A stretch of DNA of 64,000 bases, from positions 558,001 to 622,000 of the forward strand of contig NZ_JAGSYG010000002.1 of NCBI RefSeq assembly GCF_025685655.1, in the 5' to 3' direction. The stretch comes from Acidicapsa ligni. Lineage in GTDB: Bacteria > Acidobacteriota > Terriglobia > Terriglobales > Acidobacteriaceae. The stretch's first letter is position 1. Every line of letters starts with the position of its first letter. Made by a program: the position numbers and the translations under genes. The notes under the pieces are model-generated. The model made no database searches, was not told the origin of the DNA, and saw only the letters and a program-made list of their open reading frames with translations. Shown piece by piece: positions 1 to 64,000 of this stretch.

Positions 1-192
1 CTCCACGTTGAGCGACATACGCTTTCCTGCGGCATTTATCGACGATGCAGCGGCGATGTGGTTCACCGAGCATCGCTGATACTCGGCGTCGGCAATGGTG
101 AACAGCCACTCCGGTATGTCGATGCTCTCGAACGGTGCGCCAAGCGGGGCTTTGGCGCTGCTTTGAACGAGAAGTTGCTGTGTGGTACTCAT
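1..192 (-). CDS. Hypothetical protein, N-terminal fragment (3' end outside window)
   Basis: The first 64 codons are visible. The ATG at 192-190 is preceded by AAGGAG about 7 bases upstream, so the start is well supported. The peptide begins MSTTQQLLVQSSAKAPLG and has no signal peptide or membrane segment. I do not recognise the family; a segment PEWLFTIADAEYQRCS looks like a folded cytoplasmic domain. It lies upstream of, and on the same strand as, nothing else visible, and the next gene on this strand (alpha/beta hydrolase) ends 72 bases before its start, so the two could be co-transcribed. Confidence 0.6.
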   Translation of the reverse strand, partial: MSTTQQLLVQSSAKAPLGAPFESIDIPEWLFTIADAEYQRCSVNHIAAASSINAAGKRMSLNVE

Positions 193-264
193 TTCGTTTC
201 TCCTTGGAGAGTGGTCTATTGAATGTTGAGAGAGGGAGTTATCGTTAGATAAGTCCGCCTGGAT

Positions 265-1104
265 TTAGAGCCTGGCGTAGCCACCCTGGATGAATTCGCG
301 CGCAAGCTGAGCGTACTTCTGCGGCTCGTCTTCCCAGACGAAGTGACCGCAATCGATTACGTCTAGCTTGCACTTCGGGAGACCGCGCTTCAGTCCTTCT
401 GCATTGGAGACAGGCACGAACGGATCGTGCTTGCCGACCGTTACCTGGCAGGGAACGGTGATCGTGGGGAGAAGCTTGGCTAGGCGTGGCAGAGCATTAG
501 GGTAATCGCGGACGAAGGTCATCGCGTCCCAGAACTTGTCGCCTGCATAAGAAGCGATATAGTCCTGCAGCACATCTTCGGGAAGCTTGTAGTTCTTCAT
601 GCCGCCAACTGCGTCGCGTACGAACTCCTCGCCGGTGAGGTTCTTGAAGGGTTCGAGCGAAGGTGCATTCACGATGGCGTCGAGTGCGCCAAGGATGTCC
701 GTGTGGTCGGTCGCACCGCTGCCGATGACGAGGCTTTTGAAGACGCCAGGGTGCTTGGCGGAAGCGAACAGGCATGCAGGCGTTCCGATGTCGGGAGCGA
801 TGACATGCGGCGTCTTGATACCGAACGCATCCATAATGCGGAGGACGAATTCGCCTACTGCCTCAGGTGTACGAGCATCCTTGTTGACCTCAGAGCGACC
901 GAACGGAGGAAGATCCACGGCAACCACGGGTCCGAGCTCGGAGATGGTGTCCCAGATGGGCAGGAACGCGAGGATACTTTCAGGCAAAGGGCTCAACATC
1001 AGGATGGGATCCCCATCTGTCTTGTCGTTGGTCGCATAACGAATCTGGAGTCCATCTATCGTCTTGTACTGCAGTGCGTGCAAGCCTGTTTTTGTTGCCG
1101 TCAT
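265..1104 (-). CDS. Alpha/beta hydrolase with an Asp nucleophile (epoxide hydrolase/haloalkane dehalogenase-like)
   Basis: 279 residues, the usual size for a single-domain alpha/beta hydrolase. The ATG at 1104 has GAAAGGA about 8 bases upstream; the frame runs on for 80 further codons, but that extension looks non-coding. The nucleophile elbow reads APDIGTPA, so Asp stands where esterases carry Ser. A late VGKHDPFVP (acid) and a DCGHFVWED (His) complete a likely triad. An Asp nucleophile is known from epoxide hydrolases, haloalkane and haloacetate dehalogenases, which attack carbon rather than carbonyl groups. There is no signal peptide, so it is probably cytoplasmic. Its neighbour is a FAD oxidoreductase on the same strand. 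The substrate cannot be read from sequence. Confidence 0.8.
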   Translation of the reverse strand: MTATKTGLHALQYKTIDGLQIRYATNDKTDGDPILMLSPLPESILAFLPIWDTISELGPVVAVDLPPFGRSEVNKDARTPEAVGEFVLRIMDAFGIKTPHVIAPDIGTPACLFASAKHPGVFKSLVIGSGATDHTDILGALDAIVNAPSLEPFKNLTGEEFVRDAVGGMKNYKLPEDVLQDYIASYAGDKFWDAMTFVRDYPNALPRLAKLLPTITVPCQVTVGKHDPFVPVSNAEGLKRGLPKCKLDVIDCGHFVWEDEPQKYAQLAREFIQGGYARL

Positions 1105-1184
1105 GACTAGTTTCCTTTCGAGTGAAGTACGTGGTGTTATCGGTTGAAATTGCTTGCTGACAGTTGGAAAAGTTGTCGATATGA

Positions 1185-2816
1185 TCAGGGCTCTGCCAGC
1201 GTTTGGTGCACCAGGTGAAGCACGATGGAGCCTTCCCCTACTGCAGAAGCAACTCGCTTGACGTTGCCGGAACGTGCATCTCCAACCACAAAAACACCAG
1301 GCAGGCTCGTCTCTAACATGTAGGGCGCGCGAGCAAGCGGCCACGGGATGGGAGGCATAGTCGTCTCCAGATCGCGTCCCGTGAGGATGAAGCCTTTGCT
1401 GTCGAGTGAAAGGCAGCCCGATAGCCAGTCTGTCTTGGGCGATGCGCCGGTCATGACAAATACGTGGCGGATTGATTCGCTGACTGTTTCATCTGTGACC
1501 TTGTTCTTCCATGTGACGCCTTCGATGTGAGACTCGCCATCGAGGTCTGTAAGTTCACATTGGTAGTGCAGTTGAATGCGAGGGTTCTCTTCGATCCTCT
1601 GAATGAGATAGCGGGACATCGTATCAGCGAGGCTTCGCGAGCGGACCAGCATCGTGACGCCAGCAGTATTCTGTGCGAGAAATACAGCAGCCTGTCCCGC
1701 TGAATTGCCTCCGCCGATAACGATTACCTGCTCGCCTGTGCAGAGCTGCGCTTCCATGAACGTAGCGTTGTAGTAGATTCCGCGGCCTGCAAATGTCTCG
1801 ATGTTCTTCAACGCAGGCTTGTTGTACTGCGCTCCGGTCGCTAAGACGATTGTGCGAGTGGATATTTCATGGCCGTCGTCGAGGATCACCGTGTATGGGC
1901 GTTGATCGCAGCTCAACCGTTGAACGCTTCGAGCCACCATAATCCTGGCCCCGAATTTCTCGGCTTGCGCAATAGCCCGATCGGCGAGCTCCTGGCCGGT
2001 GAGACCAGTCGGAAAGCCGAGATAATTTTCAATCTTTGAACTCGAACCAGCTTGTCCGCCGGGAGCAGCCTTTTCGATTACGAGAACGTCCAGTCCTTCT
2101 GACGCGCCGTATACAGCAGCAGCGAGACCGGCAGGACCGGCGCCAACGATAACAAGATCGCGCACCTGTGAATCACTGATGTTCGAGTTAAACCCGAGAC
2201 ACTCTGCGACCTCCCTTGTAGAAGGCTTACGAAGCACCTGGGAGTTATTGCAGATCACAACTGGAATGTCGTCTGTTGTTACACCGAAGCGGTCTAGCAT
2301 CTCCTGGGTTACGGGATCCGTATCAAGATCGAAATAATTAAAAGGGTGGCCATCTCGCGTCAGAAACTCACGGATCAGAAGTGTGTTTGCGGAGTACTTC
2401 GATCCGAGGATGACAACGTTACCTTGCCCCGTGTCCTTTAGCGAGAGACGCCGGGCCAGGAAAGCGTTCATGATGATATCGCTGAGCTCGGCGTCCTTGC
2501 CGATCAGAGTGCGCAAATATTTTGGACAGAGTTCGAGCAGCGATCCGGCTTCGACGACCTGACATCGATAGATCGATCGGCGTCCGGAGATCATGAGCAG
2601 TTCGCCGGAGAACTGGCCTTCGCGGTAAGTAGTGACGATCCTATCCTCATCGCCGCCGACCGCCACGATGCGGATAGCACCTGACAGCACGATGTAAACA
2701 GGTGGTGTGTCGAAGGCAGGCTCGTAGAGGATCTCTCCCGCTATCACTTCTCGTTGTTTCGCATGTGGGCGGATGCGATCAATCTGAGCTTCGGTCAATG
2801 TCGGGGCGTAGGCCAT
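1185..2816 (-). CDS. Three-domain protein: cyclic-nucleotide-binding fold, glutaredoxin-like fold and thioredoxin-reductase-like FAD oxidoreductase
   Basis: 543 residues, ATG at 2816 preceded by GGAGGA. Residues about 5-125 resemble a cyclic-nucleotide-binding beta roll (GQFSGELLMISGRRS is the phosphate-binding-cassette region). Residues about 132-210 look like a glutaredoxin/thioredoxin fold (NVVILGSKYSANTLLIREFL), but Ser/Ala replace the CxxC cysteines. From about 220 onwards it is a low-molecular-weight thioredoxin reductase: FAD motif VGAGPAG, NADPH motif VIGGGNSAG and the C-terminal FAD motif VFVVGDAR. The CxxC normally found just before the NADPH loop is absent (YNAT instead). It is therefore unlikely to be a classical thioredoxin reductase. 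The domain order is a recurrent bacterial family whose function is not established to my knowledge. Cytoplasmic. Confidence 0.85.
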   Translation of the reverse strand: MAYAPTLTEAQIDRIRPHAKQREVIAGEILYEPAFDTPPVYIVLSGAIRIVAVGGDEDRIVTTYREGQFSGELLMISGRRSIYRCQVVEAGSLLELCPKYLRTLIGKDAELSDIIMNAFLARRLSLKDTGQGNVVILGSKYSANTLLIREFLTRDGHPFNYFDLDTDPVTQEMLDRFGVTTDDIPVVICNNSQVLRKPSTREVAECLGFNSNISDSQVRDLVIVGAGPAGLAAAVYGASEGLDVLVIEKAAPGGQAGSSSKIENYLGFPTGLTGQELADRAIAQAEKFGARIMVARSVQRLSCDQRPYTVILDDGHEISTRTIVLATGAQYNKPALKNIETFAGRGIYYNATFMEAQLCTGEQVIVIGGGNSAGQAAVFLAQNTAGVTMLVRSRSLADTMSRYLIQRIEENPRIQLHYQCELTDLDGESHIEGVTWKNKVTDETVSESIRHVFVMTGASPKTDWLSGCLSLDSKGFILTGRDLETTMPPIPWPLARAPYMLETSLPGVFVVGDARSGNVKRVASAVGEGSIVLHLVHQTLAEP

Positions 2817-3174
2817 AAGCTCCTCCGTAGATTGCCGTGAGCCAGAATGACGAAATCACCTTGCGGAGCAATTCGATTGCATGGTGCTTTTGTCTGACTG
2901 GTTAACTTCACGAATTGATCGTGCGCCCAGGGAGTAATGGATGCCTGTCAAGCGACGTGAATTGTTGTTAAGTCACGCGGAAGCTCAAGCGGGGCAGTTG
3001 AGGTTACGGGGATTTCTAATGGGCCGCCGATTAACAACGATTCACAACGATAAACCGCTATTTCATCTCGACAAGAGATGTACTCGAGAAGTGCTGCGGG
3101 TGCTGTCGACGCGAGTTTTACTTCGCGCAAGCAACGCACCTGCAGATAGCAATAACGATGAATGGAGAGCTGCC

Positions 3175-3558
3175 ATGACCGACGCGCAGAAGAAAGAGAT
3201 CGCCTTGACGTTTATTCACAGCCTTCAGCAGCGGGATCCAATCCTGCTCAAAACCGTATTGACAGACGACGCGGTCTGGAGCCTTCCCGGTACCAGCCAG
3301 GTTGGCGGCGAGGCTGTAGGCGCTAACGCCATCGTTGCCAGGGGGCAGTTCCTCGGTGAACACGGGGTCAACTTCGAACTGCTGCATGTGATCTACGGAT
3401 ACGAAGGGATGGGGATCCTGTTGCATAACACCGGCAAATGCAAAGGGAAGGTATTGGATGAGTTCCTCAGCTCTATCTTCAAGTTGCGGGAAGATAAGAT
3501 CTGCCGAATCGATACGTATATTACAGATGTTCCGATGCTCAACAACTATGTCGCATAA
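3175..3558 (+). CDS. SnoaL-like / NTF2-fold protein
   Basis: 127 residues from the ATG at 3175, which has GGAG 7 bases upstream; a longer open frame from 2941 lacks protein-like character before this point. The pattern is typical of the NTF2/SnoaL cone fold: an N-terminal helix (FIHSLQQRDPILLKTVLTDD), AVWSLPG, a central helix and a final sheet ending FKLREDKICRIDTYITD. Members are ketosteroid-isomerase-like enzymes or small-molecule binders; no catalytic identity can be given. It lies 55 bases upstream of a quinone-oxidoreductase-like gene in the same direction, so the two probably form one transcript concerned with a small organic substrate. Confidence 0.7.
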   Translation: MTDAQKKEIALTFIHSLQQRDPILLKTVLTDDAVWSLPGTSQVGGEAVGANAIVARGQFLGEHGVNFELLHVIYGYEGMGILLHNTGKCKGKVLDEFLSSIFKLREDKICRIDTYITDVPMLNNYVA

Positions 3559-3613
3559 CTCTGATCACCAAAGTTCTCATCTCATCGAGAAGACTTTCAA
3601 AAGGAGAATTGGT

Positions 3614-4618
3614 ATGAAGGCTATTCAGTTTTCGCGTTTCGGAGATCGGGATGTTCTCGAATATATCGATGTGCCCAAGCCATTTCCCCAGAATGACGAG
3701 GTTCTGATCGAAGTGACTGCATCGGGAGTCAACTATGTTGATATTCGAGAACGACAGGGCATCTATCAGCGTGCTGAGACGCATGTCGGCAAGGACAAAG
3801 GTCTGCCGCGCATCTCGGGCTTGCAAGTCGTGGGAATTGTAAACGAAGTCGGCCCTACGGGCGACCAGAGCCTTATAGGAGAGAAAGTAGTCGCATTGAT
3901 CCCTTCGGGAGGATATGCCCAATTCGTCTGTGCTCCTTCAAACACGACCGTTTGTCTCCCAGCGTCGGCAGATGATGCCTTAATAGCAGCAATGCCCACG
4001 CAGGGATTGACCGCATGGCTCATGCTGAAGGCTTCAACCCAATTGCGGAGTGGGGAAAGCGTTCTAATTCACGGAGCCGCAGGCGGAGTAGGCAGTCTCG
4101 CGGTGCAGCTTGCGAAATCGATGGGGGCTGGGTTGGTTGTTGCCTCCGCAAGCACTGAGGAGAAACGAGCCTTCGCCCACAGCATCGGAGCAGACGTGAC
4201 TGTTGATTACAGTCTTCCGGATTGGCCTAAACTTGTACTCGAAGCCACTGGAGGCCGCGGCGTAGATATTATCCTCGAATCAATCGGCGGCGATGTCTTT
4301 GAGCAAAACTTTGCATGCCTGGCAACCTTCGGCCGTTACATCATCTTTGGATCTACGAGAGGTCCAGGAAGACCCTTCGAACCTCGGAGGCTAATGCAAA
4401 AGTGTCAGACGATGACAGGGATATATTTGCCTGTCTTCCTTGCGAAGCCCGAGCTCATTCGCGCTGGGCTCACTGATCTGGTTACCCAAGTGCTCAAAGG
4501 CAAGCTCCGTGCTCAGGTCGCTGCAATCTTGCCTCTAAGTAAAACAGTTGAGGCTCATCGTCTCTTAGAGGAGAGGCTAGTCGTTGGTGCAATCGTTCTC
4601 GACCCTCGCATCCCGTGA
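3614..4618 (+). CDS. Medium-chain dehydrogenase/reductase, NADPH:quinone oxidoreductase type
   Basis: 334 residues; the ATG at 3614 has AAGGAG 7 bases upstream. The N-terminal GroES-like domain (MKAIQFSRFGDRDVLEY, VTASGVNYVDIRERQG) is followed by a Rossmann domain with IHGAAGGVGSLAVQLAK. No structural or catalytic zinc cysteine cluster is visible, which places it with the zinc-independent quinone oxidoreductase (zeta-crystallin-like) branch that reduces quinones or enals with NADPH. The ADVTVDY and GGRGVDIILESIGG segments are standard for the family. Cytoplasmic. It follows a SnoaL-like gene at a short gap, and a hairpin terminator lies about 90 bases after its stop. Confidence 0.88.
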   Translation: MKAIQFSRFGDRDVLEYIDVPKPFPQNDEVLIEVTASGVNYVDIRERQGIYQRAETHVGKDKGLPRISGLQVVGIVNEVGPTGDQSLIGEKVVALIPSGGYAQFVCAPSNTTVCLPASADDALIAAMPTQGLTAWLMLKASTQLRSGESVLIHGAAGGVGSLAVQLAKSMGAGLVVASASTEEKRAFAHSIGADVTVDYSLPDWPKLVLEATGGRGVDIILESIGGDVFEQNFACLATFGRYIIFGSTRGPGRPFEPRRLMQKCQTMTGIYLPVFLAKPELIRAGLTDLVTQVLKGKLRAQVAAILPLSKTVEAHRLLEERLVVGAIVLDPRIP

Positions 4619-4708
4619 TGCTGGATTCGCGTTGTACCAGTATCATTCCACCCTATGCGCTGTAATGGAATCTCTCTTGAGTGCAGGCTCTCGGATCGAA
4701 ATAAACCG

Positions 4709-4738
4709 AAGGCGTTCACAAGAAACGCCTTTCCTTAC
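4709..4738 (+). terminator. Probable rho-independent terminator after the quinone oxidoreductase gene
   Basis: The 8-base arms AAGGCGTT (4709-4716) and AACGCCTT (4724-4731) flank a 7-base loop and are followed by a short pyrimidine run (TCCTT). The T-tract is weak, so the confidence is moderate. Confidence 0.5.
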
Positions 4739-4739
4739 A

Positions 4740-5280
4740 GTGAGGATGTTTCATAGCTAGGGGGGAGCCTTTCTGGTGCAAGTCCAGAAGATAATCAAGG
4801 CCGACATTGCGGGCAGGAGTTGAGGTGGTCCTTGTTTCCACTCAACAGAGTGAAATTGTTGGAAAGATGTATCAGATTTCTACATCAAGAGGTCAACAAC
4901 CTCAGGAGCATCCGGTTCTCCGACCATCGCCAAACTCAGGTTCGCTCGTGCAGTAATCTGCACTGGTTGTAGCCTCTCCACGAACCACGCATGTGCGATT
5001 CTATCCATTCCTGCGCTTACTAGTGGTGCGGCATTTCTGAGACTGCGCGCAATCCCACGGCATCTGTTTTTCCGCCACGAAGGACGATGTTCCGATTGAA
5101 TACAACTGATTCTTCGCATGAGAATTGACGTACACGTCGGGCAAGGGAATCAGTTGGCCACGCGTAGCAAGTTGGACCCGCGACGAGAATCGTTCCATGA
5201 TTTCCGCGACAGCCTGTACGGCGCTCCAGGCGTCGCGAGCACTGACCCTGATCCATATGCTGCCAAAGTGCCAGCGGAGG
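4740..5280. other. Long intergenic stretch, possible gene remains on the minus strand
   Basis: No intact gene is apparent. Three overlapping minus-strand reading frames between about 5280 and 4880 each hold protein-like pieces: one with WIRVSARDAWSAVQAVAEIM, one ending TDAVGLRAVSEMPHH, and one ending TARANLSLAMVGEPDAPEV. These could be parts of one decayed gene broken by frameshifts. I cannot name a family. The plus-strand piece at 4759-4800 has a small hairpin, CTGGTGCAAGTCCAG. Confidence 0.25.
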
Positions 5281-7086
5281 CTAGTGTTCTGCATACGTAG
5301 CGAGAACTGCATGGATGAGAGCTAAGTGGCTTAAACCTTGTGGGAGGTTCCCGAGAAAGTATCCAGACTTTACATCAATCATTTCGGCTAGCAGACCGCT
5401 TGACTCCGGTAAATTCAATAAAGCAGCATCAAGCATTTCAATCGCTTCATCTCTGCGGTTAATGGTTGCATAGGCTTCCACTAGCCAGAATGTACATGCA
5501 ATGAATGCTCCCTCTTCTTTCTCAGCACCTGAATACCTATAGACCCAAGGACCGTGGCTGAGTTTTTTTCGGATTGCATGGAGTGTAGAGATCAGACGTT
5601 CCTTGTTTGGAAATCCAAAGCGGATCGCCAGCATGAGTGATGAATCCAACTGCCTCGTACCAGGGTACAGAGTATAGGCGGCTTCCTCTTCCGACCAACA
5701 GTGTTGGTCTATCCACTGCGCGATTCGATCACGTTCGCGCGACCATCGCGGGACGCCCGTAGCGGGAAGATGACCTCGATCAGCGAGTTGCAAAGCTCTG
5801 TCGAGAGCTTGCCATGCGCTGATTTTGGACATGGTATAGTGCTGCAATTGTTCCAACTCCCACATGCCGGAATCTTTCTCGTGCCAACGGTCTGCGCATT
5901 CATCGGCGAGAGTCATGAGTGTGGTTGCGCTTTGCCGATCAAGCACGTTCCCTGACTTGGTGAATTCAAAAACAGCTTCGAAGATATCCCCGTAGATACC
6001 ATGTTGATGTTGGCTACCAGCAAGATTGCCCGTGACGACTGGTCTTGATTCGCGGTAACCAGGGAGATCGCTTGAAACAATAGGAGGGACTGGTTGCCCA
6101 TCCAGGCTGAAGCAGACTCGAGAGCCTGTGTCGCCCAGCCTTCGCAATAGCCATGCCAGTGCAGCCTGGCTCTCTGGAATTTGGCCGAGCCATAGAAAGG
6201 CATGAATCGTGTAGCTTGCGTCACGAACCCATGCGTAGCGATAGTCGTAATTTTTCTTACCACCTATCTTTTCTGGTAACGATGTCGTCGCAGCTGCGGC
6301 AATTGCACCTGATGGAGAGAACAGAAGGAGCTTCAGAGCCAGAGCACTGCGTCGTACGAAGTCGACATGCGGACCATCGTACTTTAGGCCATCAGACCAG
6401 GTGCGCCATGCGTGGTCGCTAAGGTCAATGCGAGAGTTGATATCCTCGATTGTTGGAAATCCTAAGGGCTGATTTTCTCCGGCCACAATCGCAACGAGCG
6501 CAGTCTCCCCTTTGATGAGTGCGGCCTCGCCAATAACGCCGCAATCTCCCTCTTCGAGAATGCTGATATTAGGGCTTCGCCTTAGCATACCCAGCACATG
6601 CCCGACATGGAAGATAGCGACGTCCGAGATTGCTTCTAACCAAGGGGAGACCGTGTCACAATGAGTTCCACAAACGAATTTGAACTGGATCGAGACTGCC
6701 CCACTCAACACTTCGATACGACGTGCTAACTCTGACCATGGCAGGCGTCCCGCTAAGCTGCTATTCATCGAGTCTGTCACTCGAAGCACACCGGACTCGG
6801 TTGTGAACGTCGTTTCAAGCACGTTACTATCGCGCCGATATTTTTGAACTGCTTGAAAGGCAGATGTTGGTTGTAGAGAGAAACAGCCTCCGGCCTTATC
6901 GTCAAGCAATCGGTCCAGCAGGGGATGAGAGTCGAGGTTCGGCACACACCACCACGCAATCGTACCGTCTCGTCCGATGATAGCGACTGACCTTCCGTCG
7001 CCAATGGCAGCATAGTCGCTCAGCGGCAGATTCGCGGCGGCCTGTGCCGGCTGGAATAGAGGTTTCTGAGCTCTTCTCAAATTCAT
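5281..7086 (-). CDS. Glycoside hydrolase family 15 (trehalase/glucoamylase-like)
   Basis: 601 residues, the usual length for the bacterial GH15 proteins that act on trehalose, dextrins or related alpha-glucosides. The N-terminal signature LPLSDYAAIGDGRSVAIIGR followed by DGTIAWWCVPNLDS is typical. The (alpha/alpha)6-barrel part carries YDYRYAWVRDASYTIHAFLWL (split here: YDYRYAWVRDAS, then YTIHAFLWL) and WELEQLQHYTMSKISAWQA, which should hold the catalytic acid region. No signal peptide is present, so it is predicted cytoplasmic. The ATG at 7086 has only CAAGG directly before it, a poor ribosome site. It is the last gene of a minus-strand run, 63 bases after a Gfo/Idh/MocA gene. Substrate specificity cannot be decided here. 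Confidence 0.88.
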   Translation of the reverse strand: MNLRRAQKPLFQPAQAAANLPLSDYAAIGDGRSVAIIGRDGTIAWWCVPNLDSHPLLDRLLDDKAGGCFSLQPTSAFQAVQKYRRDSNVLETTFTTESGVLRVTDSMNSSLAGRLPWSELARRIEVLSGAVSIQFKFVCGTHCDTVSPWLEAISDVAIFHVGHVLGMLRRSPNISILEEGDCGVIGEAALIKGETALVAIVAGENQPLGFPTIEDINSRIDLSDHAWRTWSDGLKYDGPHVDFVRRSALALKLLLFSPSGAIAAAATTSLPEKIGGKKNYDYRYAWVRDASYTIHAFLWLGQIPESQAALAWLLRRLGDTGSRVCFSLDGQPVPPIVSSDLPGYRESRPVVTGNLAGSQHQHGIYGDIFEAVFEFTKSGNVLDRQSATTLMTLADECADRWHEKDSGMWELEQLQHYTMSKISAWQALDRALQLADRGHLPATGVPRWSRERDRIAQWIDQHCWSEEEAAYTLYPGTRQLDSSLMLAIRFGFPNKERLISTLHAIRKKLSHGPWVYRYSGAEKEEGAFIACTFWLVEAYATINRRDEAIEMLDAALLNLPESSGLLAEMIDVKSGYFLGNLPQGLSHLALIHAVLATYAEH

Positions 7087-7149
7087 CCTTGAACAACTTG
7101 AGTGAAGGCCAGGCAGGCGGACGTAGCTACTTTCGCCTCAGACGCTGCC

Positions 7150-8310
7150 TTAATTCTTGGGCTGCTTGTCCACGCCCTTAGCAGGGTTGCTTGCATTGAC
7201 CAATTCCGGAGTAGAGACCGCGCCGAGGGTTATTTTCTGGGACGTTGTATCAATCCTCTTTGATCTCGTGAATGGTTCAAGAGTGACAGGTTTACCTGTC
7301 TCCAAAGCTTGCAGAATTCCCTCGAGAACGCGGACATCTGCGAAACCCTCCTCACCATCCGGTTCCGGACTAAGTCCGTTCAATATGCAATCGGAGAAGT
7401 ACTTCATCTCGCCGCCGAAATGATCCGTGTTCTTGAAGGACTTCTTTGATTTGTCCTCGCCGAGAGTCGTGGTCTGCTCCAGGGACTTACCGAACATGTA
7501 AGCTGGCTCGAGTTGCACACTCCCTTTATCGCCTATCGCTATGAACGAGCTTGAAGGGTTGCCGAAGTATGAGACGTTGAACTGAGCGAGCCGTTCTCCT
7601 GGGAAACGCAATGTCACTGCAACAGTATCGGCAAAGTCCTGGTCAAAGCCCGATTCCGGATGTTTCGATCCCGCAGCCGATACGACCTCTATTGGCTCGT
7701 CCCCAAAGATGTAACGCGCAGCGTTGACAGGGTATGGGCCCATATCCAGTACGGGCCCTGCAAGATCACCAGCGTGTGCGCGGTGATTGTCAGGATCCAC
7801 TACTTGAGCAAATGTGGAGGCAAACAGGTGGACTCGTCCAAGCTCACCGGAACGAACCTTATCGATGGTGTCTAATGTCGCGGGCTCAAAGTGCAATCGG
7901 TACGCTACCATCAACTTCGCGCTGGATGCTTTTTCAGCCTCAAGGATCTCGCGACATTTCTCGGTTGAGATCTCAATTGGCTTTTCGGTTAGCACATGGA
8001 TGCCCGCCTTGAGAGCCGGCACGATGAACTCGGCATGGCGCCAGTTAGGCGTGGCCAGGTAGATCGCGTCAAACGTGCCTGACTGCAGTGCGCGGTCAAA
8101 CTCTTCGTAGGTAAATGTAGCCTCAACATCATACCGGTCGCCAAGTTCTGCGGCTTTGATAGGGTCCGATGAGATTAGAGCAGTAAGCTTTGAGTTTCCG
8201 GTATGCTCAACGCCGGGCATCATATCCTCTTGAGCGATATCGCCGACACCAACGATTGCATAACGGACTTTCTCTTCTGAAGCCAAGCCTAGCGATTCTT
8301 TCCATCCCAT
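7150..8310 (-). CDS. Gfo/Idh/MocA family NAD(P)-dependent oxidoreductase
   Basis: 386 residues; the ATG at 8310 follows GAGGC at about 8 bases. The N-terminal Rossmann domain reads YAIVGVGDIAQEDMMPGV and the family motif is LTEKPIEI (EKP), with the catalytic-dyad Lys in it. The second domain includes GPVLDMGPYPVNAARYIFG, which carries the conserved D and the Y after it. Members oxidise or reduce sugars, inositols or sugar derivatives with NAD(P), often glucose-fructose oxidoreductase-like. No export signal, so cytoplasmic, unlike the Tat-exported paralogue at 18707-19978. It sits between the GMC dehydrogenase operon and a GH15 gene, which suggests a role in sugar catabolism. Confidence 0.85.
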   Translation of the reverse strand: MGWKESLGLASEEKVRYAIVGVGDIAQEDMMPGVEHTGNSKLTALISSDPIKAAELGDRYDVEATFTYEEFDRALQSGTFDAIYLATPNWRHAEFIVPALKAGIHVLTEKPIEISTEKCREILEAEKASSAKLMVAYRLHFEPATLDTIDKVRSGELGRVHLFASTFAQVVDPDNHRAHAGDLAGPVLDMGPYPVNAARYIFGDEPIEVVSAAGSKHPESGFDQDFADTVAVTLRFPGERLAQFNVSYFGNPSSSFIAIGDKGSVQLEPAYMFGKSLEQTTTLGEDKSKKSFKNTDHFGGEMKYFSDCILNGLSPEPDGEEGFADVRVLEGILQALETGKPVTLEPFTRSKRIDTTSQKITLGAVSTPELVNASNPAKGVDKQPKN

Positions 8311-8480
8311 TGTGATTGCCTCGCATTGTGAGTTGGTATAACCGAGCGGTGTGTTGTTGCCCCGTCAACTGTCAGATGCTCATTTGAGATGTTGAGTAGT
8401 CGGTCACCGGCAGAAATCTTGGACGATCGTTGACTAGACCAATCGAACTGCGACTTCATGATGAAGTGACCGACTCCGTT

Positions 8481-10226
8481 CTATGTAGGTGACAGGTCAC
8501 GGCGACAGGGCGGGTTGCTAAGATCACGGGCTTTTGAAGTGAAGATCGACTCTCCCTGCATTAACAAATAGTCAGCAGTTCTTGCTGCGAGTGCCTGAAT
8601 CGTCAATCCAGGATTGGCTGAGCCTTGCGTGGGAAAGACCGAGCCATCCATGACAAAAAGATTTGGCACGTCCCACGTGCGCCCGAACTTGTCGCATACA
8701 CCGGTGTCTGCTGTCGCACTCATGCGGGCGCCTCCAACGAGGTGGGCATAACGCTGCTCTTGCACTACTTCGGTCGCGCCCGCTGCCCGCATGATATCCA
8801 TGACCTTGTTTTTGCCAAATTCAATCAGGCGTTTATCGTTGTCTCTCAGAGAGAAAGTGACTTGTGCGACGGGAAGTCCAAATTTGTCATAAGCTTCTTG
8901 GCGACCATTCCTGCCGTCGGCAACTTCGATCCGGTTATCCTCCCATGGCAGGATTTCTCCGAGCAGCCCGAGCGGAGACCAGTGGTTGTAGTCCATCATC
9001 GCCCGACGCAGTCCCCATCCCCATAGTCCTTTGGCTGTCATCATCTGTTTGGCAAAAGCAATCGGCAGCGGACCTACAGTCTGAACTGCAAAACCCCGAG
9101 CGAAGTCACGCTTCGGATCGGTTTCGTAAAACTCCTCCGTTAATGCGTGGGCGGGGGGAGCCTTGTATTGCCGAATCAGATTATCGAAGCGACCAAGGAT
9201 CACATTGCCTGCCTGAGCCATGAGATATTTGCCAAGCGTTCCGGATGAGTTTGCTAATCCAAACTCATGTCCGGGACACGCGGAGTTGAAGAGCAAGCGC
9301 GGAGTCTCAAGCGCGTAGCCGCACACGATCACGGCGCGAGCTCGCTGGAAGTGTTCGATGCCTTCAGCGTCGAAGTAATGGACGCCATTTACACTCCCAT
9401 TTTTGCCCATGCCGATGCGAGAGACCATTGCATTGTCACGGATCTCGGCCCCATGCGCGAGAGCATCGGGAACATGCGTTATGAGCGTCGAAGCTTTCGC
9501 GCCCACCTTGCAGCCTTGTATGCAAAATCCCCGGTAAATGCAGTGAGGACGATTGCCATGAGACGCAGAGAGTATGGCGACTGGGCCTCCTGCAGAAACG
9601 GGAATGCCGAGTGCGGTGCATCCTTTGATGAGTACATTGCCGACCTCACCCATAGGATGAGGTCCATAGGGATGGCCATGCGGCTTGCCCCAGGGATAGT
9701 ACGCAGGTCCCGCTACTGGCATTTCGCGTTCGAGGAGTTCGTAATAGGGCTCTATGTCTTCGTAATCGATCGGCCAATCCGCGCCAACGCCATCTCGCGT
9801 GTAAACTTCAAAATCTGACGGGTGTAAGCGAGGAACAAAAGATGCCCAGTGAACGGAGCCACCGCCAACGCCTTTGCCGCTGTTGTTTGAGCCAAGAGCG
9901 AGAGGATCTTTCCCGCCGGTGATGCGGAGATCGTTCCAATAGAGATTGCGAGAGCCTGCTTCATCGGACACCCACTGGCGTTCTGTATCCCAGAAAGGGC
10001 CGGCTTCAAAACCAATTACTTTGAAGCCGGCGCGTGCCAGTCGCTGGACCAGAACACCACCCGCAGAACCAACGCCAACAAGCGCATAGTCAACTAAATC
10101 GGAATCGTTAAAACATCGTTGCGGAGCTTTGATCCGCTGCATCGGACCCAGATGCTTCAGGCCATCATCTTTTGCCGGATGATCAAAGGGACCGCCTAAA
10201 GGCGCCTCAGAAGAAAACAAGCTCAA
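8481..10226 (-). CDS. GMC-family flavoprotein oxidoreductase (sugar/gluconate dehydrogenase large subunit type)
   Basis: 581 residues. FAD-binding motif ALVGVGSAGGVLVQRLARAG near residue 50, GKGVGGGSVHWASF downstream, and a C-terminal half with VGGARMSATADTGVCDKFG and MDGSVFPTQGSANPGLTIQA, which contains the His/Asn region of GMC enzymes. The start is TTG at 10226, with CAGG about 7 bases upstream; no better in-frame start is visible before the FAD motif. A Cys-rich stretch (HCIYRGFCIQGCKVGAKAS) is typical of the gluconate/2-ketogluconate dehydrogenase branch. The subunit-3 gene ends 31 bases upstream of it, so the two proteins probably form one complex. The usual cytochrome c partner was not found in the window. 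No classical signal peptide is evident on this subunit. Confidence 0.88.
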   Translation of the reverse strand: MSLFSSEAPLGGPFDHPAKDDGLKHLGPMQRIKAPQRCFNDSDLVDYALVGVGSAGGVLVQRLARAGFKVIGFEAGPFWDTERQWVSDEAGSRNLYWNDLRITGGKDPLALGSNNSGKGVGGGSVHWASFVPRLHPSDFEVYTRDGVGADWPIDYEDIEPYYELLEREMPVAGPAYYPWGKPHGHPYGPHPMGEVGNVLIKGCTALGIPVSAGGPVAILSASHGNRPHCIYRGFCIQGCKVGAKASTLITHVPDALAHGAEIRDNAMVSRIGMGKNGSVNGVHYFDAEGIEHFQRARAVIVCGYALETPRLLFNSACPGHEFGLANSSGTLGKYLMAQAGNVILGRFDNLIRQYKAPPAHALTEEFYETDPKRDFARGFAVQTVGPLPIAFAKQMMTAKGLWGWGLRRAMMDYNHWSPLGLLGEILPWEDNRIEVADGRNGRQEAYDKFGLPVAQVTFSLRDNDKRLIEFGKNKVMDIMRAAGATEVVQEQRYAHLVGGARMSATADTGVCDKFGRTWDVPNLFVMDGSVFPTQGSANPGLTIQALAARTADYLLMQGESIFTSKARDLSNPPCRRDLSPT

Positions 10227-10257
10227 TGGATACCTGCCTGTTATGAAACGAATCTCG

Positions 10258-11010
10258 TTAGTCGTTGGTGGGTTGTGGGCGATCGGAGATCGTATCTTCT
10301 GGTGCGAGCCAATCGTAACGCTGCTCGTCTACCTCCCAGGGTTCAGCCTCGCCGCCCTCGAGGCGCATATATCCACGTGGATAAGCGGGTCCGCCAAAAC
10401 CGATCTCGTCCCAGGCGTAAGGATGAGCGTAGTAGACAGCACAACAGTCAGACACGAGCATTGACCAGAAGCGCTTAAGGTTGAAGGCTTTCAAGAGAGC
10501 CTCGGCGGCTTCAGGTTTTTCATCATGCAACGACTGGAGGATCTCTTCCTGTTTCATCGTCTCAAGATTGTGGAATGATGTGCCATGGATTTTCTGCGCA
10601 ATGGCTTCGATGGCTTTTATTGCGATGCGATAAGCGTCCTGATCAGAAGGCATGTCTTCGTAACGATAGCCCTCGATGCGGTTGCTAAACAGGCGATCGT
10701 CGATGCCCGGAAGAATGGCAATGCGTGTAGCTTCGGTGCGGTCATCCTGAGGGAGCACGCGATCGACGACAGCCTGCATCGTGGCCGCCTCTGCCGGTGT
10801 GAAGAAGCGTATCGGCGGAGTACTTCCTACGCGGTCAAATACTAACTTGCGCGTAGCAGCATCCCAGAACTTCTGCTGTTTCAGAGCGTGCAGCCCAGGG
10901 TAATAGCCAGGGGTGGTCTTCAGTTCGAGCGGCACAGCCGTGGATGGATCGAGAGGCCGTTTCGTCTGAACATTTGGCTCTGGAGAGTCGTCCTCTTTAC
11001 GCAAGAGCAT
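10258..11010 (-). CDS. Gluconate 2-dehydrogenase subunit 3 family protein
   Basis: 250 residues starting at ATG 11010, which lies 2 bases after the stop of the upstream membrane-protein gene and has GGAGGG in that gene's last codons. The upstream extension of the frame is not coding. The subunit-3 pattern is visible: FFTPAEAATMQAVVDRVLPQD, then a middle region with DDRLFSNRIEGYRYEDMPSD and a C-terminal SDCCAVYYAHPYAWDEIGFGGPAYPRG (in two halves, SDCCAVYYAHPYAWDE and IGFGGPAYPRG). These small proteins accompany GMC flavoproteins and are needed for their maturation or export. No Tat signal is seen at this start, which is unusual because subunit 3 often carries it. Directly followed by the GMC gene. 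Confidence 0.85.
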   Translation of the reverse strand: MLLRKEDDSPEPNVQTKRPLDPSTAVPLELKTTPGYYPGLHALKQQKFWDAATRKLVFDRVGSTPPIRFFTPAEAATMQAVVDRVLPQDDRTEATRIAILPGIDDRLFSNRIEGYRYEDMPSDQDAYRIAIKAIEAIAQKIHGTSFHNLETMKQEEILQSLHDEKPEAAEALLKAFNLKRFWSMLVSDCCAVYYAHPYAWDEIGFGGPAYPRGYMRLEGGEAEPWEVDEQRYDWLAPEDTISDRPQPTND

Positions 11011-11012
11011 GT

Positions 11013-11963
11013 CTAGCGCTCCCTCCGCATCAGGTATGCGAGCATTCCAAGCATGCCGCAGGCCGCCATCAGCATGGGTGCGAAAATGGGTGGCCCATAG
11101 AGAATGTTGTAGAGCGGCTTCTTCATCCCACCGGATCGGCGAACGATTCCGCGCGCGTGGTAGTAGGTTCCGACTGCACCGTTGAGCATAAGCAGTGAAG
11201 ATGCGGCTGGAAGCAGCGTATTCGCGAGGCGTTTGCTGCTGATCGAACTGAGCGCAGCGAAGATCATTACGGGCACCAGCAGCACGGGAGACCATTGGAC
11301 ACGATATTTGAAGTTGTTTTTGTAATGTGAATACCAGGATTCCGCTCCAACAGCAAAGGTGCCGATCGCACATACGACACACAGGTGCTTTTGAAAACGA
11401 CCAATGCGGATGTCATCGCCAAAACTTGAACTGCGGAAAGATAACGATACGTCTACTGTGCGGCTGCGAATGCCATGATCTTCTTCGCGCTGCAGATAAC
11501 TTGCGATGACCCCGAGGTAGGCGCTGGTGCTAAAGAGTAGAGGCGCGAAAAGAGGCGGTCCCATGACGATGTTGGTGAGGGGAAGACGCCAGCCTCCCGG
11601 CTTTCGGGCGATTCCGCGGATATGGAAGCCAAAGCCGATGACGCCATCGATTAGCGTGATAAAGCTGGTATAGCGAAGGAAGGTTGTCGCCAAGCGACGG
11701 CTGAAGAAGCCGCATAGCCCTGCGGAGGTGAGCACGCCGGAAAGGATGACTGGGGAGTACATCACCGGATTGGAATAGGATCCCTTGTAATGCTCATATG
11801 CAACCTCCGCACCGGTTACGATGCTTGTGGCAGCGACGAGAAGGGACATAGAGCGCTGGAACGTACCATGCTGAATGTGGTCGACGGCAATCTCAGCCGA
11901 ACTTCGAAGCGATTTGGGAAGCGCGCGTGCGAGCGCCGTGGGAGGAATGTCTGGAATTTTCAA
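11013..11963 (-). CDS. Membrane protein made of two tandem homologous halves
   Basis: 316 residues, several hydrophobic segments. Residues about 33-159 and 188-314 are clearly repeats of each other: GTFQRSM/GRFQKHL, GAEVAYEHYKGSY/GAESWYSHYKNNF, YSPVIL/WSPVLL, SRRLATT/SKRLANT, FHIRGIARKPGG/YHARGIVRRSGG and GPPLFAPLL/GPPIFAPML. Conserved Glu53/208, His58/213 and His114/269 recur at matching places. The start appears to be TTG at 11963, overlapping the TGA of the cyclase gene (TTGA); no closer ATG exists before residue 39. The gene sits between a cyclase and GMC subunit 3, 2 bases from the latter, so a role as membrane anchor or electron-transfer partner for the GMC dehydrogenase is a reasonable inference. 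I know no named function. Confidence 0.8.
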   Translation of the reverse strand: MKIPDIPPTALARALPKSLRSSAEIAVDHIQHGTFQRSMSLLVAATSIVTGAEVAYEHYKGSYSNPVMYSPVILSGVLTSAGLCGFFSRRLATTFLRYTSFITLIDGVIGFGFHIRGIARKPGGWRLPLTNIVMGPPLFAPLLFSTSAYLGVIASYLQREEDHGIRSRTVDVSLSFRSSSFGDDIRIGRFQKHLCVVCAIGTFAVGAESWYSHYKNNFKYRVQWSPVLLVPVMIFAALSSISSKRLANTLLPAASSLLMLNGAVGTYYHARGIVRRSGGMKKPLYNILYGPPIFAPMLMAACGMLGMLAYLMRRER

Positions 11964-12703
11964 GCTGGGCCCCGCTGGAGAGCCATCAAACTTGTGACAT
12001 GGTCAGGGAGCTTCGTAGCTGTCTCTGCTGCGCTTGACTCCGAGTCGAGATCGCCGTCATCCCACACGATCGGGCGTGTCCATGCGCCTCCTGCATTGGC
12101 GATCAAGATGGGAAATGCCGCGAAATGTCGTTGCTTGCGATCTAGCAATTGCTCTGGAATGTGGATGTCCTCTAGCAGCAGCTTCTGCGCTCCGAGCAAA
12201 AGTTTGTGTGCGGCAGACTCAGCCTCTTGACCTGGATAGCCGCCAGTCGATAGGCCATCGATGCCCATACCTTTGACCTCACGATCAAGAAGATATTGAG
12301 CGCCATTGCCAGACATATATGGCCAGGCAGTTAGGAATTCCTTTGTATTGGCACGCTTCTCCCCCCAGCCTGTTTTAAGCAGGATGAAAATTCCACGCGT
12401 GATTAGTGACTCATGCTTGCGAAGATCGTCCGCGGCGATAGGGTGAGAGGATGAGAAGCCGTGAAGATCCAAAGCAATGCACGGCCCGTAGAAGTGACTT
12501 AACGGCAGTTCGTGGATGCATGGAAGGTGCGGCAAGTAGTGGAACGGCGCGTCTACATGCGAACCTGAGTGAGACATGAACGTACAGCGCTCTACAGTGG
12601 CTCCGTCAACAACGGCGAGCTGTTGGTATTCGATTGAATTCGGAGGCTGGCCGGGAAATTGTGGCGCGTGATTGTAGTGAGGCTGAGCGAGGTCGTAAAT
12701 CAT
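11960..12703 (-). CDS. Cyclase family protein (kynurenine formamidase-like metal hydrolase)
   Basis: 247 residues; ATG at 12703 with AAGGA upstream. The diagnostic metal motif HxGxHxDxPxH is present as HSGSHVDAPFHY (His45, His49, Asp51, His55), and GIDGLSTGGYPGQEAE and HIPEQLLD are further family regions. Members hydrolyse amide or lactone-like bonds with a bound divalent metal. The start overlaps the stop of the upstream enolase-superfamily gene by ATGA, and its own stop overlaps the next start, so translation is likely coupled. In this operon it could open a sugar lactone or act on an acid derived from one; this is inference. No signal peptide. Confidence 0.85.
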   Translation of the reverse strand: MIYDLAQPHYNHAPQFPGQPPNSIEYQQLAVVDGATVERCTFMSHSGSHVDAPFHYLPHLPCIHELPLSHFYGPCIALDLHGFSSSHPIAADDLRKHESLITRGIFILLKTGWGEKRANTKEFLTAWPYMSGNGAQYLLDREVKGMGIDGLSTGGYPGQEAESAAHKLLLGAQKLLLEDIHIPEQLLDRKQRHFAAFPILIANAGGAWTRPIVWDDGDLDSESSAAETATKLPDHVTSLMALQRGPA

Positions 12704-13800
12704 TGGCCATCCTTGTCTGCATATTTCTCGGCATCCTTACGCTTGAAATCGATCCCGATCCCTGGTCTGTCCCAGTCCGGGTGCATGCAACCGTCTTTTT
12801 GTGCAAACTGGAATCCATCAAAGAGCATGGACTCGATACGAACATGGTCATGAAAATATTCAACGTGGCGTAGAGGGCGTGCTGCACAGGCCAAATGCAT
12901 GTGAATCGTTGGGCCACAGTGGGCTGAGAGCGGTAGGGGATGAGCATCAGCGATGGCTGCCACTTCCATGAAACCGGTTACACCACCGCAACGCGTGGCG
13001 TCTGCCTGGATAACATCCACAGCGCCAGCTTCCATCATTTTTTTGAGATATCGCGCGTTCCAGCCATATTCGCCGGCCGCTATCTCCATACCCGCCGGGG
13101 AGCGGTCGCGCAAGAGCCTGAGGCCCTCAAGGTCATCTGAACTGACGGGTTCTTCAAACCATATGACGTCGTATTCGGCGCGGGCCAGATCAGCGAAATA
13201 GAGAGCTTGCTTTCGCGAATATGCACCATTTGCGTCGATGAACAATTTGGCTTTTCCACCGATGGCTTTGCGGGCTACTTCTATACGCCGCGGATCAATG
13301 TTGGGGTCCGTTCCGACCTTCATTTTGACTTGGTAAATACCTTCCTCTACCCATCCCAATAGCTGGCGCGCGAGTCGACTGTCAGTGTAAGTCGTGAATC
13401 CACCGGAGCCATACACGGGCGCGGATTGCCGAATTGGGCCGAGAAGAGTTGCTAAAGGTTGATCGAGCAGCTTTGCTTTGAGATCCCAAAGCGCTATGTC
13501 GACTGCAGATAACGCTGTGGCTCCGTTCCCCTCGCTACCGTAGTTCCTTTGCGAACTGCGCATCGCTTCAAACATGGCATTCGTGTTGAAAGAATCGTTG
13601 CCTAAACAATGCTTCTCAATTAACTCTCGCGCGATTGTTGCGGCAGATTTATGGCCATAGGTGTAGCCCAGCCCAATGGCGTCCTCCGCGTGGAGTTCAA
13701 CAACAATTATCGTTGTCGAGTTCCACGCGATCGTGCCATCCGCTTCAGGAGCATCGGTCGGAATGGTGTAGGCGCGAGCTGTGCCTTGACGAATCATCAT
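12700..13800 (-). CDS. Mandelate racemase/muconate lactonizing enzyme family dehydratase
   Basis: 366 residues, typical of the enolase superfamily. Visible in order: capping domain (IVVELHAEDAIGLGYTYG), VKMKVG (K-x-K catalytic lysine region), FIDANG, WFEEP and AAGEYG (three metal ligands), and SAHCGP (His base region). These are the marks of the mandelate-racemase group, many of which dehydrate sugar acids. It begins 5 bases after the stop of the ThDP enzyme gene; the start MM pair at 13800 lacks a strong ribosome site, consistent with coupling. It overlaps the cyclase gene by ATGA. The likely job is dehydration or epimerisation of an aldonic acid. Cytoplasmic. Confidence 0.87.
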   Translation of the reverse strand: MMIRQGTARAYTIPTDAPEADGTIAWNSTTIIVVELHAEDAIGLGYTYGHKSAATIARELIEKHCLGNDSFNTNAMFEAMRSSQRNYGSEGNGATALSAVDIALWDLKAKLLDQPLATLLGPIRQSAPVYGSGGFTTYTDSRLARQLLGWVEEGIYQVKMKVGTDPNIDPRRIEVARKAIGGKAKLFIDANGAYSRKQALYFADLARAEYDVIWFEEPVSSDDLEGLRLLRDRSPAGMEIAAGEYGWNARYLKKMMEAGAVDVIQADATRCGGVTGFMEVAAIADAHPLPLSAHCGPTIHMHLACAARPLRHVEYFHDHVRIESMLFDGFQFAQKDGCMHPDWDRPGIGIDFKRKDAEKYADKDGQ

Positions 13801-13805
13801 GAGAG

Positions 13806-15551
13806 CTACACAATCTGGCGGACGGTGTCTTTCGCGGCGGTGAGAGCGATTTTCAAGCGATTGGGTTCGCCCTTCGCAAGCGCTTCGGAGAACTTCAGCG
13901 CTTGGCTTGCAGTGATCTTCGCTGGCAACATCGCTGTGAACGGATCAACGACGCACTCGATTAGGACAGGGCCTGGCATGGCGAGCGCCTCATCGAATTT
14001 CTCGCCAGCCGATTTTGGATCATCAATTCGAATGCCGTCAGCACCGACTGACTTGGCCAGAGCAACAAAATCGATAGGCAGTAGATCGCATTGATATTCT
14101 GGATTGCCCTGGAAGACCATTTGCTCCCATTTGATTTGGCCTAGCGTATTGTTTTTGATGATCACGATCTTGATCGGAAGTTTGTAGGCGACCGCGGTGA
14201 TGATTTCACCCATGAGCATAGTGAATCCCCCATCCCCGACCACCCCGATCACCTGCCGATCGGGGTACGCAACTTGTGCTGCAATGGCATAGGGTAAGCC
14301 ACATGCCATGGTGGCGAGATTTCCAGAGCACGAATGCATCTGGCCCTTCTTCGCTTTCATGTAGCGTGCCCAGACTGTTGTATTGGTACCTGAGTCAGAG
14401 ACGATGATTGCGTTTTCTCTGGTACGCTTGGAGAGTTCCCACCCAACCACTTGCGGCTTCATGGGTAACGCGGGAGACGTTCCTTCTTTCTCGATCAGGG
14501 AGTTCCAGGATTTCATTCCCTTTTGCGCATCTTCAAGGAACTTGCGATAGTCATTGCGATGGAGCATAGGCATTAATAGCGCGATGGTTTTCTTTGAATC
14601 CCCCACGAGACCCACTTCCACAGGCATACGTAGACCGATGCGTTGAGCGTTTGAATCAATCTGTACGCATCGGCAGTCATCTGGTTTTGGAAGATATTCC
14701 ATGTAGGGATAAGAGGTGCCGATCATGAGCAATGTGTCACACTTCTCGAGCGCCTCTTCTGAAGGTGCAGTACCGAGCAAGCCAATTCCACCTGTCGTGT
14801 AGGGCGAATCATCGGGAACACAGCCTTTGCCAAGCAAAGGTTTGATAATGGGCGCACCGAGGAGTTCTGCTAACTGGATGAGTTCATCGCTGGCATGCAA
14901 AGCACCTTGTCCAGCGAGAATAGCGATCCGTTTTCCATTGTTCAGGATTTCGGCAGCAGTTTGTAGATCGTGTTGTCCGGGGGTGTTGCCAGATATAGCG
15001 CTAATCGAGGACGAGTGGTGAGCTACATTCCTTTCGGACCTCGCTTCCTTCACTGGCTGTTGCTGAACATCAATTGGAATCGTAACGTGTGCGACTGATC
15101 GTTTTTCGATAGCAGAGCGTATAGCGAGATCGACAACCGATTCCATGTGCGCCCCGCTCATGACACGGTTGTTGTAACAGGCCACATCAATGAACAGCTT
15201 ATCGAGCTCGACATCTTGCTGTTGGAAGGTGCCCGTGACATCGTTGAATTGCATGCCTGTGATTGCAAGTACCGGCTGCTGATCCATCTTGGCGTCATAA
15301 AGGCCATTCAACAGATGGATTCCACCAGGACCCGATGTAGACAGACACACGCCTAGTCTGCCGGTGAACTTCGCATAGGCGCACGCCATGAATGCGGCCG
15401 ACTCTTCATGCCTCACATGGATAAAACGAATCTTGTCCTGTGCCTTGCGAAGCGCTTCCATTACGCCGTTGATTCCGTCGCCGGGCAGGCCAAAGATGGT
15501 ATCCACTCCCCAGGCGATAAGACGCTGTACAAGAATATCTGACGCGTTCAT
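13806..15551 (-). CDS. Thiamine-diphosphate enzyme of the pyruvate oxidase/acetolactate synthase type
   Basis: 581 residues; ATG at 15551 with GTAGGAG 5-7 bases upstream. Three ThDP-family domains are visible: an N-terminal pyrimidine-binding domain with the activating Glu in HVRHEESAAFMA (about residue 49), a central domain (ILNNGKRIAILAGQGA) and the ThDP-binding domain with GDGGFTMLMGEIITAVAYKL leading to NNTLGQIKWEQ. The sequence is closer in feel to pyruvate oxidase/dehydrogenase (PoxB-like) than to acetolactate synthase, but no C-terminal membrane-binding helix is clear. It would decarboxylate a 2-oxo acid. First gene of a six-gene packed operon, so it may process the 2-oxo acid made by the following dehydratase. 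Confidence 0.85.
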   Translation of the reverse strand: MNASDILVQRLIAWGVDTIFGLPGDGINGVMEALRKAQDKIRFIHVRHEESAAFMACAYAKFTGRLGVCLSTSGPGGIHLLNGLYDAKMDQQPVLAITGMQFNDVTGTFQQQDVELDKLFIDVACYNNRVMSGAHMESVVDLAIRSAIEKRSVAHVTIPIDVQQQPVKEARSERNVAHHSSSISAISGNTPGQHDLQTAAEILNNGKRIAILAGQGALHASDELIQLAELLGAPIIKPLLGKGCVPDDSPYTTGGIGLLGTAPSEEALEKCDTLLMIGTSYPYMEYLPKPDDCRCVQIDSNAQRIGLRMPVEVGLVGDSKKTIALLMPMLHRNDYRKFLEDAQKGMKSWNSLIEKEGTSPALPMKPQVVGWELSKRTRENAIIVSDSGTNTTVWARYMKAKKGQMHSCSGNLATMACGLPYAIAAQVAYPDRQVIGVVGDGGFTMLMGEIITAVAYKLPIKIVIIKNNTLGQIKWEQMVFQGNPEYQCDLLPIDFVALAKSVGADGIRIDDPKSAGEKFDEALAMPGPVLIECVVDPFTAMLPAKITASQALKFSEALAKGEPNRLKIALTAAKDTVRQIV

Positions 15552-15708
15552 GCGTTACTCCTACGAGGATTCGCGAGTTCAGCGAACGAGATCGCGTATG
15601 CAGGTAGGATGCAACGGCTAATCATTCGGCTGTCTTGCTTTCTGCCTCTGAGCAAAGGAAGTTTACCCATATCTCGTTCGGCATTTTATCCGGCTTCGAG
15701 CGCAGGCG

Positions 15709-16644
15709 TTACGGCTTGATGAATAGCGCTCCCAGTTCTTCAAGATCGCGTTCGGCGTGAAACTGACGAAGGTATAGGTCTAATTCGTGATAGCGCTTGG
15801 AGATCGCAGAATCCATTGCGAGAGGGAAAGGTCCATAAGCCCGCGCAAATCGGCGCAAAATGTCCGTGCAGTGTTGCTCTACGATATGACGAACAGTCAA
15901 GGCTCGTACACGGGCTGCGGCGTAGTTCTCTCGGTCGGTGTCAATCTCTCGTCCTGTTGTGTCGAGGCATGAACGCATCGCCCATACTGCGGCCTGCATC
16001 GCACCAACATGAGCCAGTGTGTGGGCGTCATGCCTGCGATTCCTCAGCGCATAGAGAACAAGCGATTCGGCCCCGCCTGCCCAGCAGGCCGCAGGCCCAC
16101 AAGCTCCATGCCAAAACCCCGGTCGATTCAGATACCAGCCGGCGCCTTCTATGACATCTTCCTTGCGAATAAGGCATGCATCAAAGATTGCGCTGCCCGT
16201 ATTGGTTTCGTTAAAAGCTGTTGTCGCCCATGCCGAGCAATCGTAGCTTAGAGATTTTCCCCGCGCACGCAAATCGACATCGACCAGCAAAGGTTCAGGC
16301 GCTCCGACGGTGATCAGCGCGCGATCGACCAGTCCCGCGCCACTGCAGAACATCTTTGTGCCAGAGACACTCAGCCCATCGCTTCTCTTTTCGAGTCGCA
16401 AAGCATGACCGGGTACCTCGGATGCCCATACACCATAAATCGTGTCGGGCTTCGGCTTTCGTCCGGCTTCTGCAAGGATTGAGACTGCATCCCAATGCGC
16501 TTCCGCAATTCGAGCGAACGAAAGATCTTCCACTCCGGCAGCCCAAAGTTGAGCATGCCGTAAGCAGGTCTCACCGTGACCAGGCAGCGGTAGTGGTTCG
16601 TCAAGCCGAGAGCGTAATTGGCGAAGTATGGTTGTTCCCGTCAT
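15709..16644 (-). CDS. Short acyl-CoA dehydrogenase-like protein
   Basis: 311 residues, shorter than the roughly 380 of acyl-CoA dehydrogenases. The middle beta domain is recognisable (LSVSGTKMFCSGAGLVDRAL corresponds to the FAD/substrate loop), as is the C-terminal helical domain (HVGAMQAAVWAMRSCLD). The C-terminus reads YGPFPLAMDSAISKRYHELD and then LYLRQFHAERDLEELG, unlike the catalytic-Glu region of standard members, so catalysis cannot be assumed. Its ATG overlaps the stop of the glycosyltransferase gene by ATGA. As last gene of the PIG-L/methyltransferase/GT2 cluster it may act on the acyl chain of the product; this is inference from context. No signal peptide. Confidence 0.75.
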   Translation of the reverse strand: MTGTTILRQLRSRLDEPLPLPGHGETCLRHAQLWAAGVEDLSFARIAEAHWDAVSILAEAGRKPKPDTIYGVWASEVPGHALRLEKRSDGLSVSGTKMFCSGAGLVDRALITVGAPEPLLVDVDLRARGKSLSYDCSAWATTAFNETNTGSAIFDACLIRKEDVIEGAGWYLNRPGFWHGACGPAACWAGGAESLVLYALRNRRHDAHTLAHVGAMQAAVWAMRSCLDTTGREIDTDRENYAAARVRALTVRHIVEQHCTDILRRFARAYGPFPLAMDSAISKRYHELDLYLRQFHAERDLEELGALFIKP

Positions 16645-17354
16645 ACGGGCGTTCCGTTATGAGCAGCAAGTGCGTCTGCGAAGCCGTGTGGTGCGCGTCC
16701 AATTTTTCTTCCGCTCGTTGTCACTCGAAGCTTGGAGGCGGACAGTGGCTTGTGTCCTGAATCTCTCAACCGGCGCCATAGGCCATGATCCTCCGCCGAT
16801 TCAATCGCAGGCCATCCGCCGGAGAGTAAATACGCGTCCGCACGAACTCCGATATTCGCTCCGTGTACATGTGGGTGCGTCCCATCGGCATGAATCTGAT
16901 AGCTAAGGCGAAAGCGCTCTGGCACGAGAGCATCATGTTCTGCGAACGAGTCAACATCCACAATTCCCGCTACTGCGTCTACCCCTTGCCGAGCGATGCC
17001 CAGGTGGTCCGCCAGCCAATGCGTAGGTACTTCACAGTCAGCATCCGTATTTGCCAGCCAGCAGTGCTTGAGGGATCCTGCGTATCGCTCCAAGGCGACC
17101 TTGGCCGCAACCGCACGAGCTGTTCCCACTGCCCGTGCGTTAACAACAACGACAGTGCCGTTTCTGCCAAGCAGAGCCTCAGCGATCTCACGGGAGCGGT
17201 CAGTAGAGCTATCGATCGCCACAACGATGTCGCAAGTGACATTGTGGGGAAGCCTCTCGCGGGCTGCGAGAAGGGAAGAGATACACCGCGGCAAAAGCGT
17301 CTCTTCATTTCTTGCGGGGACCAGGACTCCGATGTGCCAGGGAACAACCTTCAT
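16641..17354 (-). CDS. Glycosyltransferase family 2
   Basis: 237 residues from the ATG at 17354, which overlaps the TGA of the methyltransferase gene (ATGA) and has GGAG 6 bases before it; an alternative start 4 codons upstream is less likely. GT-A fold marks: IGVLVPARNEETLLPRC at the start, IVVAIDSSTDRS, and the DxD-type metal motif in NTDADCE (Asp104/Asp106). ESAEDHGLWRRLRDSGH corresponds to the acceptor-side ED region. No transmembrane helices, so it is probably soluble or loosely membrane-bound. It transfers a sugar from a nucleotide-sugar in the four-gene cluster with a deacetylase and a NodS-like methyltransferase. Acceptor and donor are unknown. Confidence 0.85.
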   Translation of the reverse strand: MKVVPWHIGVLVPARNEETLLPRCISSLLAARERLPHNVTCDIVVAIDSSTDRSREIAEALLGRNGTVVVVNARAVGTARAVAAKVALERYAGSLKHCWLANTDADCEVPTHWLADHLGIARQGVDAVAGIVDVDSFAEHDALVPERFRLSYQIHADGTHPHVHGANIGVRADAYLLSGGWPAIESAEDHGLWRRLRDSGHKPLSASKLRVTTSGRKIGRAPHGFADALAAHNGTPV

Positions 17355-17926
17355 AACTTTCTCCAACGATCTAATCGAAATCCGGGATGACGTTCCGATT
17401 GATCAAGGGCAAGGCCGTCAATGGTCAGGAGCATCTCGTGGACGCTGTCTCCACTTTGTAGATGATCGTCAGAGTGTCCTAACCAATGGGATGCCAGGAT
17501 CGTTCCGGAAGTTGATACGTTCTCGATCAGACCCTGCGCCACGATTCTCCATTGCTCGCGGTCGAAGTAGTAGCCAATTTCAGACAGTACGAGCAGGTCA
17601 ATATCGTCGACTCGAAGATCTTCGGTCACGGGTGCGCAAAGGATTCGAACATGTGCGAGGTGCGAGCATCGTTCTTTGGCAATACGGACAGCAGTTGGCG
17701 ATAAGTCACTCGCAACAACGCAATCGCACTGCATTGCCAATCGTTCTGTAAGAACACCTATTGAGCACCCTGGTTCAAATGCCATGCGGTATTGTCGTCT
17801 ACCAAGGGCATCCATGATCGCGTCGTATCGGCCAAGCTCGTAGGCACTGGACGCAAATTGCCACGGGTCGTCATTGTGACGATACATATTCTCGAAAAAG
17901 TTTAAGCTCGTTGCATCAACGTTCAT
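17351..17926 (-). CDS. SAM-dependent methyltransferase, NodS-like
   Basis: 191 residues. Class I methyltransferase: motif I is AFEPGCSIGVLTERLA, followed by acidic VVASDLSPTAV and the motif IV region DIDLLVLSEIGYYF. The opening NFFENMYRHNDDPWQFASS and the ending ERHPGFRLDRWRKL are like those of NodS and relatives. NodS N-methylates the deacetylated terminal glucosamine of chitooligosaccharides in Nod-factor synthesis. Here it follows a PIG-L deacetylase by an 11-base overlap, giving the same deacetylase-then-N-methyltransferase logic. The start ATG at 17926 lies inside the deacetylase gene. The exact substrate is unknown. Confidence 0.82.
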   Translation of the reverse strand: MNVDATSLNFFENMYRHNDDPWQFASSAYELGRYDAIMDALGRRQYRMAFEPGCSIGVLTERLAMQCDCVVASDLSPTAVRIAKERCSHLAHVRILCAPVTEDLRVDDIDLLVLSEIGYYFDREQWRIVAQGLIENVSTSGTILASHWLGHSDDHLQSGDSVHEMLLTIDGLALDQSERHPGFRLDRWRKL

Positions 17927-18644
17927 GTGTCACCCGCGAAGGAAGATAAGTTTCGAAATTACGCCGCGCCGGCGCAAGAAGCCGTTCTGAAAGGATGGGA
18001 TCTCCTTCTTCACGTTCGAGCTGAGATCGATGACATACAAGGGCCTGCAGCTTCTGGTCCAGCAATTGTTCTGTAAGCGGTATATGAACGAGCGACAGTC
18101 CAGACAATGAATCGGGCGTGCCGCGATGCCAGGTCCAGAAAAGATAAGACGTGAGTTCAACCGCATGTTTAAAGGCGAGACGCTCTGCTACGCGTCCACA
18201 AGCTTCATGATCAGGATGAAAGTCGCGGACCCACGGCGCAATTACGTGTTGCGATCGCCTCACGAGAGGCTCGAGCAACACCGCCAACTCATCTTCGTGC
18301 TGAGATACTCCGCTATCAATAATTCGGAATCGAAAAATGTCTTTTCGAGTTACGCCCAAATGAGATAACGCATTGGTCTGCTCCTTCTCTCGTAAAGGTC
18401 CAAGCCCAGGGATTCCTTCGTATGCGTTTTCTCCGTCTGTCACTGCCGCTACGATCACTTTCACTCCGGTGGATCGAAGGTTTGCGATTAGACCGCCCGC
18501 TCCCAGAGTTTCATCATCTGGGTGGGGCGCAACGACCAGCACAGGTCCCCGCCCGATCATGAGTGACGCAGCAGTTGGAGGCCAGGCCGAGCCTTGAGCC
18601 AGCCAATTACGCCACTCCACCTCGCTGACAAGAGGCACGATCAT
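17916..18644 (-). CDS. PIG-L (LmbE) family N-acetylglucosamine deacetylase-like protein
   Basis: 242 residues from the ATG at 18644, which has AGGAG 5 bases upstream; 12 further codons upstream are open but lack a ribosome site. The zinc-binding motif AHPDDE appears as VVAPHPDDETLGAGG (His41, Asp43, Asp44), and the third ligand is in RDFHPDHEACG. Members remove the N-acetyl group from GlcNAc in GPI-like lipids, mycothiol, bacillithiol and antibiotics. First gene of a four-gene set with overlapping ends, so it probably supplies a free amino sugar for the next enzyme. No signal peptide; cytoplasmic. Confidence 0.88.
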   Translation of the reverse strand: MIVPLVSEVEWRNWLAQGSAWPPTAASLMIGRGPVLVVAPHPDDETLGAGGLIANLRSTGVKVIVAAVTDGENAYEGIPGLGPLREKEQTNALSHLGVTRKDIFRFRIIDSGVSQHEDELAVLLEPLVRRSQHVIAPWVRDFHPDHEACGRVAERLAFKHAVELTSYLFWTWHRGTPDSLSGLSLVHIPLTEQLLDQKLQALVCHRSQLEREEGDPILSERLLAPARRNFETYLPSRVTHER

Positions 18645-18706
18645 CCTTACTCCTAATACGACGGAATGGTGGTACAACAATCAAAAATTTTCAGCAATTC
18701 AACTGA

Positions 18707-19978
18707 TCAGGATGTGACAGGTTCAGGACCTCGAGTAGCTTCATGCGTCGCTGCAAGTTGCACAGGCTTTCCACTTTTCGTCGATTCGTAGATCGCTTCG
18801 ATGATCCGTTGGTCCTGCAAACCCTCTTCACCTGGCGTATGCGGCTGTATGTTGTTCAAGACGCATAAAGCCATATGATCCATCTCCGTCGCAAACTGGT
18901 CCGCAGCTTCAATGGAGGGTTCGTTGACGACGTCATGATCATCCTGGACCTTACTGGTGCGCAGCTTGAGACCTGTGTAGCCGAAGGCCGGACTCATCTC
19001 TGCCCAACCGAGATCTCCTTCCAACCGCAGCATCTGAGACTTGTGCACTCCGTACCCCGAAGAACAGGTCGCGATAAATCCGCTCGGAAACTTCAATGTG
19101 AACGCGTAGGTCTCCTCGACCTCTTGAAACCTCGGATCATTTGTCGGTCGATACAGTGTGCCCCAAACCTCACTCGGCTCTTCTCCTGTGAGAAATCTCG
19201 CGGCGTTCAAACAGTAAATGCCGACGTCTGGCAGGCAGCCACCGCCAGATAGCGCAAGCTTTTGTCGCCACTGCGACGGGTCGCCCTGATTCTGTGCGTT
19301 AGTTGCGATCAGGCTGCGCAACATCCCGAGCGTATGGTCTCGAACCATCTTCACGATGGCGCGGTTCATTGGCTCGTACTGTTGCCGATAAGCGATCATC
19401 AATTTAACGTTTGCCGCCTTGCACGCCGCAATCATTCGCTCGCAATCCGCAGAATGTGTGGCCATCGGTTTTTCGCAAAGGATGTGCTTCCCCATCTTCG
19501 CGCCCCGCTGAACAAACTCGGCATGCATGCTATTCGGTAAAACAATGTAGATCACTTGGACATCAGGATTGCGTGCAATCTCGTCATAGTGTTGATAGTC
19601 GTAGATAGCAGAATCTTTGATACCGTATTGCTTAGCGATCTTCTCCGCCTTGTTCCCATTCCCGCTCACGAGTGCAGTTGGTTTACAAAATCTGGTTTTT
19701 GCGAATGCTGGCAAAATCTGACCGAGTGCAAGATGACCTAGGCCGACTACAGCGAAACCCATCCTGTCGGCCTGCGATACGAATGGTCCTGGAATTTTGT
19801 CAGGGGCTTCTGTCGAAGCGTGAATAGCGGGCAAACCAACGGAAGTTTGCTCGGCAACTTTGTCAGGATGCGAAGCTGGAGACTGAGGAGATTGGGCCCC
19901 GGATAGAGGTGCCATCCCAGAAGCGGCTACCGTCGCGGCAGCTACGCGAAAGAATTCTCTTCGATTTGTACTTAGCAA
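18707..19978 (-). CDS. Tat-exported Gfo/Idh/MocA family oxidoreductase
   Basis: 423 residues. The N-terminus carries a twin-arginine signal, NRREFFRVAAATVAASG, cleaved probably near the following APLSGAQS. The mature part has the Rossmann motif FAVVGLGHLALGQILPAF, the family motif LCEKPMAT and GGGCLPDVGIYCLNAARFL. This is the glucose-fructose oxidoreductase type, which carries tightly bound NADP into the periplasm. The start seems to be TTG at 19978 with a poor ribosome site; the upstream frame has no ATG or GTG before a stop. It is transcribed alone, 62 bases upstream of the PIG-L cluster on the same strand. Substrate unknown, probably a sugar. Confidence 0.85.
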   Translation of the reverse strand: MLSTNRREFFRVAAATVAASGMAPLSGAQSPQSPASHPDKVAEQTSVGLPAIHASTEAPDKIPGPFVSQADRMGFAVVGLGHLALGQILPAFAKTRFCKPTALVSGNGNKAEKIAKQYGIKDSAIYDYQHYDEIARNPDVQVIYIVLPNSMHAEFVQRGAKMGKHILCEKPMATHSADCERMIAACKAANVKLMIAYRQQYEPMNRAIVKMVRDHTLGMLRSLIATNAQNQGDPSQWRQKLALSGGGCLPDVGIYCLNAARFLTGEEPSEVWGTLYRPTNDPRFQEVEETYAFTLKFPSGFIATCSSGYGVHKSQMLRLEGDLGWAEMSPAFGYTGLKLRTSKVQDDHDVVNEPSIEAADQFATEMDHMALCVLNNIQPHTPGEEGLQDQRIIEAIYESTKSGKPVQLAATHEATRGPEPVTS

Positions 19979-20390
19979 TCCTAGGCCCCCGGAGCAACCC
20001 TGTTCATCCCCTTCAGATGCGAGTCTGCGTTAAAAAAGATGCTCTCGTGTGCTCGCAATGCGTCTCGCATTGTGTCGGATCAAAATGCTTGTAAGGTTCA
20101 GAGGCGAACCTATCTCTTCACGCGAGGCCGTACGCGGCAATATTCAGGTAGCAGCTTCACGCCAGTTGCATCCAACTCAAAATCAAGATTCATGAAGGGA
20201 AGCTTCCCACGTTGGGCGCTGGCAGGGAAGACCTCATCACTGCACTTATTTTCTAATCCATGCAAATGATCAAAACAAGACAAGTGAGAAATATTAACGT
20301 TCTCTCGGCCACCCATTAAAGCTGATAAGTTGCATCGAAGTTATAAGCGAAGGTACGCCAACAAATTTTTCCAACTGAGTGGAGCTGTAC
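19979..20390. other. Intergenic region between divergent genes
   Basis: About 410 bases between the Tat-exported oxidoreductase (minus) and RND pump 1 (plus). It must hold both promoters. I see AT-rich stretches (20240-20300) but no convincing paired promoter hexamers, operators or small genes. Confidence 0.5.
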
Positions 20391-23300
20391 ATGTGGATCG
20401 TCAGGCTGGCGTTGCGGCGCCCCTATACCTTTGTTGTCTTTTCGATTCTCATGCTGCTTCTTGGAATCGGAACGTGCGTCGAAGCTCCCAAGGATATCTA
20501 TCCCTACATCGATATTCCAGTTGTGACGATCGTCTGGAGCTACACTGGTCTTCCGCCTGAAGAGATGGAAGGCCGCATCGTTACAGTCTGCGAACGAGCC
20601 TTAACAACAACGGTCAACGACATCGAGCACACAGAATCAGAGAGCTTTCAGGGTGTTGCTGTTATCCGGGTTTATTTTCAACCGCGCGTAAAGGTTGAGT
20701 TGGCAATGTCGCAAATTACTGCTGTTGTGCAGACTGTTTTGCGGGTTATGCCACCCGGAACATTTCCTCCGAACATCCTCAAATATGATGCATCGAGCGT
20801 TCCGATCGTTCAACTGGGACTGTCGGGGCAAGGGCTGACAGAAGAGGACCTCTATGATCTCGGTCTATCGTTTATTCGCCCGCGTTTGGCCAACGTCGAG
20901 GGAGCGTCGATCCCGTTGCCATACGGCGGAAAAGTCCGCCAGGTCCAGGTCGATGTGGATCCGAATCAGTTGTATTCGCATCATCTCTCAGCAAGTGATG
21001 TTTCGGTCGCCTTCAACCAGCAGAACCTGATTTTGCCTGCAGGTGTTGCCAGAATCGGCGACCGCGAATTCATCGTTAAAACAAATTCATCGCCGCTCGT
21101 TGTTTCAGCCTTAAATGATCTTCCAATCCGCAGCAGCAATGGCTCGGTTGTATTGGTCAAAGACGTTGCTCAGGTGAGGCTCGGCTATGCTCCCCAAGTC
21201 AACGTGGTCCGAGAAGATGGCAAACGATCTGCCCTGTTAACGGTACTCAAAAACGGTCAGACATCAACGCTCGACATTGTGAAGCATGTAAAGGAAATGC
21301 TTCCGCAGGTTAAGGCGGGATTGCCAGGCGGCCTGGAAATTACGCCTCTCTTTGATCAGTCGATCTTCGTCTCGGAATCGATTAATGAAGTTATCCGTGA
21401 AGCCTCGATCGCTGCGGCACTCACCGCGTTGATGATCTTGCTCTTCCTGGGTTCCTGGCGTTCCACACTGATCGTATGTATCTCCATCCCGCTCTCAATT
21501 GCGACATCCCTGGTCATCCTTTACGCTTCGGGCCAAACGATCAATGTAATGACGTTGGGAGGACTGGCACTCGCAGTCGGTATCCTCGTCGACGACGCAA
21601 CGGTTGAGATCGAGAATACTCATCGCAACATGACGGAGAACAAGCCATTAATTCGAGCTATTCTCGACAGCGCGGAACAGGTGGCTTCGCCAGCCTTTGT
21701 GTCAACGCTATCGATCTGTATGGTCTTCACTCCAGTCGTCTTGTTGAGTGGCGCGGCAAAGTATCTCTTCACGCCACTGGCACTAGCTGTGGTCTTCGCT
21801 ATGCTGGCCTCCTACTTCCTCTCTCGAACTCTAGTTCCGACCATGATGCACTTCCTGCTTGGGAGCGAGCTTGAGCTCTATCAAGATAAGGACAAGGCAA
21901 AAGAAGAAGAAAAGAAAAACTGGATCTGGCGATGGCACTCAAAGTTTGACCGTTGGTTTGAGAGAAGGCGTGAAAGCTATAAGCATGCACTGGAATGGAC
22001 ACTCGAAAACCGGGGGCTAACAATTGCGATCTTTGGTGGCTTCGTATTGCTTTCGCTGCCTCTTGTGTTTTTGATCGGGACCGATTTTTTTCCGTACGTA
22101 GATTCAGGACAGATGCGCCTTCATGTTTATCCCCCACAGGGGATGCGTCCGGAGGACTCTGAACAGTATTTCGCGAAGATAGAGAAAGAGATTCGACAGG
22201 TCATACCGCCCGGTGAGGTCAAACTCATTCTTGACAATATTGGTTTGCCAAATGGTGGTTTTAATCTCGCTTTCTCTGACAGTTCCGTTACGTCGGATTC
22301 TGACGGCGATATCCTGATCGCTCTCAATCCCGGCAAGCGAAACACTCAACTCTACATGCGACAGTTGCGCTTGGATTTACAAGCAAAGTTTCCCGACGGA
22401 GTATTCTTTTTCACGCCTGCGAATATCACGAACCAGATCCTTGACTTCGGACTACCTGCTCCGATCGACCTGCAACTCTCCGGTCGAGGCAAGAATAATT
22501 ATGAAATTGCGCAGAAGCTATTGAAGCAAGTGAAAGCCATTCCTGGCGTTGCCGATGCTCACATTCATCAACAAATCGCGTTGCCCACACTCGATGTGAA
22601 TGTGGACAGGCTCAAAGCAAGCCTCATCGGAGTTACACAGCAAGACGTGACTCAAAGTATGCTGGTCTCGTTAACAGGTACTGGACAAACAGCGCCGAAC
22701 GAATGGCTCAATCCGCAGAACGGCGTCAACTATCAGGTTGTAGTGCAGACGCCTCAATACCGTATTGACTCGTTGCAGGCGCTAGCTCGTACGCCGATTA
22801 CTTCGCCCACAGGGCACTCAAGCCAACTACTCGGCAACCTCGCTGACTTTCAGCGTGATGTCAGTCCCGTTTCAATTGGACACTACAATATCCAACCGAT
22901 CTATGACGTTTATGCTTCGACGGATCAACGTGATCTGGGTGGAGTCGCGAGTGATATCCGCAAAATCATGGATAAGGCCAAGGGGGATTTACCTGTGGGC
23001 AGCACTCTCGCCCTACGTGGCGAGGTAAAGACGATGAGCGAATCGTTCACTCGCCTCGGTATCGGTATCATCTTCGCGATCATCCTTGTCTATTTGCTCA
23101 TGACAGTGAACTTTCAAAGCTGGCTTGACCCGCTGATCATCTTGATGGCTTTGCCCGTCGCTCTTGGGGGCGCACTTTGGATGCTGTTTCTCACAGGTAC
23201 AACTCTTAATGTTCCTTCGTTGATGGGAACTATCATGACCATCGGCGTCGCAACCGCAAACAGCATCCTTGTAGTTGTCTTCGCAAACGATGAGAGGGCA

Positions 23301-23645
23301 GCGGATAAAGATAGCGTTGAAGCTGCATTGAACGCGGGATTTACGCGACTGCGCCCCGTTTGCATGACGGCCCTTGCAATGATTATCGGCATGCTTCCCA
23401 TGGCTCTCGCGTTCGGTGAGGGGGGTGAGCAAAACGCGCCTCTGGGCCGTGCGGTGATCGGCGGCCTCCTGTTGGCAACGCTTGGAACGCTCTTCGTTGT
23501 ACCGGTCATGTATTCCTGGCTTCGCACTGCAGCGCCCAAGAACTTCGACGAAGAAGTCGATAACGCCTACGACGACGAGAAGGACAAAAAGGCAGCCAAG
23601 GGCAGTCGTAAAGATCAGCAGGGGGGCGAGCCGCAAACGGCTTGA
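20391..23645 (+). CDS. RND efflux pump inner-membrane subunit (pump 1, HAE1-like)
   Basis: 1084 residues from ATG 20391 (GGAG 6 bases upstream); opens MWIVRLALRRPYTFVVF. Standard RND architecture: TM1, a periplasmic porter domain (PPGTFPPNILKYDASSVPI), TM2-6, a second periplasmic loop, TM7-12. The proton-relay pair is kept in TM4 (GILVDDATVEIEN; Asp401/Asp402). In TM10 the usual Lys is Ala (GVATANSILVVVF; Ala956). TM11 has RLRPVCMTALAM. A charged cytoplasmic loop (KDKAKEEEKKNW) separates the halves, and the C-terminus is highly charged (DEEVDNAYDDEKDKKAAKG). First gene of an operon with its own adaptor and channel. Substrate unknown. Confidence 0.92.
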   Translation: MWIVRLALRRPYTFVVFSILMLLLGIGTCVEAPKDIYPYIDIPVVTIVWSYTGLPPEEMEGRIVTVCERALTTTVNDIEHTESESFQGVAVIRVYFQPRVKVELAMSQITAVVQTVLRVMPPGTFPPNILKYDASSVPIVQLGLSGQGLTEEDLYDLGLSFIRPRLANVEGASIPLPYGGKVRQVQVDVDPNQLYSHHLSASDVSVAFNQQNLILPAGVARIGDREFIVKTNSSPLVVSALNDLPIRSSNGSVVLVKDVAQVRLGYAPQVNVVREDGKRSALLTVLKNGQTSTLDIVKHVKEMLPQVKAGLPGGLEITPLFDQSIFVSESINEVIREASIAAALTALMILLFLGSWRSTLIVCISIPLSIATSLVILYASGQTINVMTLGGLALAVGILVDDATVEIENTHRNMTENKPLIRAILDSAEQVASPAFVSTLSICMVFTPVVLLSGAAKYLFTPLALAVVFAMLASYFLSRTLVPTMMHFLLGSELELYQDKDKAKEEEKKNWIWRWHSKFDRWFERRRESYKHALEWTLENRGLTIAIFGGFVLLSLPLVFLIGTDFFPYVDSGQMRLHVYPPQGMRPEDSEQYFAKIEKEIRQVIPPGEVKLILDNIGLPNGGFNLAFSDSSVTSDSDGDILIALNPGKRNTQLYMRQLRLDLQAKFPDGVFFFTPANITNQILDFGLPAPIDLQLSGRGKNNYEIAQKLLKQVKAIPGVADAHIHQQIALPTLDVNVDRLKASLIGVTQQDVTQSMLVSLTGTGQTAPNEWLNPQNGVNYQVVVQTPQYRIDSLQALARTPITSPTGHSSQLLGNLADFQRDVSPVSIGHYNIQPIYDVYASTDQRDLGGVASDIRKIMDKAKGDLPVGSTLALRGEVKTMSESFTRLGIGIIFAIILVYLLMTVNFQSWLDPLIILMALPVALGGALWMLFLTGTTLNVPSLMGTIMTIGVATANSILVVVFANDERAADKDSVEAALNAGFTRLRPVCMTALAMIIGMLPMALAFGEGGEQNAPLGRAVIGGLLLATLGTLFVVPVMYSWLRTAAPKNFDEEVDNAYDDEKDKKAAKGSRKDQQGGEPQTA

Positions 23646-23652
23646 AAAATCC

Positions 23653-25377
23653 ATGAGCGAAGAGCGTAAAGAAAAAACTTATCCTGAAGATGAGCGACTG
23701 AGGCAATTTCAGGAAGACCCAGATCGACGGATGACTCGCGCAGAGTGGGAGCGGGAAGAATCGCATGCTCGGCAGGCGGCGCATCAACGTCATGAACGGG
23801 CAAAGCGCGAAAAGGAGCCTGATCACGAATCGGTTCACGCTAGTAAAAAGGCCACTGGGCACAAAAAGAAGCCTCTTGATAAGCGAAAGGCGGCTCTGTG
23901 GATTGGCGGCGGACTCCTGGTGTTGCTGATCATCTTTTTGGTGGGTTTTCTGCCCAGGCACAATGAAGAGAAAAAGGCTGCCGAAGCCGCGAAGAAGCGA
24001 GAAACAGAAGAACCGGAAGTGGAGGTTGTTCAGGTTAAGCGGTCTCATAAGACAGGCGAGCTAACGGTTCCTGGAACCACCGCTGCTCTTGTCGAGGCCT
24101 ATGTCTATGCTCGCGCTAATGGCTATCTGAAAAAGCGATACGTCGATATCGGCGACCATGTGAAAAAAGGTCAATTGCTAGCCCTCATCGATGCCCCTGA
24201 TCTTGATCAACAGGTGGAGCAAGCTCACCAGCAGTTGAATCAGGCAGAGGCGCAATTATCGCAACAGCAGGCTCAGTTGGCCTTGAACAAGGTTACCTGG
24301 GATCGATGGCGTGTATTGGTGGCGAAAGGTGTGTTCTCGCGTCAGGATGGGGATCAGCGTGAAGCACAGTATGAAACGCAGCGCGCTCTCGTGGCCTCGG
24401 CAGATCGTAACGTTGAAAGCTTTCGAGCAAATCTCAACAGGGTCATTGCATTGCAGAGCTATGAACGCGTCACCGCTCCATTTGACGGCGTTATTACCCA
24501 GCGCAATACCGATATAGGAGCTCTGGTTGGAAGTGCAGGCGCTGCATCTGGTCCGCCGATGGTTTCACCGGACACTCCAAGTTCGGGTTCAGCCAATGTG
24601 GGCTCAGGTAATACCAGTGGTAGTTCGGGTACGCCCAACCAGTTAGGATCGCCATCCACGGGTCTGGCCCAGGGCGGCGCTCTGTTTGCTCTAGCACAAT
24701 TCAACACGCTACGAATTCTGGTGTCAGTTCCCGAGAGCTATGCCAATAGCATTCATCAGGGAATGCATGCTCAGGTATACACGCAGGAACGAGTGGGCAA
24801 GCCCATCCCAGCGTTGGTGACTCGAACCGCGAACGCCATCGATCAGAATTCCAGAACTATGCTTGTGGAAGTCGATATCAACAACAAGACTGGCAGCCTT
24901 TACCCCGGCATCTACAGCATTGTCACTTTCGTTCAGGTCCGAGGTATACCTCCCATCACAATTCCAGGGGACGCCGTAGTTGTCCGCAACGACCGAACTA
25001 CTGTCGCCGTCGTACGTGATAACAAAGTGAGTCTTGTACCCGTCGAGATCGGTCGAGACTACGGTCCTGCGATTGAGATTCTCAGTGGATTGCACGAAGG
25101 CGATTGGGTGGTCTCCACGGTTACGGATAGTGTCCAACCTGGAATCAAAGTCCGTAGCCGTCCAAATGAAGAGGTTGCGAAGCAGGCGTCTGGTTCTGAA
25201 GATGACTCGAATGGAACGCCTGATTTCGGCCCTTCGCAATATGGAGATCAGTCCGTGGTGAACTCTAAATCTGAAAGCACGAATCAGACGGGAAAGCCAG
25301 GCCAGAAGAAAGGCGGAGATCAGCAGAAGTCAGGTGGCAAGCAAAAAGGTAGCGACAAGAAGGATGCTTCCAAATGA
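23653..25377 (+). CDS. RND pump 1 periplasmic adaptor (membrane fusion protein) with charged cytoplasmic head
   Basis: 574 residues from ATG 23653, 7 bases after the pump gene; no strong ribosome site, so coupling is likely. Residues 1-75 are strongly charged (SEERKEKTYPEDERLRQFQ onwards) and should stay in the cytoplasm. One membrane anchor follows, LWIGGGLLVLLIIFLVGFLP. Then come the barrel-sandwich half motif (VEAYVYARANGYLKKRYVDI), a coiled-coil hairpin (about 205-290), the second lipoyl half (ERVTAPFDGVITQRNTDIGA) and beta-barrel. A Gly/Ser/Asn-rich insert (about 305-335) interrupts the lipoyl region. The tail is Lys/Gln/Gly-rich. Adaptors usually lack such a long cytoplasmic head. Its stop overlaps the next gene by ATGA. 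Confidence 0.88.
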   Translation: MSEERKEKTYPEDERLRQFQEDPDRRMTRAEWEREESHARQAAHQRHERAKREKEPDHESVHASKKATGHKKKPLDKRKAALWIGGGLLVLLIIFLVGFLPRHNEEKKAAEAAKKRETEEPEVEVVQVKRSHKTGELTVPGTTAALVEAYVYARANGYLKKRYVDIGDHVKKGQLLALIDAPDLDQQVEQAHQQLNQAEAQLSQQQAQLALNKVTWDRWRVLVAKGVFSRQDGDQREAQYETQRALVASADRNVESFRANLNRVIALQSYERVTAPFDGVITQRNTDIGALVGSAGAASGPPMVSPDTPSSGSANVGSGNTSGSSGTPNQLGSPSTGLAQGGALFALAQFNTLRILVSVPESYANSIHQGMHAQVYTQERVGKPIPALVTRTANAIDQNSRTMLVEVDINNKTGSLYPGIYSIVTFVQVRGIPPITIPGDAVVVRNDRTTVAVVRDNKVSLVPVEIGRDYGPAIEILSGLHEGDWVVSTVTDSVQPGIKVRSRPNEEVAKQASGSEDDSNGTPDFGPSQYGDQSVVNSKSESTNQTGKPGQKKGGDQQKSGGKQKGSDKKDASK

Positions 25378-27563
25378 CCCGTTCCTTTGAGCGAACCATT
25401 GCGATAGGCTTGATCTGTATAGCCGGTGGTGCGTCCGCGCACACGACGCCTTCGGCGGCCCAGCAAACAAGTCCACAGCCTCCGCCTTTTACGGTGCCCA
25501 ATCCTCCAACGCCCGCAGCATCCGACGCCCCGGGCCAGCAGAGTGTTCCTGCTGAGCGACGACCCAATGTCTCACCAGATGCCCCGTTGCCGCAACCGGA
25601 TAAAACAAGCATAGATCTTCGCTCCATCCGACCTCTCGCAGCTCAGCCGTCGGAACAGCCCGCTGCATCCGGTTTCATCAAAGCTGTAGGCAATTCAAGC
25701 GTGCGTCCGCAACACCTCGGAGTTTCTGCCTTTGATACAAACGTCTTCAATTTCATTGCTCCGTATCACGTGGCGCGTGTTTCAGGATTCAATGAGAGTT
25801 CGCAAGCTCGTCTCGATTCGTTTGTACGGGACGGGAAACTGTACTTGTCGCTTCATGACGCGATCGCGCTGGCGATAGCCAACAATCTGGATGTGGAGAT
25901 CGAACGCTACAATGTTCTGTCGGCAGACTACGATTTGCTCCGCGCCCAAGGTGGCGGAAATCTGCGCGGGATTGATTTCGGCATTCAACAGACTGCACCC
26001 GGTGTGGGAACCGCGACAAGTCCGCTAACTATTACAGCTACAAGCGGAATCGGTTCGTCCACCAATGCGACGGTTACAGATCTCTCGCAAGTCACGCAAA
26101 CCGGCAGTTCCATGCAACAGTCTCTTGCGGAGAATGGCACATCAAATTTTTCCTCTGGACCGGCTGTGCCGATCTTTGATCCGACGCTTTTTGCGGAAGC
26201 AGGCTATTTCCGCAGGTCCGATACGACCTCTCTGGAGAGCGCTTCGTCCACGGATTCGAGCAGCGGTTTTTCCACCTCAACGCCCCCGGCTGATTTTATT
26301 TCAATGGGTGTTGACCTCCAAAAGGGCTTCTCTACTGGCGGGCAGCTCGAGATCTACGTTGATAACGCGTCTCAGGTTCTCTATGCGAACTCATCGCAGC
26401 TTGATCCATTTCACGTGCCGAGTAGTTCAGCCACTTTCAGCCAGCCATTGCTGAGAGGGGCCGGTACTGGCATCAATCTCCGCTTCATCCACATCGCGAA
26501 GATCAACAAAAAGGTATCGAATCTCCTGTTTGAGCAGCAGTTGCTGGAGACTGTCTATGGCATTTCTCGCCTCTATTACGACCTGGTATCTCTCGGTGAA
26601 AATTTTGGCGTAAAAGAGGAATCTCTAGCTGCTGCGCAGAAGCTCTTTGACGACGATCAGAATCAAGTAAATGAGGGAACATTGGCTCCGATCGAGCTGA
26701 CTCGGGCTCGCGCCCTTCTTTCATCCAGCAGGCTTGATGTGATTCAGGCAGAGGGAGAGTACCGTCAACAAGAGGTCATCCTGAAAGAACAGATGCAGAG
26801 AAAGCTTGGTGATACGAGCGCTTCCTTCTCGACTATCGTCCCTATTGATCGCATCGTGGTTCCTGATCAATTGCAAGCCGTGAATGTGTCATCCGCGATA
26901 GAAGATGCGCTGTCAAACCGTCCCGATCTTGCTCAAGCTACATTACAAGTCGAGGCGGACGAGGACTACCTAAAAGGTTCTCGCAACGCCGTAAAGCCTC
27001 TCGTGAACGCGTATGCCAATGTACAAACTCGCGGTTCAACGCTCGTACCACCCGAGGTGCTTGGGTCAGCCGGGACGGGGGCAGCGACTTTACCCGCTGA
27101 ATTGACACAAGGCGGTCTGAAACTATCGACCATTTATCAGGCAGGAGTACAAGTTACACTGCCTTTACGAAACCGAATCGCGCAGGCGGATGCCGCGCGC
27201 GATGCTATCCAACTCAAGCAGGCGCAAGGGCGAACGGAAAAGCTCGCAAACGATATCCGGCAGCAAATCGAGAATTCAGCAACGGCTCTCGAAAGCGCGC
27301 AGCAGACTTATGCCGCCGCAGTCGAGAGCGTTAACTATCAACAGCAACTTCTGCAAGCTGAGATCGATAAATTTTCAGTAGGTGAGAGCACCAACTACAT
27401 GATTATTCAGGACCAGGCTTATTTAGCTCAGGCTCGCTCCACTGAGGTGGCTGCCCGGTCAAATTGGATGAAAGCCCGCTTATCACTCGATCGCGCTCTT
27501 GGCGATCTCCTGCAGAAGAGCGGAATCACGTTCGACGAGGCCCTCAGGAACGCTGCGCATTGA
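25374..27563 (+). CDS. TolC-family outer membrane channel of pump 1
   Basis: 729 residues, longer than the 450-500 of typical TolC proteins. Signal peptide TRSFERTIAIGLICIAGGASA, then a Pro-rich segment of about 100 residues before the family region. The two OEP repeats can be recognised: LHDAIALAIANNLDVEIERY near residue 165 and the late helices LKQAQGRTEKLANDIRQQIE and NYMIIQDQAYLAQARSTEVA. The extra length is in a Ser/Thr-rich insertion (about 205-320; SATS-, SSTD-rich) in the first repeat. ATG overlaps the adaptor stop. It forms the outer-membrane exit duct for the RND pump encoded two genes upstream. Confidence 0.88.
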   Translation: MTRSFERTIAIGLICIAGGASAHTTPSAAQQTSPQPPPFTVPNPPTPAASDAPGQQSVPAERRPNVSPDAPLPQPDKTSIDLRSIRPLAAQPSEQPAASGFIKAVGNSSVRPQHLGVSAFDTNVFNFIAPYHVARVSGFNESSQARLDSFVRDGKLYLSLHDAIALAIANNLDVEIERYNVLSADYDLLRAQGGGNLRGIDFGIQQTAPGVGTATSPLTITATSGIGSSTNATVTDLSQVTQTGSSMQQSLAENGTSNFSSGPAVPIFDPTLFAEAGYFRRSDTTSLESASSTDSSSGFSTSTPPADFISMGVDLQKGFSTGGQLEIYVDNASQVLYANSSQLDPFHVPSSSATFSQPLLRGAGTGINLRFIHIAKINKKVSNLLFEQQLLETVYGISRLYYDLVSLGENFGVKEESLAAAQKLFDDDQNQVNEGTLAPIELTRARALLSSSRLDVIQAEGEYRQQEVILKEQMQRKLGDTSASFSTIVPIDRIVVPDQLQAVNVSSAIEDALSNRPDLAQATLQVEADEDYLKGSRNAVKPLVNAYANVQTRGSTLVPPEVLGSAGTGAATLPAELTQGGLKLSTIYQAGVQVTLPLRNRIAQADAARDAIQLKQAQGRTEKLANDIRQQIENSATALESAQQTYAAAVESVNYQQQLLQAEIDKFSVGESTNYMIIQDQAYLAQARSTEVAARSNWMKARLSLDRALGDLLQKSGITFDEALRNAAH

Positions 27564-27578
27564 ACGTCTGCTAATTCG

Positions 27579-27614
27579 CGTTCGTATTAGTCCGAGCAAC
27601 GGGAACTACGAACG
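27579..27614 (+). terminator. Hairpin after the pump 1 operon
   Basis: Arms CGTTCGTA (27579-27586) and TACGAACG (27607-27614) form a perfect 8-base inverted repeat 16 bases after the TolC-like stop. No T-tract follows, so it is either a rho-dependent end or an mRNA-stabilising hairpin. Confidence 0.35.
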
Positions 27615-27682
27615 ATAGTAGGCCGCAGGCACGTAGTCGCCATTTAGGCAAATCTGATAGTGGTCAGCCACGTCTGCTGGGC

Positions 27683-28120
27683 TTAGCCTCGAATTCTCCG
27701 AAACATTCGACTTTTCAGCAGAAGCCACAGCATGACAGAGAGTACCAGCCAAACAACAACGGCGGTCGCTATCGCGAGTGCAGGATCATACCGTGGCAGC
27801 CCCAATCGGATGGTCACGGCAAATCCAATCAGGCCCACGCAGCCAATTGCCGTTCCGGCAGCGTCGACGCCTGCGGCCATACGACCCCGTTTTGTTCCAT
27901 CGAACCCAGCTTTACGTTTTTTTTCTCTTTCATGCTTTTCTAGCAAGCTCGCACCTGCCGGGAAAATCGCGGGGAAAGCAAGAAATAGCCCCCCTATACA
28001 CGGTCCGTATCGCTGAGCAATGAGCCCAGCGCAAACCGTACACAGACCTCCAAACATAAAGCGGAGTGCGTATTCATGCGGTTTTATGTCTTTCAGAGCA
28101 GAAAACCTTGTGTTGATCAT
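27683..28120 (-). CDS. DUF3147-like small membrane protein (second copy)
   Basis: 145 residues with four hydrophobic segments: ALRFMFGGLCTVCAGLIA, GGLFLAFPAIFPAGASLLE, AAGTAIGCVGLIGFAVTI and ALAIATAVVVWLVLSVMLW. The GG-hydrophobic-AFPAIFPA pattern and small size recall DUF3147 proteins. A basic loop (EKHEREKKRKAGFDGTKRGR) separates the second and third helices. Its ATG overlaps the stop of the preceding membrane-protein gene by four bases, so the two are probably co-translated. Function unknown; a heteromeric transporter-like pair is a guess. Confidence 0.72.
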   Translation of the reverse strand: MINTRFSALKDIKPHEYALRFMFGGLCTVCAGLIAQRYGPCIGGLFLAFPAIFPAGASLLEKHEREKKRKAGFDGTKRGRMAAGVDAAGTAIGCVGLIGFAVTIRLGLPRYDPALAIATAVVVWLVLSVMLWLLLKSRMFRRIRG

Positions 28121-28494
28121 CGAATCACGGTGCCGATAGAAAAGAAATAGATGCCAAACGCTGCACCCAACCAGACAGGTAAAAGAGCGACCGTTACGGT
28201 CAGAGAGTGTGGTTTGAATCGGAGCAAGAGAAAGCTGGATAGGGAAGCATACACAAGGAATGCAATGGCCCCAAAAATCATTGAGCGAGCCTCGATTGCC
28301 GCATACTGAACACCCATCTTGGCGATTGTTAAACCAATGGTGGCAAGTGCGATGGAAGGAGCAGCTCCGAATAGCCCCGCGAAGCTTTTGGGCCGCAGCA
28401 CCTCGCTGATAAGCGCAAAGGATGTCACGACACTGCCGCCGACCAGGAAGCGTATCAGCATTTCGCTCATCTCCCCATCCGCCAGAGCAATCAT
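28117..28494 (-). CDS. DUF3147-like small membrane protein (first copy)
   Basis: 125 residues. The ATG at 28494 shares a base with the TGA of the pyrophosphatase gene (TGATG) and has AAGG 7 bases upstream. Four hydrophobic stretches (FLVGGSVVTSFALISEVL, GLFGAAPSIALATIGLTIA, SMIFGAIAFLVYASLSSFLLL, VALLPVWLGAAFGIYFFSIG) and the GGxxT / GLFGAAPSI motif match its neighbour at 27683-28120 loosely, so the two may be a diverged pair. No function is known for this family. An alternative start at 28470 has a ribosome site too close to be used. Confidence 0.72.
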   Translation of the reverse strand: MIALADGEMSEMLIRFLVGGSVVTSFALISEVLRPKSFAGLFGAAPSIALATIGLTIAKMGVQYAAIEARSMIFGAIAFLVYASLSSFLLLRFKPHSLTVTVALLPVWLGAAFGIYFFSIGTVIR

Positions 28495-29042
28495 CACTTC
28501 GCCTTCTGAGCCTTTTTAATCAACTCGCTCGCGACGGTTTGTCCTTTGCAGCCAAGCAGGCTGTATTTCTTGCCCTCCAGTCCGTGATAGTTGACGAAGA
28601 AGTCCTGAAGTTCCTTCAGAAATTGACTTGGAAGATCTTTGAGCTTACGGATGTTGGTGTACATGTGAGTCGTCTCGGCAACAGCGACGATGCGATCATT
28701 CCGGATTTTCTTCTTGCCATCAAGCTGTTCTCCCTCAATGATCCCGATTAGCCGGGCTCGAACCGAGCAACCCGGAAAGACGGGTTCGTCGAGAAGCAGC
28801 AGCACGTCGATAGGGTCGCCATCTGGGGCTAATGTCTTTGGCAAAAAACCAAAGTCCCAGGGAAAAGCCATACCCGCCGGAAGCACCTTCTTTAAGGCGA
28901 AGATCTTCTGTTCGGGATCGAACGCATATTTGTTACGGCTGCCTTTCGGAGTTTCCACGATGACTTGCAGCATTCCATCCTTACGATCAACCGGTTTCAA
29001 CTTAGTCGGATCTGCGAGAGATTTTGAGCGCGTCTTTGTCAT
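28494..29042 (-). CDS. ppa: Inorganic pyrophosphatase, family I
   Basis: 182 residues. The signature DGDPIDVLLLLDEP holds the metal-binding aspartates, and IEGEQLDGKKKIRNDRIVAV is the second active-site region. Hydrolyses pyrophosphate to phosphate with Mg2+, pulling biosynthetic reactions forward; cytoplasmic, usually hexameric. Length agrees with bacterial family I enzymes. The first ten residues are an extra basic lead. It heads a three-gene transcript, with two membrane-protein genes coupled directly behind it. That arrangement is unusual for a housekeeping enzyme. Confidence 0.93.
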   Translation of the reverse strand: MTKTRSKSLADPTKLKPVDRKDGMLQVIVETPKGSRNKYAFDPEQKIFALKKVLPAGMAFPWDFGFLPKTLAPDGDPIDVLLLLDEPVFPGCSVRARLIGIIEGEQLDGKKKIRNDRIVAVAETTHMYTNIRKLKDLPSQFLKELQDFFVNYHGLEGKKYSLLGCKGQTVASELIKKAQKAK

Positions 29043-29591
29043 CCGCTTATGTTAACAGGAGATTAATTTGACGCGATACTGCGGGTATTAAACTCGCCGT
29101 GCAAGGAGATTGAGACTTCAAGTCGTCTGCGAGCGATTGCGCGAGAGCTTTCGTAGATGGTCCGTTAGTCGTATCGTCATTCCGACTGAAACCACTCGAC
29201 TCGAACGGTCAAACTCTCTTGGATGGACATCCTCTTCAGGTGCTGGAAGAGATAGAAAGCTCAAGTTGTCCGCGCTTTTCATGACACATCTAGAGGCGGA
29301 ATAAGCAACTGATTTGTAGGTCAACCACTCCGCTGCCAACAACATTCAATCGCAAAGAAATATGGACGATCCCAGAAAATGCGCAAATGGAGCAGGAAGT
29401 ATTTGAATGCTCGACGGGGGGAACCCGAAAGGTGTGTGGCGAACAGAAGAGATCAACATTCAAAGTTGCTAATTCCGTTCTCCTTGAGGAACCTGATCGT
29501 CGGCGCCTCAAAGAGAACGATGTTGCCAAAAGCCGTGTTAGGTTGCCAAAAGCCGGGTTAGAAAGATTGGTTCATCTCCAGCAAAGACGTT
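29043..29591. other. Intergenic region, no gene seen
   Basis: About 550 bases between the pyrophosphatase promoter side and the end of an SDR gene. Short open frames on both strands show no protein-like character. The only structure noticed is a tandem 20-base repeat at 29522-29561. Confidence 0.5.
29522..29561. repeat. Tandem 20-base direct repeat, two copies
   Basis: GTTGCCAAAAGCCGTGTTAG at 29522-29541 is followed at once by a copy that differs by one base (G for T) at 29542-29561. Two units only; probably a recent slippage duplication rather than an operator array. Confidence 0.8.
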
Positions 29592-30488
29592 CTAGATAAT
29601 TCCCAAGCCACCTGTAACTCCATAGATCTCCCCGGTTATATAGCTACCCTCTTGTGAGGCGAGAAGTACATAGACCGGTGCCAGTTCAACCGGTTGCCCC
29701 GGACGCTTGTAGGGAGTATTTTCGCCGAGCTTCTTCAACTTTTTCTTGTCTCCATCTGCTTCCTGTAGGGGCGTCCAAATTGGGCCAGGCGCAATTGCAT
29801 TGATCCGAATTCCATGCTCTTCCATCAGAGCCTCTTTTAATCCCTTGGTGAAATTAGCTATGGCTGCCTTGGTAATGGCATAGTCAAAAATATAGCCGGA
29901 AGGCTCGAAGCCTTGAATACTCGTGGTGTTGATAATGGATGAGCCCGGCTTGAGGTGGGGTACTGCAGCTTTGGTGATCCAGAACATCGAGTAGATGTTC
30001 GTTTTCATTAGTGAGTCGAAACGTTCGGTTGTTGTGTCGAGTAGACCGCCAGTTTTCCCCATCTTGCCAGCGTTGTTGACCAGAATGTCGAGTCCACCGA
30101 GCCGGTCGACGGCATCTGCCACCAACTGTTCGCAGAAATTCTCTTGAGAAACATCGCCCGGCAGTAATACCGCTTTGCGACCGGCATCACGAATATACTT
30201 CGCGACCTCCTCGGCATCCTCTTGCTCTTCCGGCAGGTAGCAGATGGCGACATCCGCACCCTCTCGCGCAAACGCGATTGCGGCTGCGCGACCAATGCCG
30301 GAGTCTGCTCCCGTAAGGAGTGCTTTGCGGCTGGCGAGACGGCCCGAACCCTTGTAGGAAAGTTCGCCGCAATCGGGCTTTTCGCTCATCCGGGTTTCGA
30401 TACCGGGATCGGATTGAATTTCAATACTGGAGGGCGGACCCGGATATTGCGACCGCGGATCCTGCATGGAGATGAGATCAGTTGACAT
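29592..30488 (-). CDS. Short-chain dehydrogenase/reductase (cytosolic, general-stress type)
   Basis: 298 residues; ATG at 30488 with GAGG 7 bases upstream. The first 50 residues form the extension typical of the YhdF/GSP39 branch (SQYPGPPSSIEIQSDPG, then DCGELSYKGSGRL). NAD(P)-binding TGADSGIGRAAAIAFAREGA, NNAG motif (LVNNAGKMGKTG), catalytic Ser region NTTSIQGFEPSG and the Tyr/Lys pair YAITKAA. Oxidises or reduces a small alcohol or carbonyl; such proteins are often stress-induced. A close relative carrying a Tat signal lies at 32450-33460. Confidence 0.9.
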   Translation of the reverse strand: MSTDLISMQDPRSQYPGPPSSIEIQSDPGIETRMSEKPDCGELSYKGSGRLASRKALLTGADSGIGRAAAIAFAREGADVAICYLPEEQEDAEEVAKYIRDAGRKAVLLPGDVSQENFCEQLVADAVDRLGGLDILVNNAGKMGKTGGLLDTTTERFDSLMKTNIYSMFWITKAAVPHLKPGSSIINTTSIQGFEPSGYIFDYAITKAAIANFTKGLKEALMEEHGIRINAIAPGPIWTPLQEADGDKKKLKKLGENTPYKRPGQPVELAPVYVLLASQEGSYITGEIYGVTGGLGII

Positions 30489-30841
30489 TTGCGCACCTCA
30501 TTTTTGCTTGATGTAACGTACTTATCACGCAAGAGATCAGATGCAACGCATCCAATAGGGTTGGATTGAAGGTGCAAATGTCGGCGTACACAAGCCGTTA
30601 GGACTGATTCAATACTTCTCCTATGCTTTGATGTTCGATTGAACAAACCCCTCTTGGTCTCGTCCGAAATTTCAGACCGACCTCAGAGGATCCAGCCCAC
30701 TCATTTGACTGGATCCATGAGAAACAGACAAGAAATGGTTTCCGGACACAGATGGTTCGCGTGGGCTAGGTGCTGTACATCGCCACCTCAGCGTCATCCT
30801 TTGCGGAGAGGTTCGTCATTCCTCCACGTAAGTAAGGCAAA
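30489..30841. other. Intergenic region, no gene seen
   Basis: About 350 bases upstream of the SDR gene and downstream of the FAD monooxygenase gene. It should hold the SDR promoter. No convincing hairpin, repeat or open frame. Confidence 0.5.
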
Positions 30842-32023
30842 TCACAATGACGAGAACTCATTTGGCGGAGCCGCCTCAGCTCCACCGAAGCTGCGAAACA
30901 AAGCCACAACACGATTGGAGGCATCCGGCGCATAGAACATCTCTGTGTTTGCCATTGTGTCTGCCGTCATGTGACGCATCCGCGCAAACATCTCTTCCTC
31001 ATACATCGCAATCGCGCCAGATGACGTCTTTTCGCCGAGGAGGAACTTCGACAGTACCAGGGCGTCGAGCATTGCCATGTTTACACCTTCGCCGGCATAC
31101 GGTGGCATCACATGCGCTGCATCGCCGACCAACGTAACGTTGGGCTTCGGTTCCCAATGCTGATTCGAAGGGCAAACAAGTAGCGGGCGCCAGACCATCG
31201 ACACGGCCTCCCTGAAGAGCGGTTCCCACAGCTCACTCCACCCTTCAAAGTTGGTGTGGAACCATGCCACTCGCTGGTCCGGGCTGCTTGCCTCTTCGAG
31301 GCTCTGCCTCGCGGTGTCGTCATGCGTCTTCAATCCTGCGTAAATCAGCACACTGCCGTCAGGCTTGGTTCCCATACCGATTGTTCTTTCGTATCCGAGA
31401 GCGATTAGCGCTGACCCACCGAGGAGATCCCACAACTCCGGTATGGTCTGCTTTGCCGCAGGAACCAACCCCTCTACGAGCGACACCCCGACATACTCCG
31501 GCCGGATGGTAGTGACCAACTCGCGCAAGCGAGAGTTCGCACCGTCGCTGCCAATGGCGATGTCTGCCAGTGCCGTCTTTCCGCCCGCAAAACGTAACAG
31601 CACTTGCTCGCCCTGCATCTCTGCCGAGTCGAGTTTGCAATCCCATTCCACAGTGCCGGGCTGAAGCGAATCGAGCAGAAGATCGCGCAACGGTCCGCGC
31701 TCGATCTCAGGCCGCTTCCCGGCACCGGACATCCGGCGAGGATGATCGTGAAGAATAGTTCCATAAGCATCGGTAAGGCGAAGACTATCGAGGTCTGGCC
31801 GATGGTTGACCCAGAAAGCATCGATCAAGCCGGCAGCTTGCAGCGCGGCCAGTCCAGAGTCTTCATGGAGGTCCAATGCGCTGCCCTGGACGCGCGCCCT
31901 GCGGCTCTGGTCACGCTCATACACTGAGACCTGCGCACCGCCTTGCTGCAGCAGCCGGGCCAGCGTCAGCCCACCTGGTCCTCCGCCGACAATCGCGATC
32001 TTCTTTCCTTCAACAGCACTCAT
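30842..32023 (-). CDS. FAD-dependent monooxygenase, TetX/UbiH-like
   Basis: 393 residues from ATG 32023 (AAGGG 7 bases upstream). FAD motif IAIVGGGPGGLTLARLLQQG with VYERD at the end of beta 2, the DG motif as AIGSDGANSRLRELV, and the second FAD motif NVTLVGDAAHVMPPYAGEG. The substrate-binding region is like that of the tetracycline-modifying TetX group and other single-component aromatic hydroxylases, which use NADPH and O2. No signal peptide. It stands alone between two SDR genes. Whether it acts on tetracyclines cannot be decided from sequence. Confidence 0.87.
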   Translation of the reverse strand: MSAVEGKKIAIVGGGPGGLTLARLLQQGGAQVSVYERDQSRRARVQGSALDLHEDSGLAALQAAGLIDAFWVNHRPDLDSLRLTDAYGTILHDHPRRMSGAGKRPEIERGPLRDLLLDSLQPGTVEWDCKLDSAEMQGEQVLLRFAGGKTALADIAIGSDGANSRLRELVTTIRPEYVGVSLVEGLVPAAKQTIPELWDLLGGSALIALGYERTIGMGTKPDGSVLIYAGLKTHDDTARQSLEEASSPDQRVAWFHTNFEGWSELWEPLFREAVSMVWRPLLVCPSNQHWEPKPNVTLVGDAAHVMPPYAGEGVNMAMLDALVLSKFLLGEKTSSGAIAMYEEEMFARMRHMTADTMANTEMFYAPDASNRVVALFRSFGGAEAAPPNEFSSL

Positions 32024-32449
32024 GCACACCCTTCCCAACCGTTAATACTCCCATCCACAAAACTATACTTCCACCACACAAGGCGCAGCGATCGCCATGT
32101 CTCCGGGTTCTTGCATCGTTGTGCCGGTCCGTTAGTCCCTATAAACGCGCTCTTAGTAAGTAACGCATATCGCATAGCACTTCGGTGAGTGCGGTGGTCT
32201 GTTATCACGCCGAGTGAGATTAGGGATCGCTGGCGATAAGCAAACACACGACGTCTCGGTACTGCCCCGATATTCAAAACGCCGTGGGCAAATGACCTGA
32301 AGTATCCTCGCACGCTTTTCCAACTCGTGGATGACTGCGTTCTAATTTCTCCGCTTTCTAAGCGCGCTATCCGCACGCGCATCGCTCCCCGTATTACGGG
32401 TGATCCATTCGATCTTTCTGAGAAAGGCGCGCGGCCAGATTCTACGTCT
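32024..32449. other. Intergenic region, no gene seen
   Basis: About 425 bases. An open minus-strand frame of 163 codons covers it, but its content (RVRIARLESGEIRTQS) is not protein-like and it overlaps both flanking genes. Probably the promoter of the FAD monooxygenase. Confidence 0.5.
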
Positions 32450-33460
32450 TTATGGCTGTCCCATGCCCCCACCTGCTCCATAGATGTTTCCGGTAGTGTA
32501 GCTGGCATCATTGGCTGCGAGTTGAACGTAAATGGAAGCTAGCTCACAGGGCTGGCCCGCCCGACCCAGCGGATAGTCGGCACCAAAGTTCTTGAAGTGT
32601 TCCACTGTAGCTCCGCCGGAGACTTGCAGAGGCGTGTAGATGGGGCCTGGAGCGACGCCATTTACGCGGACACCTTTTGGTCCAAGCATCTTCGCAAGGG
32701 ACTTCACAAAGTTCATCGTCGCAGCCTTAGTCTGCGCATAGGCATATAGCTCCGGGATAGGGTCGTAGGCCTGCTCGGACGTGGTCGCGATGATGGCGGA
32801 TCCTGGTGGCAAATGAGGCACAGCCGCCTTGATGATCCAGTAGGGTGCGTAGAGATTAGTTTTCATGATGGTGTCGAAGAGATCGGATGAGATGTCGGTG
32901 ATCATTTTTGACTGCGTCTGGCGCGCAGCATTGGATACCAGGATATCGAGGCCGCCAAGACCACTGATCGTTTTCTGTACGAGTGAGGTACAGAAGGACT
33001 CGTCCCGTAGATCGCCCGGAATCGTGACACACTTCCGTCCGGCCTTCTTTACGAGCGTGACGACCTCCTGCGCATCGGGTTCTTCCGACGGATAGTAGAC
33101 GATAGCAACGTCCGCGCCTTCGCGAGCATAGGCTATAGCGGCTGCGCGACCCATGCCAGAGTCGCCGCCGGTAATAAGTGCTTTACGGCCTTCCAGTCGG
33201 CCTGACCCTTTGTAGCTGGTTTCTCCATGATCGGGTGGTGGAATCATTTTGCTAGCCAAACCCGGCCAGGGTTGCTGCGTCGTGTCATAGGGAGGTTTCG
33301 GATATTTTGTCGTTGGGTCAACGAAGGGTGCGCTGGAATTGCCTTCACGCTGAGTTTGAGCGATGGCCGGAACGGCGGCAGTTACTGCTGCGCCGGCGAT
33401 ACCAGCTCCTAAATGGCCGACGAGGTCGCGACGCGAAAACGCATTTTTATCCGAAGACAT
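32450..33460 (-). CDS. Short-chain dehydrogenase/reductase with a Tat signal
   Basis: 336 residues from ATG 33460 (AGGAG 9 bases upstream). The N-terminus has a twin-arginine signal: FSRRDLVGHLGAGIAGAAV, ending near VPAIAQ. The rest matches the general-stress SDR family: GSGRLEGRKALITGGDSGMG, GGLDILVSNAARQTQ, TTSEQAYDP and the Tyr/Lys pair YAQTKAA. It is a close relative of the protein at 29592-30488, with the added export signal. Periplasmic NAD(P)-dependent SDRs are uncommon because the cofactor is cytoplasmic, so cofactor-loaded folding before Tat export is the likely explanation. Confidence 0.88.
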   Translation of the reverse strand: MSSDKNAFSRRDLVGHLGAGIAGAAVTAAVPAIAQTQREGNSSAPFVDPTTKYPKPPYDTTQQPWPGLASKMIPPPDHGETSYKGSGRLEGRKALITGGDSGMGRAAAIAYAREGADVAIVYYPSEEPDAQEVVTLVKKAGRKCVTIPGDLRDESFCTSLVQKTISGLGGLDILVSNAARQTQSKMITDISSDLFDTIMKTNLYAPYWIIKAAVPHLPPGSAIIATTSEQAYDPIPELYAYAQTKAATMNFVKSLAKMLGPKGVRVNGVAPGPIYTPLQVSGGATVEHFKNFGADYPLGRAGQPCELASIYVQLAANDASYTTGNIYGAGGGMGQP

Positions 33461-33735
33461 GCAGTCAGGCTCCTGTGAGGGTCTCGTATAACAGAAGCGC
33501 ACGGCCGCTGTTGAAGGTTCAGATGCACAAAACAGGCCTCTGCTGTTGCCTGCCACTTAGTCATTCAGATTGACTCTGTGGAATTTCTACAAATGCTGTA
33601 CATCGAACTTTAAGCATCCAATTTAATTACGAGTGCAAGCTGCCCCGGTATATCCATCGCAGCAGACGGTCCCATCTCATCCCGTCCGCCGATCTTGCCG
33701 AGCGTACTACTTCGACTCCGATGAAGAGAGGTCCA

Positions 33736-35820
33736 ATGAAGAAAACGACTCCCAAAACTACTGCAAAAGAGCTACTCTCCGAGACTGGGGGTGAGCTTCA
33801 CCAGGTAGCCGGTGGAACTCATCCGTCTATGACCAATCAAACAGGCACGATCGTCTCTGACGACGAAAATTCTCTCAAAGCCGGACCGCGTGGTCCTTCA
33901 TTGCTGGAAGATCAATTCCTGCTGGAGAAGACTCAACATTTTGACCACGAGAGAATCCCAGAGCGAATCGTGCATGCCCGCGGATTCGGCGCGCATGGAT
34001 TCTTCGAACTCACACACTCCTTGGTAGGTGTGTCGAAGGCCGGTGTACTCAACCGGATCGGCGAAAAGGTTCCTGTTTTTACGCGTTTTTCGACCGTTGC
34101 AGGCAATATGGGTTCAAGCGATCTCGCTCGCGATGTGCGAGGCTTCGCGGTGAAGTTCTACACCCCGGAGGGCAACTGGGATCTTGTGGGGAATAACATC
34201 CCCGTCTTCTTTATCCAGGATGCAATCAAGTTCACTGACCTGATTCACTCGGTCAAGCAGGAGCCGGATCGCGGTTTCCCGCAGGCGCAGTCTGCTCATG
34301 ATACTTTCTGGGACTTCGTTTCGCTCATGCCGGAAAGCACTCATATGCTGATGTGGATCATGTCTGACCGAGCCATACCGCGTTCCCTCAGAATGATGGA
34401 AGGTTTCGGAGTTCATACATTCCGTCTCGTAAACGCTTCGGGTAACTCAACTTTCGCCAAGTTTCACTGGCGTCCAAAGCTTGGGATGCAGTCGGTTTGT
34501 TGGGACGAAGCCGTCAAGATTTCAGGGGCTGATCCTGACTTCCATCGCCGTGACCTCTGGAACGCCATCGCTGATGGAAGCTTCCCCGAATGGGAACTCG
34601 CAGTGCAGCTCTTCGATCAGGAATTTGCGCAAAAATATGAGTTTGACGTTCTCGATGCCACCAAATTGATTCCGGAGGAGATTTTGCCTCTGAAGGTTAT
34701 CGGTCGCATGGTCTTGAACCGCAACGTCGAAAACTACTTTGCCGAGACCGAGCAGGTAGCATACCGAGTCAGCAATGTTGTCCCTGGGATTGACTTCAGC
34801 AACGATCCGTTGCTTCAGGGGAGGCTACTCTCCTACGTCGATACGCAGCTGTCGCGTCTCGGCGGCCCGAACTATCAACAAATTCCAATCAATGCGCCAA
34901 AATGCCCGTTCGCAAACATGCAACGCGATGGACATATGCAGACGCAAGCACAAGCAGGTCGCGTTTCTTATTCGCCAAGTTCTCTGGAGTCGAATACGCC
35001 GCGCCAGTCTCCAGGCGAAGGATTCCGTACGTTCGAGGAGCCGGTTGGCGAAGCGAAGCTAAGGATACGCGCGGAGTCATTTGCCGATCACTTCTCTCAG
35101 GCGAATCAATTCTTCTATTCGCAAACAGAAACCGAGCAGAATCACATCATCTCTGCGTTCATTTTCGAGTTGAGCAAGGTCGAAACCCTTGCGGTTCGTG
35201 AGCGGATGGTCGGGCAGTTGGCGAACGTCGATCCCGCGATCGCAAAACGCATTGCTGCCGGTCTCGGCCTTCAAGGGGCAATCAAGGCAGCCCCGACCAA
35301 GGTCAAGGTTCGCGATGGACTTTCCCCTTCATTGGCTCTCAGCATTCTTGCAAAAGCCAAAGCTACGCTGGAAGGTCGCACGGTCGGTTGCCTCATTGCC
35401 GATGGTTCGGACGGCGCGCTAATCAAGTCTCTGAAGGCAGCCACTGAGAAGGCCGGGGCGAACTTCAAGATCGTCGCGCCGAAAGTAGGAGGGGCGATTG
35501 CGGAAGACGGCACCCTCTTTGAAGCCGATTTCCAACTCGCTGGTGGTCCATCCGTGCTCTTCGACACCGTTTACGTGGCCCTGTCCGATGAGGGAACTCA
35601 ACAACTCTGTTCGGAAGTGGCGGCTGTAGCCTGGGTTCATGACGCGTTCGCTCATCTCAAGGTCATTGGAGGCACGGCAGCCTCACAGCCACTTCTGGAT
35701 GCCGCAGGTGTGGTCGTTGATGATGGCGTGCTTACTGGGATCTCTGCCGCCGCTTTCCTGAAGACGGCAGCCAAGGGTCGAATCTGGAAACGTGAGCCGA
35801 GTGTCCGCACCATCTTCTAG
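33736..35820 (+). CDS. katE: Large-subunit (clade 2, HPII-type) catalase
   Basis: 694 residues, typical of the large monofunctional catalases (about 700) rather than the 480-residue type. Catalytic His in [13 protein letters not shown], Asn in [12 protein letters not shown], and the proximal haem Tyr in [14 protein letters not shown]. The C-terminal domain (from about 540; [26 protein letters not shown]) is the flavodoxin/DJ-1-like fold found in HPII. It removes hydrogen peroxide in the cytoplasm. The start at 33736 has GAGAGG 5 bases before it; an ATG 5 codons earlier is possible. Followed 66 bases later by a membrane-protein gene. Confidence 0.94.
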
Positions 35821-35886
35821 GGTTCAAAGCAGAACTACAAGTGTTCGCAACGACTCAAAACCAAGATTTAGAAAGTGGGAAGATTG

Positions 35887-36714
35887 ATGGACAATTTTGC
35901 GGAAACAACGTTTTCTACAACACACGCTCATCAGGAGGCTCATGCCTCGGGAGTCTCCTGGTCAGCGGTATTCGCAGGAGCCTTCGCCATCGCATCGCTG
36001 GCGCTCATCCTGTTGGCGCTAGGCTCTGGTCTTGGCCTGTCCTCTGTGTCGCTTTGGTCGAACGAGGGAGTTTCCTCATCGACCATCGGCACAGCTACGA
36101 TCCTCTGGCTGATCTTTGCCGAACTCGCAAGTTCAGCGATGGGCGGTTACCTCGCTGGCCGATTGCGTACAAAGTGGTCAACCGTGCATTCGGATGAGGT
36201 TTATTTCCGGGATACGGTTCACGGCTTTATTGCTTGGTCAGTCGCACTCGTTGTCACCGCGGCTTTCCTTGGTGCTGCGGCAACGTCGCTGACAGGGGCT
36301 TCGTTATCTTCTGGTCCCGTTCCCAGGCCAAATGTCTCGGAAGGCCCAAATGCTTACTTTGTTGACGCTTTATTCCGGGGTGACACGGGGAAAGATGACG
36401 CGTTGACAGCATCCAAACGAGGTGAAGTCAGCGTGATTTTCGCGAACGCATTGAAACTCGGAAGTATGCCCGCAAATGACCAGAGTTACTTAGATCAGCT
36501 CGTGAGTAGAGACACCGGACTCAGCGCATCAGACGCGGATAAGCGCGTCATCGCAACTTTGACCGATGCTCAGCAAACTTCGGAAAAGGCGCGGAAGGCG
36601 ATCGCTCACACTCTACTTTGGGCGTTCATTGCATTGCTCATCGGCGCATTCTCCGCGAGTTTCGCCGCTACTCTTGGCGGTCGTCAGAGGGATCACGTAA
36701 TTACAACCCTCTAG
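35887..36714 (+). CDS. Polytopic membrane protein of unknown function
   Basis: 275 residues from ATG 35887 (GGGA 6 bases upstream). Three N-terminal hydrophobic spans (SWSAVFAGAFAIASLALILL, TIGTATILWLIFAELASSAM, AWSVALVVTAAFLGAAATSL), a soluble central region of about 90 residues with a helical DAQQTSEKARKAIAHT, and a last span LLWAFIALLIGAFSASFAAT. The GxLAGRLR after TM2 is a small-residue motif. I do not recognise the family; similar proteins sit beside stress genes in other bacteria as far as I recall. Same direction as the catalase, and a 24-residue miniprotein gene follows it at 47 bases, so a stress operon is plausible. Confidence 0.75.
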   Translation: MDNFAETTFSTTHAHQEAHASGVSWSAVFAGAFAIASLALILLALGSGLGLSSVSLWSNEGVSSSTIGTATILWLIFAELASSAMGGYLAGRLRTKWSTVHSDEVYFRDTVHGFIAWSVALVVTAAFLGAAATSLTGASLSSGPVPRPNVSEGPNAYFVDALFRGDTGKDDALTASKRGEVSVIFANALKLGSMPANDQSYLDQLVSRDTGLSASDADKRVIATLTDAQQTSEKARKAIAHTLLWAFIALLIGAFSASFAATLGGRQRDHVITTL

Positions 36715-36761
36715 TCAGAGTCGTTCCAAAACATTCAGCCCGATATATCAAGGAGTTCTAA

Positions 36762-36836
36762 ATGCGTTCGATCTTGCTTCTTCTACTTGGCGTGCCAATT
36801 CCCATCGTCATCTTGATTGCGCTATTTAGCCATTGA
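36762..36836 (+). CDS. 24-residue single-span membrane miniprotein
   Basis: MRSILLLLLGVPIPIVILIA then LFSH. One hydrophobic helix with a Pro-Ile-Pro kink. The ATG at 36762 has AAGGAG at an ideal distance (6 bases), which makes this a real gene despite its size. It follows the membrane protein at 35887-36714, and the next gene (minus strand) begins 8 bases after its stop, so the two transcripts converge. Function unknown; similar tiny Leu/Ile-rich proteins are annotated as hypothetical in many bacteria. Confidence 0.65.
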   Translation: MRSILLLLLGVPIPIVILIALFSH

Positions 36837-36844
36837 AAGCCTGG

Positions 36845-37312
36845 CTAAGATTGCTGATTTTTGAGGTGCTCAATTAGCTTGAGTGGGTGAATAGGCTTCG
36901 CGATCAATTCGAACTCGAAGCCTTGCCTGTAACCGTCCATCAGAATCTCTGAAATCCCAGCTTGCCCTGAGAACAACAATATTCGTGTGGTCGGAAACAT
37001 TTTGCGGAGAGAAATAGCAAGTTCGACCCCGTTCATTCGCGGCATCAGGACATCCGAGAGCACATAATCTGGCTGAAAGTGTGCAACCGTTTCAAGCGCA
37101 TCCCAGCCATCGTAAGCGGCAACGACATGGAAACCATTCATTTCAAGGATTTCCTTCAGCGTGTCGGCGATCCGACGTTCATCATCGACGACCAGCACTG
37201 TCGGTCGGCTTCGATGTAGTTCCTCTGAGCCCTTCGCATCGGTTAAAGATCCCATCTGATTCCGAAAGAATTCATCACCGGCCAGGATATAACCAGATGG
37301 CATTTCAAACAT
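36845..37312 (-). CDS. Single-domain response regulator (receiver only)
   Basis: 155 residues from ATG 37312 (CAAGGG about 8 bases upstream). Receiver fold: acidic pocket LVVDDERR, phosphoacceptor Asp in YVLSDVLMPRMNG, and LIAKPIHP with the conserved Lys. No DNA-binding or other output domain follows; the protein ends after the last receiver helix. About 40 residues precede the receiver, starting FEMPSGYILAGDEFFR. It follows the PAS histidine kinase by 26 bases, so it is probably its partner. Such stand-alone receivers act by protein contact or in phosphorelays. Confidence 0.82.
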   Translation of the reverse strand: MFEMPSGYILAGDEFFRNQMGSLTDAKGSEELHRSRPTVLVVDDERRIADTLKEILEMNGFHVVAAYDGWDALETVAHFQPDYVLSDVLMPRMNGVELAISLRKMFPTTRILLFSGQAGISEILMDGYRQGFEFELIAKPIHPLKLIEHLKNQQS

Positions 37313-37338
37313 CACATGCCCTTGTAGGTGCGATTGTC

Positions 37339-38910
37339 TCACTGTCGGTCCCCCGCAAGAGGCGACGCAGGTAGGGCGAAGGGTATGAAGACGGTGATAG
37401 TCGTGCCCACGCCGTTCTCTTTCCCTGTGCTGCTGGCAACTGAAATCTGACCGCCGCGTCTTTCGATCAGCTGCCTTGCCACCCACAATCCGATCCCCGT
37501 TCCGAGGTCACCCTTGGTTGTGAAGAACGGCTCGAAGATCTTCCCCAGGTGTTCAGGCTTGATTCCCGTTCCAGTGTCGCGAACGACAACTTGAATTCCG
37601 TCCCCGGTAGGGCCAGTCAGTTTACGGATGGAAATCTGGAGCACTCCCCCCTGGCGCATCGAATCGAGGGCGTTCGCAACGATATTGGAGAAGACCTGAA
37701 GAATCTCACCTTTGCTGACGGCGATTTTTTGCAGATCATCGAATTGTGTATCTACCGAAATTTCGGTCGACAGAAGTCGCGAGCTGTATACCCCAAGTAC
37801 GTTCTGGATGAGATCGTGGAGATGAACCTCGGAGGGAGAACCCGTGTCCTTGTAGTAACCGAGGGTTTGTCGAGCGATATGGGAGACTCGATCAAGTTCC
37901 TCTTCCGCCGTGAGTAGATATTGATTGACCTTTCCGTCCGCCATGCTGTGCAGGCGCGCCAGAAAGATCAGGTTCATTACCGCTTCAAGTGGATTATTGA
38001 TCTCGTGAGCGATCGTGGCGGCCATTCGCCCGGTGGCCGCAAGTTTTTCCGATTGGATCAATAAGCGCTCAATTCGCTTCCGATCCGAAATGTCGCGAGC
38101 GATCTTTGAAGCGCCTATTACCTTGCCCGTACCATTTCTTATAGGAGAGATTGTTACTGAAACCTCGACGCTCTCTCCCGTATTCCTTCTGCGTGTGGTC
38201 TCGTAATGATCGATACGTTCCCCAATTCTCAGTTTTCGCAGGATTTCGTATTCTTCGTAATACAGGTCCTCCGGAATAATCCGCAGCAGGGGCTGCCCGA
38301 CCATCTCTTCCGAGGTATAACCAAACATCTTGCGGGCACCTTCATTCCAACTCGTAACAATCCCATTGAGGTCTTTGCTGACAATGGCGTCGTCTGCGGA
38401 ATCGACGATAGCTGCAAGCCTGAAACGGCTCTCATCGTTTTGCGCGCGATTGGAGAGATCACACGCAACTTTGGAAGCTCCAATCACGCGGCCATCGATG
38501 TTCCTAACCGGGTAGACGGTTACCGAAACAGGTATGTTTCCACCATCCTTCTTGAGCCAGTTAGTTTCGTAAGGAGAGATCGGTTCATCCTCTTTTAGCT
38601 TTCGCAGTAGCTCGTTTTCTTGGCCATGAAACTCCAGGGGAATAAGCCGGAGCATCGATTGTCCCAGGATCTCTTCCTCTTGATAGCCGAATACTTGGGC
38701 TGCGGCCTTATTCCAACTAAGGATCTTTCCCGTTAGGTCTTTAGTGATGATGGGGTCTGGTGAAGAGTTCACTAAGGCGGCAAAGTGCAGACGCGTATCT
38801 GCAGCTATATTGCTGCCATCGTTGGGCTGGTCGGAAGGAAAAGTGTCGGGTCCGAGTTGCAATGCAATTGACTCCAAAGAAGTTCTGCGAAAAGACAGGG
38901 CAAAAACCAC
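37339..38910 (-). CDS. Soluble PAS-PAS sensor histidine kinase
   Basis: 523 residues, no transmembrane segment. Two PAS domains (about 42-155 and 165-285; both have SWNxxAxxxFGY-type cores, WNKAAAQVFGYQEEE and WNEGARKMFGYTSEE), then a HisKA region with the phosphoacceptor His in TIAHEINNPLEAV and a HATPase with IVANALDSM (N box), DTGTGIKPEHLGKIFEPFFT (G1/F) and TGIGLWVARQL (G2). It senses a cytoplasmic signal. The start appears to be GTG 38910 with a poor ribosome site. It lies about 340 bases downstream of RND pump 2 on the same strand and immediately upstream of a single-domain receiver. Confidence 0.88.
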   Translation of the reverse strand: MVFALSFRRTSLESIALQLGPDTFPSDQPNDGSNIAADTRLHFAALVNSSPDPIITKDLTGKILSWNKAAAQVFGYQEEEILGQSMLRLIPLEFHGQENELLRKLKEDEPISPYETNWLKKDGGNIPVSVTVYPVRNIDGRVIGASKVACDLSNRAQNDESRFRLAAIVDSADDAIVSKDLNGIVTSWNEGARKMFGYTSEEMVGQPLLRIIPEDLYYEEYEILRKLRIGERIDHYETTRRRNTGESVEVSVTISPIRNGTGKVIGASKIARDISDRKRIERLLIQSEKLAATGRMAATIAHEINNPLEAVMNLIFLARLHSMADGKVNQYLLTAEEELDRVSHIARQTLGYYKDTGSPSEVHLHDLIQNVLGVYSSRLLSTEISVDTQFDDLQKIAVSKGEILQVFSNIVANALDSMRQGGVLQISIRKLTGPTGDGIQVVVRDTGTGIKPEHLGKIFEPFFTTKGDLGTGIGLWVARQLIERRGGQISVASSTGKENGVGTTITVFIPFALPASPLAGDRQ

Positions 38911-39143
38911 GCTAGGATTTTAGATGCAGGCTTTCCGGAAGGAGTTTTGTCGGATACACAATCCCATGCAAAACAATCTGATCGCGACGCAAGTATATCG
39001 CGGACGTTGAGAACAACTGCAAGTGCAATGATACCGCCCATCGCCACCAGCAACACGGGGATCGGCATGAGCACAGTGATGCCACCTAAGAGTGCTACAA
39101 AGCTAAACGTGATGAGAAGTCCGATCGCAAGTGCGACAGCCAA
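38805..39143 (-). CDS. Possible small membrane protein, questionable end
   Basis: The first 55 residues from TTG 39143 hold two strong hydrophobic spans (LAIGLLITFSFVALLGGITVL and PVLLVAMGGIIALAVVLNV) and look genuine. The in-frame sequence upstream remains open to the end of the RND gene and reads LPPLITAIKLAVALAIGLL, so the true start may be further upstream. The C-terminal half overlaps the kinase gene by 106 bases in another frame and looks non-coding, so the gene is probably truncated, frameshifted or shorter than drawn. No ribosome site. Low confidence. Confidence 0.3.
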   Translation of the reverse strand: MAVALAIGLLITFSFVALLGGITVLMPIPVLLVAMGGIIALAVVLNVRDILASRSDCFAWDCVSDKTPSGKPASKILAWFLPCLFAELLWSQLHCNSDPTLFLPTSPTMAAI

Positions 39144-39247
39144 TTTAATAGCCGTAATCAGCGGCGGGAGTTGAGCAGAATGAATATGGAGCGCACGATT
39201 AAGGGCTGCATGGTGCTCTCCTCTTTTCAGGGCGATGCCTGTGTTGT

Positions 39248-42200
39248 CTAAGATCCCACGTTCTCCGCCTTGTTGCCATACACAAGGTAGAAGCCAGCGG
39301 GAACAAGAAATACAGTGAGCAGAACTGAAATGGTGAGGCCACCAATGAGAGCCTGCGCTAGTGGAGCATACGACTCGCTGCCTTCACCGAGCTTGAGCGC
39401 CATTGGCAAAAGGCCAATCAGCGTCGCCAGGGATGTCATCAGAATTGGACGTAGTCGAACACGGCAGGATGTCGTAATGGCCTGGCGTACACCCATATCC
39501 TCTTTCAGCAAATGGTGCGCAAATTCCACGATCAGGATGCTGTTCGAGAGGGCGATGCCCGCCAGCATGACCACGCCCATCAACGACATCACATTAAGGG
39601 TAGTCCGAAATGCGAGCAACGCCAGGATCACGCCAGTGATGCCTGGCGGGAGAGCCAGTAGGATGATGAACGGGTCCATAAAAGATCGGAATTGGGCAAC
39701 AAGTACGAGATACAGCAGCACAACCGACAGAACCAGCCCAACGGCGAAGCTGCGAAACGATGAGTTCATCGATGCTACGCTGCCGGTGAGCGAAACGTTT
39801 ATTCCGTGCGGAGGATTTGCTGAATCCACAATGGCTTGAATCTCTTTGGAAATGCGACCCAGATCTTCGCCCTGCGGTCGCACGTAGATGTCCATGACCC
39901 GCCTGATCTGGGTATGATCCATTTCCGTTGGCGCATTGAATTGCTCAATGCTTGCGACCATATCCAGCCGTGTAGGCTGTATGACATTTGTTCCATGCAG
40001 CGGAATGGCTTTCAAATCATCGAGCGATTTGATCTGACCCTCTTTGTACATCACGGTAAGAAAATAGTTATTCCCACTGTTTGGATCAATCCAGATGCTG
40101 GGTGCAATCATCTGGTTCGAGGTGAGGGCAGTGATGATATTTGAAACCACTTCTTTCTCTGTTAATCCAAGTTCGCTCGCCCGGGTGCGGTCGATACCGA
40201 TGCGCAGAGACGGATAGTCGATATCCTGTGGAATATAAACGTCAGCTACTCCGCGCACGGCTCGAATGCGACCGGCGATCTGCTGCGCAACTCCGAAGTC
40301 TGCCGTCATGTCATTGCCCGCCACCCGAACATCGATAGGCGCAGGGGAACCCATATTGAGAACACCGTCAACGAGGCTGCCTGAGGAGTAGAAGGTCTGC
40401 AGTTCAGGAAGTTCCTTCGCGATCGCCTGCTTCATTTCATCGATGTACTCGAAGCTGCTCGTCTTGTGGTCAGAGGCGAGCGCGACTTGCGTAAAGCCTG
40501 TATGCATCGCAGAGTTTGGCGAAAAGAGCGCTGAGAATCCCGGATCGACACCAATGTTGGTGACGGTCATGCCCATGTCATGCTGAGACACGATCCGATG
40601 CACGATCGCTTCAATCTTGGCTGCCTCTCCTTCCGTCGCTTCAAGCTTCGTGCCGGAGGGCGCTTTGAAGTTGATGACGAATTGGCCTGCATCCGTGCGT
40701 GGGAAAAACGACAGTCCAAGCAACGGAAAGAGAAGAAGACTGCAAGCAAAGGCCAGGCCAAAGCCAGCGAGCGTGACGCGCGGCGCATCGAGAACGCGAC
40801 CGACCAGTTTGTCGTATCGATGTAGCAGTGAATCGAAGCCCGCAGTAAAACGCGCGTTGAATCGCGACCATAAACCGGTGTTGTGCCTGCCCATCGATGG
40901 CGGAACAGCTTCTTCTGTCTCTGCTGACTCATGGATAACGTCTCCGTGGGGACTCTTGATATAACGAGAACAAAAGAGTGGCACCACGGTTAATGCAACG
41001 AAATATGAGGCAAAGAGCGAGATGACAACAGCCAAGGCAAGGGCTGAGAAGAGAAACTTGCTGACGCCGAATAACAACGTGACCGGAAAGAAAACCACGA
41101 CGGTGGTGAGAGTTCCAGCAAGAACTGGCAGCGCGACTTCGCGACCGCCTCTCTCAGCGGCGACGACCGGCGCTTCGCCCTCTTCAAGATGACGAAAGAT
41201 ATTTTCCAGCACCACCACCGAGTTGTCGATGAGGCGCGAAAGCGCTAGTGCCAGCCCTCCGAGCACCATGCTGTTAATGGAACTGCCTGACAGTTTGAGA
41301 ACAAAAAAGGTCGTTAACAAGGAAAGCGGGATAGAGAAGAAGACAGCGATGGTCGCTCGCATGCTGCCTAAAAAGATCAAGATCATTAGGCAAGTAAGGA
41401 AGAGTCCGATGCCTCCCTCATGTAGCAGCGTTTCGATCGCTGTCTTCACGAAGCGCGACTGATCGAATACCACTTTGCTCTTCAGGGATGACGGAACGTC
41501 ATATAACTTCTTCAGCGTGTCTTGGACGCCGTTCACGATAGCGATTGTGTTGGAATCGCCGCCCTGCTTGAAGATCGGGATATAGACTGCCCGCTGCCCA
41601 TCGACACGAACAATGTTGTACTGCAATCCAAATGAATCCTGCGGCGTTGCTACATCACCAACCCGTACGGGCGACTCTCCCACCATTTTGAGTGGAACCT
41701 GAGCGATATCGGCGCTGCCCTTAAGCATGGAGTTGGTGTAGATGTTGTAGTCGTAACGTCCGATCTGTACGTCACCCGCCGGAAGGATCACGTTCGCATC
41801 GTTTACTGAACGAACAACGTCCATCGGGCTGAGTTGATTGGCCTCCAACTTGTACGGGTCAGCATAGAGCATGATCTGCCGCCAACGACCACCAAATGGC
41901 TGAGGCACCGATGCTCCTGCAACACTAGCCAACTGGTTGCGGACGAAATTTTGTCCTATGTCCTTCAGCTTGCTTTCATTGAGCCCTGAACCGCTCAAAG
42001 GTACAAGAGCCACTGGAATACTGGAGGCATCCTGTTTCAGTACGATTGGCGGATAAGTGCCGGGCGGCATGTCACGCAGATCGCTCATGGCCAACGAAGA
42101 GATAGTTGCCGCGTCTGCATCGGGGTCAGTTCCAGCACGAAAGTAAACCTTGACCAGGCTCACGCCAGGAAGAGAACGCGACTCCATGTGATCAATACCA

Positions 42201-42418
42201 CCGGCGAGAGTGAACTGCCTCTCTAAGTGGTAAGTAATGTTTGTCTCAATCTGCTGAGGGGGCATGCCGGAATAGAAAGTGGCGACCGCTACTACCGGGA
42301 GATTGATCGGAGGAAACATGTCCACCGGCATGTCGGCGACGCTGACCGTGCCCAGGATCATAATGACGAGGCATAGCACTACGATCAGATATGGGTTCCG
42401 TATAGAAAATCCCGACAT
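39248..42418 (-). CDS. RND efflux pump inner-membrane subunit (pump 2)
   Basis: 1056 residues, opens SGFSIRNPYLIVVLCLVIM. Two homologous halves with large periplasmic loops (PPGTYPPIVLKQDASSIPVA; HGINVSLTGSVASMNSSFRS). TM4 reads LALSRLIDNSVVVLENIF: the usual Asp-Asp proton pair is Asp398-Asn399. TM10 reads GIALSNSILIVEF, with Ser where AcrB has Lys940. TM11 is RLRPILMTSLATLIG. The periplasmic motif set differs from pumps 1 and 3, so this is a separate branch. The ATG at 42418 has GAGGAAG upstream at a longish distance. Its adaptor gene ends 59 bases upstream. Substrate unknown. Confidence 0.92.
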   Translation of the reverse strand: MSGFSIRNPYLIVVLCLVIMILGTVSVADMPVDMFPPINLPVVAVATFYSGMPPQQIETNITYHLERQFTLAGGIDHMESRSLPGVSLVKVYFRAGTDPDADAATISSLAMSDLRDMPPGTYPPIVLKQDASSIPVALVPLSGSGLNESKLKDIGQNFVRNQLASVAGASVPQPFGGRWRQIMLYADPYKLEANQLSPMDVVRSVNDANVILPAGDVQIGRYDYNIYTNSMLKGSADIAQVPLKMVGESPVRVGDVATPQDSFGLQYNIVRVDGQRAVYIPIFKQGGDSNTIAIVNGVQDTLKKLYDVPSSLKSKVVFDQSRFVKTAIETLLHEGGIGLFLTCLMILIFLGSMRATIAVFFSIPLSLLTTFFVLKLSGSSINSMVLGGLALALSRLIDNSVVVLENIFRHLEEGEAPVVAAERGGREVALPVLAGTLTTVVVFFPVTLLFGVSKFLFSALALAVVISLFASYFVALTVVPLFCSRYIKSPHGDVIHESAETEEAVPPSMGRHNTGLWSRFNARFTAGFDSLLHRYDKLVGRVLDAPRVTLAGFGLAFACSLLLFPLLGLSFFPRTDAGQFVINFKAPSGTKLEATEGEAAKIEAIVHRIVSQHDMGMTVTNIGVDPGFSALFSPNSAMHTGFTQVALASDHKTSSFEYIDEMKQAIAKELPELQTFYSSGSLVDGVLNMGSPAPIDVRVAGNDMTADFGVAQQIAGRIRAVRGVADVYIPQDIDYPSLRIGIDRTRASELGLTEKEVVSNIITALTSNQMIAPSIWIDPNSGNNYFLTVMYKEGQIKSLDDLKAIPLHGTNVIQPTRLDMVASIEQFNAPTEMDHTQIRRVMDIYVRPQGEDLGRISKEIQAIVDSANPPHGINVSLTGSVASMNSSFRSFAVGLVLSVVLLYLVLVAQFRSFMDPFIILLALPPGITGVILALLAFRTTLNVMSLMGVVMLAGIALSNSILIVEFAHHLLKEDMGVRQAITTSCRVRLRPILMTSLATLIGLLPMALKLGEGSESYAPLAQALIGGLTISVLLTVFLVPAGFYLVYGNKAENVGS

Positions 42419-42477
42419 GCTGCTGACTCTTCCTCTCTACTGCGGTTTGTCACGCCGGTCCGGTAGTCCGGCATCGC

Positions 42478-43710
42478 TTAGCTGTGAACTGCTGAGGTTT
42501 CGTAACCAGCGGGCTGGGCATCAACCTTTTCCCCGTCCGACAATCCGGTATGGCGGCCAACAATCACCTTGTCTCCGCTTTGCAGTCCGGACAGAATCTC
42601 GACACGAGTGGGCGTCTGCAATCCAGTCTCCACCTGAACGAGATGAACAACACCGTCGCGGACAATGTAAGTCTGCTGGACGCTCGTCCCTAGGCCATCA
42701 ACCGCATCGAGCGGAACACTCAAGACGTTCGGTCGGGCTGCCAGATGGAGATGAACTTCGGCGTACATCCCAGGTACCAACGTTCCACCTGGGTTTGGAA
42801 CATCGACTTCAGTGTCCATCGTGCGCGTGGCCATCTGCACTGAGTCAGCATGACGAGTGACCTTGCCTTGTAAGGTTTTGCCGAGGCTCATGATATTCAC
42901 GTCTACAACCTGGCCATCGCGAATTTCAGAGACAGCACTGACAGGAACTGGCAGGATCAGCCGTAAGAGATCGTTCTGCGCCAGCTTCACAATCGGCATC
43001 GCCTGCGATTGAGACGAAATTCCAGCCTGAATCATCGATCCAGTGTTTGCGTAGCGCTTGGTGATCACGCCATTGAAGGGTGCCCGGATCGTTGCATACT
43101 GCATCATGGCGACAGCCCGCGAATATTCCGATTCTGCACCTGCTTTGCTCTCCTGCGCAGCCCTCAAGGATGAAGTGGCACTTGCAAGTTGAGCGGCCGC
43201 TTCCAGTTGCCGAGATTGGGCAACGTCGATCTCCTGCCGTGGCACTAGCCCCTTGTCCCTCGTTGCTACATCCTGGATTCGTTTGAACGAAAGAGATGCA
43301 ATGTCGGCTCCCGCCTGGGCTCTCTGAATAGCAGCCTGCGCGGTTACGATATTCGCATCGGCTCCGGCCACTCCTGCTTTCGCCTTGGCTACGTCATCCT
43401 GAATTTCAGGAACATCAAGCGTGGCAAGAACAGCATTCTGCTTTACATGATCGCCAATATCGACACCGATCGATTTCACATATCCGGCAATCTTCGCCAT
43501 GACATCAACTTCCTGGTACGGGCGAAATTCAGCCGTAAGCACAAGATCGTTTTCCAGGCTTGCTGTTCCAACCGTCGCCACAGGGACAGTCGTTATAGCA
43601 GCGCTTGGCGCGACCGTTGACCTACACGAAGTCAAGAGACAGGCTGCAGTGACCGGCAACGCCGCGATTGAAATCTTTCTCAGATAAGCCATCCTATGGG
43701 ACCTTCTCAT
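42478..43710 (-). CDS. RND pump 2 periplasmic adaptor, lipoprotein
   Basis: 410 residues from ATG 43710 (AAAGG 5 bases upstream); an ATG 6 codons later is possible. Signal peptide with lipobox LLTSC, so the mature protein is lipid-anchored at Cys. Barrel-sandwich halves (VMAKIAGYVKSIGVDIGDHV; YATIRAPFNGVITKRYANTG), an Ala-rich coiled-coil hairpin between about 100 and 215, then beta-barrel and membrane-proximal domains (LSVPLDAVDGLG). It links the pump to the TolC-like channel encoded upstream. Starts 8 bases after the channel gene's stop. Confidence 0.9.
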   Translation of the reverse strand: MRRSHRMAYLRKISIAALPVTAACLLTSCRSTVAPSAAITTVPVATVGTASLENDLVLTAEFRPYQEVDVMAKIAGYVKSIGVDIGDHVKQNAVLATLDVPEIQDDVAKAKAGVAGADANIVTAQAAIQRAQAGADIASLSFKRIQDVATRDKGLVPRQEIDVAQSRQLEAAAQLASATSSLRAAQESKAGAESEYSRAVAMMQYATIRAPFNGVITKRYANTGSMIQAGISSQSQAMPIVKLAQNDLLRLILPVPVSAVSEIRDGQVVDVNIMSLGKTLQGKVTRHADSVQMATRTMDTEVDVPNPGGTLVPGMYAEVHLHLAARPNVLSVPLDAVDGLGTSVQQTYIVRDGVVHLVQVETGLQTPTRVEILSGLQSGDKVIVGRHTGLSDGEKVDAQPAGYETSAVHS

Positions 43711-43718
43711 TGGACCTT

Positions 43719-45050
43719 TCAATTCAGCGCTCCCGTAGCGTAGTCGAGCTCCGCTCTCCGGACGAGGTAGGTGTAGGTCGCGTCCGCAGCAGTGATTTCT
43801 GCCGAGGTCTCGTTTAACTGCGCCTCATTCAGCTCAACAATGCTGCCTAGTTCAGCGTCATAGCGGTCCTGGGCGAGACGTAACGCTTCTTTACTTTGTG
43901 CGACAAGGCGGTTGGTCACATCCAGGCTGCGGTATGCCTCGTCCGCGCGATACCACGCATCCCGAACCTGCTCATTCACCTCAAGCTGAAGCTCTTGCAC
44001 ATCGCGAGCTTTGGCCTTTGCCTCAAGATCGGCCTCAGTACGCCTAGCTGCATACAGGCCTCCGTTGAAAACTGGAATCTTCAGGTTGAAGCCAGCCGCG
44101 GCATAGTCATCATGCAAAGTATGGTCGTGAAATGGAATCTCACCAGCCGATGCGAGCACATTCAGAGTTGGGTAGCTGAGGCGTTTTTCTGATTTAGCAA
44201 ACTCTGTCGCAGACTGCTGTTGATCCTGCACTGCACTGAGGTCCGCACGCCGCTCAGTTGCTTCCTTAAACAACTCGTCCGGATTGGATGGTAACGAATC
44301 TCCCGGTAGCACAGGCTCACTCAGCGTGGCGTTTACCGGCCGTTGTTCTCCCATCGCTGTGGCGAGCCGGGCCCTCCGCTCTGCAACTGTGGCTTCCGCA
44401 CGAACCACAGCAAGTTCGGCCTCGCTCTCCAGGACTTTGGCAAAGTTCACATCGAGCGTCGAGCGAAGCTGGCTTTGTGCCAATGCAGAGAGTTGCCGCA
44501 AGATCAAGCTTCGATTTTGTTGTGCAGCTTCAGCAGCTCGAAGGACTGCTTCTGCACCCAAGACCTGATAGTAGGCGGATCGAACGTTTAATCGCACCTG
44601 GGCGACGGTCAAAGTTGCCAACTCATTTTGTGCTCTTGCTGCGGATCGGGCGCTTCTGACGAGTGCGCTAGTTCTCCCAAAGTCGGTGACGAGTTGTGCC
44701 AGGTTGCCACCATAGGCAAATCGATCTGAAATAGAAGATGTGGTTATATTGCCCGCTGCGGTCGATGTACCTGTATCCGCGACTTGAACGCCTGTTGCAT
44801 TGAATTCAATCATCGGTAGCAGCCCCGAACGAGCCTCTCGCTCTCGCTCCTGGTAAGCACGTGCGCGGAGTTGTGCCGCAAGCATCTTAGGCTGATTCTT
44901 GACTGCGGCAGCTTCCGCGTCGGTCAAAGTGATCACTGGCTGGGAGCCCGCTGTCGGTGTCAGAATCGAGCTTGCCTGCGCCCTCGAAGGAACCGAAGGC
45001 AGGCAGGCAAGCATCAGGGCACCGAATATCAGGGAATGCGAAAGCTTCAT
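43719..45050 (-). CDS. TolC-family outer membrane channel of pump 2
   Basis: 443 residues, normal for the family. Signal peptide KLSHSLIFGALMLACLPSVP ending SRAQA. First OEP half TLTDAEAAAVKNQPKMLAAQ; second half LRLAQDRYDAELGSIVELNE. Heptad-rich helices between. ATG 45050 has AGGA about 12 bases upstream. First of the three pump genes on the minus strand, 67 bases after the secreted-protein gene, so all four may be one transcript controlled from the 45.9-46.0 kb region. Confidence 0.9.
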   Translation of the reverse strand: MKLSHSLIFGALMLACLPSVPSRAQASSILTPTAGSQPVITLTDAEAAAVKNQPKMLAAQLRARAYQEREREARSGLLPMIEFNATGVQVADTGTSTAAGNITTSSISDRFAYGGNLAQLVTDFGRTSALVRSARSAARAQNELATLTVAQVRLNVRSAYYQVLGAEAVLRAAEAAQQNRSLILRQLSALAQSQLRSTLDVNFAKVLESEAELAVVRAEATVAERRARLATAMGEQRPVNATLSEPVLPGDSLPSNPDELFKEATERRADLSAVQDQQQSATEFAKSEKRLSYPTLNVLASAGEIPFHDHTLHDDYAAAGFNLKIPVFNGGLYAARRTEADLEAKAKARDVQELQLEVNEQVRDAWYRADEAYRSLDVTNRLVAQSKEALRLAQDRYDAELGSIVELNEAQLNETSAEITAADATYTYLVRRAELDYATGALN

Positions 45051-45117
45051 CAAAAAGTACTTTCCTCGGATGCAATCCCTATCGGGAGATGCTGATCAAA
45101 ATGACGAAGTGACGCGA

Positions 45118-45900
45118 CTATCGCGATGCAACCATCTTGTCGCCAGGTAGGACTTCAAGCAGTGCAGTGCTTTGTTTCCAAATCTTCGGCGAAAGCCGCG
45201 TGGAGGTAAGAGTCAGTGTGGAAGGATTTGTTTCAGAGCCTAACTCTTGCGCCGAAACGCCCACGTAACCATACAACCCACAAGCCGACGCGGAGTAGAT
45301 TCCAACTGACACCTCAACCGAACTACCGTCGCAGCGCCCGTTTGCAATCAGGTGCGCATAGACTCCATCGCGCTTGTTGTAAGCGACTACATCGCCGTCT
45401 CCGTTCGTCACAGCTGTCTGATGCAGGTTGAGCTGATCTCCGCCGATCTGCGTCACGTCTCCGAATGGATCAGATTCGTTGGTATTGGTCTCTCGTGCGC
45501 CCCAGGTAGTGACTGGATCGGCCATGGCTCGAACACTCACGCTCAATGGCACGACTGCCCCATTCAGCCGCATCGAATCAAAATGAATCGATAAGGTTGA
45601 TTCCTTCTGTTTTGCATACGGAGTCTTATCAAATGAGAAAGCCGTTGTCTGGAGTACGTGCCCCTCGATCACCGTTCCCGACGGAATCACATTGCCATTC
45701 GCCAGATGAACATTTTGGCTTGTCTTCGCCGAAACCGGATCTCCTGCATGCGCAGTTGAAGCGCTGATTGTCCGGGTAAATACGATGGGAAATGTCGTCG
45801 GCGAATTGAGATGGGAGTCGACTGCATCAGGTTTCGCCCCCTGGGCAAGAGCAACTGAAGCGGATGCGAGAAGCGTAAGGACCGTAATTCGGTTTAGCAT
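45118..45900 (-). CDS. Secreted protein of unknown function
   Basis: 260 residues from ATG 45900 (GGAGGG 5 bases upstream). Signal peptide LNRITVLTLLASASVALAQG. The mature region is beta-rich with a repeated style of GNVIPSGTVIEGHVLQT and HFDSMRLNGAVVPLSVSVRA, like the periplasmic TraB/VirB10-type or 'type IV secretion-like' beta sandwich seen in acidobacterial exported proteins; I cannot name it with confidence. Two Cys (GRCDG, SACG) could form a disulfide. It is the first gene of the pump 2 operon and is divergent from an OmpR-type regulator, so it may serve the pump or envelope stress. Confidence 0.7.
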   Translation of the reverse strand: MLNRITVLTLLASASVALAQGAKPDAVDSHLNSPTTFPIVFTRTISASTAHAGDPVSAKTSQNVHLANGNVIPSGTVIEGHVLQTTAFSFDKTPYAKQKESTLSIHFDSMRLNGAVVPLSVSVRAMADPVTTWGARETNTNESDPFGDVTQIGGDQLNLHQTAVTNGDGDVVAYNKRDGVYAHLIANGRCDGSSVEVSVGIYSASACGLYGYVGVSAQELGSETNPSTLTLTSTRLSPKIWKQSTALLEVLPGDKMVASR

Positions 45901-45914
45901 GACCACCCTCCAAC

Positions 45915-45929
45915 AGCCGAAATTCGGCT
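45915..45929. promoter_or_regulatory. Inverted repeat in the divergent promoter region
   Basis: AGCCGAA, one central A, TTCGGCT: a perfect 7-base dyad 15 bases upstream of the secreted-protein start. Could be an operator or an RNA hairpin in that gene's leader. Confidence 0.4.
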
Positions 45930-45952
45930 ATTCGGAGTGAATCATTTTCTTT

Positions 45953-45980
45953 TCTGACATTCTCTGACAGTTTTCTGACA
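45953..45980 (+). promoter_or_regulatory. Three TCTGACA repeats, probable response-regulator sites
   Basis: TCTGACA occurs at 45953-45959, 45963-45969 and 45974-45980, i.e. at steps of 10 and 11 bases, close to one helical turn. OmpR-family regulators bind such in-phase direct repeats. They lie in the 145 bases between the pump 2 operon (minus) and the OmpR-type regulator gene (plus), which supports control of both by that regulator. Confidence 0.6.
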
Positions 45981-46045
45981 TCTCCGCCGGGCTACTTGCG
46001 AGAAGCTCCAGACTGCTAAATGATGAATGTGGAGATCTCCGCGGA

Positions 46046-46747
46046 ATGTCCCTGGGACGCTGGAAAATAATGATTATCGAAGATGATCGGCGAATGTCCG
46101 ACGCCCTTGCCTCCGGCGTTGAAGCGGCCGGCTACGACGTGGCGACGGCATCGTCTGCCGAGGAGGGCTTTTTCCTGGTACATACCGAGAGACCCGATCT
46201 CCTGTTGCTTGATTTAACGCTTCCAAATCGCAACGGTCTCGATATTCTTCGACAAATCCGCACGGAGGGAATCGATATTCGCGTCCTCATCCTGACTTCG
46301 CATAACACGGTGGAGGATCGCGTCGAGGGTCTTCGAAGCGGGGCGGACGACTACCTTGGAAAGCCGTTTTCTTTTCCAGAATTGATGGCTCGTATTGAGG
46401 CGCTTCTCCGGCGCTCCCTTCCACCGTCTACGCCGACTTCCCTGACGGTTGGAGACTTGCTGCTAGACACCAAAACGAGATCTGCGTCGAGATCTGGAGA
46501 GAAGCTGGATTTATCTGGACGAGAGTTCGATCTTCTTCTGTATTTTGTTGAGAACCGTGGAAGAACCGTGTCCCGCGAAATGCTGGCAAAGGATGTATGG
46601 CGAGAAACATCACGCTACACGCCGATTGACAACGTCATTGACGTACAGATCGCGCGGCTTCGTCGAAAGATCGATGATCCCTTCACCGTGAAGCTGCTTC
46701 AGACGGTGCGCGGACTTGGCTTCAGCTTGAGGGAGCCCCAAGCGTGA
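46046..46747 (+). CDS. OmpR/PhoB-family response regulator
   Basis: 233 residues. Receiver domain: acidic IIEDDRRM, phosphoacceptor in LLLLDLTLPNRNG, and YLGKPFSFPEL with Lys. C-terminal winged-helix domain: LDLSGREFDLLLYFVENRGR, then NVIDVQIARLRRKIDD and TVRGLGFSL, the OmpR-type recognition region. It overlaps the kinase gene by GTGA. Divergent from the pump 2 operon with TCTGACA repeats between, so it most likely regulates efflux and itself. The ATG at 46046 has GGAG about 11 bases upstream; the spacing is a little long. Confidence 0.92.
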   Translation: MSLGRWKIMIIEDDRRMSDALASGVEAAGYDVATASSAEEGFFLVHTERPDLLLLDLTLPNRNGLDILRQIRTEGIDIRVLILTSHNTVEDRVEGLRSGADDYLGKPFSFPELMARIEALLRRSLPPSTPTSLTVGDLLLDTKTRSASRSGEKLDLSGREFDLLLYFVENRGRTVSREMLAKDVWRETSRYTPIDNVIDVQIARLRRKIDDPFTVKLLQTVRGLGFSLREPQA

Positions 46748-48165
46748 CAGGACTTCCCCATACCAATCTACGAACGAGATTAACTCTTTGGTACGTCTGT
46801 ATGCTGGCAGTCTTGCTGCTACTGTACGCTGCTCTCGTCTTCGCGTTTCAATACGTCGTACTGACTAGACAGATCTTTCACGACGAAGTGCAAGATGTTG
46901 AGACCGTCGAAGGGCTTCTTTTCTTCGATGTTCATGGTGCTCTGCAACTGCGGCAGGACTATTACTCCCGCCCTCAATCCCACTTGTTGATTGATCGGAT
47001 GATGGAAGTACTCGATTCGTCGGGAACGGTTCTGTATAGAAGTCCCACTCTGAACGGAATGCCTCTGAGTGGGCCGCCGAGGCCAGGCGAAGGAGATAGT
47101 AGCTTCGACGAGCATCTTGTCCGACTGCGCGATGGCTCCCACGTATTTCTGATTAGTCACATTCATGATATGCAAGGCAGGCGATTGCTGATTCGCCTTG
47201 GATACGATCTAGGGCCACTTCGGTCTCGTATGTACCAGTTTTTTGTTTTGCTTCTGGTGGCAATTCCAATAGCTCTCGGCTTGGCAGCACTGGCTGGGCA
47301 GGCTATCGCAAAGAGGGCTTTACGCCCTCTCAACAGAATGGCTCAGGACACGGAGCAGATCACCGCAAGCAATCTCCACCACCGTCTTGAAGTCCTGAAC
47401 CCAAACGATGAACTGGGCCATATCGCCCAGGTCTTCAATCATCTATTGAATCGGCTTGAGCAGGCATTCATACAACTCCAAAGGTTTACCGCAGATGCAG
47501 CTCATGAGCTTCGAACACCAATCGCAGCCTTGAGAACGGTGGGCGAAGTCGCTCTTGAAAGGGGTCAAGACTCAGAGGTGTACAGAGAAGCCATCGGAAG
47601 CATTCTTGAAGAGACAGCGCGACTCAACGAAACAATCGACAGTCTGCTATTGCTGGCGAGAGCGGAGGCAACACAACCAGGAAATCCGCAGACTGTTTTT
47701 GCCGTACAACCGCTCGTTGATGAAGTCCTCGATCTCCTGCAGGTTGTCATCGATGAGCGAAGGATTTCAGTCATTGAAGAGGGATCACCCACAGAGGCGC
47801 TGAACGTCCGTGCAGACAAACCGCTGCTGCGTATTGCAATCCTCAACGTGCTTCACAATGCAGTAAAGTTCTCGCCAACCGGTTCGACACTGAGAATTTC
47901 ATATAATCAGCTCGACAAACTATCCCCGACCCTGTGCATAGGGTTTCACGATCAAGGGCCAGGAATCGCAACCGGGGAACACGAGAGGGTCTTCGATCGA
48001 TTCTTCACAAGCAGTTCGCTGGCGACTGCTCCCATGAGCGGTGCTGGACTGGGGCTATCTGTTGCCAAGCTTGTGATTCAAAGGATTGGCGGTGAAATCC
48101 GATTCGACCAGGACGTTCGATCCGGCGCGAGATGCCTCATCGAGCTTCCGGTTTTTGAAAGATAA
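46744..48165 (+). CDS. Membrane sensor histidine kinase (HAMP-HisKA-HATPase)
   Basis: 473 residues, GTG start overlapping the regulator's TGA. TM1 LWYVCMLAVLLLLYAALVFA, a periplasmic domain of about 125 residues, TM2 FFVLLLVAIPIALGLAALAG, HAMP, then HisKA with FTADAAHELRTPIAALRTV (His in AAHELRTP) and HATPase motifs NVLHNAVKFSPTG, DQGPGIATGEHERVFDRFF and GAGLGLSVAKLV. Organisation matches EnvZ/PhoR/CusS-type kinases that sense envelope signals or metals. Works with the regulator at 46046. Confidence 0.92.
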   Translation: MTGLPHTNLRTRLTLWYVCMLAVLLLLYAALVFAFQYVVLTRQIFHDEVQDVETVEGLLFFDVHGALQLRQDYYSRPQSHLLIDRMMEVLDSSGTVLYRSPTLNGMPLSGPPRPGEGDSSFDEHLVRLRDGSHVFLISHIHDMQGRRLLIRLGYDLGPLRSRMYQFFVLLLVAIPIALGLAALAGQAIAKRALRPLNRMAQDTEQITASNLHHRLEVLNPNDELGHIAQVFNHLLNRLEQAFIQLQRFTADAAHELRTPIAALRTVGEVALERGQDSEVYREAIGSILEETARLNETIDSLLLLARAEATQPGNPQTVFAVQPLVDEVLDLLQVVIDERRISVIEEGSPTEALNVRADKPLLRIAILNVLHNAVKFSPTGSTLRISYNQLDKLSPTLCIGFHDQGPGIATGEHERVFDRFFTSSSLATAPMSGAGLGLSVAKLVIQRIGGEIRFDQDVRSGARCLIELPVFER

Positions 48166-48386
48166 GTATCTCGGGGGGCTGGGAAGCATTGCGTTGCGTG
48201 GCCGCATATCTACGTATGAACCATCGTCGGCGAAATACAGGCCAGGGAACTGACAGAGTATGGAAATCCCTAAAGCCGACGGTGTAGCGGGCAGGAACGG
48301 GGTCGTTACGAAACCCTCAACGCCAAACTAATGGAGTCCAAACGGAGTTCATTGTTTCAAAGGGTTCTGAAATTAACTGACTCTAT

Positions 48387-48461
48387 TGGAGCGGGAGACC
48401 GGGATCGAACCGGCGACATTCAGCTTGGGAAGCTGACGTTCTGCCACTGAACTACTCCCGC
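48387..48461 (-). tRNA. tRNA-Gly, anticodon CCC
   Basis: Read on the minus strand it begins GCGGGAGTAGTTCAGTGGC. The acceptor arms GCGGGAG/CTCCCGC match, the D-loop is TTCAGTGGCAGAA, the anticodon stem-loop is TCAGC-TTCCCAA-GCTGA (anticodon CCC) and the T-loop holds GGTTCGATCCC. The discriminator base is T and CCA is encoded. Flanking genes are unrelated. Confidence 0.95.
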
Positions 48462-48495
48462 TTTGCGCTAATTATACCTTGCGGAATCAATCAAA

Positions 48496-48523
48496 GGCGA
48501 CCGCAGCGAGAGCTGCGGTCGCC
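48496..48523. terminator. Perfect 12-base hairpin with GAGA loop
   Basis: GGCGACCGCAGC (48496-48507), loop GAGA, GCTGCGGTCGCC (48512-48523). On the minus strand TTTGATT follows, on the plus strand TCATATT. It sits between the tRNA gene and the efflux operon, so it could terminate transcripts entering from the right or insulate the tRNA. Confidence 0.5.
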
Positions 48524-48576
48524 TCATATTGTGGTCCGGTCACGATTGATGCTTGATTTTAGAATTCAATTCTGAG

Positions 48577-50196
48577 ATGGTTTCAGAACGGTCCGGCATC
48601 GGAAATTTACAGTCAATGTCCGATCAGCATCACAGACTGAAAGGTCACGCCTCGCGCAAGTCGTCGCGCCTCGCGCAAGTCATGGTTCCCTGTAACACCT
48701 CATCCTATTCGCAGCAAGAGGGCCTGTTCCGCGCATACGCGGCATTCTTTCTACTCGCAATATTATTGGCTTGCACCCCGTATTCACACGGCCAGGCGCA
48801 AGGGCAATGTGCGGGGATTGCGACCACTCCCGCTGCTGCCGTTGATTGTGCCCGGCATACAGTTCCGCTGGATAAAGAGGCCACGCTTGATCCACTGCGT
48901 TCTTATTCTCTTGCCGAACTGATTGATATCGCCGAGATCAACAATCCTCAGACGCACATCCTCTGGGAGCGCGCCAGGCAGGCTGCAGAGCGCCTCGGCA
49001 TCGCCCGCAGCGCATACTTTCCCGTACTCGCCGGCATCGCCGCTGCCGGAGATTCGCGCTCGATCGAGCCGTTCCCCGAACCGCTCGCGCTGCGAGGATA
49101 CGTCATGGTAGAAGCTCCCGTGGCAGTGCCGGAAATCACGCTCAATTATCTTATCTTTGACTTCGGCAAGCGTGAGGCAGAAGTCGACGCAGCCAAGGCG
49201 CAGAAGATCGCTGCAGGCGCGAACTTCATTCGAGCGAATCAGGAGATAGCATTTCGCGTCGCAACGTCCTACTACAGGCTGCTCACCGCTCAGGAACGAC
49301 TCACGGCCGCCCAGGAGACTCTCAAGACCGCTCAGACCACACAAGATGCCGCCGAGGCGCAATTGAACAATGGCCGCTCCACTTTGCCAGACGTGCTGAA
49401 TGCCAAAGCTGAAACCTCGCAAGCCGTCTTCGATCTTGAGTCAGCCGATGGAGATGAAAAGATAGCACGAGTTCTGCTTACGGAAGCTGTAGGAGCCGAA
49501 CCCTCGCCCGATATCAAAATCGATGGCCAGGAGAAAACTCCGTTGCCGCAGACCTTGACGATGTCAATTGACGCACTGATTGATCGTGCCATCGCAGACC
49601 GCCCTGATCTCATGGCACAGGCCTCCGAGATACGTGCCGCCGATCAGGAAGTGCGAGTCGCAAAATCAGAGTATCTTCCAAGCATCGGGCTCACCGCCAA
49701 CGGTGCACAGACGTCCTTATGGCCTACCGTTGACAGCGGTAAAGTAGGCCAGGCAAGCGAGCCTACGTGGGCTGTGCAACTTGGCGTCGAGTGGCGATTG
49801 TTTGATGGAGGCGCAAGGAAAAACTCCCTGGCCATCGCACAATCAAAAGGACGCGAAGCCCGCGATGAAATGCGCGAAAAGAAAGACACAGCCACACGCG
49901 AAGTCTGGACCGCATACATCGGCTTCCGCACCGCGATTCGCAAACAGCAAGCCGCGCAGGCGCTCCTCGAGTCAGCCAATTCTTCCTACTCCGCATCGCT
50001 TGATGCATACAAGTACGGAGTCAAAAATCTGATCGATGTAGTGACCGCTGAAAAGCAATTAGCCCAGGCTCGGCTCTCCGGAGTTGCCGCGCGCTCTGAA
50101 CTTATGTTGCAAGCCGTCGATCTGGAATTCGTTACCGGAAATCTCCTGCGCAAGCAGCAGCCTGCAACGCAAACATTGGATGGTCAAAAGCCATGA
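48577..50196 (+). CDS. TolC-family outer membrane channel of the FUSC efflux operon
   Basis: 539 residues if the ATG at 48577 is used; ATGs at 48616 and 48682 and a TTG at 48553 are also open, and none has a good ribosome site. The hydrophobic region FRAYAAFFLLAILLACTPYS could be a signal peptide only with a shorter n-region, so the start may be downstream of 48577. OEP domains: LAELIDIAEINNPQTHILWE and a late LDAYKYGVKNLIDVVTAEKQ (second repeat). The 3' end overlaps the ytcA start by ATGA. Provides the outer-membrane exit for the MdtN/MdtO-like pair. Confidence 0.85.
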   Translation: MVSERSGIGNLQSMSDQHHRLKGHASRKSSRLAQVMVPCNTSSYSQQEGLFRAYAAFFLLAILLACTPYSHGQAQGQCAGIATTPAAAVDCARHTVPLDKEATLDPLRSYSLAELIDIAEINNPQTHILWERARQAAERLGIARSAYFPVLAGIAAAGDSRSIEPFPEPLALRGYVMVEAPVAVPEITLNYLIFDFGKREAEVDAAKAQKIAAGANFIRANQEIAFRVATSYYRLLTAQERLTAAQETLKTAQTTQDAAEAQLNNGRSTLPDVLNAKAETSQAVFDLESADGDEKIARVLLTEAVGAEPSPDIKIDGQEKTPLPQTLTMSIDALIDRAIADRPDLMAQASEIRAADQEVRVAKSEYLPSIGLTANGAQTSLWPTVDSGKVGQASEPTWAVQLGVEWRLFDGGARKNSLAIAQSKGREARDEMREKKDTATREVWTAYIGFRTAIRKQQAAQALLESANSSYSASLDAYKYGVKNLIDVVTAEKQLAQARLSGVAARSELMLQAVDLEFVTGNLLRKQQPATQTLDGQKP

Positions 50197-50474
50197 TCGA
50201 GCGCTCGAAATCAAAACAAATATCGTTTGCATTTTTCTCACTTGGCGCAACCTTGTTTCTTGGTGGCTGCAGCCGTGCGCCTTCCGTAGATATCATCGGA
50301 TCTTTCTTCCCTGTATGGATGGTCTGTCTCACCATCGCGGTGGTTCTCGCCTTCGGAGTACGCTATCTTCTACTACGCTACAAGATGGAGCAGGACGTAG
50401 GTCCCTTGGCTCTGTTCTATCCGTCAACAGTCATTCTTATCACCTGCCTCTTGTGGCTTATCTTCTTTCGCTAG
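50193..50474 (+). CDS. ytcA: YtcA-like small membrane lipoprotein
   Basis: 93 residues. A lipobox at FLGGCSRAPS marks a lipoprotein-like start, then IGSFFPVWMV and two hydrophobic spans (AVVLAFGVRYLLL, VILITCLLWLIFFR). The pattern and position (between a channel and an MdtN-type adaptor) match YtcA of the E. coli ytcA-mdtNOP operon. Function is not established there. Overlaps the channel gene by four bases. Confidence 0.78.
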   Translation: MIERSKSKQISFAFFSLGATLFLGGCSRAPSVDIIGSFFPVWMVCLTIAVVLAFGVRYLLLRYKMEQDVGPLALFYPSTVILITCLLWLIFFR

Positions 50475-50483
50475 GAGCATCGC

Positions 50484-51692
50484 ATGAATCCTGCTGATCA
50501 GGAGACGGATACTCTCAGACATAAACGACTCGGCCGTTGGATTGGCATCGGTGTTGTCGCAGGAGCAGTGCTTGCGCTGCTGCTCGCCGTCTTGCTCACA
50601 GATATCCATCCCCGCACCGATGACGCCAGTGTAAGAGCAAACATTATCGGCATAGCTCCCGAAGTGAGCGGACTGCTCGTGCAGTTGCCGGTCAAGGATA
50701 ACGCGTACGTTAAAAAGGGCGACCTGCTTTTTGAAATTGACCCGCGCCCGTATAAATACGCTCTGCAGCAGGCGCTTTCAGATCAGGAGGCGCTCGAACA
50801 ACAGATCGTCGATGAGCAGCGCAGGATTGCAGCACAGCATAGCGCAGTCGAAGCAGCCAAAGCAGGCGTGCATCAATCGTCAACGGGCATCAAGACTGCG
50901 GGCAGCAGCGTCGATGTAGCCAAAGCATCCGTACTTCGAGCAGAAGCCGCTGCAAAAGCCGCGGACGCCCAACTCAAGCTCGCCACCAACAACCTCAATC
51001 GCATCGAGCCCTTGCTGCAAAAGCAGTATGTCACCGTCGAACAGGTAGACCAGACGCGGACAGCATTGCATGTAGCGCAAGGAAACTACGATGAGGCGCA
51101 GGCCGCGCTCGCCGTAGCTCAAGCGCAGCAGACTCAATCTGTTCTGCGCCAGCAGGAAGCAGATGCATTGGCCGTTGAGTCTCAAGCCAGATTAGGCCAG
51201 GCCATTCACACCGTCGATACCCTGGATACGTTGAAGTCGATGCGACCAGCCAAGGCCGCAAAGGTAGATGATGCGCGGCTTGATCTGGAGCGCTGTCGCG
51301 TCCTCGCTCCCTTCGATGCCTATGTCACGAACATGAATATCTCCGAAGGCGCGTACGCTCATCCCGGTACTCCCTTGTTCACATTGATCGACACGCGCAC
51401 CTGGTATGTCATCGCCAATTATCGCGAAGGCAAGTTGAAGAACATCCACCTCGGATCGTATGTGGATGTATATCTCATGGGGCATCCCGATCGAAAATTT
51501 ACAGGCGTAGTTGAAAGCATCGGTTTCGGCGTCTTTCCTGAAGATGGCAACGTAGCTGCAGGCCTGCCCAACATTGATCGCACATTGAACTGGGTCCATC
51601 TTTCATCCAGGTTCCCCGTGCGCGTTCGCATTGTCGATCCGGATCCACTGCTCTTTCGTATTGGATCTACTGCTGTCACGGTAGTGAGGTAA
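50484..51692 (+). CDS. mdtN: HlyD-family adaptor, MdtN-like
   Basis: 402 residues. N-terminal anchor LGRWIGIGVVAGAVLALLLAV, first lipoyl half VRANIIGIAPEVSGLLVQLP, then a long Ala/Gln-rich coiled-coil hairpin (about 90-245) and second half VLAPFDAYVTNMNISEGAYA. The ending GSTAVTVVR is family-like. It starts 9 bases after ytcA and ends 3 bases before mdtO. Adaptor of a FUSC-type pump for aromatic or other small organic compounds in relatives. Confidence 0.85.
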   Translation: MNPADQETDTLRHKRLGRWIGIGVVAGAVLALLLAVLLTDIHPRTDDASVRANIIGIAPEVSGLLVQLPVKDNAYVKKGDLLFEIDPRPYKYALQQALSDQEALEQQIVDEQRRIAAQHSAVEAAKAGVHQSSTGIKTAGSSVDVAKASVLRAEAAAKAADAQLKLATNNLNRIEPLLQKQYVTVEQVDQTRTALHVAQGNYDEAQAALAVAQAQQTQSVLRQQEADALAVESQARLGQAIHTVDTLDTLKSMRPAKAAKVDDARLDLERCRVLAPFDAYVTNMNISEGAYAHPGTPLFTLIDTRTWYVIANYREGKLKNIHLGSYVDVYLMGHPDRKFTGVVESIGFGVFPEDGNVAAGLPNIDRTLNWVHLSSRFPVRVRIVDPDPLLFRIGSTAVTVVR

Positions 51693-51695
51693 CGC

Positions 51696-53765
51696 ATGGC
51701 AACGATTGCCATGGTCCCCGTCGCCAGTTGGCCGCAGAGAATCTGGATGGATCTGCAACCCACACCGGGGCGATTGAGTGCTTCGCTGCGCATTGTTTTA
51801 GCGTCTATCATCACGCTGATTGTGTTGCACGTCTTCCAGGTTCCATTCGCATCGATCGCTCTTTATTTTGTCTTCATCGTTGGCCGCGACAGTCCCTCCG
51901 TCTCTCTTCGTTCCGGAGTCATGTCTCTACTAACACTCGTTGCTTCCGTGGCAACAGAGCTTGGCGTTGTCGCTCTCTCTGACAACGATCCAATGGCTCG
52001 CGTCATCTCCGTCGCAGTCGTATCTTTTCTCGCAGGAATGCTTGTAGTCGCAACCACTGTTCCAGTGCTGGCATCCACCTGGGGATTCATCTTCTGCACG
52101 CTGATTGCCTTATGGGAAAGGCACGCTCCTGAAGATACGTTGGTGAAAGGCTCGCTGTGGATTCTCGCAGCCATCGCCATCGCCATCAGCTCTTCCATCG
52201 CAGTTGAATACATCTTCGGTTCTCGTAATCCAGCTCTACTCCTCACCGAAGAGCGGCGCATGCGCTACCGCTCCCTCATCGAGATGTTCACTCTCTATGC
52301 AGAGGGAGCCGAGCCCGCTGTCTTACAAGCCGCCGTAACAAAGGTATCTCGCATCGCCGTTGCCGGTCAGTCCGGTATGCAGCGGCTCTATAACAGCATC
52401 GTCGATCGTAGCCTCGACGCTGGATCTCTGCCCATCGGAGCACGAGTGCGCATCACCATGATTGCGCAGCTTATGGATGTCTCAGCCACGTTCGGTTTTC
52501 AGAATCACACCGCAGATGATCCCGAAATACGACGGCGATGCGCCAGGATTGCCGCAGTCTGCAAGGTGTTGCTTCAAGACGCAACGATGCCTGACGATCA
52601 GGATCTACTCCCTGTCTCTGAACACGCTTTAACACTGCTGGATAGAGTCGAAGAAAATCTGCGCGTAATCTATTCCATGCCGCATGATTTCAGTCCTGAA
52701 CGCGATAAAAATCTCGTCGCACTCCCTTCTAAAAAAGTATCGTTGCTAATTCCCGGAGCACTGAGGCAACGCAGTACATGGATCTTTGGCTTCAAGATCA
52801 GCCTGTGCGCCACACTTTGCTACATCCTCTACTTTGCCCTCGACTGGCCCGGCATTTCAACCTCGGTAACAACCGTGCTGATTACAGGACTCAGCACCAC
52901 AGGCGCCTTCAAACAGAAAGTTATATTTCGTTTCGCCGGTTCACTGATAGGAGGCTTGATACTTGGGCTCGGATGTACCGCGTTTGTTTTTCCCGAGATG
53001 GATTCAATCACCGCATTGACCGTTCTCGTTGCCATACTGGCCTTCGCTTCAGCGTGGATAGCAGGCGGAAGACAGTTCAGTTATGTCGGTCTTCAGATTA
53101 TATTTTCCTTCTATCTCGTAGCCTTTGAAGACTTCCACGCACCTACCCAGTTAGCCCCGGCGCGAGATCGACTGATAGGAATTCTGCTCGCACTAATTGT
53201 CATGTGGTTTGTCTTTGACCAGATGTGGCCAGTGCGAACTGTAACTGCAATGTGCCGGTCTTTTGCATCGATACTTCAGAGCGAAGCCTCGCTTTTCAGA
53301 ACAGAGCTGGCAACTCCGCCGCATGATGAGATGATCCGCCAGACCGATGCATTGCGCGATCATATAGGCAAAACAATGGCTGGCATTCGCAGCATGAATG
53401 AGACCGTCGAATATGAATTTGGCGTCGATCGTCAGCAGCACATCAACGTCGCCCAGCAAATTCTTCGCGCCGCTCTCGTTGCAGTAGCCCTCGTGTGGAA
53501 TGAACTTACTATTCTGCACAGCGAACAGGATGCAGACTTTCTCTCGCAATCAGGCCTGAGAGATTTGCGTAAAAACATTGCTCTGCAATTGGATGCACTC
53601 GCCGCTTCTGTTGTGGGGCAGTCATCCGCGCCCGCCGTGAGCCTTCCCGTTTCTGTTGATGCTGAGATTCTCCAGCATCCTCGCTACGGGGAATACATGC
53701 GGCAAACCCTCGCCCGCTATGAAGAACTACGATCTCTACTAGTCGAATTCCACCCGCCCCGTTAA
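51696..53765 (+). CDS. mdtO: FUSC-family inner-membrane transporter, MdtO-like
   Basis: 689 residues, typical of MdtO/AaeB. Two groups of membrane helices (about 25-165; ASLRIVLASIITLIVLHVF, SVAVVSFLAGMLVVATTVPV; and about 360-500; ALDWPGISTSVTTVLITGLS, SYVGLQIIFSFYLVAFEDF) separated by a helical cytoplasmic domain of about 180 residues, with another long helical part at the C-terminus. The FUSC arrangement exports aromatic acids and similar compounds. Last gene of the channel-ytcA-mdtN-mdtO operon. It converges with the pump 3 channel gene at a gap of 40 bases. Confidence 0.88.
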   Translation: MATIAMVPVASWPQRIWMDLQPTPGRLSASLRIVLASIITLIVLHVFQVPFASIALYFVFIVGRDSPSVSLRSGVMSLLTLVASVATELGVVALSDNDPMARVISVAVVSFLAGMLVVATTVPVLASTWGFIFCTLIALWERHAPEDTLVKGSLWILAAIAIAISSSIAVEYIFGSRNPALLLTEERRMRYRSLIEMFTLYAEGAEPAVLQAAVTKVSRIAVAGQSGMQRLYNSIVDRSLDAGSLPIGARVRITMIAQLMDVSATFGFQNHTADDPEIRRRCARIAAVCKVLLQDATMPDDQDLLPVSEHALTLLDRVEENLRVIYSMPHDFSPERDKNLVALPSKKVSLLIPGALRQRSTWIFGFKISLCATLCYILYFALDWPGISTSVTTVLITGLSTTGAFKQKVIFRFAGSLIGGLILGLGCTAFVFPEMDSITALTVLVAILAFASAWIAGGRQFSYVGLQIIFSFYLVAFEDFHAPTQLAPARDRLIGILLALIVMWFVFDQMWPVRTVTAMCRSFASILQSEASLFRTELATPPHDEMIRQTDALRDHIGKTMAGIRSMNETVEYEFGVDRQQHINVAQQILRAALVAVALVWNELTILHSEQDADFLSQSGLRDLRKNIALQLDALAASVVGQSSAPAVSLPVSVDAEILQHPRYGEYMRQTLARYEELRSLLVEFHPPR

Positions 53766-53805
53766 AACGATTCGCGTCGAACCGGCAGGAACAAATACAA
53801 ATACA

Positions 53806-55236
53806 TCACTGCCACCCGCCGCCAAGCGCAGCGTAGAGTTGCACCAGGGATGCCGCCTCCTGTTGCTGAGCCTGCGCCAGTAGCAACTGCGCATTGTAGA
53901 GATCCGTATCCGTCGTAAGCACTTCAAGATAGCTGGTATTCCCCCCCGCATAACGAAGCCGCGCGAGACGCACCGCATCTGCCGCCGATGTGACCTGCGC
54001 AAATTGTTCTTCGCGGCGCTCTCTAGTCTCCTTATAGCCAACCAGAGAATTCGAAACATCCTTCAATGCATTGAGAATTGTCTTCCGATATTCGAGAACC
54101 ATCTCCTGCTCCTGTGCTTGAGACAGGTGATAGTTGCTGCGTATTCGTCCTCCATCGAAGATAGGCTGTGAAAGCGATCCCGCCGCGTACCAGTATGAGT
54201 TCGCTCCCGCAAAGAGTTGTTGCAGTTGATTGCTCGAAGACCCACCCAGGCTGGTCAACGATATCTGCGGAAAGTATTGCGCTCGCGCCACACCTATCCG
54301 TGCATTCGCCGCAATAAGCTTCGCTTCGGCCTGCTGTACATCAGGGCGTCGCTCCAACAACTGCGACGGCACACCCACTGGAATCTCCTGTGGATGCGGC
54401 TGCTCCGCAATCGGCAAGCCGCGATCGATCTCTCCAGGATTATGGCCAAGCAGAATGCTGATCGTATTTTCTTCAGACGCAATTTGATTTCTCAATGCAG
54501 GTAGATTTGCCTGTGCCGCATGAAGAAGCTCTTCAGCCTGTCGCACATCGGCCATTGAAGAAGCCCCATGTCGCTCAAGAGACTGTGTCAGTTTTAATGA
54601 GTCTTGACGGGCCTTAATCGTACTCTGCGTAATTTCCAGTTGTGCATCCAGGCTTCGCAAATCAAAGTATGCTTGAGCAACATTCTGAACAAGTGTCGTG
54701 CGCGTTGCTCGCTGTCCCCACTCGCTTGCGAGCAGCTCCGCGCGTGCCGACTCAGTCTGACGCCGATACATTCCCCAGAAGTCAAGATTCCACGCAGCCG
54801 ATGCGCTGAAACCTCCACCGTCGAAGAATGAATTTGCAGGAGTTCCATTACTGTTTGTACCCGCAAGCGACGTCGGTATCTGGAGCGCGGAAAAACTTCC
54901 GCCTCCACTGATCGAGGGCAATTGCTGTGAGTGCGCGATGCCAACCTGGGCCTGCGCTTCCAGCACTCGCTGCGCCGCAATACGCAAATCGAGATTGTTG
55001 GTTAGAGCTTCTTGGATGAGATGCTGTAATGCCGCATCCTGAAAGATCGCAGACCACTGCTCATCACTCAGCGACGATGTAGTCGTTGCCGGAGCTGTAG
55101 CAATATCCGGAGCAAGCGCCCCGCGATACGTCTGCGGTACATCGACAGTAGGTCGCGTATAATTGGGGCCCACTTTGCAGCCGACAATCATCGCCACCAC
55201 GGCAAGCTTCACCATAATTGCAAGTATTCGTTTCAT
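53806..55236 (-). CDS. NodT-type outer membrane channel lipoprotein of pump 3
   Basis: 476 residues from ATG 55236 (GAAGG 6 bases upstream), which puts a short signal peptide with lipobox MIVGCKVGPNYTRP in place; an ATG at 55287 overlapping the adaptor stop (ATGA) is also possible. The C-KVGPNY-RP opening is diagnostic of the NodT/OprM group. Helix repeats: LQHLIQEALTNNLDLRIAAQ and LRYAGGNTSYLEVLTTDTDL. Third gene of the pump 3 operon. Confidence 0.9.
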   Translation of the reverse strand: MKRILAIMVKLAVVAMIVGCKVGPNYTRPTVDVPQTYRGALAPDIATAPATTTSSLSDEQWSAIFQDAALQHLIQEALTNNLDLRIAAQRVLEAQAQVGIAHSQQLPSISGGGSFSALQIPTSLAGTNSNGTPANSFFDGGGFSASAAWNLDFWGMYRRQTESARAELLASEWGQRATRTTLVQNVAQAYFDLRSLDAQLEITQSTIKARQDSLKLTQSLERHGASSMADVRQAEELLHAAQANLPALRNQIASEENTISILLGHNPGEIDRGLPIAEQPHPQEIPVGVPSQLLERRPDVQQAEAKLIAANARIGVARAQYFPQISLTSLGGSSSNQLQQLFAGANSYWYAAGSLSQPIFDGGRIRSNYHLSQAQEQEMVLEYRKTILNALKDVSNSLVGYKETRERREEQFAQVTSAADAVRLARLRYAGGNTSYLEVLTTDTDLYNAQLLLAQAQQQEAASLVQLYAALGGGWQ

Positions 55237-55283
55237 CTCAATGCCTTCCGATACTTCAGACCGCTCAATACCCATCTCACTAC

Positions 55284-56537
55284 TCATCGCACTTCGACGA
55301 TTTGGCCTTCGTTAAGCAGATCGCTCGGACTAGCTACGAGAGACTCTGATCCATTCAACCCGTTCAACACTTCGATCTGCGTTCCCATATCCCGCCCCAC
55401 CAACACCGGAACGAAATGGATCTTGTCATTCGCCGTCACCGTGACAACATGCATGCCGGCACGATCGATAACAAGAGAGCTCGTAGGAATGATGAGAGAA
55501 CTATGCGCTTGTGACAGGGTGAACTTGATCTGCGCATACATCCCTGGCAGCAACGATCCGTCGCGATTGTCGAGCTGTACCTCGGTCAACATCGTGCGTG
55601 CCGCGCTATCGAGTGAGCTCGCGCTGCGCACAACAGTTCCCGTGTACTCGCGACCAAGGCGCTCTTTCACTTCAACAGCAGCTTTCTGTCCATCCTGAAT
55701 ATTGACAGCTTCCGATTGCGGTACATCAACCTGAATACGCAACGTGCCGCTCTGTGCAACGCTGAACAGAGGCTTGCCTGCAGCCGCGCTTCCAGTGCTT
55801 ACAAGATCCCCGCGCTCCACGTTTCGTTCTGTAATCACACCCTCAAACGGAGCGACCACACGTTCAAATCCCTGCATCTGTTCGAGTCGTGAAACGTTCG
55901 CGCGATTGGCAGTGACGTTTGCTTCGGCAGCGATGATATTTGCATTCGCAGCACCAACATCGGCGATGCGCGCATTGTCTGCCTGCACCGCTTCGTCAAC
56001 AATCTGCTGTGAGATAGCGTGCTCCTGGCCCAGCGGAATATCGCGCTCCTTGGTCAGGCGCGTGAGTTCCGCATTCGCCTTGGACTGCTCAAGCGAAGCC
56101 TTCGCCTGCTGCAACGAAGCCTGCGATTGCGCAAGCGTCGCACGTGCCTGCAGAAGTTGCTGATCGATCTCAGGCGAAGAGATAACCGCCAGCACCTGCC
56201 CTGACTTCACATGCGTTCCGATATCGACATTGCGCTTTTCTACATAACCGTCCACACGCGCATACACCGTCGCGTTGTAGAGAGCCTGTATATTGCCCGG
56301 CAACAAAAGCTCAGACGTAGGCTCACCCCTCTTCGCATGAGTTAACGAAACGACTGGATGCGTTATAGCGGACTCATTGACCGCAGCCAACGCTTCACGC
56401 TGCCGCGCCAGCCGCGGAAATATTCCGATAGCCAGAAGAGCGATTAACAATGCTATAGCGCCAACGATCCTCACCTTCGTTCCAGAGGAGGCATCTTTGC
56501 TTTGGCTGGTGGGTTGAATATCAAGTTGCTGCGTCAT
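55284..56537 (-). CDS. RND pump 3 periplasmic adaptor
   Basis: 417 residues. N-terminal anchor VGAIALLIALLAIGIF. Lipoyl halves NATVYARVDGYVEKRNVDIG and FERVVAPFEGVITERNVERG enclose an Ala/Gln-rich hairpin (about 115-205). Beta-barrel with LRIQVDVPQSEAVNIQDGQ. No lipobox Cys, so it is probably anchored by the helix. ATG overlaps the pump gene's stop by ATGA. Links pump and NodT channel. Confidence 0.9.
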   Translation of the reverse strand: MTQQLDIQPTSQSKDASSGTKVRIVGAIALLIALLAIGIFPRLARQREALAAVNESAITHPVVSLTHAKRGEPTSELLLPGNIQALYNATVYARVDGYVEKRNVDIGTHVKSGQVLAVISSPEIDQQLLQARATLAQSQASLQQAKASLEQSKANAELTRLTKERDIPLGQEHAISQQIVDEAVQADNARIADVGAANANIIAAEANVTANRANVSRLEQMQGFERVVAPFEGVITERNVERGDLVSTGSAAAGKPLFSVAQSGTLRIQVDVPQSEAVNIQDGQKAAVEVKERLGREYTGTVVRSASSLDSAARTMLTEVQLDNRDGSLLPGMYAQIKFTLSQAHSSLIIPTSSLVIDRAGMHVVTVTANDKIHFVPVLVGRDMGTQIEVLNGLNGSESLVASPSDLLNEGQIVEVR

Positions 56538-59500
56538 ACGGCCTCCTGTGGTGTGTTGGGATTTCTTCCGTGAATCAAAGTGAACATGAGAGGAACAAAG
56601 AAGAGTGTTGCAAATGTCGCAACGCCGAGCCCGCCGATTACAGCTCGTGCCAGCGGTGCATTCTGTTCGCCACCCTCGCCCACTCCAAGCGCCATCGGCA
56701 ACATGCCGATGATCATGGCAAACGCAGTCATGATGATCGGCCGCAAGCGTGTGAAGCCAGCCGTTACCGCTGCTTCAAGAGGAGCGACGCCTCGGGCGCG
56801 AAGTTCATTCGCAAACGTAACCAGAAGAATCGAGTTTGCCGTAGCCACGCCGATGGACATGATAGCGCCCATCAGGCTCGGTACATTGAACGTAGTCTGC
56901 GTTAAAAAGAGCGCCCAGACAATACCGCAGAATGCTCCAGGTAGTGCGCAGATAATGATGAACGGGTCGAGCCAGCTCTGATAGTTCACCACCATGAGCA
57001 GGTAGACCAGCAGCGCCGCAAAGGTAAGTCCAATGCCCAGCCGATTGAAGGCCTCATTCATACTTTCCACCTGTCCACGCACAACAATCTTTGTGCCTGG
57101 AGGAAGATTCTTGCTCTCTTCTTTAACGATGCGATTGATCTTCGATGCAACCGATCCTAGGTCGCTGTCCTGCGTGTTGGCAAAGATGTCGAAGACAGGC
57201 GCACCGTTATGATGGTTGATCACTACAGGCTGAATAGCCGGAGCCAACGTCGCCATATTGCCCAGCAACTCAGTACGATTGTCGACCGTGTGAAGTGGAA
57301 TCGGCGTATTCTGCAATGCGTTGATTGAGTTAATGCGATACTGCGGAGTCTGCGCTGCAACCTGGTACGTAATGCCCATCTTCGGATCGAGCCAGAAGTT
57401 AGGCTGAACAGCAGCCGAAGAGCTGAGTGAAATATAGATGCTGTTCGCCACATCCTGTTGCGTTAAACCAAACTGAGCAGCGCGCACGCGGTCGATATCC
57501 AGATGAAGATCAGGAGCATTCACCACCTGGTGCATATGCACATCAACAGTGCCCGGAACAGTAGCCAGGCGTTCACGAAGGCGGCGTGCTATCTCATAGT
57601 TCGCCGGATCATAACCCTGTACCTGAACGTCGATTGGGGAAGGCAATCCGAAGTTCAGAATCTGCGTCACGATATCTGCAGGCTGAAAGAAGAAAGTGAG
57701 ATCGGGAAACTGCCTCTGCAACTGCGAACGCAACTCCTTCACATATTTTTCCGTAGGCCCATGATGCTTCTCGTTGAGCGCAATCAGAATCTCCCCATCC
57801 GCACTGCTGATCGTTGCTCCATCTCCGAATGCATAGTTGAACGTTTCGAGACTGAGACCGATGTTGTCGATCATCAGTTCCGTTTCATCCGCAGGAATAG
57901 TCTTGCGGATCTGCTCCTCAACCTGGCTGAAGATAGCCTTCGTTGACTCAATACGCGTACCGGGCTGCGCTCTTACATGCAATCGAATTTGTCCCGCATC
58001 CACAGCCGGAAAAAAGTCGCGGCCCACGAAAGGCAAGAGCAGAAATGCAGTCGACATAATCGCAATGGATGTAATGAGTGCAACCCGGCGATGATGCAGT
58101 ACTGTCTTCAGGGCATGCGTGTAGCGGCCCTGCACCCAAAGATAGCCTTGATTAAAGCGATCATTGATACGACCGAAGATAGAGAGTGGCTTCGATCCGT
58201 TCACGACATCTTCCGCATGCCCCTCGAATGAATGCTCTGCGCCAAGAAAGAAGTTGACCAGTACCGGCACAAGCGTTCTCGAAAGCACGTAAGATGCAAG
58301 CATCGCAAACACAACCGCAAGCGCCATCGGAGTAAAGAGATACTTCGCTGGACCAGTGAGAAAAACGACAGACACAAAGACGATGCAGATCGTTAGAGTG
58401 GACACGAGTGTCGGCGTTGCAATCTCTGAAGCTCCGATCAGAACCGCTTCTCGCAACGGCTGCTTTCCCATGTGCCGATGAATATTCTCAATCGTTACCG
58501 TTGCATCATCGACCAGGATGCCGATAGCCAGCGCGAGACCGCCGAGCGTCATCGTGTTCATCGTTTCGCCCATCGCACTCAGTACGATAATCGAACTAAG
58601 AATCGATAGTGGAATTGAAATCGCAATAATCAGCGTGCTGCGCCAACTTCCGAGAAACAGCAGAATCATTAGCGCAGTAAGACATGCAGCGATTACGCCT
58701 TCACGCAATACCCCTGCAATCGACGCTTTCACGAATATCGATTGATCAAAGAGTTCCTTGATCTTCAGTCCCTTAGGTGCAGCGGCTCGCGATGTTGGCA
58801 GGACGTCATTCTTGATCTGGTTGACAATATCCAGCGTCGACACCGATCCGGTCTTCATAATGGCCAGCAAAACCGCGGGTTTTCCATTCGCGCGCGCTGA
58901 GTTCTGTTGCACCGCCCAGCCATCTCTCACATGCGCAACATCACGCATATACACCAGTCGCCCATTGACCGTTTTGATCGGAACATCGTTCAACGACAAT
59001 GCATCTACGGGACTGGAGTTAGTGCTAACCGTATATTCTCGATCGCCGATCTTTTCCGTTCCAGATGGAAGCGTTACGTTCTGCGCGTTGATAGCAGCAG
59101 TAACATCGATAGGAGTAATACCTTTCGCGAGCAGAGCATTCTGATCCAGATCAACCATGATCTGCCGTGCCACGCCGCCATAAGGAGCGGGCAACAGCGT
59201 GCCCGGTACAGTCGACAGTTGCTGGCGTACGCGGAATAATCCATAGTCATATAACTCGGATTCCGATAGCGTATCGCTGGATAAAGCAAGCTGAATAATC
59301 GGCACAGTGGATGCGCTAAAACGCAGGATCCACGGCGGATTTACACCCGGTGGCATACGAAAGCGAATCGAGTTTACGGCTGCGCCAATCTGTGACATAG
59401 CCGCATCAATACGTACCTGCGGCTGAAACGAAATCTTGATCACACTGGCGCCGTCAACCGTTTGCGAATCAATGGCTTTTACGTCGTTCACGACCGCCAT

Positions 59501-59710
59501 TACAAATTCGCTGAAGGTAGTTACGCGCTGCTCCATTTCCTTCGCCGGAAGACCGGAATACGACCAGATCACAGTAACAACCGGGATATCGATGTTAGGG
59601 AAGATATCGGTCGGGGTTGTAGCTATCGAAGTAAACCCCAGTACCAGGATCAATATCGAAGCTACAATGAACGTATAAGGTTTGTTTAGCGCGAGTCTGA
59701 CAATCCACAT
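56534..59710 (-). CDS. RND efflux pump inner-membrane subunit (pump 3, HAE1-like)
   Basis: 1058 residues; ATG at 59710 with GGAG about 8 bases upstream. Opens MWIVRLALNKPYTFIVA, nearly the same as pump 1, with which it shares the architecture and likely a recent common origin. TM4 GILVDDATVTIENI (Asp401/Asp402) is intact. TM10 is GVATANSILLVTF, Ala where AcrB has Lys. TM11 RLRPIIMTAFAM. Periplasmic PPGVNPPWILRFSASTVPII. First gene of an operon with adaptor and NodT channel; divergent from an ArsR-type regulator. Substrate unknown. Confidence 0.92.
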   Translation of the reverse strand: MWIVRLALNKPYTFIVASILILVLGFTSIATTPTDIFPNIDIPVVTVIWSYSGLPAKEMEQRVTTFSEFVMAVVNDVKAIDSQTVDGASVIKISFQPQVRIDAAMSQIGAAVNSIRFRMPPGVNPPWILRFSASTVPIIQLALSSDTLSESELYDYGLFRVRQQLSTVPGTLLPAPYGGVARQIMVDLDQNALLAKGITPIDVTAAINAQNVTLPSGTEKIGDREYTVSTNSSPVDALSLNDVPIKTVNGRLVYMRDVAHVRDGWAVQQNSARANGKPAVLLAIMKTGSVSTLDIVNQIKNDVLPTSRAAAPKGLKIKELFDQSIFVKASIAGVLREGVIAACLTALMILLFLGSWRSTLIIAISIPLSILSSIIVLSAMGETMNTMTLGGLALAIGILVDDATVTIENIHRHMGKQPLREAVLIGASEIATPTLVSTLTICIVFVSVVFLTGPAKYLFTPMALAVVFAMLASYVLSRTLVPVLVNFFLGAEHSFEGHAEDVVNGSKPLSIFGRINDRFNQGYLWVQGRYTHALKTVLHHRRVALITSIAIMSTAFLLLPFVGRDFFPAVDAGQIRLHVRAQPGTRIESTKAIFSQVEEQIRKTIPADETELMIDNIGLSLETFNYAFGDGATISSADGEILIALNEKHHGPTEKYVKELRSQLQRQFPDLTFFFQPADIVTQILNFGLPSPIDVQVQGYDPANYEIARRLRERLATVPGTVDVHMHQVVNAPDLHLDIDRVRAAQFGLTQQDVANSIYISLSSSAAVQPNFWLDPKMGITYQVAAQTPQYRINSINALQNTPIPLHTVDNRTELLGNMATLAPAIQPVVINHHNGAPVFDIFANTQDSDLGSVASKINRIVKEESKNLPPGTKIVVRGQVESMNEAFNRLGIGLTFAALLVYLLMVVNYQSWLDPFIIICALPGAFCGIVWALFLTQTTFNVPSLMGAIMSIGVATANSILLVTFANELRARGVAPLEAAVTAGFTRLRPIIMTAFAMIIGMLPMALGVGEGGEQNAPLARAVIGGLGVATFATLFFVPLMFTLIHGRNPNTPQEAV

Positions 59711-59779
59711 CTTGATCTCTCCATAGGCAAGGCATTTCCTTGCGTGGCGAGTATTTAGATGATCATCGAATAAGTAGGA

Positions 59780-59793
59780 TTCAGATTTCTGAA
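59780..59793. promoter_or_regulatory. Palindrome between pump 3 and its likely regulator
   Basis: TTCAGA, TT, TCTGAA: 6-base arms with a 2-base spacer, in the 142 bases between the divergent RND and ArsR-type genes. Size and place suit an ArsR-family dimer site. Confidence 0.45.
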
Positions 59794-59852
59794 AACTGCT
59801 CCTAAATCGAATCTGTCGCGTCTATTCTTAGTGGATATAAGTGAGTCGAAAA

Positions 59853-60143
59853 ATGGGAAAGATTACAGAAAACGAAGCAGCACAAATTGGCAAGGCTCTG
59901 GGAGACCCCAACCGCCTTGCAATTTATTCGCAGATTGCGCACCACGATGAACTGTTCTGTGGCGAGATGCATGCCAAGCAGCGCATCACCTTACCGACAC
60001 TCTCGCACCATCTCAAAGTACTGACAGACCTGGGACTGATTACTCATCGCAAAGAGGGCCTCAACGTTTACTATCGCGTCGTTCCAGAGCGGTTCAATGA
60101 GTACGTAAAGTTTTTGACACGTATAGGAACAAGATCAAGCTGA
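59853..60143 (+). CDS. ArsR-type winged-helix transcription regulator
   Basis: 96 residues from ATG 59853 (a GTG 4 codons earlier is possible). Helix-turn-helix region is LPTLSHHLKVLTDLGLITHR, followed by the beta-wing HRKEGLNVYYRV. The ArsR metal motif ELCVCD is replaced by ELFCGEM, with a single Cys, so metal sensing of the classical kind is unlikely; it may sense a small organic ligand or redox state. Divergent from the pump 3 operon, which it probably represses. Confidence 0.87.
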   Translation: MGKITENEAAQIGKALGDPNRLAIYSQIAHHDELFCGEMHAKQRITLPTLSHHLKVLTDLGLITHRKEGLNVYYRVVPERFNEYVKFLTRIGTRSS

Positions 60144-60144
60144 G

Positions 60145-60184
60145 TATAGGCCGCATCTCCGATGCTGAGAATGCATCGCCTATA
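60145..60184. terminator. Possible hairpin between converging genes
   Basis: TATAGGC (60145-60151) and GCCTATA (60178-60184) form an outer stem, with an inner GCATC/GATGC pair at 60153-60165. It spans the 36 bases between the ArsR-type gene and the end of the exporter gene. No T-tract. Confidence 0.3.
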
Positions 60185-61265
60185 AAGTCCAGATGCGATT
60201 GGTGCCAATAACAAGGCCTAGCGTCAGTACCGCAATCAGTACCTCACCCAGAACTCCGACTGCGAATGGTTTGAATCCCTGCCGGGAAAGTTCGCGAAAA
60301 TTCGTCTTCAATCCCACTCCTGCAAATGTCAGCAGAAAAGCCCATCGCGATAAATTGGCAAGACTCTTTATCTGTCCTGCATCAAACACACCCATCGAAA
60401 CCACCAGGGATATCAGTAGAAATCCCAGCACAAATTTGGGAAACTTCTGCCATAGAAACGCCGCCTTGTTGCCGACCGATCCCGCTTGTCCCTTGCGCGC
60501 CCAGTAAATTGCATAACCCAACACGACAAAGCCGATCAGTGCATTTCTGCATGTCTTTGTAAGGATCGCGACCTTGCCCGCACTATCGGAAAACAAAGCG
60601 CCAGCGGCCGTGGCTTCTGCCGTATTGTCTACTGCCAGGCCTGTCCAAATTCCATACGCATGATCGCTGAGGTGAAGCGCGCTACCCACGAGTGGAAAAG
60701 CCACGAGCGAAATAGCTCCCAAAGCAAGAATGGCTGCAATCGCAAACGAGGAATCCTCATCGTCTGCGTCGATCGCACCTTTGGCTGCAATGATGGCTGA
60801 CACACCACACACCGCTGACCCAATCGCCAGCAGGTGGATCAGCTTCGGCCTCAGTCCAAAAGCCTTGCCCAGCGCAGTCATCAACAACAGCGCCCCACCA
60901 ATCTCAACGAACACTAGTAACAGGCTGATGCCTCCCAGCTTGCGAATATCCGCAACCAGAAATCGCGAGCCGAGCAACACGATCCCCGCCTTCAACCAGA
61001 ACTCGTAAGTATCAACGCCCGCGCTGAAAATAGCAGGCAGCTTCACCAGGTTGCCAATCAGCAGTCCAATGACAATTGCCCACAACACATACTCAATATT
61101 GGGGAAAACAATGTGATGCGTCTTCGTGTATCCATTGATCGATTGCTCAATCAACTTGGCCGCGTAGCCAATCACAGCTAGCAGCAGAATGCCGGGGATC
61201 AGTCCAATCGCACGGACCAGTGGACCCTGTGTTTTACTTTCTATCGTTGCAGCGTTCGTCTTCAT
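60180..61265 (-). CDS. Putative sulfate-exporter family membrane protein (YeiH/UPF0324, PF03601-like)
   Basis: 361 residues from ATG 61265 (GAGAGAATCCA upstream). About ten hydrophobic spans. Typical parts: IVIGLLIGNLVKLP, ETWLKAGIVLLG-like (YEFWLKAGIVLLGSRF), LAIGSAVCGVSAIIAAKGAI, GLAVDNTAEATAAGALFS and TFAGVGLKTNFRELSRQG. The family is annotated as sulfate exporter; evidence for the transported species is limited, and the E. coli member is linked to sulfite stress. Preceded at 27 bases by a 46-residue membrane miniprotein and, further up, by a Cys-codon leader and terminator, which suggests control by cysteine supply. Confidence 0.88.
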   Translation of the reverse strand: MKTNAATIESKTQGPLVRAIGLIPGILLLAVIGYAAKLIEQSINGYTKTHHIVFPNIEYVLWAIVIGLLIGNLVKLPAIFSAGVDTYEFWLKAGIVLLGSRFLVADIRKLGGISLLLVFVEIGGALLLMTALGKAFGLRPKLIHLLAIGSAVCGVSAIIAAKGAIDADDEDSSFAIAAILALGAISLVAFPLVGSALHLSDHAYGIWTGLAVDNTAEATAAGALFSDSAGKVAILTKTCRNALIGFVVLGYAIYWARKGQAGSVGNKAAFLWQKFPKFVLGFLLISLVVSMGVFDAGQIKSLANLSRWAFLLTFAGVGLKTNFRELSRQGFKPFAVGVLGEVLIAVLTLGLVIGTNRIWTL

Positions 61266-61292
61266 TGGATTCTCTCGTTTACACAAACTGTC

Positions 61293-61433
61293 TTACCAGG
61301 GAACGTTCTGTAGTACGCCGGTCTTCACAAGCAAAGCAAGCAATAAGGCAAGCAGAACAGCCCACCAATCAAGCGTCATCCAGGACGCATTCTTGTTTGG
61401 CGAAGCCGTATTGATAACAGGATCATTCGACAT
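61293..61433 (-). CDS. 46-residue single-span membrane protein, partner of the exporter
   Basis: Begins SNDPVINTASPNKNASWM and contains DWWAVLLALLLALLVKTG, one transmembrane helix, ending LQNVPW. The ATG at 61433 has GAGGAGA 7 bases upstream, a strong site. It sits 27 bases before the YeiH-type gene and after the attenuator terminator. From memory, longer members of the exporter family start with a similar DWWAV-type helix, so this may be a split-off N-terminal helix that works as a separate subunit; this is inference. Confidence 0.7.
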   Translation of the reverse strand: MSNDPVINTASPNKNASWMTLDWWAVLLALLLALLVKTGVLQNVPW

Positions 61434-61459
61434 CAAAATCTCCTCGATTCAAGCAATCT

Positions 61460-61503
61460 AAAAAGCAAAAGGCCCACACTCAGCGATAGCTGGCATGTGG
61501 GCC
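61460..61503 (-). terminator. Rho-independent terminator between leader peptide and exporter genes (probable attenuator)
   Basis: On the minus strand GGCCCACA (61503-61496) pairs with TGTGGGCC (61478-61471), with an inner CAGC/GCTG stem, then TTTTGCTTTTT. It lies 26 bases after the leader stop and 26 bases before the 46-residue gene. The segment GCCAGC inside it can instead pair with GCTGGC in the leader (61561-61556), and UCCGG (61506-61502) with CCGGA (61552-61548), giving a competing helix. Confidence 0.72.
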
Positions 61504-61529
61504 GGATGCAAAATCTGTCTGATGTATGT

Positions 61530-61631
61530 CTACTTCAGACTGCGACCTCCGGAACGCCAGCAGACATCCTGTCTGCAACAACAACAGTTGCAGGTGCTGG
61601 CAATTTCGAACGCACAGTATTTGCAAGACAT
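61530..61631 (-). CDS. Cysteine-rich leader peptide, 33 residues
   Basis: Begins MSCKYCAFEIASTCNCCCC and ends RQDVCWRSGGRSLK. Eight Cys codons in 33, four of them adjacent (codons 16-19). No ribosome site; its ATG lies just where transcription should begin from the TTGACG/TATAAA promoter, so the mRNA is probably leaderless. It ends 26 bases before a terminator in front of the exporter genes. A peptide with such a Cys run directly before a terminator is the hallmark of an amino-acid attenuator. Function as a product in itself seems unlikely. The assignment is inference from layout. Confidence 0.55.
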   Translation of the reverse strand: MSCKYCAFEIASTCNCCCCRQDVCWRSGGRSLK

Positions 61632-61658
61632 ACCGCGTTTATATCGGTATGTCTTGCA
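61622..61658. promoter_or_regulatory. Perfect 14-base inverted repeat over the leader promoter
   Basis: TGCAAGACATACCG (61622-61635), 9-base spacer, CGGTATGTCTTGCA (61645-61658). The dyad covers the -10 box and the start point, so it looks like an operator for a dimeric repressor. It could alternatively fold as a hairpin, but most of it lies upstream of the start point. Confidence 0.6.
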
Positions 61659-61667
61659 GTTCGTCAA
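61632..61667 (-). promoter_or_regulatory. Sigma-70-like promoter for the leader/exporter transcript
   Basis: On the minus strand TTGACG (61667-61662), 18 bases, TATAAA (61643-61638). The expected start point is at about 61631, the A of the leader ATG. Confidence 0.6.
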
Positions 61668-61699
61668 CAAAGAAACGTTAAAACTCACGCGTAGCCATC

Positions 61700-61749
61700 C
61701 AAAACAAAGGCCCATTTGTTTCGTTATGAACGAAATGCAAATAGGCCTT
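61700..61749 (-). terminator. Strong terminator after the deoxyhypusine-synthase-like gene
   Basis: On the minus strand AAGGCCTATTTG pairs with CAAATGGGCCTT (12 pairs, one G-U), extended by TTTCGTT/AACGAAA with a CAT loop, and followed by TGTTTT. It separates this gene from the downstream attenuator promoter. Confidence 0.75.
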
Positions 61750-61770
61750 CGGTCCTGATTTTGGCTGGAG

Positions 61771-62739
61771 CTACCAACCCAGAACGTAAGCAAAAATCAG
61801 CGGCGCTACAATCGTCGCGTCCGATTCAATGATGAACTTCGGTGTATCGACACCAAGCTTGCCCCACGTAATCTTCTCGTTTGGCACCGCGCCCGAATAC
61901 GAACCATAGCTCGTCGTCGAATCGCTGATCTGGCAGAAGTAAGCCCAGAGAGGCACATGCTCGCGCTGCAAATCCTGATGCAGCATCGGGACCACGCAAA
62001 TAGGAAAGTCGCCTGCAATACCGCCCGCAATCTGAAAGAACCCCAGTGGCGTTTCTGCAGTCGTCTTCGTGTACCACTCCGCCAATTCCATCATGTACTC
62101 AATGCCCGTGCGCACCGTGTGAACCTTCTTCACATCGCCAGAGATGCAGTGCCCGGCATACATATTGCCCAGCGTTGAATCCTCCCAGCCCGGTACAAAC
62201 ATGGGCAGATTCTTTTCCGCCGCAGCCAGCAACCAACTGTTCTTGGGGTCGATCTGATAAGAGTCCTTCAAGTCTCCCGAAAGCAAAATCTTGTACATGA
62301 ACTGATGCGGGAAGTAGTGCTCATTTGCCTGGTCTGCCCTCATCCATTCCTTCAGCACAACCTTCTCAATACGCCGCATCGCCTCCATCTCCGGGATGCA
62401 GGTATCGGTCACGCGATTCATATGCCGGCTCAGTAACTTGACCTCATCTTCTGGAGTCAGATCGCGATAATTCGGCACGCGTTCATAGAAGTCATGTGCG
62501 ACAAGATTGAAGACATCCTCTTCAAGATTCGCGCCCGTGCAGGTAATCGCATGAACCTTGTCCTGACGGATCATCTCCGCCAGGCTTAAACCCAACTCGG
62601 CCGTACTCATCGCGCCGCCCATAGTTACAAACATCTTGCCGCCGGACTCAACCAGCTTGATGTAACCCTCCGCCGCATCCACCAGCGCAGCGGCATTGAA
62701 ATGACGATAATGATGTTTAACAAATTCCTTAATCGACAA
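61771..62739 (-). CDS. Deoxyhypusine synthase-like protein
   Basis: 322 residues from TTG 62739, chosen because AAGGAG stands 6 bases before it; longer frames from 62769 or 62784 lack a site. Rossmann-like fold with MFVTMGGAMSTAELGLSLAE and HAITCTGANLEEDVFNLV, and the C-terminal NEKITWGKLGVD, where the Lys matches the lysine that carries the butylamine intermediate in deoxyhypusine synthase. Bacteria lack eIF5A, so members here are thought to act in polyamine chemistry (homospermidine-like synthesis) or on unknown substrates; this is not established for this branch. Cytoplasmic. Confidence 0.85.
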   Translation of the reverse strand: MSIKEFVKHHYRHFNAAALVDAAEGYIKLVESGGKMFVTMGGAMSTAELGLSLAEMIRQDKVHAITCTGANLEEDVFNLVAHDFYERVPNYRDLTPEDEVKLLSRHMNRVTDTCIPEMEAMRRIEKVVLKEWMRADQANEHYFPHQFMYKILLSGDLKDSYQIDPKNSWLLAAAEKNLPMFVPGWEDSTLGNMYAGHCISGDVKKVHTVRTGIEYMMELAEWYTKTTAETPLGFFQIAGGIAGDFPICVVPMLHQDLQREHVPLWAYFCQISDSTTSYGSYSGAVPNEKITWGKLGVDTPKFIIESDATIVAPLIFAYVLGW

Positions 62740-62846
62740 AGCGGAACTCCTTACGGCAATCCATGCCATCCCTGAAATTATCACAACTCTGTGACTGAGC
62801 CTGCGTTTTCACCGCGTCAATCGCGGTAAATCTTACCATCGCCATA

Positions 62847-63878
62847 CTACTCTGTTCCTTCACGCGCATCTTTCCAAAGATCGATTTCCCCATCCTGCGC
62901 ATGTTGATCGATCGCGCTCAACTCATCCGCTGTAAACTCAAGCCTCTTCACCGCGTCCAGCGAGTTATCAAGCTGCTCCACATTGCGCGCGCCAATCAAG
63001 GCTGAAGTTACGCGCGTATCACGAAGCGTCCACGCAATCGCCATCTGCGCCAGGGACTGGCCTCGACTCGCTGCAATCTCATTCAACTCACGAACTCGTT
63101 TGAGATTGTCATCGCTTAAAAAGGACTTCAAAAACGAGCCTTCAGCAGTGATCCGAGAATCGCTCGGAACACCCTTCAGATACTTGTTCGTCAGCAGACC
63201 CTGCGCCAGCGGAGAAAACGCAATGCATCCCACTCCCAACTCATCCAGGGTAGCCAGCAGATCCTTCTCGATCCACCGGTTCAGCATCGAGTAAGACGGC
63301 TGATGAATCAGCAGCGGCACGCCTTCGCTCTTCAAAATCTTCGCAGCCTCGCGCGTCCGCTCTGGACTGTAAGAAGAGATGCCCACATACAAAGCCTTGC
63401 CCTGTCGAACAGCATGAGCCAGCGCGCCCATCGTCTCTTCCAGAGGAACATCCATCGAGGGCCGATGCGAATAGAAAATATCCACGTACTCCAGACCCAT
63501 GCGCTGCAGGCTTTCATCCAGGGAGGCGAGCAGATACTTACGCGAACCGCCGATACCATAAGGCCCCGGCCACATATCCCAACCGGCCTTGGAAGAGATC
63601 AAAAGCTCGTTGCGATAGCCGCGAAAATCCTTGCGCAAAATCTCGCCGAAATTCTCCTCGGCCGATCCATACGGAGGCCCATAATTGTTCGCCAAATCAA
63701 AGTGCGTTACGCCGCGGTCAAATGCGCGGCGCACCATGGCTCGCCCGGTCTCGAACGAGTTAACGCCGCCAAAGTTCTGCCAAAGCCCAAGTGAAACAGG
63801 TGGCAGTACAATCCCCGATCGCCCACTCCGTCGAAACTGCGCTCCGTCATACCGCTTCGCATCCGCTACGTAATTCAT
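62847..63878 (-). CDS. Aldo/keto reductase (YghZ/L-glyceraldehyde 3-phosphate reductase-like)
   Basis: 343 residues from ATG 63878 (AGGAG about 9 bases upstream). TIM-barrel marks: the catalytic Asp/Tyr pair in THFDLANNYGPPYGSAEE, Lys in LLISSKAGWDMWPGPYG, His in DIFYSHRPSMD, and the NADPH-binding end SALIGARNVEQLDNSLD. The GPPYGSAEE insert and overall length match the YghZ/YajO group that reduces methylglyoxal and L-glyceraldehyde 3-phosphate. Cytoplasmic. It lies 107 bases upstream of the deoxyhypusine-synthase-like gene on the same strand. Confidence 0.9.
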   Translation of the reverse strand: MNYVADAKRYDGAQFRRSGRSGIVLPPVSLGLWQNFGGVNSFETGRAMVRRAFDRGVTHFDLANNYGPPYGSAEENFGEILRKDFRGYRNELLISSKAGWDMWPGPYGIGGSRKYLLASLDESLQRMGLEYVDIFYSHRPSMDVPLEETMGALAHAVRQGKALYVGISSYSPERTREAAKILKSEGVPLLIHQPSYSMLNRWIEKDLLATLDELGVGCIAFSPLAQGLLTNKYLKGVPSDSRITAEGSFLKSFLSDDNLKRVRELNEIAASRGQSLAQMAIAWTLRDTRVTSALIGARNVEQLDNSLDAVKRLEFTADELSAIDQHAQDGEIDLWKDAREGTE

Positions 63879-63913
63879 CTGCACGTCTCCTGCTCAAAGT
63901 ATTTCACAGCAAA

Positions 63914-64000
63914 TCATCCCCTGGGCACCACCAGCCGCGAAGCATACAGCAAACGAATAATCCGAAACCGATGTCCGCGAAACGGCTCCAGCAACTCCAG
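63914..64000 (-). CDS. 3' end of a gene entering from the right (28 residues)
   Basis: Reads LELLEPFRGHRFRIIRLLYA then SRLVVPRG and a TGA stop at 63916-63914. The EPFRGHRxRIIRLL pattern is reminiscent of the C-terminus of HhH-GPD DNA glycosylases, but it is too short to be sure. Same strand as the aldo/keto reductase. Confidence 0.5.
   Translation of the reverse strand: MELLEPFRGHRFRIIRLLYASRLVVPRG

Follow-up and report, generated by a model that had tools for sequence, protein, structure and literature searches.

A putative cysteine-responsive transcription attenuator upstream of yeiH and of sulfite/nitrite reductase genes in Acidobacteriota

The classical attenuator, that of the trp operon of Escherichia coli, brings together a leader peptide, an antiterminator and a terminator. 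In the case of cysteine, the uORFC-8-2 motif has been predicted to act, by means of Cys codons, as a transcription attenuator of cysS in the Rhodobacterales (Brewer et al., 2021, PMC8632094), and in mycobacteria leaderless frames of contiguous Cys codons control the translation of what lies downstream (Canestrari et al., 2020, as described in the available text of PMC9031893, PMC9094748 and PMC13236596). In addition, according to the excerpts of the respective papers, ribosomes occupy a Cys-rich frame in M. smegmatis (PMC4633059), and Cys leader peptides without terminators have been predicted in Actinobacteria (PMC1262725). As regards the Acidobacteria, a paper of 2010 gives, in its available part, almost no predicted attenuator with an assigned function (PMC2965389).

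The locus described here lies in a stretch of 64,000 nucleotides of Acidicapsa ligni (hereafter the window), where a Cys-rich leader precedes a yeiH-like transporter gene, and on the grounds of its sequence and computed pairing we consider it very probable that this leader is a ribosome-mediated, cysteine-responsive transcription attenuator. With uORFC-8-2, the leaders found in Acidobacteriota share an upstream ORF with Cys codons, a pair of stems, a terminator-like U run and the proposed attenuation at low Cys-tRNA; in contrast, that motif, in the text available, stands solely before the cysteinyl-tRNA synthetase of Rhodobacterales and has two tandem Cys codons, whereas the Acidobacteriota leaders have longer Cys runs, a probably near-leaderless start, and the reductase, yeiH or cysD as targets (PMC8632094). 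With the mycobacterial polycysteine ORFs they share being short, Cys-rich and placed before sulfur or cysteine genes and, probably, being leaderless or nearly so; the mycobacterial ORFs respond to cysteine supply by translational attenuation (PMC9031893, excerpt) and have no conserved terminator hairpin as far as the excerpt of PMC1262725 goes, whereas the Acidobacteriota leaders have a terminator together with an antiterminator as its alternative. Finally, the trp attenuators of Corynebacterium and Streptomyces likewise combine a leader peptide with control codons, an antiterminator and a terminator, although the Acidobacteriota leader carries Cys codons, probably begins at the very 5′ end of the mRNA or close to it, and belongs to a different phylum (PMC1262725, excerpt).

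No description of a cysteine attenuator in Acidobacteriota was found among the matches listed, in the open-access literature and the few subscription papers covered. Thus, as attenuators of this amino acid are known in mycobacteria and predicted in Rhodobacterales, the kind is known, and it is the lineage, the target genes and the combination of a near-leaderless start with an intrinsic terminator that look new. An understudied soil phylum would in this way gain a concrete and testable mode of amino-acid control, in which leaderless Cys frames and attenuation by an intrinsic terminator would be united in one device.

Anatomy and computed switch of the window leader

On the minus strand of the window the order is promoter, Cys leader, terminator, a membrane ORF of 46 aa, and yeiH. 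The promoter, of sigma-70 type (61638..61667, minus strand), has TTGACG as its −35 box (61667-61662), a spacer of 18 nt and TATAAA as its −10 box (61643-61638), and the ATG of the leader (61631-61629) lies 6 nt downstream of the latter, in such a way that the leader ORF (61530..61631, minus strand) would be near-leaderless. This ORF has 33 codons, 8 of them for Cys (3, 6, 14, 16-19 and 24), with codons 14-19 as the control run, and its peptide is MSCKYCAFEIASTCNCCCCRQDVCWRSGGRSLK. The intrinsic terminator (61460..61503, minus strand) begins 26 nt past the leader stop and consists of a hairpin of −22.6 kcal/mol (61503-61471) followed by a T tract. Clustered codons for the end product, and a terminator between the leader and the first gene, are hallmarks of the classical attenuators, and both are found here. 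A simple scan for promoters and terminators reported neither of the two elements, because its rules accept only T as the last of the six −10 bases and only loops of 3-8; Rfam gave no match up to an E of 1 in the window at 60900-62000, nor at the gathering score in 15 relative loci. The fold of the 175-nt leader RNA is better than that of all 200 out of 200 dinucleotide shuffles (z −3.74).

Three short segments are involved in the proposed choice, all on the minus strand. Segment 1 (GCCAGC, 61596..61601) forms the core of a helix protecting segment 2 (GCUGGC, 61556..61561), the 5′ strand of the putative antiterminator, which is adjoined by UCCGGA (61553-61548), and segment 3 (GCCAGC, 61489..61494) lies within the terminator hairpin. 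An earlier note on this DNA, made from the letters alone, had already placed these segments (as starting at 61601, 61561 and 61494), as well as the promoter leading into a 33-codon frame with 8 Cys and the terminator 26 nt after its stop, followed by putative exporter genes; this arrangement was confirmed, with the 46-aa ORF lying between the terminator and yeiH, and chance is a most unlikely source of it.

The pairing was computed for nascent RNA, in which the 3′ arm of the terminator is absent and the RNA is counted as free from 12 nt beyond the A-site. Without a ribosome, segment 2 pairs with segment 1 with a probability of 0.92, and with segment 3 with one of only 0.07; with the A-site at codons 16-19, P(2:3) becomes 0.998-0.999, and the CCGG:CCGG helix, put forward in the note as a helper (CCGGA/UCCGG), goes from 0.05 in the free RNA to 0.72 in the stalled one. 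On the whole the computed switch follows the account given in the note, which the comparison with relatives supports. The idea that a ribosome stalled at codons 14-19 frees segment 2 for segment 3 holds for codons 16-19, but at codon 14 P(2:3) is only 0.57. Similarly, segment 1 does act as a protector, but its GCCAGC alone is insufficient: with stalls at codons 3 and 6, when the RNA is free from 61613 and 61604 respectively and GCCAGC is left free, P(2:3) is 0.90 and 0.89. As the 2:3 pairing forms even with GCCAGC free, the protecting helix also takes in the leader's first 20-30 nt, and an account based on segment 1 only is too simple. In other words, and within the limits of a static model, early stalls at codons 3 and 6 would favor read-through too.

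In the complete RNA at equilibrium, the terminator of the window leader wins both ways (0.997 free, 0.992 stalled), so that the mutual exclusion of antiterminator and terminator according to the position of the ribosome is computed in the nascent RNA but is unseen in the equilibrium fold of the full RNA. Over the 55 leaders considered below, the terminator has a mean equilibrium probability of 0.96 when free and 0.88 when stalled, dropping by more than 0.1 on stalling in 12 of the 55 and rising in 2. Since the finished terminator wins at equilibrium in both states, the choice must be kinetic. Known attenuators likewise depend on timing.

Recurrence and pairing among the leaders of relatives

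The sample of yeiH relatives comprises at least 84 loci, with an identity of at least 54%, and in 8 of the 84 listed (L001, L002, L047, L082, L086, L091, L098 and L105) a Cys-rich frame and a terminator precede the small ORF and yeiH. In the 1200 nt scanned upstream of these 84 loci (less at contig ends) there are 10 Cys-dense short ORFs in sense, 8 of them with the attenuator layout, as against 3 in antisense, with a script-found terminator after 4 of the 10 and after none of the 3; the regions downstream of yeiH, of double length, hold 4 and 9 such ORFs, none of them followed by a terminator. In many of the other loci yeiH follows same-strand genes of one cluster (c1), which in L031 are those of the reductase, of a protein with a siroheme-synthase N-terminal domain and of uroporphyrinogen-III methyltransferase.

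The leader is also found before the gene of this sulfite/nitrite reductase: in 20 loci of genomes reached via yeiH (L116-L119 and L121-L136; L120 and L137 are truncated at contig ends), in L142-L144, where the reductase is more distant, and in L098/L115, where leader, yeiH and reductase follow each other in this order. One reading of the reductase upstream regions was made without L112, L113 and L138-L141. In a sample of the phylum with 297 genomes, 49 have the reductase at E ≤1e-60, and the leader is present in 25 of the 28 close loci examined (L145-L172), among them L145, which duplicates L116; it is missing from L155 (in the window's own genome), L161 and L166. In another six close loci (L184-L189) the leader is always present, together with a script-found terminator, and among 17 more distant loci (L190-L206) no comparable leader with terminator was found; in two of these, the mycobacterial L195 and L196, a frame ending in VCSCSCPA, without terminator, resembles the known mycobacterial kind, and in L202 a Cys frame far upstream looks unrelated. 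Taking as Cys-dense an ORF with at least 3 Cys in 8 codons, one lies in sense upstream of the reductase in 43 of 47 loci (the duplicate L145 included), as against 7 of 47 in antisense, the expectation from base shuffles being 3.1. The reductase gene of the window's own genome (L113:3469-5163, minus strand, contig C4) is apart from yeiH, and a Cys leader was sought before it and not found, unlike in most of the close relatives examined. Genome G090, for its part, has two putative attenuators, one before yeiH (L105) and one before the reductase (L128).

With regard to the enzyme itself, the L098 protein has the NIR_SIR domains of Pfam, and in NCBIfam it scores best with the NirA family, at 367 bits (cut-off 523), and with ferredoxin-nitrite reductase, at 361 bits (cut-off 594), CysI being weaker. 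As all these matches are below the cut-off, it is the context of siroheme, cysteine and yeiH that suggests that the reductase acts on sulfite.

For joint analysis, 55 leaders, 47 of them upstream of the reductase gene and 8 upstream of yeiH, were chosen by eye from the scans, as were the start codons; L145 is outside this set, L129 was left out of the promoter and upstream counts, and L164 was taken in only from the peptide and promoter count of the 55 onward. The 55 leaders encode 55 different peptides, with 3-10 Cys each and with CC in every one, and over their 1509 residues Cys amounts to 21.0% and the next, Arg, to 10.6%; the Cys codons recur in the relatives in leaders that have diverged widely. 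A promoter with at least 9 of the 12 consensus bases is found in 61% of the 54 leaders scored, as against 2.1% of base shuffles, and in the 33 leaders with the best promoters the start codon always (33/33) lies 6-11 nt after the −10 box, which makes a leaderless or almost leaderless start probable. Ten additional leaders were found later, and the total of approximately 65 natural variants makes a comparison of structure and function possible.

A hairpin with a T-rich tail follows the leader in 47 of 54 by script (4 of them re-delimited by hand) and, by eye, in the remaining 8 of the 55, so that the terminator, too, recurs in the relatives. This bears on the possibility that control takes place in translation, with the ribosome on the Cys frame gating the next ribosome-binding site and the hairpin being incidental: the leaders are near-leaderless and Cys-rich, like those that the available text describes in mycobacteria (PMC9031893), and the cysD candidate of the window's own genome has no clear terminator. 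However, an incidental hairpin would fit poorly, firstly, with the T-tailed hairpins after the leaders, and secondly, with the fact that the hairpin varies by compensation between sister species, and we regard this possibility as very unlikely. Between the window and the sister species (L002) three neighboring pairs of the terminator have changed in a compensatory manner (CG->TA, AT->GC, CG->TA), and in the aligned leaders the terminator is paired in 98.9% of cells (39/500 shuffles). Compensatory changes, one of the signs by which the note proposed to judge the attenuator, are thus present in the terminator, but L002 lacks the exact segment 1 GCCAGC and has a C-A mismatch in its 2:3 helix.

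Just as unlikely would be a DNA-binding regulator as the main control, with leader and terminator secondary. It would act at a perfect 14-bp inverted repeat (61622..61658, arms at 61658-61645 and 61635-61622), which flanks the −10 box and overlaps the promoter and the start of the leader frame. The palindrome is absent from L002, which has the right arm in common but not the left, and this suggests local copying by template switching; judging from the sequence, the palindrome may be a recent copy of that type. As an operator of a regulon it was rejected: the repeat has two exact copies in the genome, both at this site, and its matches with up to 2 mismatches number 26, as against 38 for the reversed control, so that it does not resemble a regulon site.

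Returning to attenuation, the pairing of each leader with its own segments was compared with that of permuted ones. For 2:3 the mean of the own duplex is −19.44, against −16.42 when permuted (sd 0.41, z −7.3), and for 1:2 it is −28.27 against −23.21 (sd 0.53, z −9.5), in both cases over the 55 leaders and with 0 of 10,000 permutations matching the own energy. Compared with dinucleotide shuffles of segment 2, the 2:3 pairing reaches a p of 0.05 in 22 of 47 leaders (row L125 of this test being mis-delimited), with 0.03 for the window leader and 0.105 for L002, and it is no better than the shuffles in 9 of the 47 (L047, L082, L117, L146, L149, L157, L159, L171 and L172). With a stall at the first Cys of the run, 36 of the 55 leaders gain three or more 2:3 pairs in the nascent RNA; in 19 the change is smaller, and no leader loses as many as 3 pairs. 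As the removal of 5′ RNA can only free segment 2, this test is weak alone, and the permutations provide a better control.

Across an alignment of 13 leaders, 91.6% of the antiterminator cells are paired (10/500 shuffles as high), as against 21.5-55.1% when slid; 7 cells are changed on both sides (3/500) and the covariation is 0.109 (7/500), while the number of pairs changed on both sides (183/500) and that of pair types (271/500) are not above those of the shuffles. One antiterminator pair occurs in C-G, A-U and U-A variants. Alignment A2 leaves out L001 and L002, which are misaligned in segment 2 of A1. That the leader might instead encode a functional Cys-rich peptide, one that binds metal or has a redox role, and have a terminator of its own but no attenuation, is scarcely credible in spite of its very high Cys content, as all 55 peptides are different, shared ends such as SGQ..FRT fall on RNA pairing segments, and the pairing tests favor a function of the RNA. 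That the leaders lie before sulfur genes does not count as separate evidence here, because most loci were found via those genes.

YeiH and the proposed mechanism

The proposed target of the window attenuator is the yeiH-like transporter gene (60180..61265, minus strand), which matches Pfam PF03601 over the cut-off (E 6.4e-75) and TIGR00698 below it (110 bits, cut-off 232.6). The ORF of the 46-aa membrane microprotein (61293..61433, minus strand) is conserved upstream of yeiH: a motif such as LSLDxWAVxxALxxALLVRxGVxxxIPW was found ahead of yeiH in 57 of the 84 listed loci, which is a lower bound. Its product, for which Pfam and NCBIfam gave no match at an E of 0.001, may be a partner of YeiH.

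According to the mechanism that we propose, the RNA polymerase would start at the leader AUG or just before it, and the leaderless or near-leaderless mRNA would be translated. With ample Cys-tRNA, the ribosome would clear the Cys run, segment 1 and the rest of the leader's 5′ part would pair with segment 2, and the terminator would then end transcription ahead of the small ORF and yeiH. When Cys-tRNA is scarce, the ribosome would stall in the Cys run and cover this 5′ part, leaving segment 2 free for segment 3, and this pairing in the nascent RNA would delay the terminator in such a way that the polymerase would read through. YeiH would thus be made while sulfate assimilation is running and sulfite, a toxic intermediate, appears. 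As the arrangement recurs before putative genes of sulfite reduction in numerous soil-dwelling relatives, it is probable that these cells switch on the making of cysteine by the stalling of ribosomes at low cysteine.

The note had objected that expression at low cysteine would fit uptake or sulfur salvage better than export. This objection is weakened, because in relatives yeiH clusters with reductase and siroheme genes and, according to the available text on Salmonella, protects from sulfite (PMC12880088). In that bacterium yeiH is the primary driver of sulfite resistance, with a promoter that responds to sulfite via YeiE; the same excerpt calls this resistance distinct from cysteine assimilation, finds the sulfite reductases dispensable and leaves the direction of transport not established (PMC12880088). 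The simplest idea, given the protection in Salmonella and the shared gene cluster in Acidobacteriota, would be that YeiH handles the sulfite arising from sulfate reduction, which runs at low cysteine, although in Salmonella yeiH is under YeiE, in the text available, and the acidobacterial yeiH considered here would be under a Cys attenuator (PMC12880088). A poorly understood transporter would thereby be tied to sulfite reduction under cysteine control, and its substrate and direction become testable.

A possible wider regulon

A covariance model (R1), built from 15 leaders of one subgroup with most Cys codons omitted, has a single strong match in the window's own genome, to the window leader (E 8.2e-10), and another five that are weak (E 0.02-2.8). 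Among the latter, L178 has a frame that starts with TTG, LSAPWLTGECEVRCRC, and a hairpin resembling a terminator, and no convincing leader was found at the others. Among 247 genomes of the phylum sample, R1 matched in two, that of the window and G218; the locus in the latter (L181) was rejected, as none of its frames has 4 Cys within 8 codons.

In a sample of the family, with 43 loci of PAPS-reductase-domain and ATP-sulfurylase genes (L207-L249), the script found candidate leaders in the flanks of 4 and none in those of 39. A Cys leader with hairpin and T tract precedes cysD, so assigned by NCBIfam, at L208:1153 (plus strand), a putative cysD, assigned by a PF01507 match, at L211:1148, and a tetrapyrrole methylase gene at L216:423, the coordinates in L211 and L216 being those of the reverse complement. 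Before cysD of the window's own genome, the candidate leader MLCISQNGYCCCLSKSSTGVLISL (L214:1182, plus strand, contig C10) has a promoter-like sequence; no clear terminator was found after it, and the fold downstream is no better than that of shuffles (43/200 as good). On the strand opposite cysD in L208, a Cys leader with terminator (L208:2668, reverse-complement coordinate) precedes an ORF with carboxypeptidase-regulatory-like domains, presumably as in TonB-type receptors, which makes a gene for the uptake of sulfur compounds possible.

The targets of the putative attenuators thus include siroheme and cysD genes. Elsewhere, cysteine supply is controlled by protein regulators such as CysB and CymR. 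There is, in our judgment, an even chance that the cysteine supply of Acidobacteriota is steered by near-leaderless Cys attenuators of transcription that form a dispersed regulon, in which charged tRNA-Cys, sensed by way of the ribosome, would replace such proteins, and whose members would be the sulfite reductase-siroheme-yeiH operon, yeiH alone, cysD, the tetrapyrrole methylase gene and possibly the outer-membrane receptor-like gene.

As a separate observation, the gene directly upstream of the Cys leader in the window (61771-62784, minus strand) belongs to the deoxyhypusine-synthase family (PF01916), which is best known in eukaryotes and archaea.
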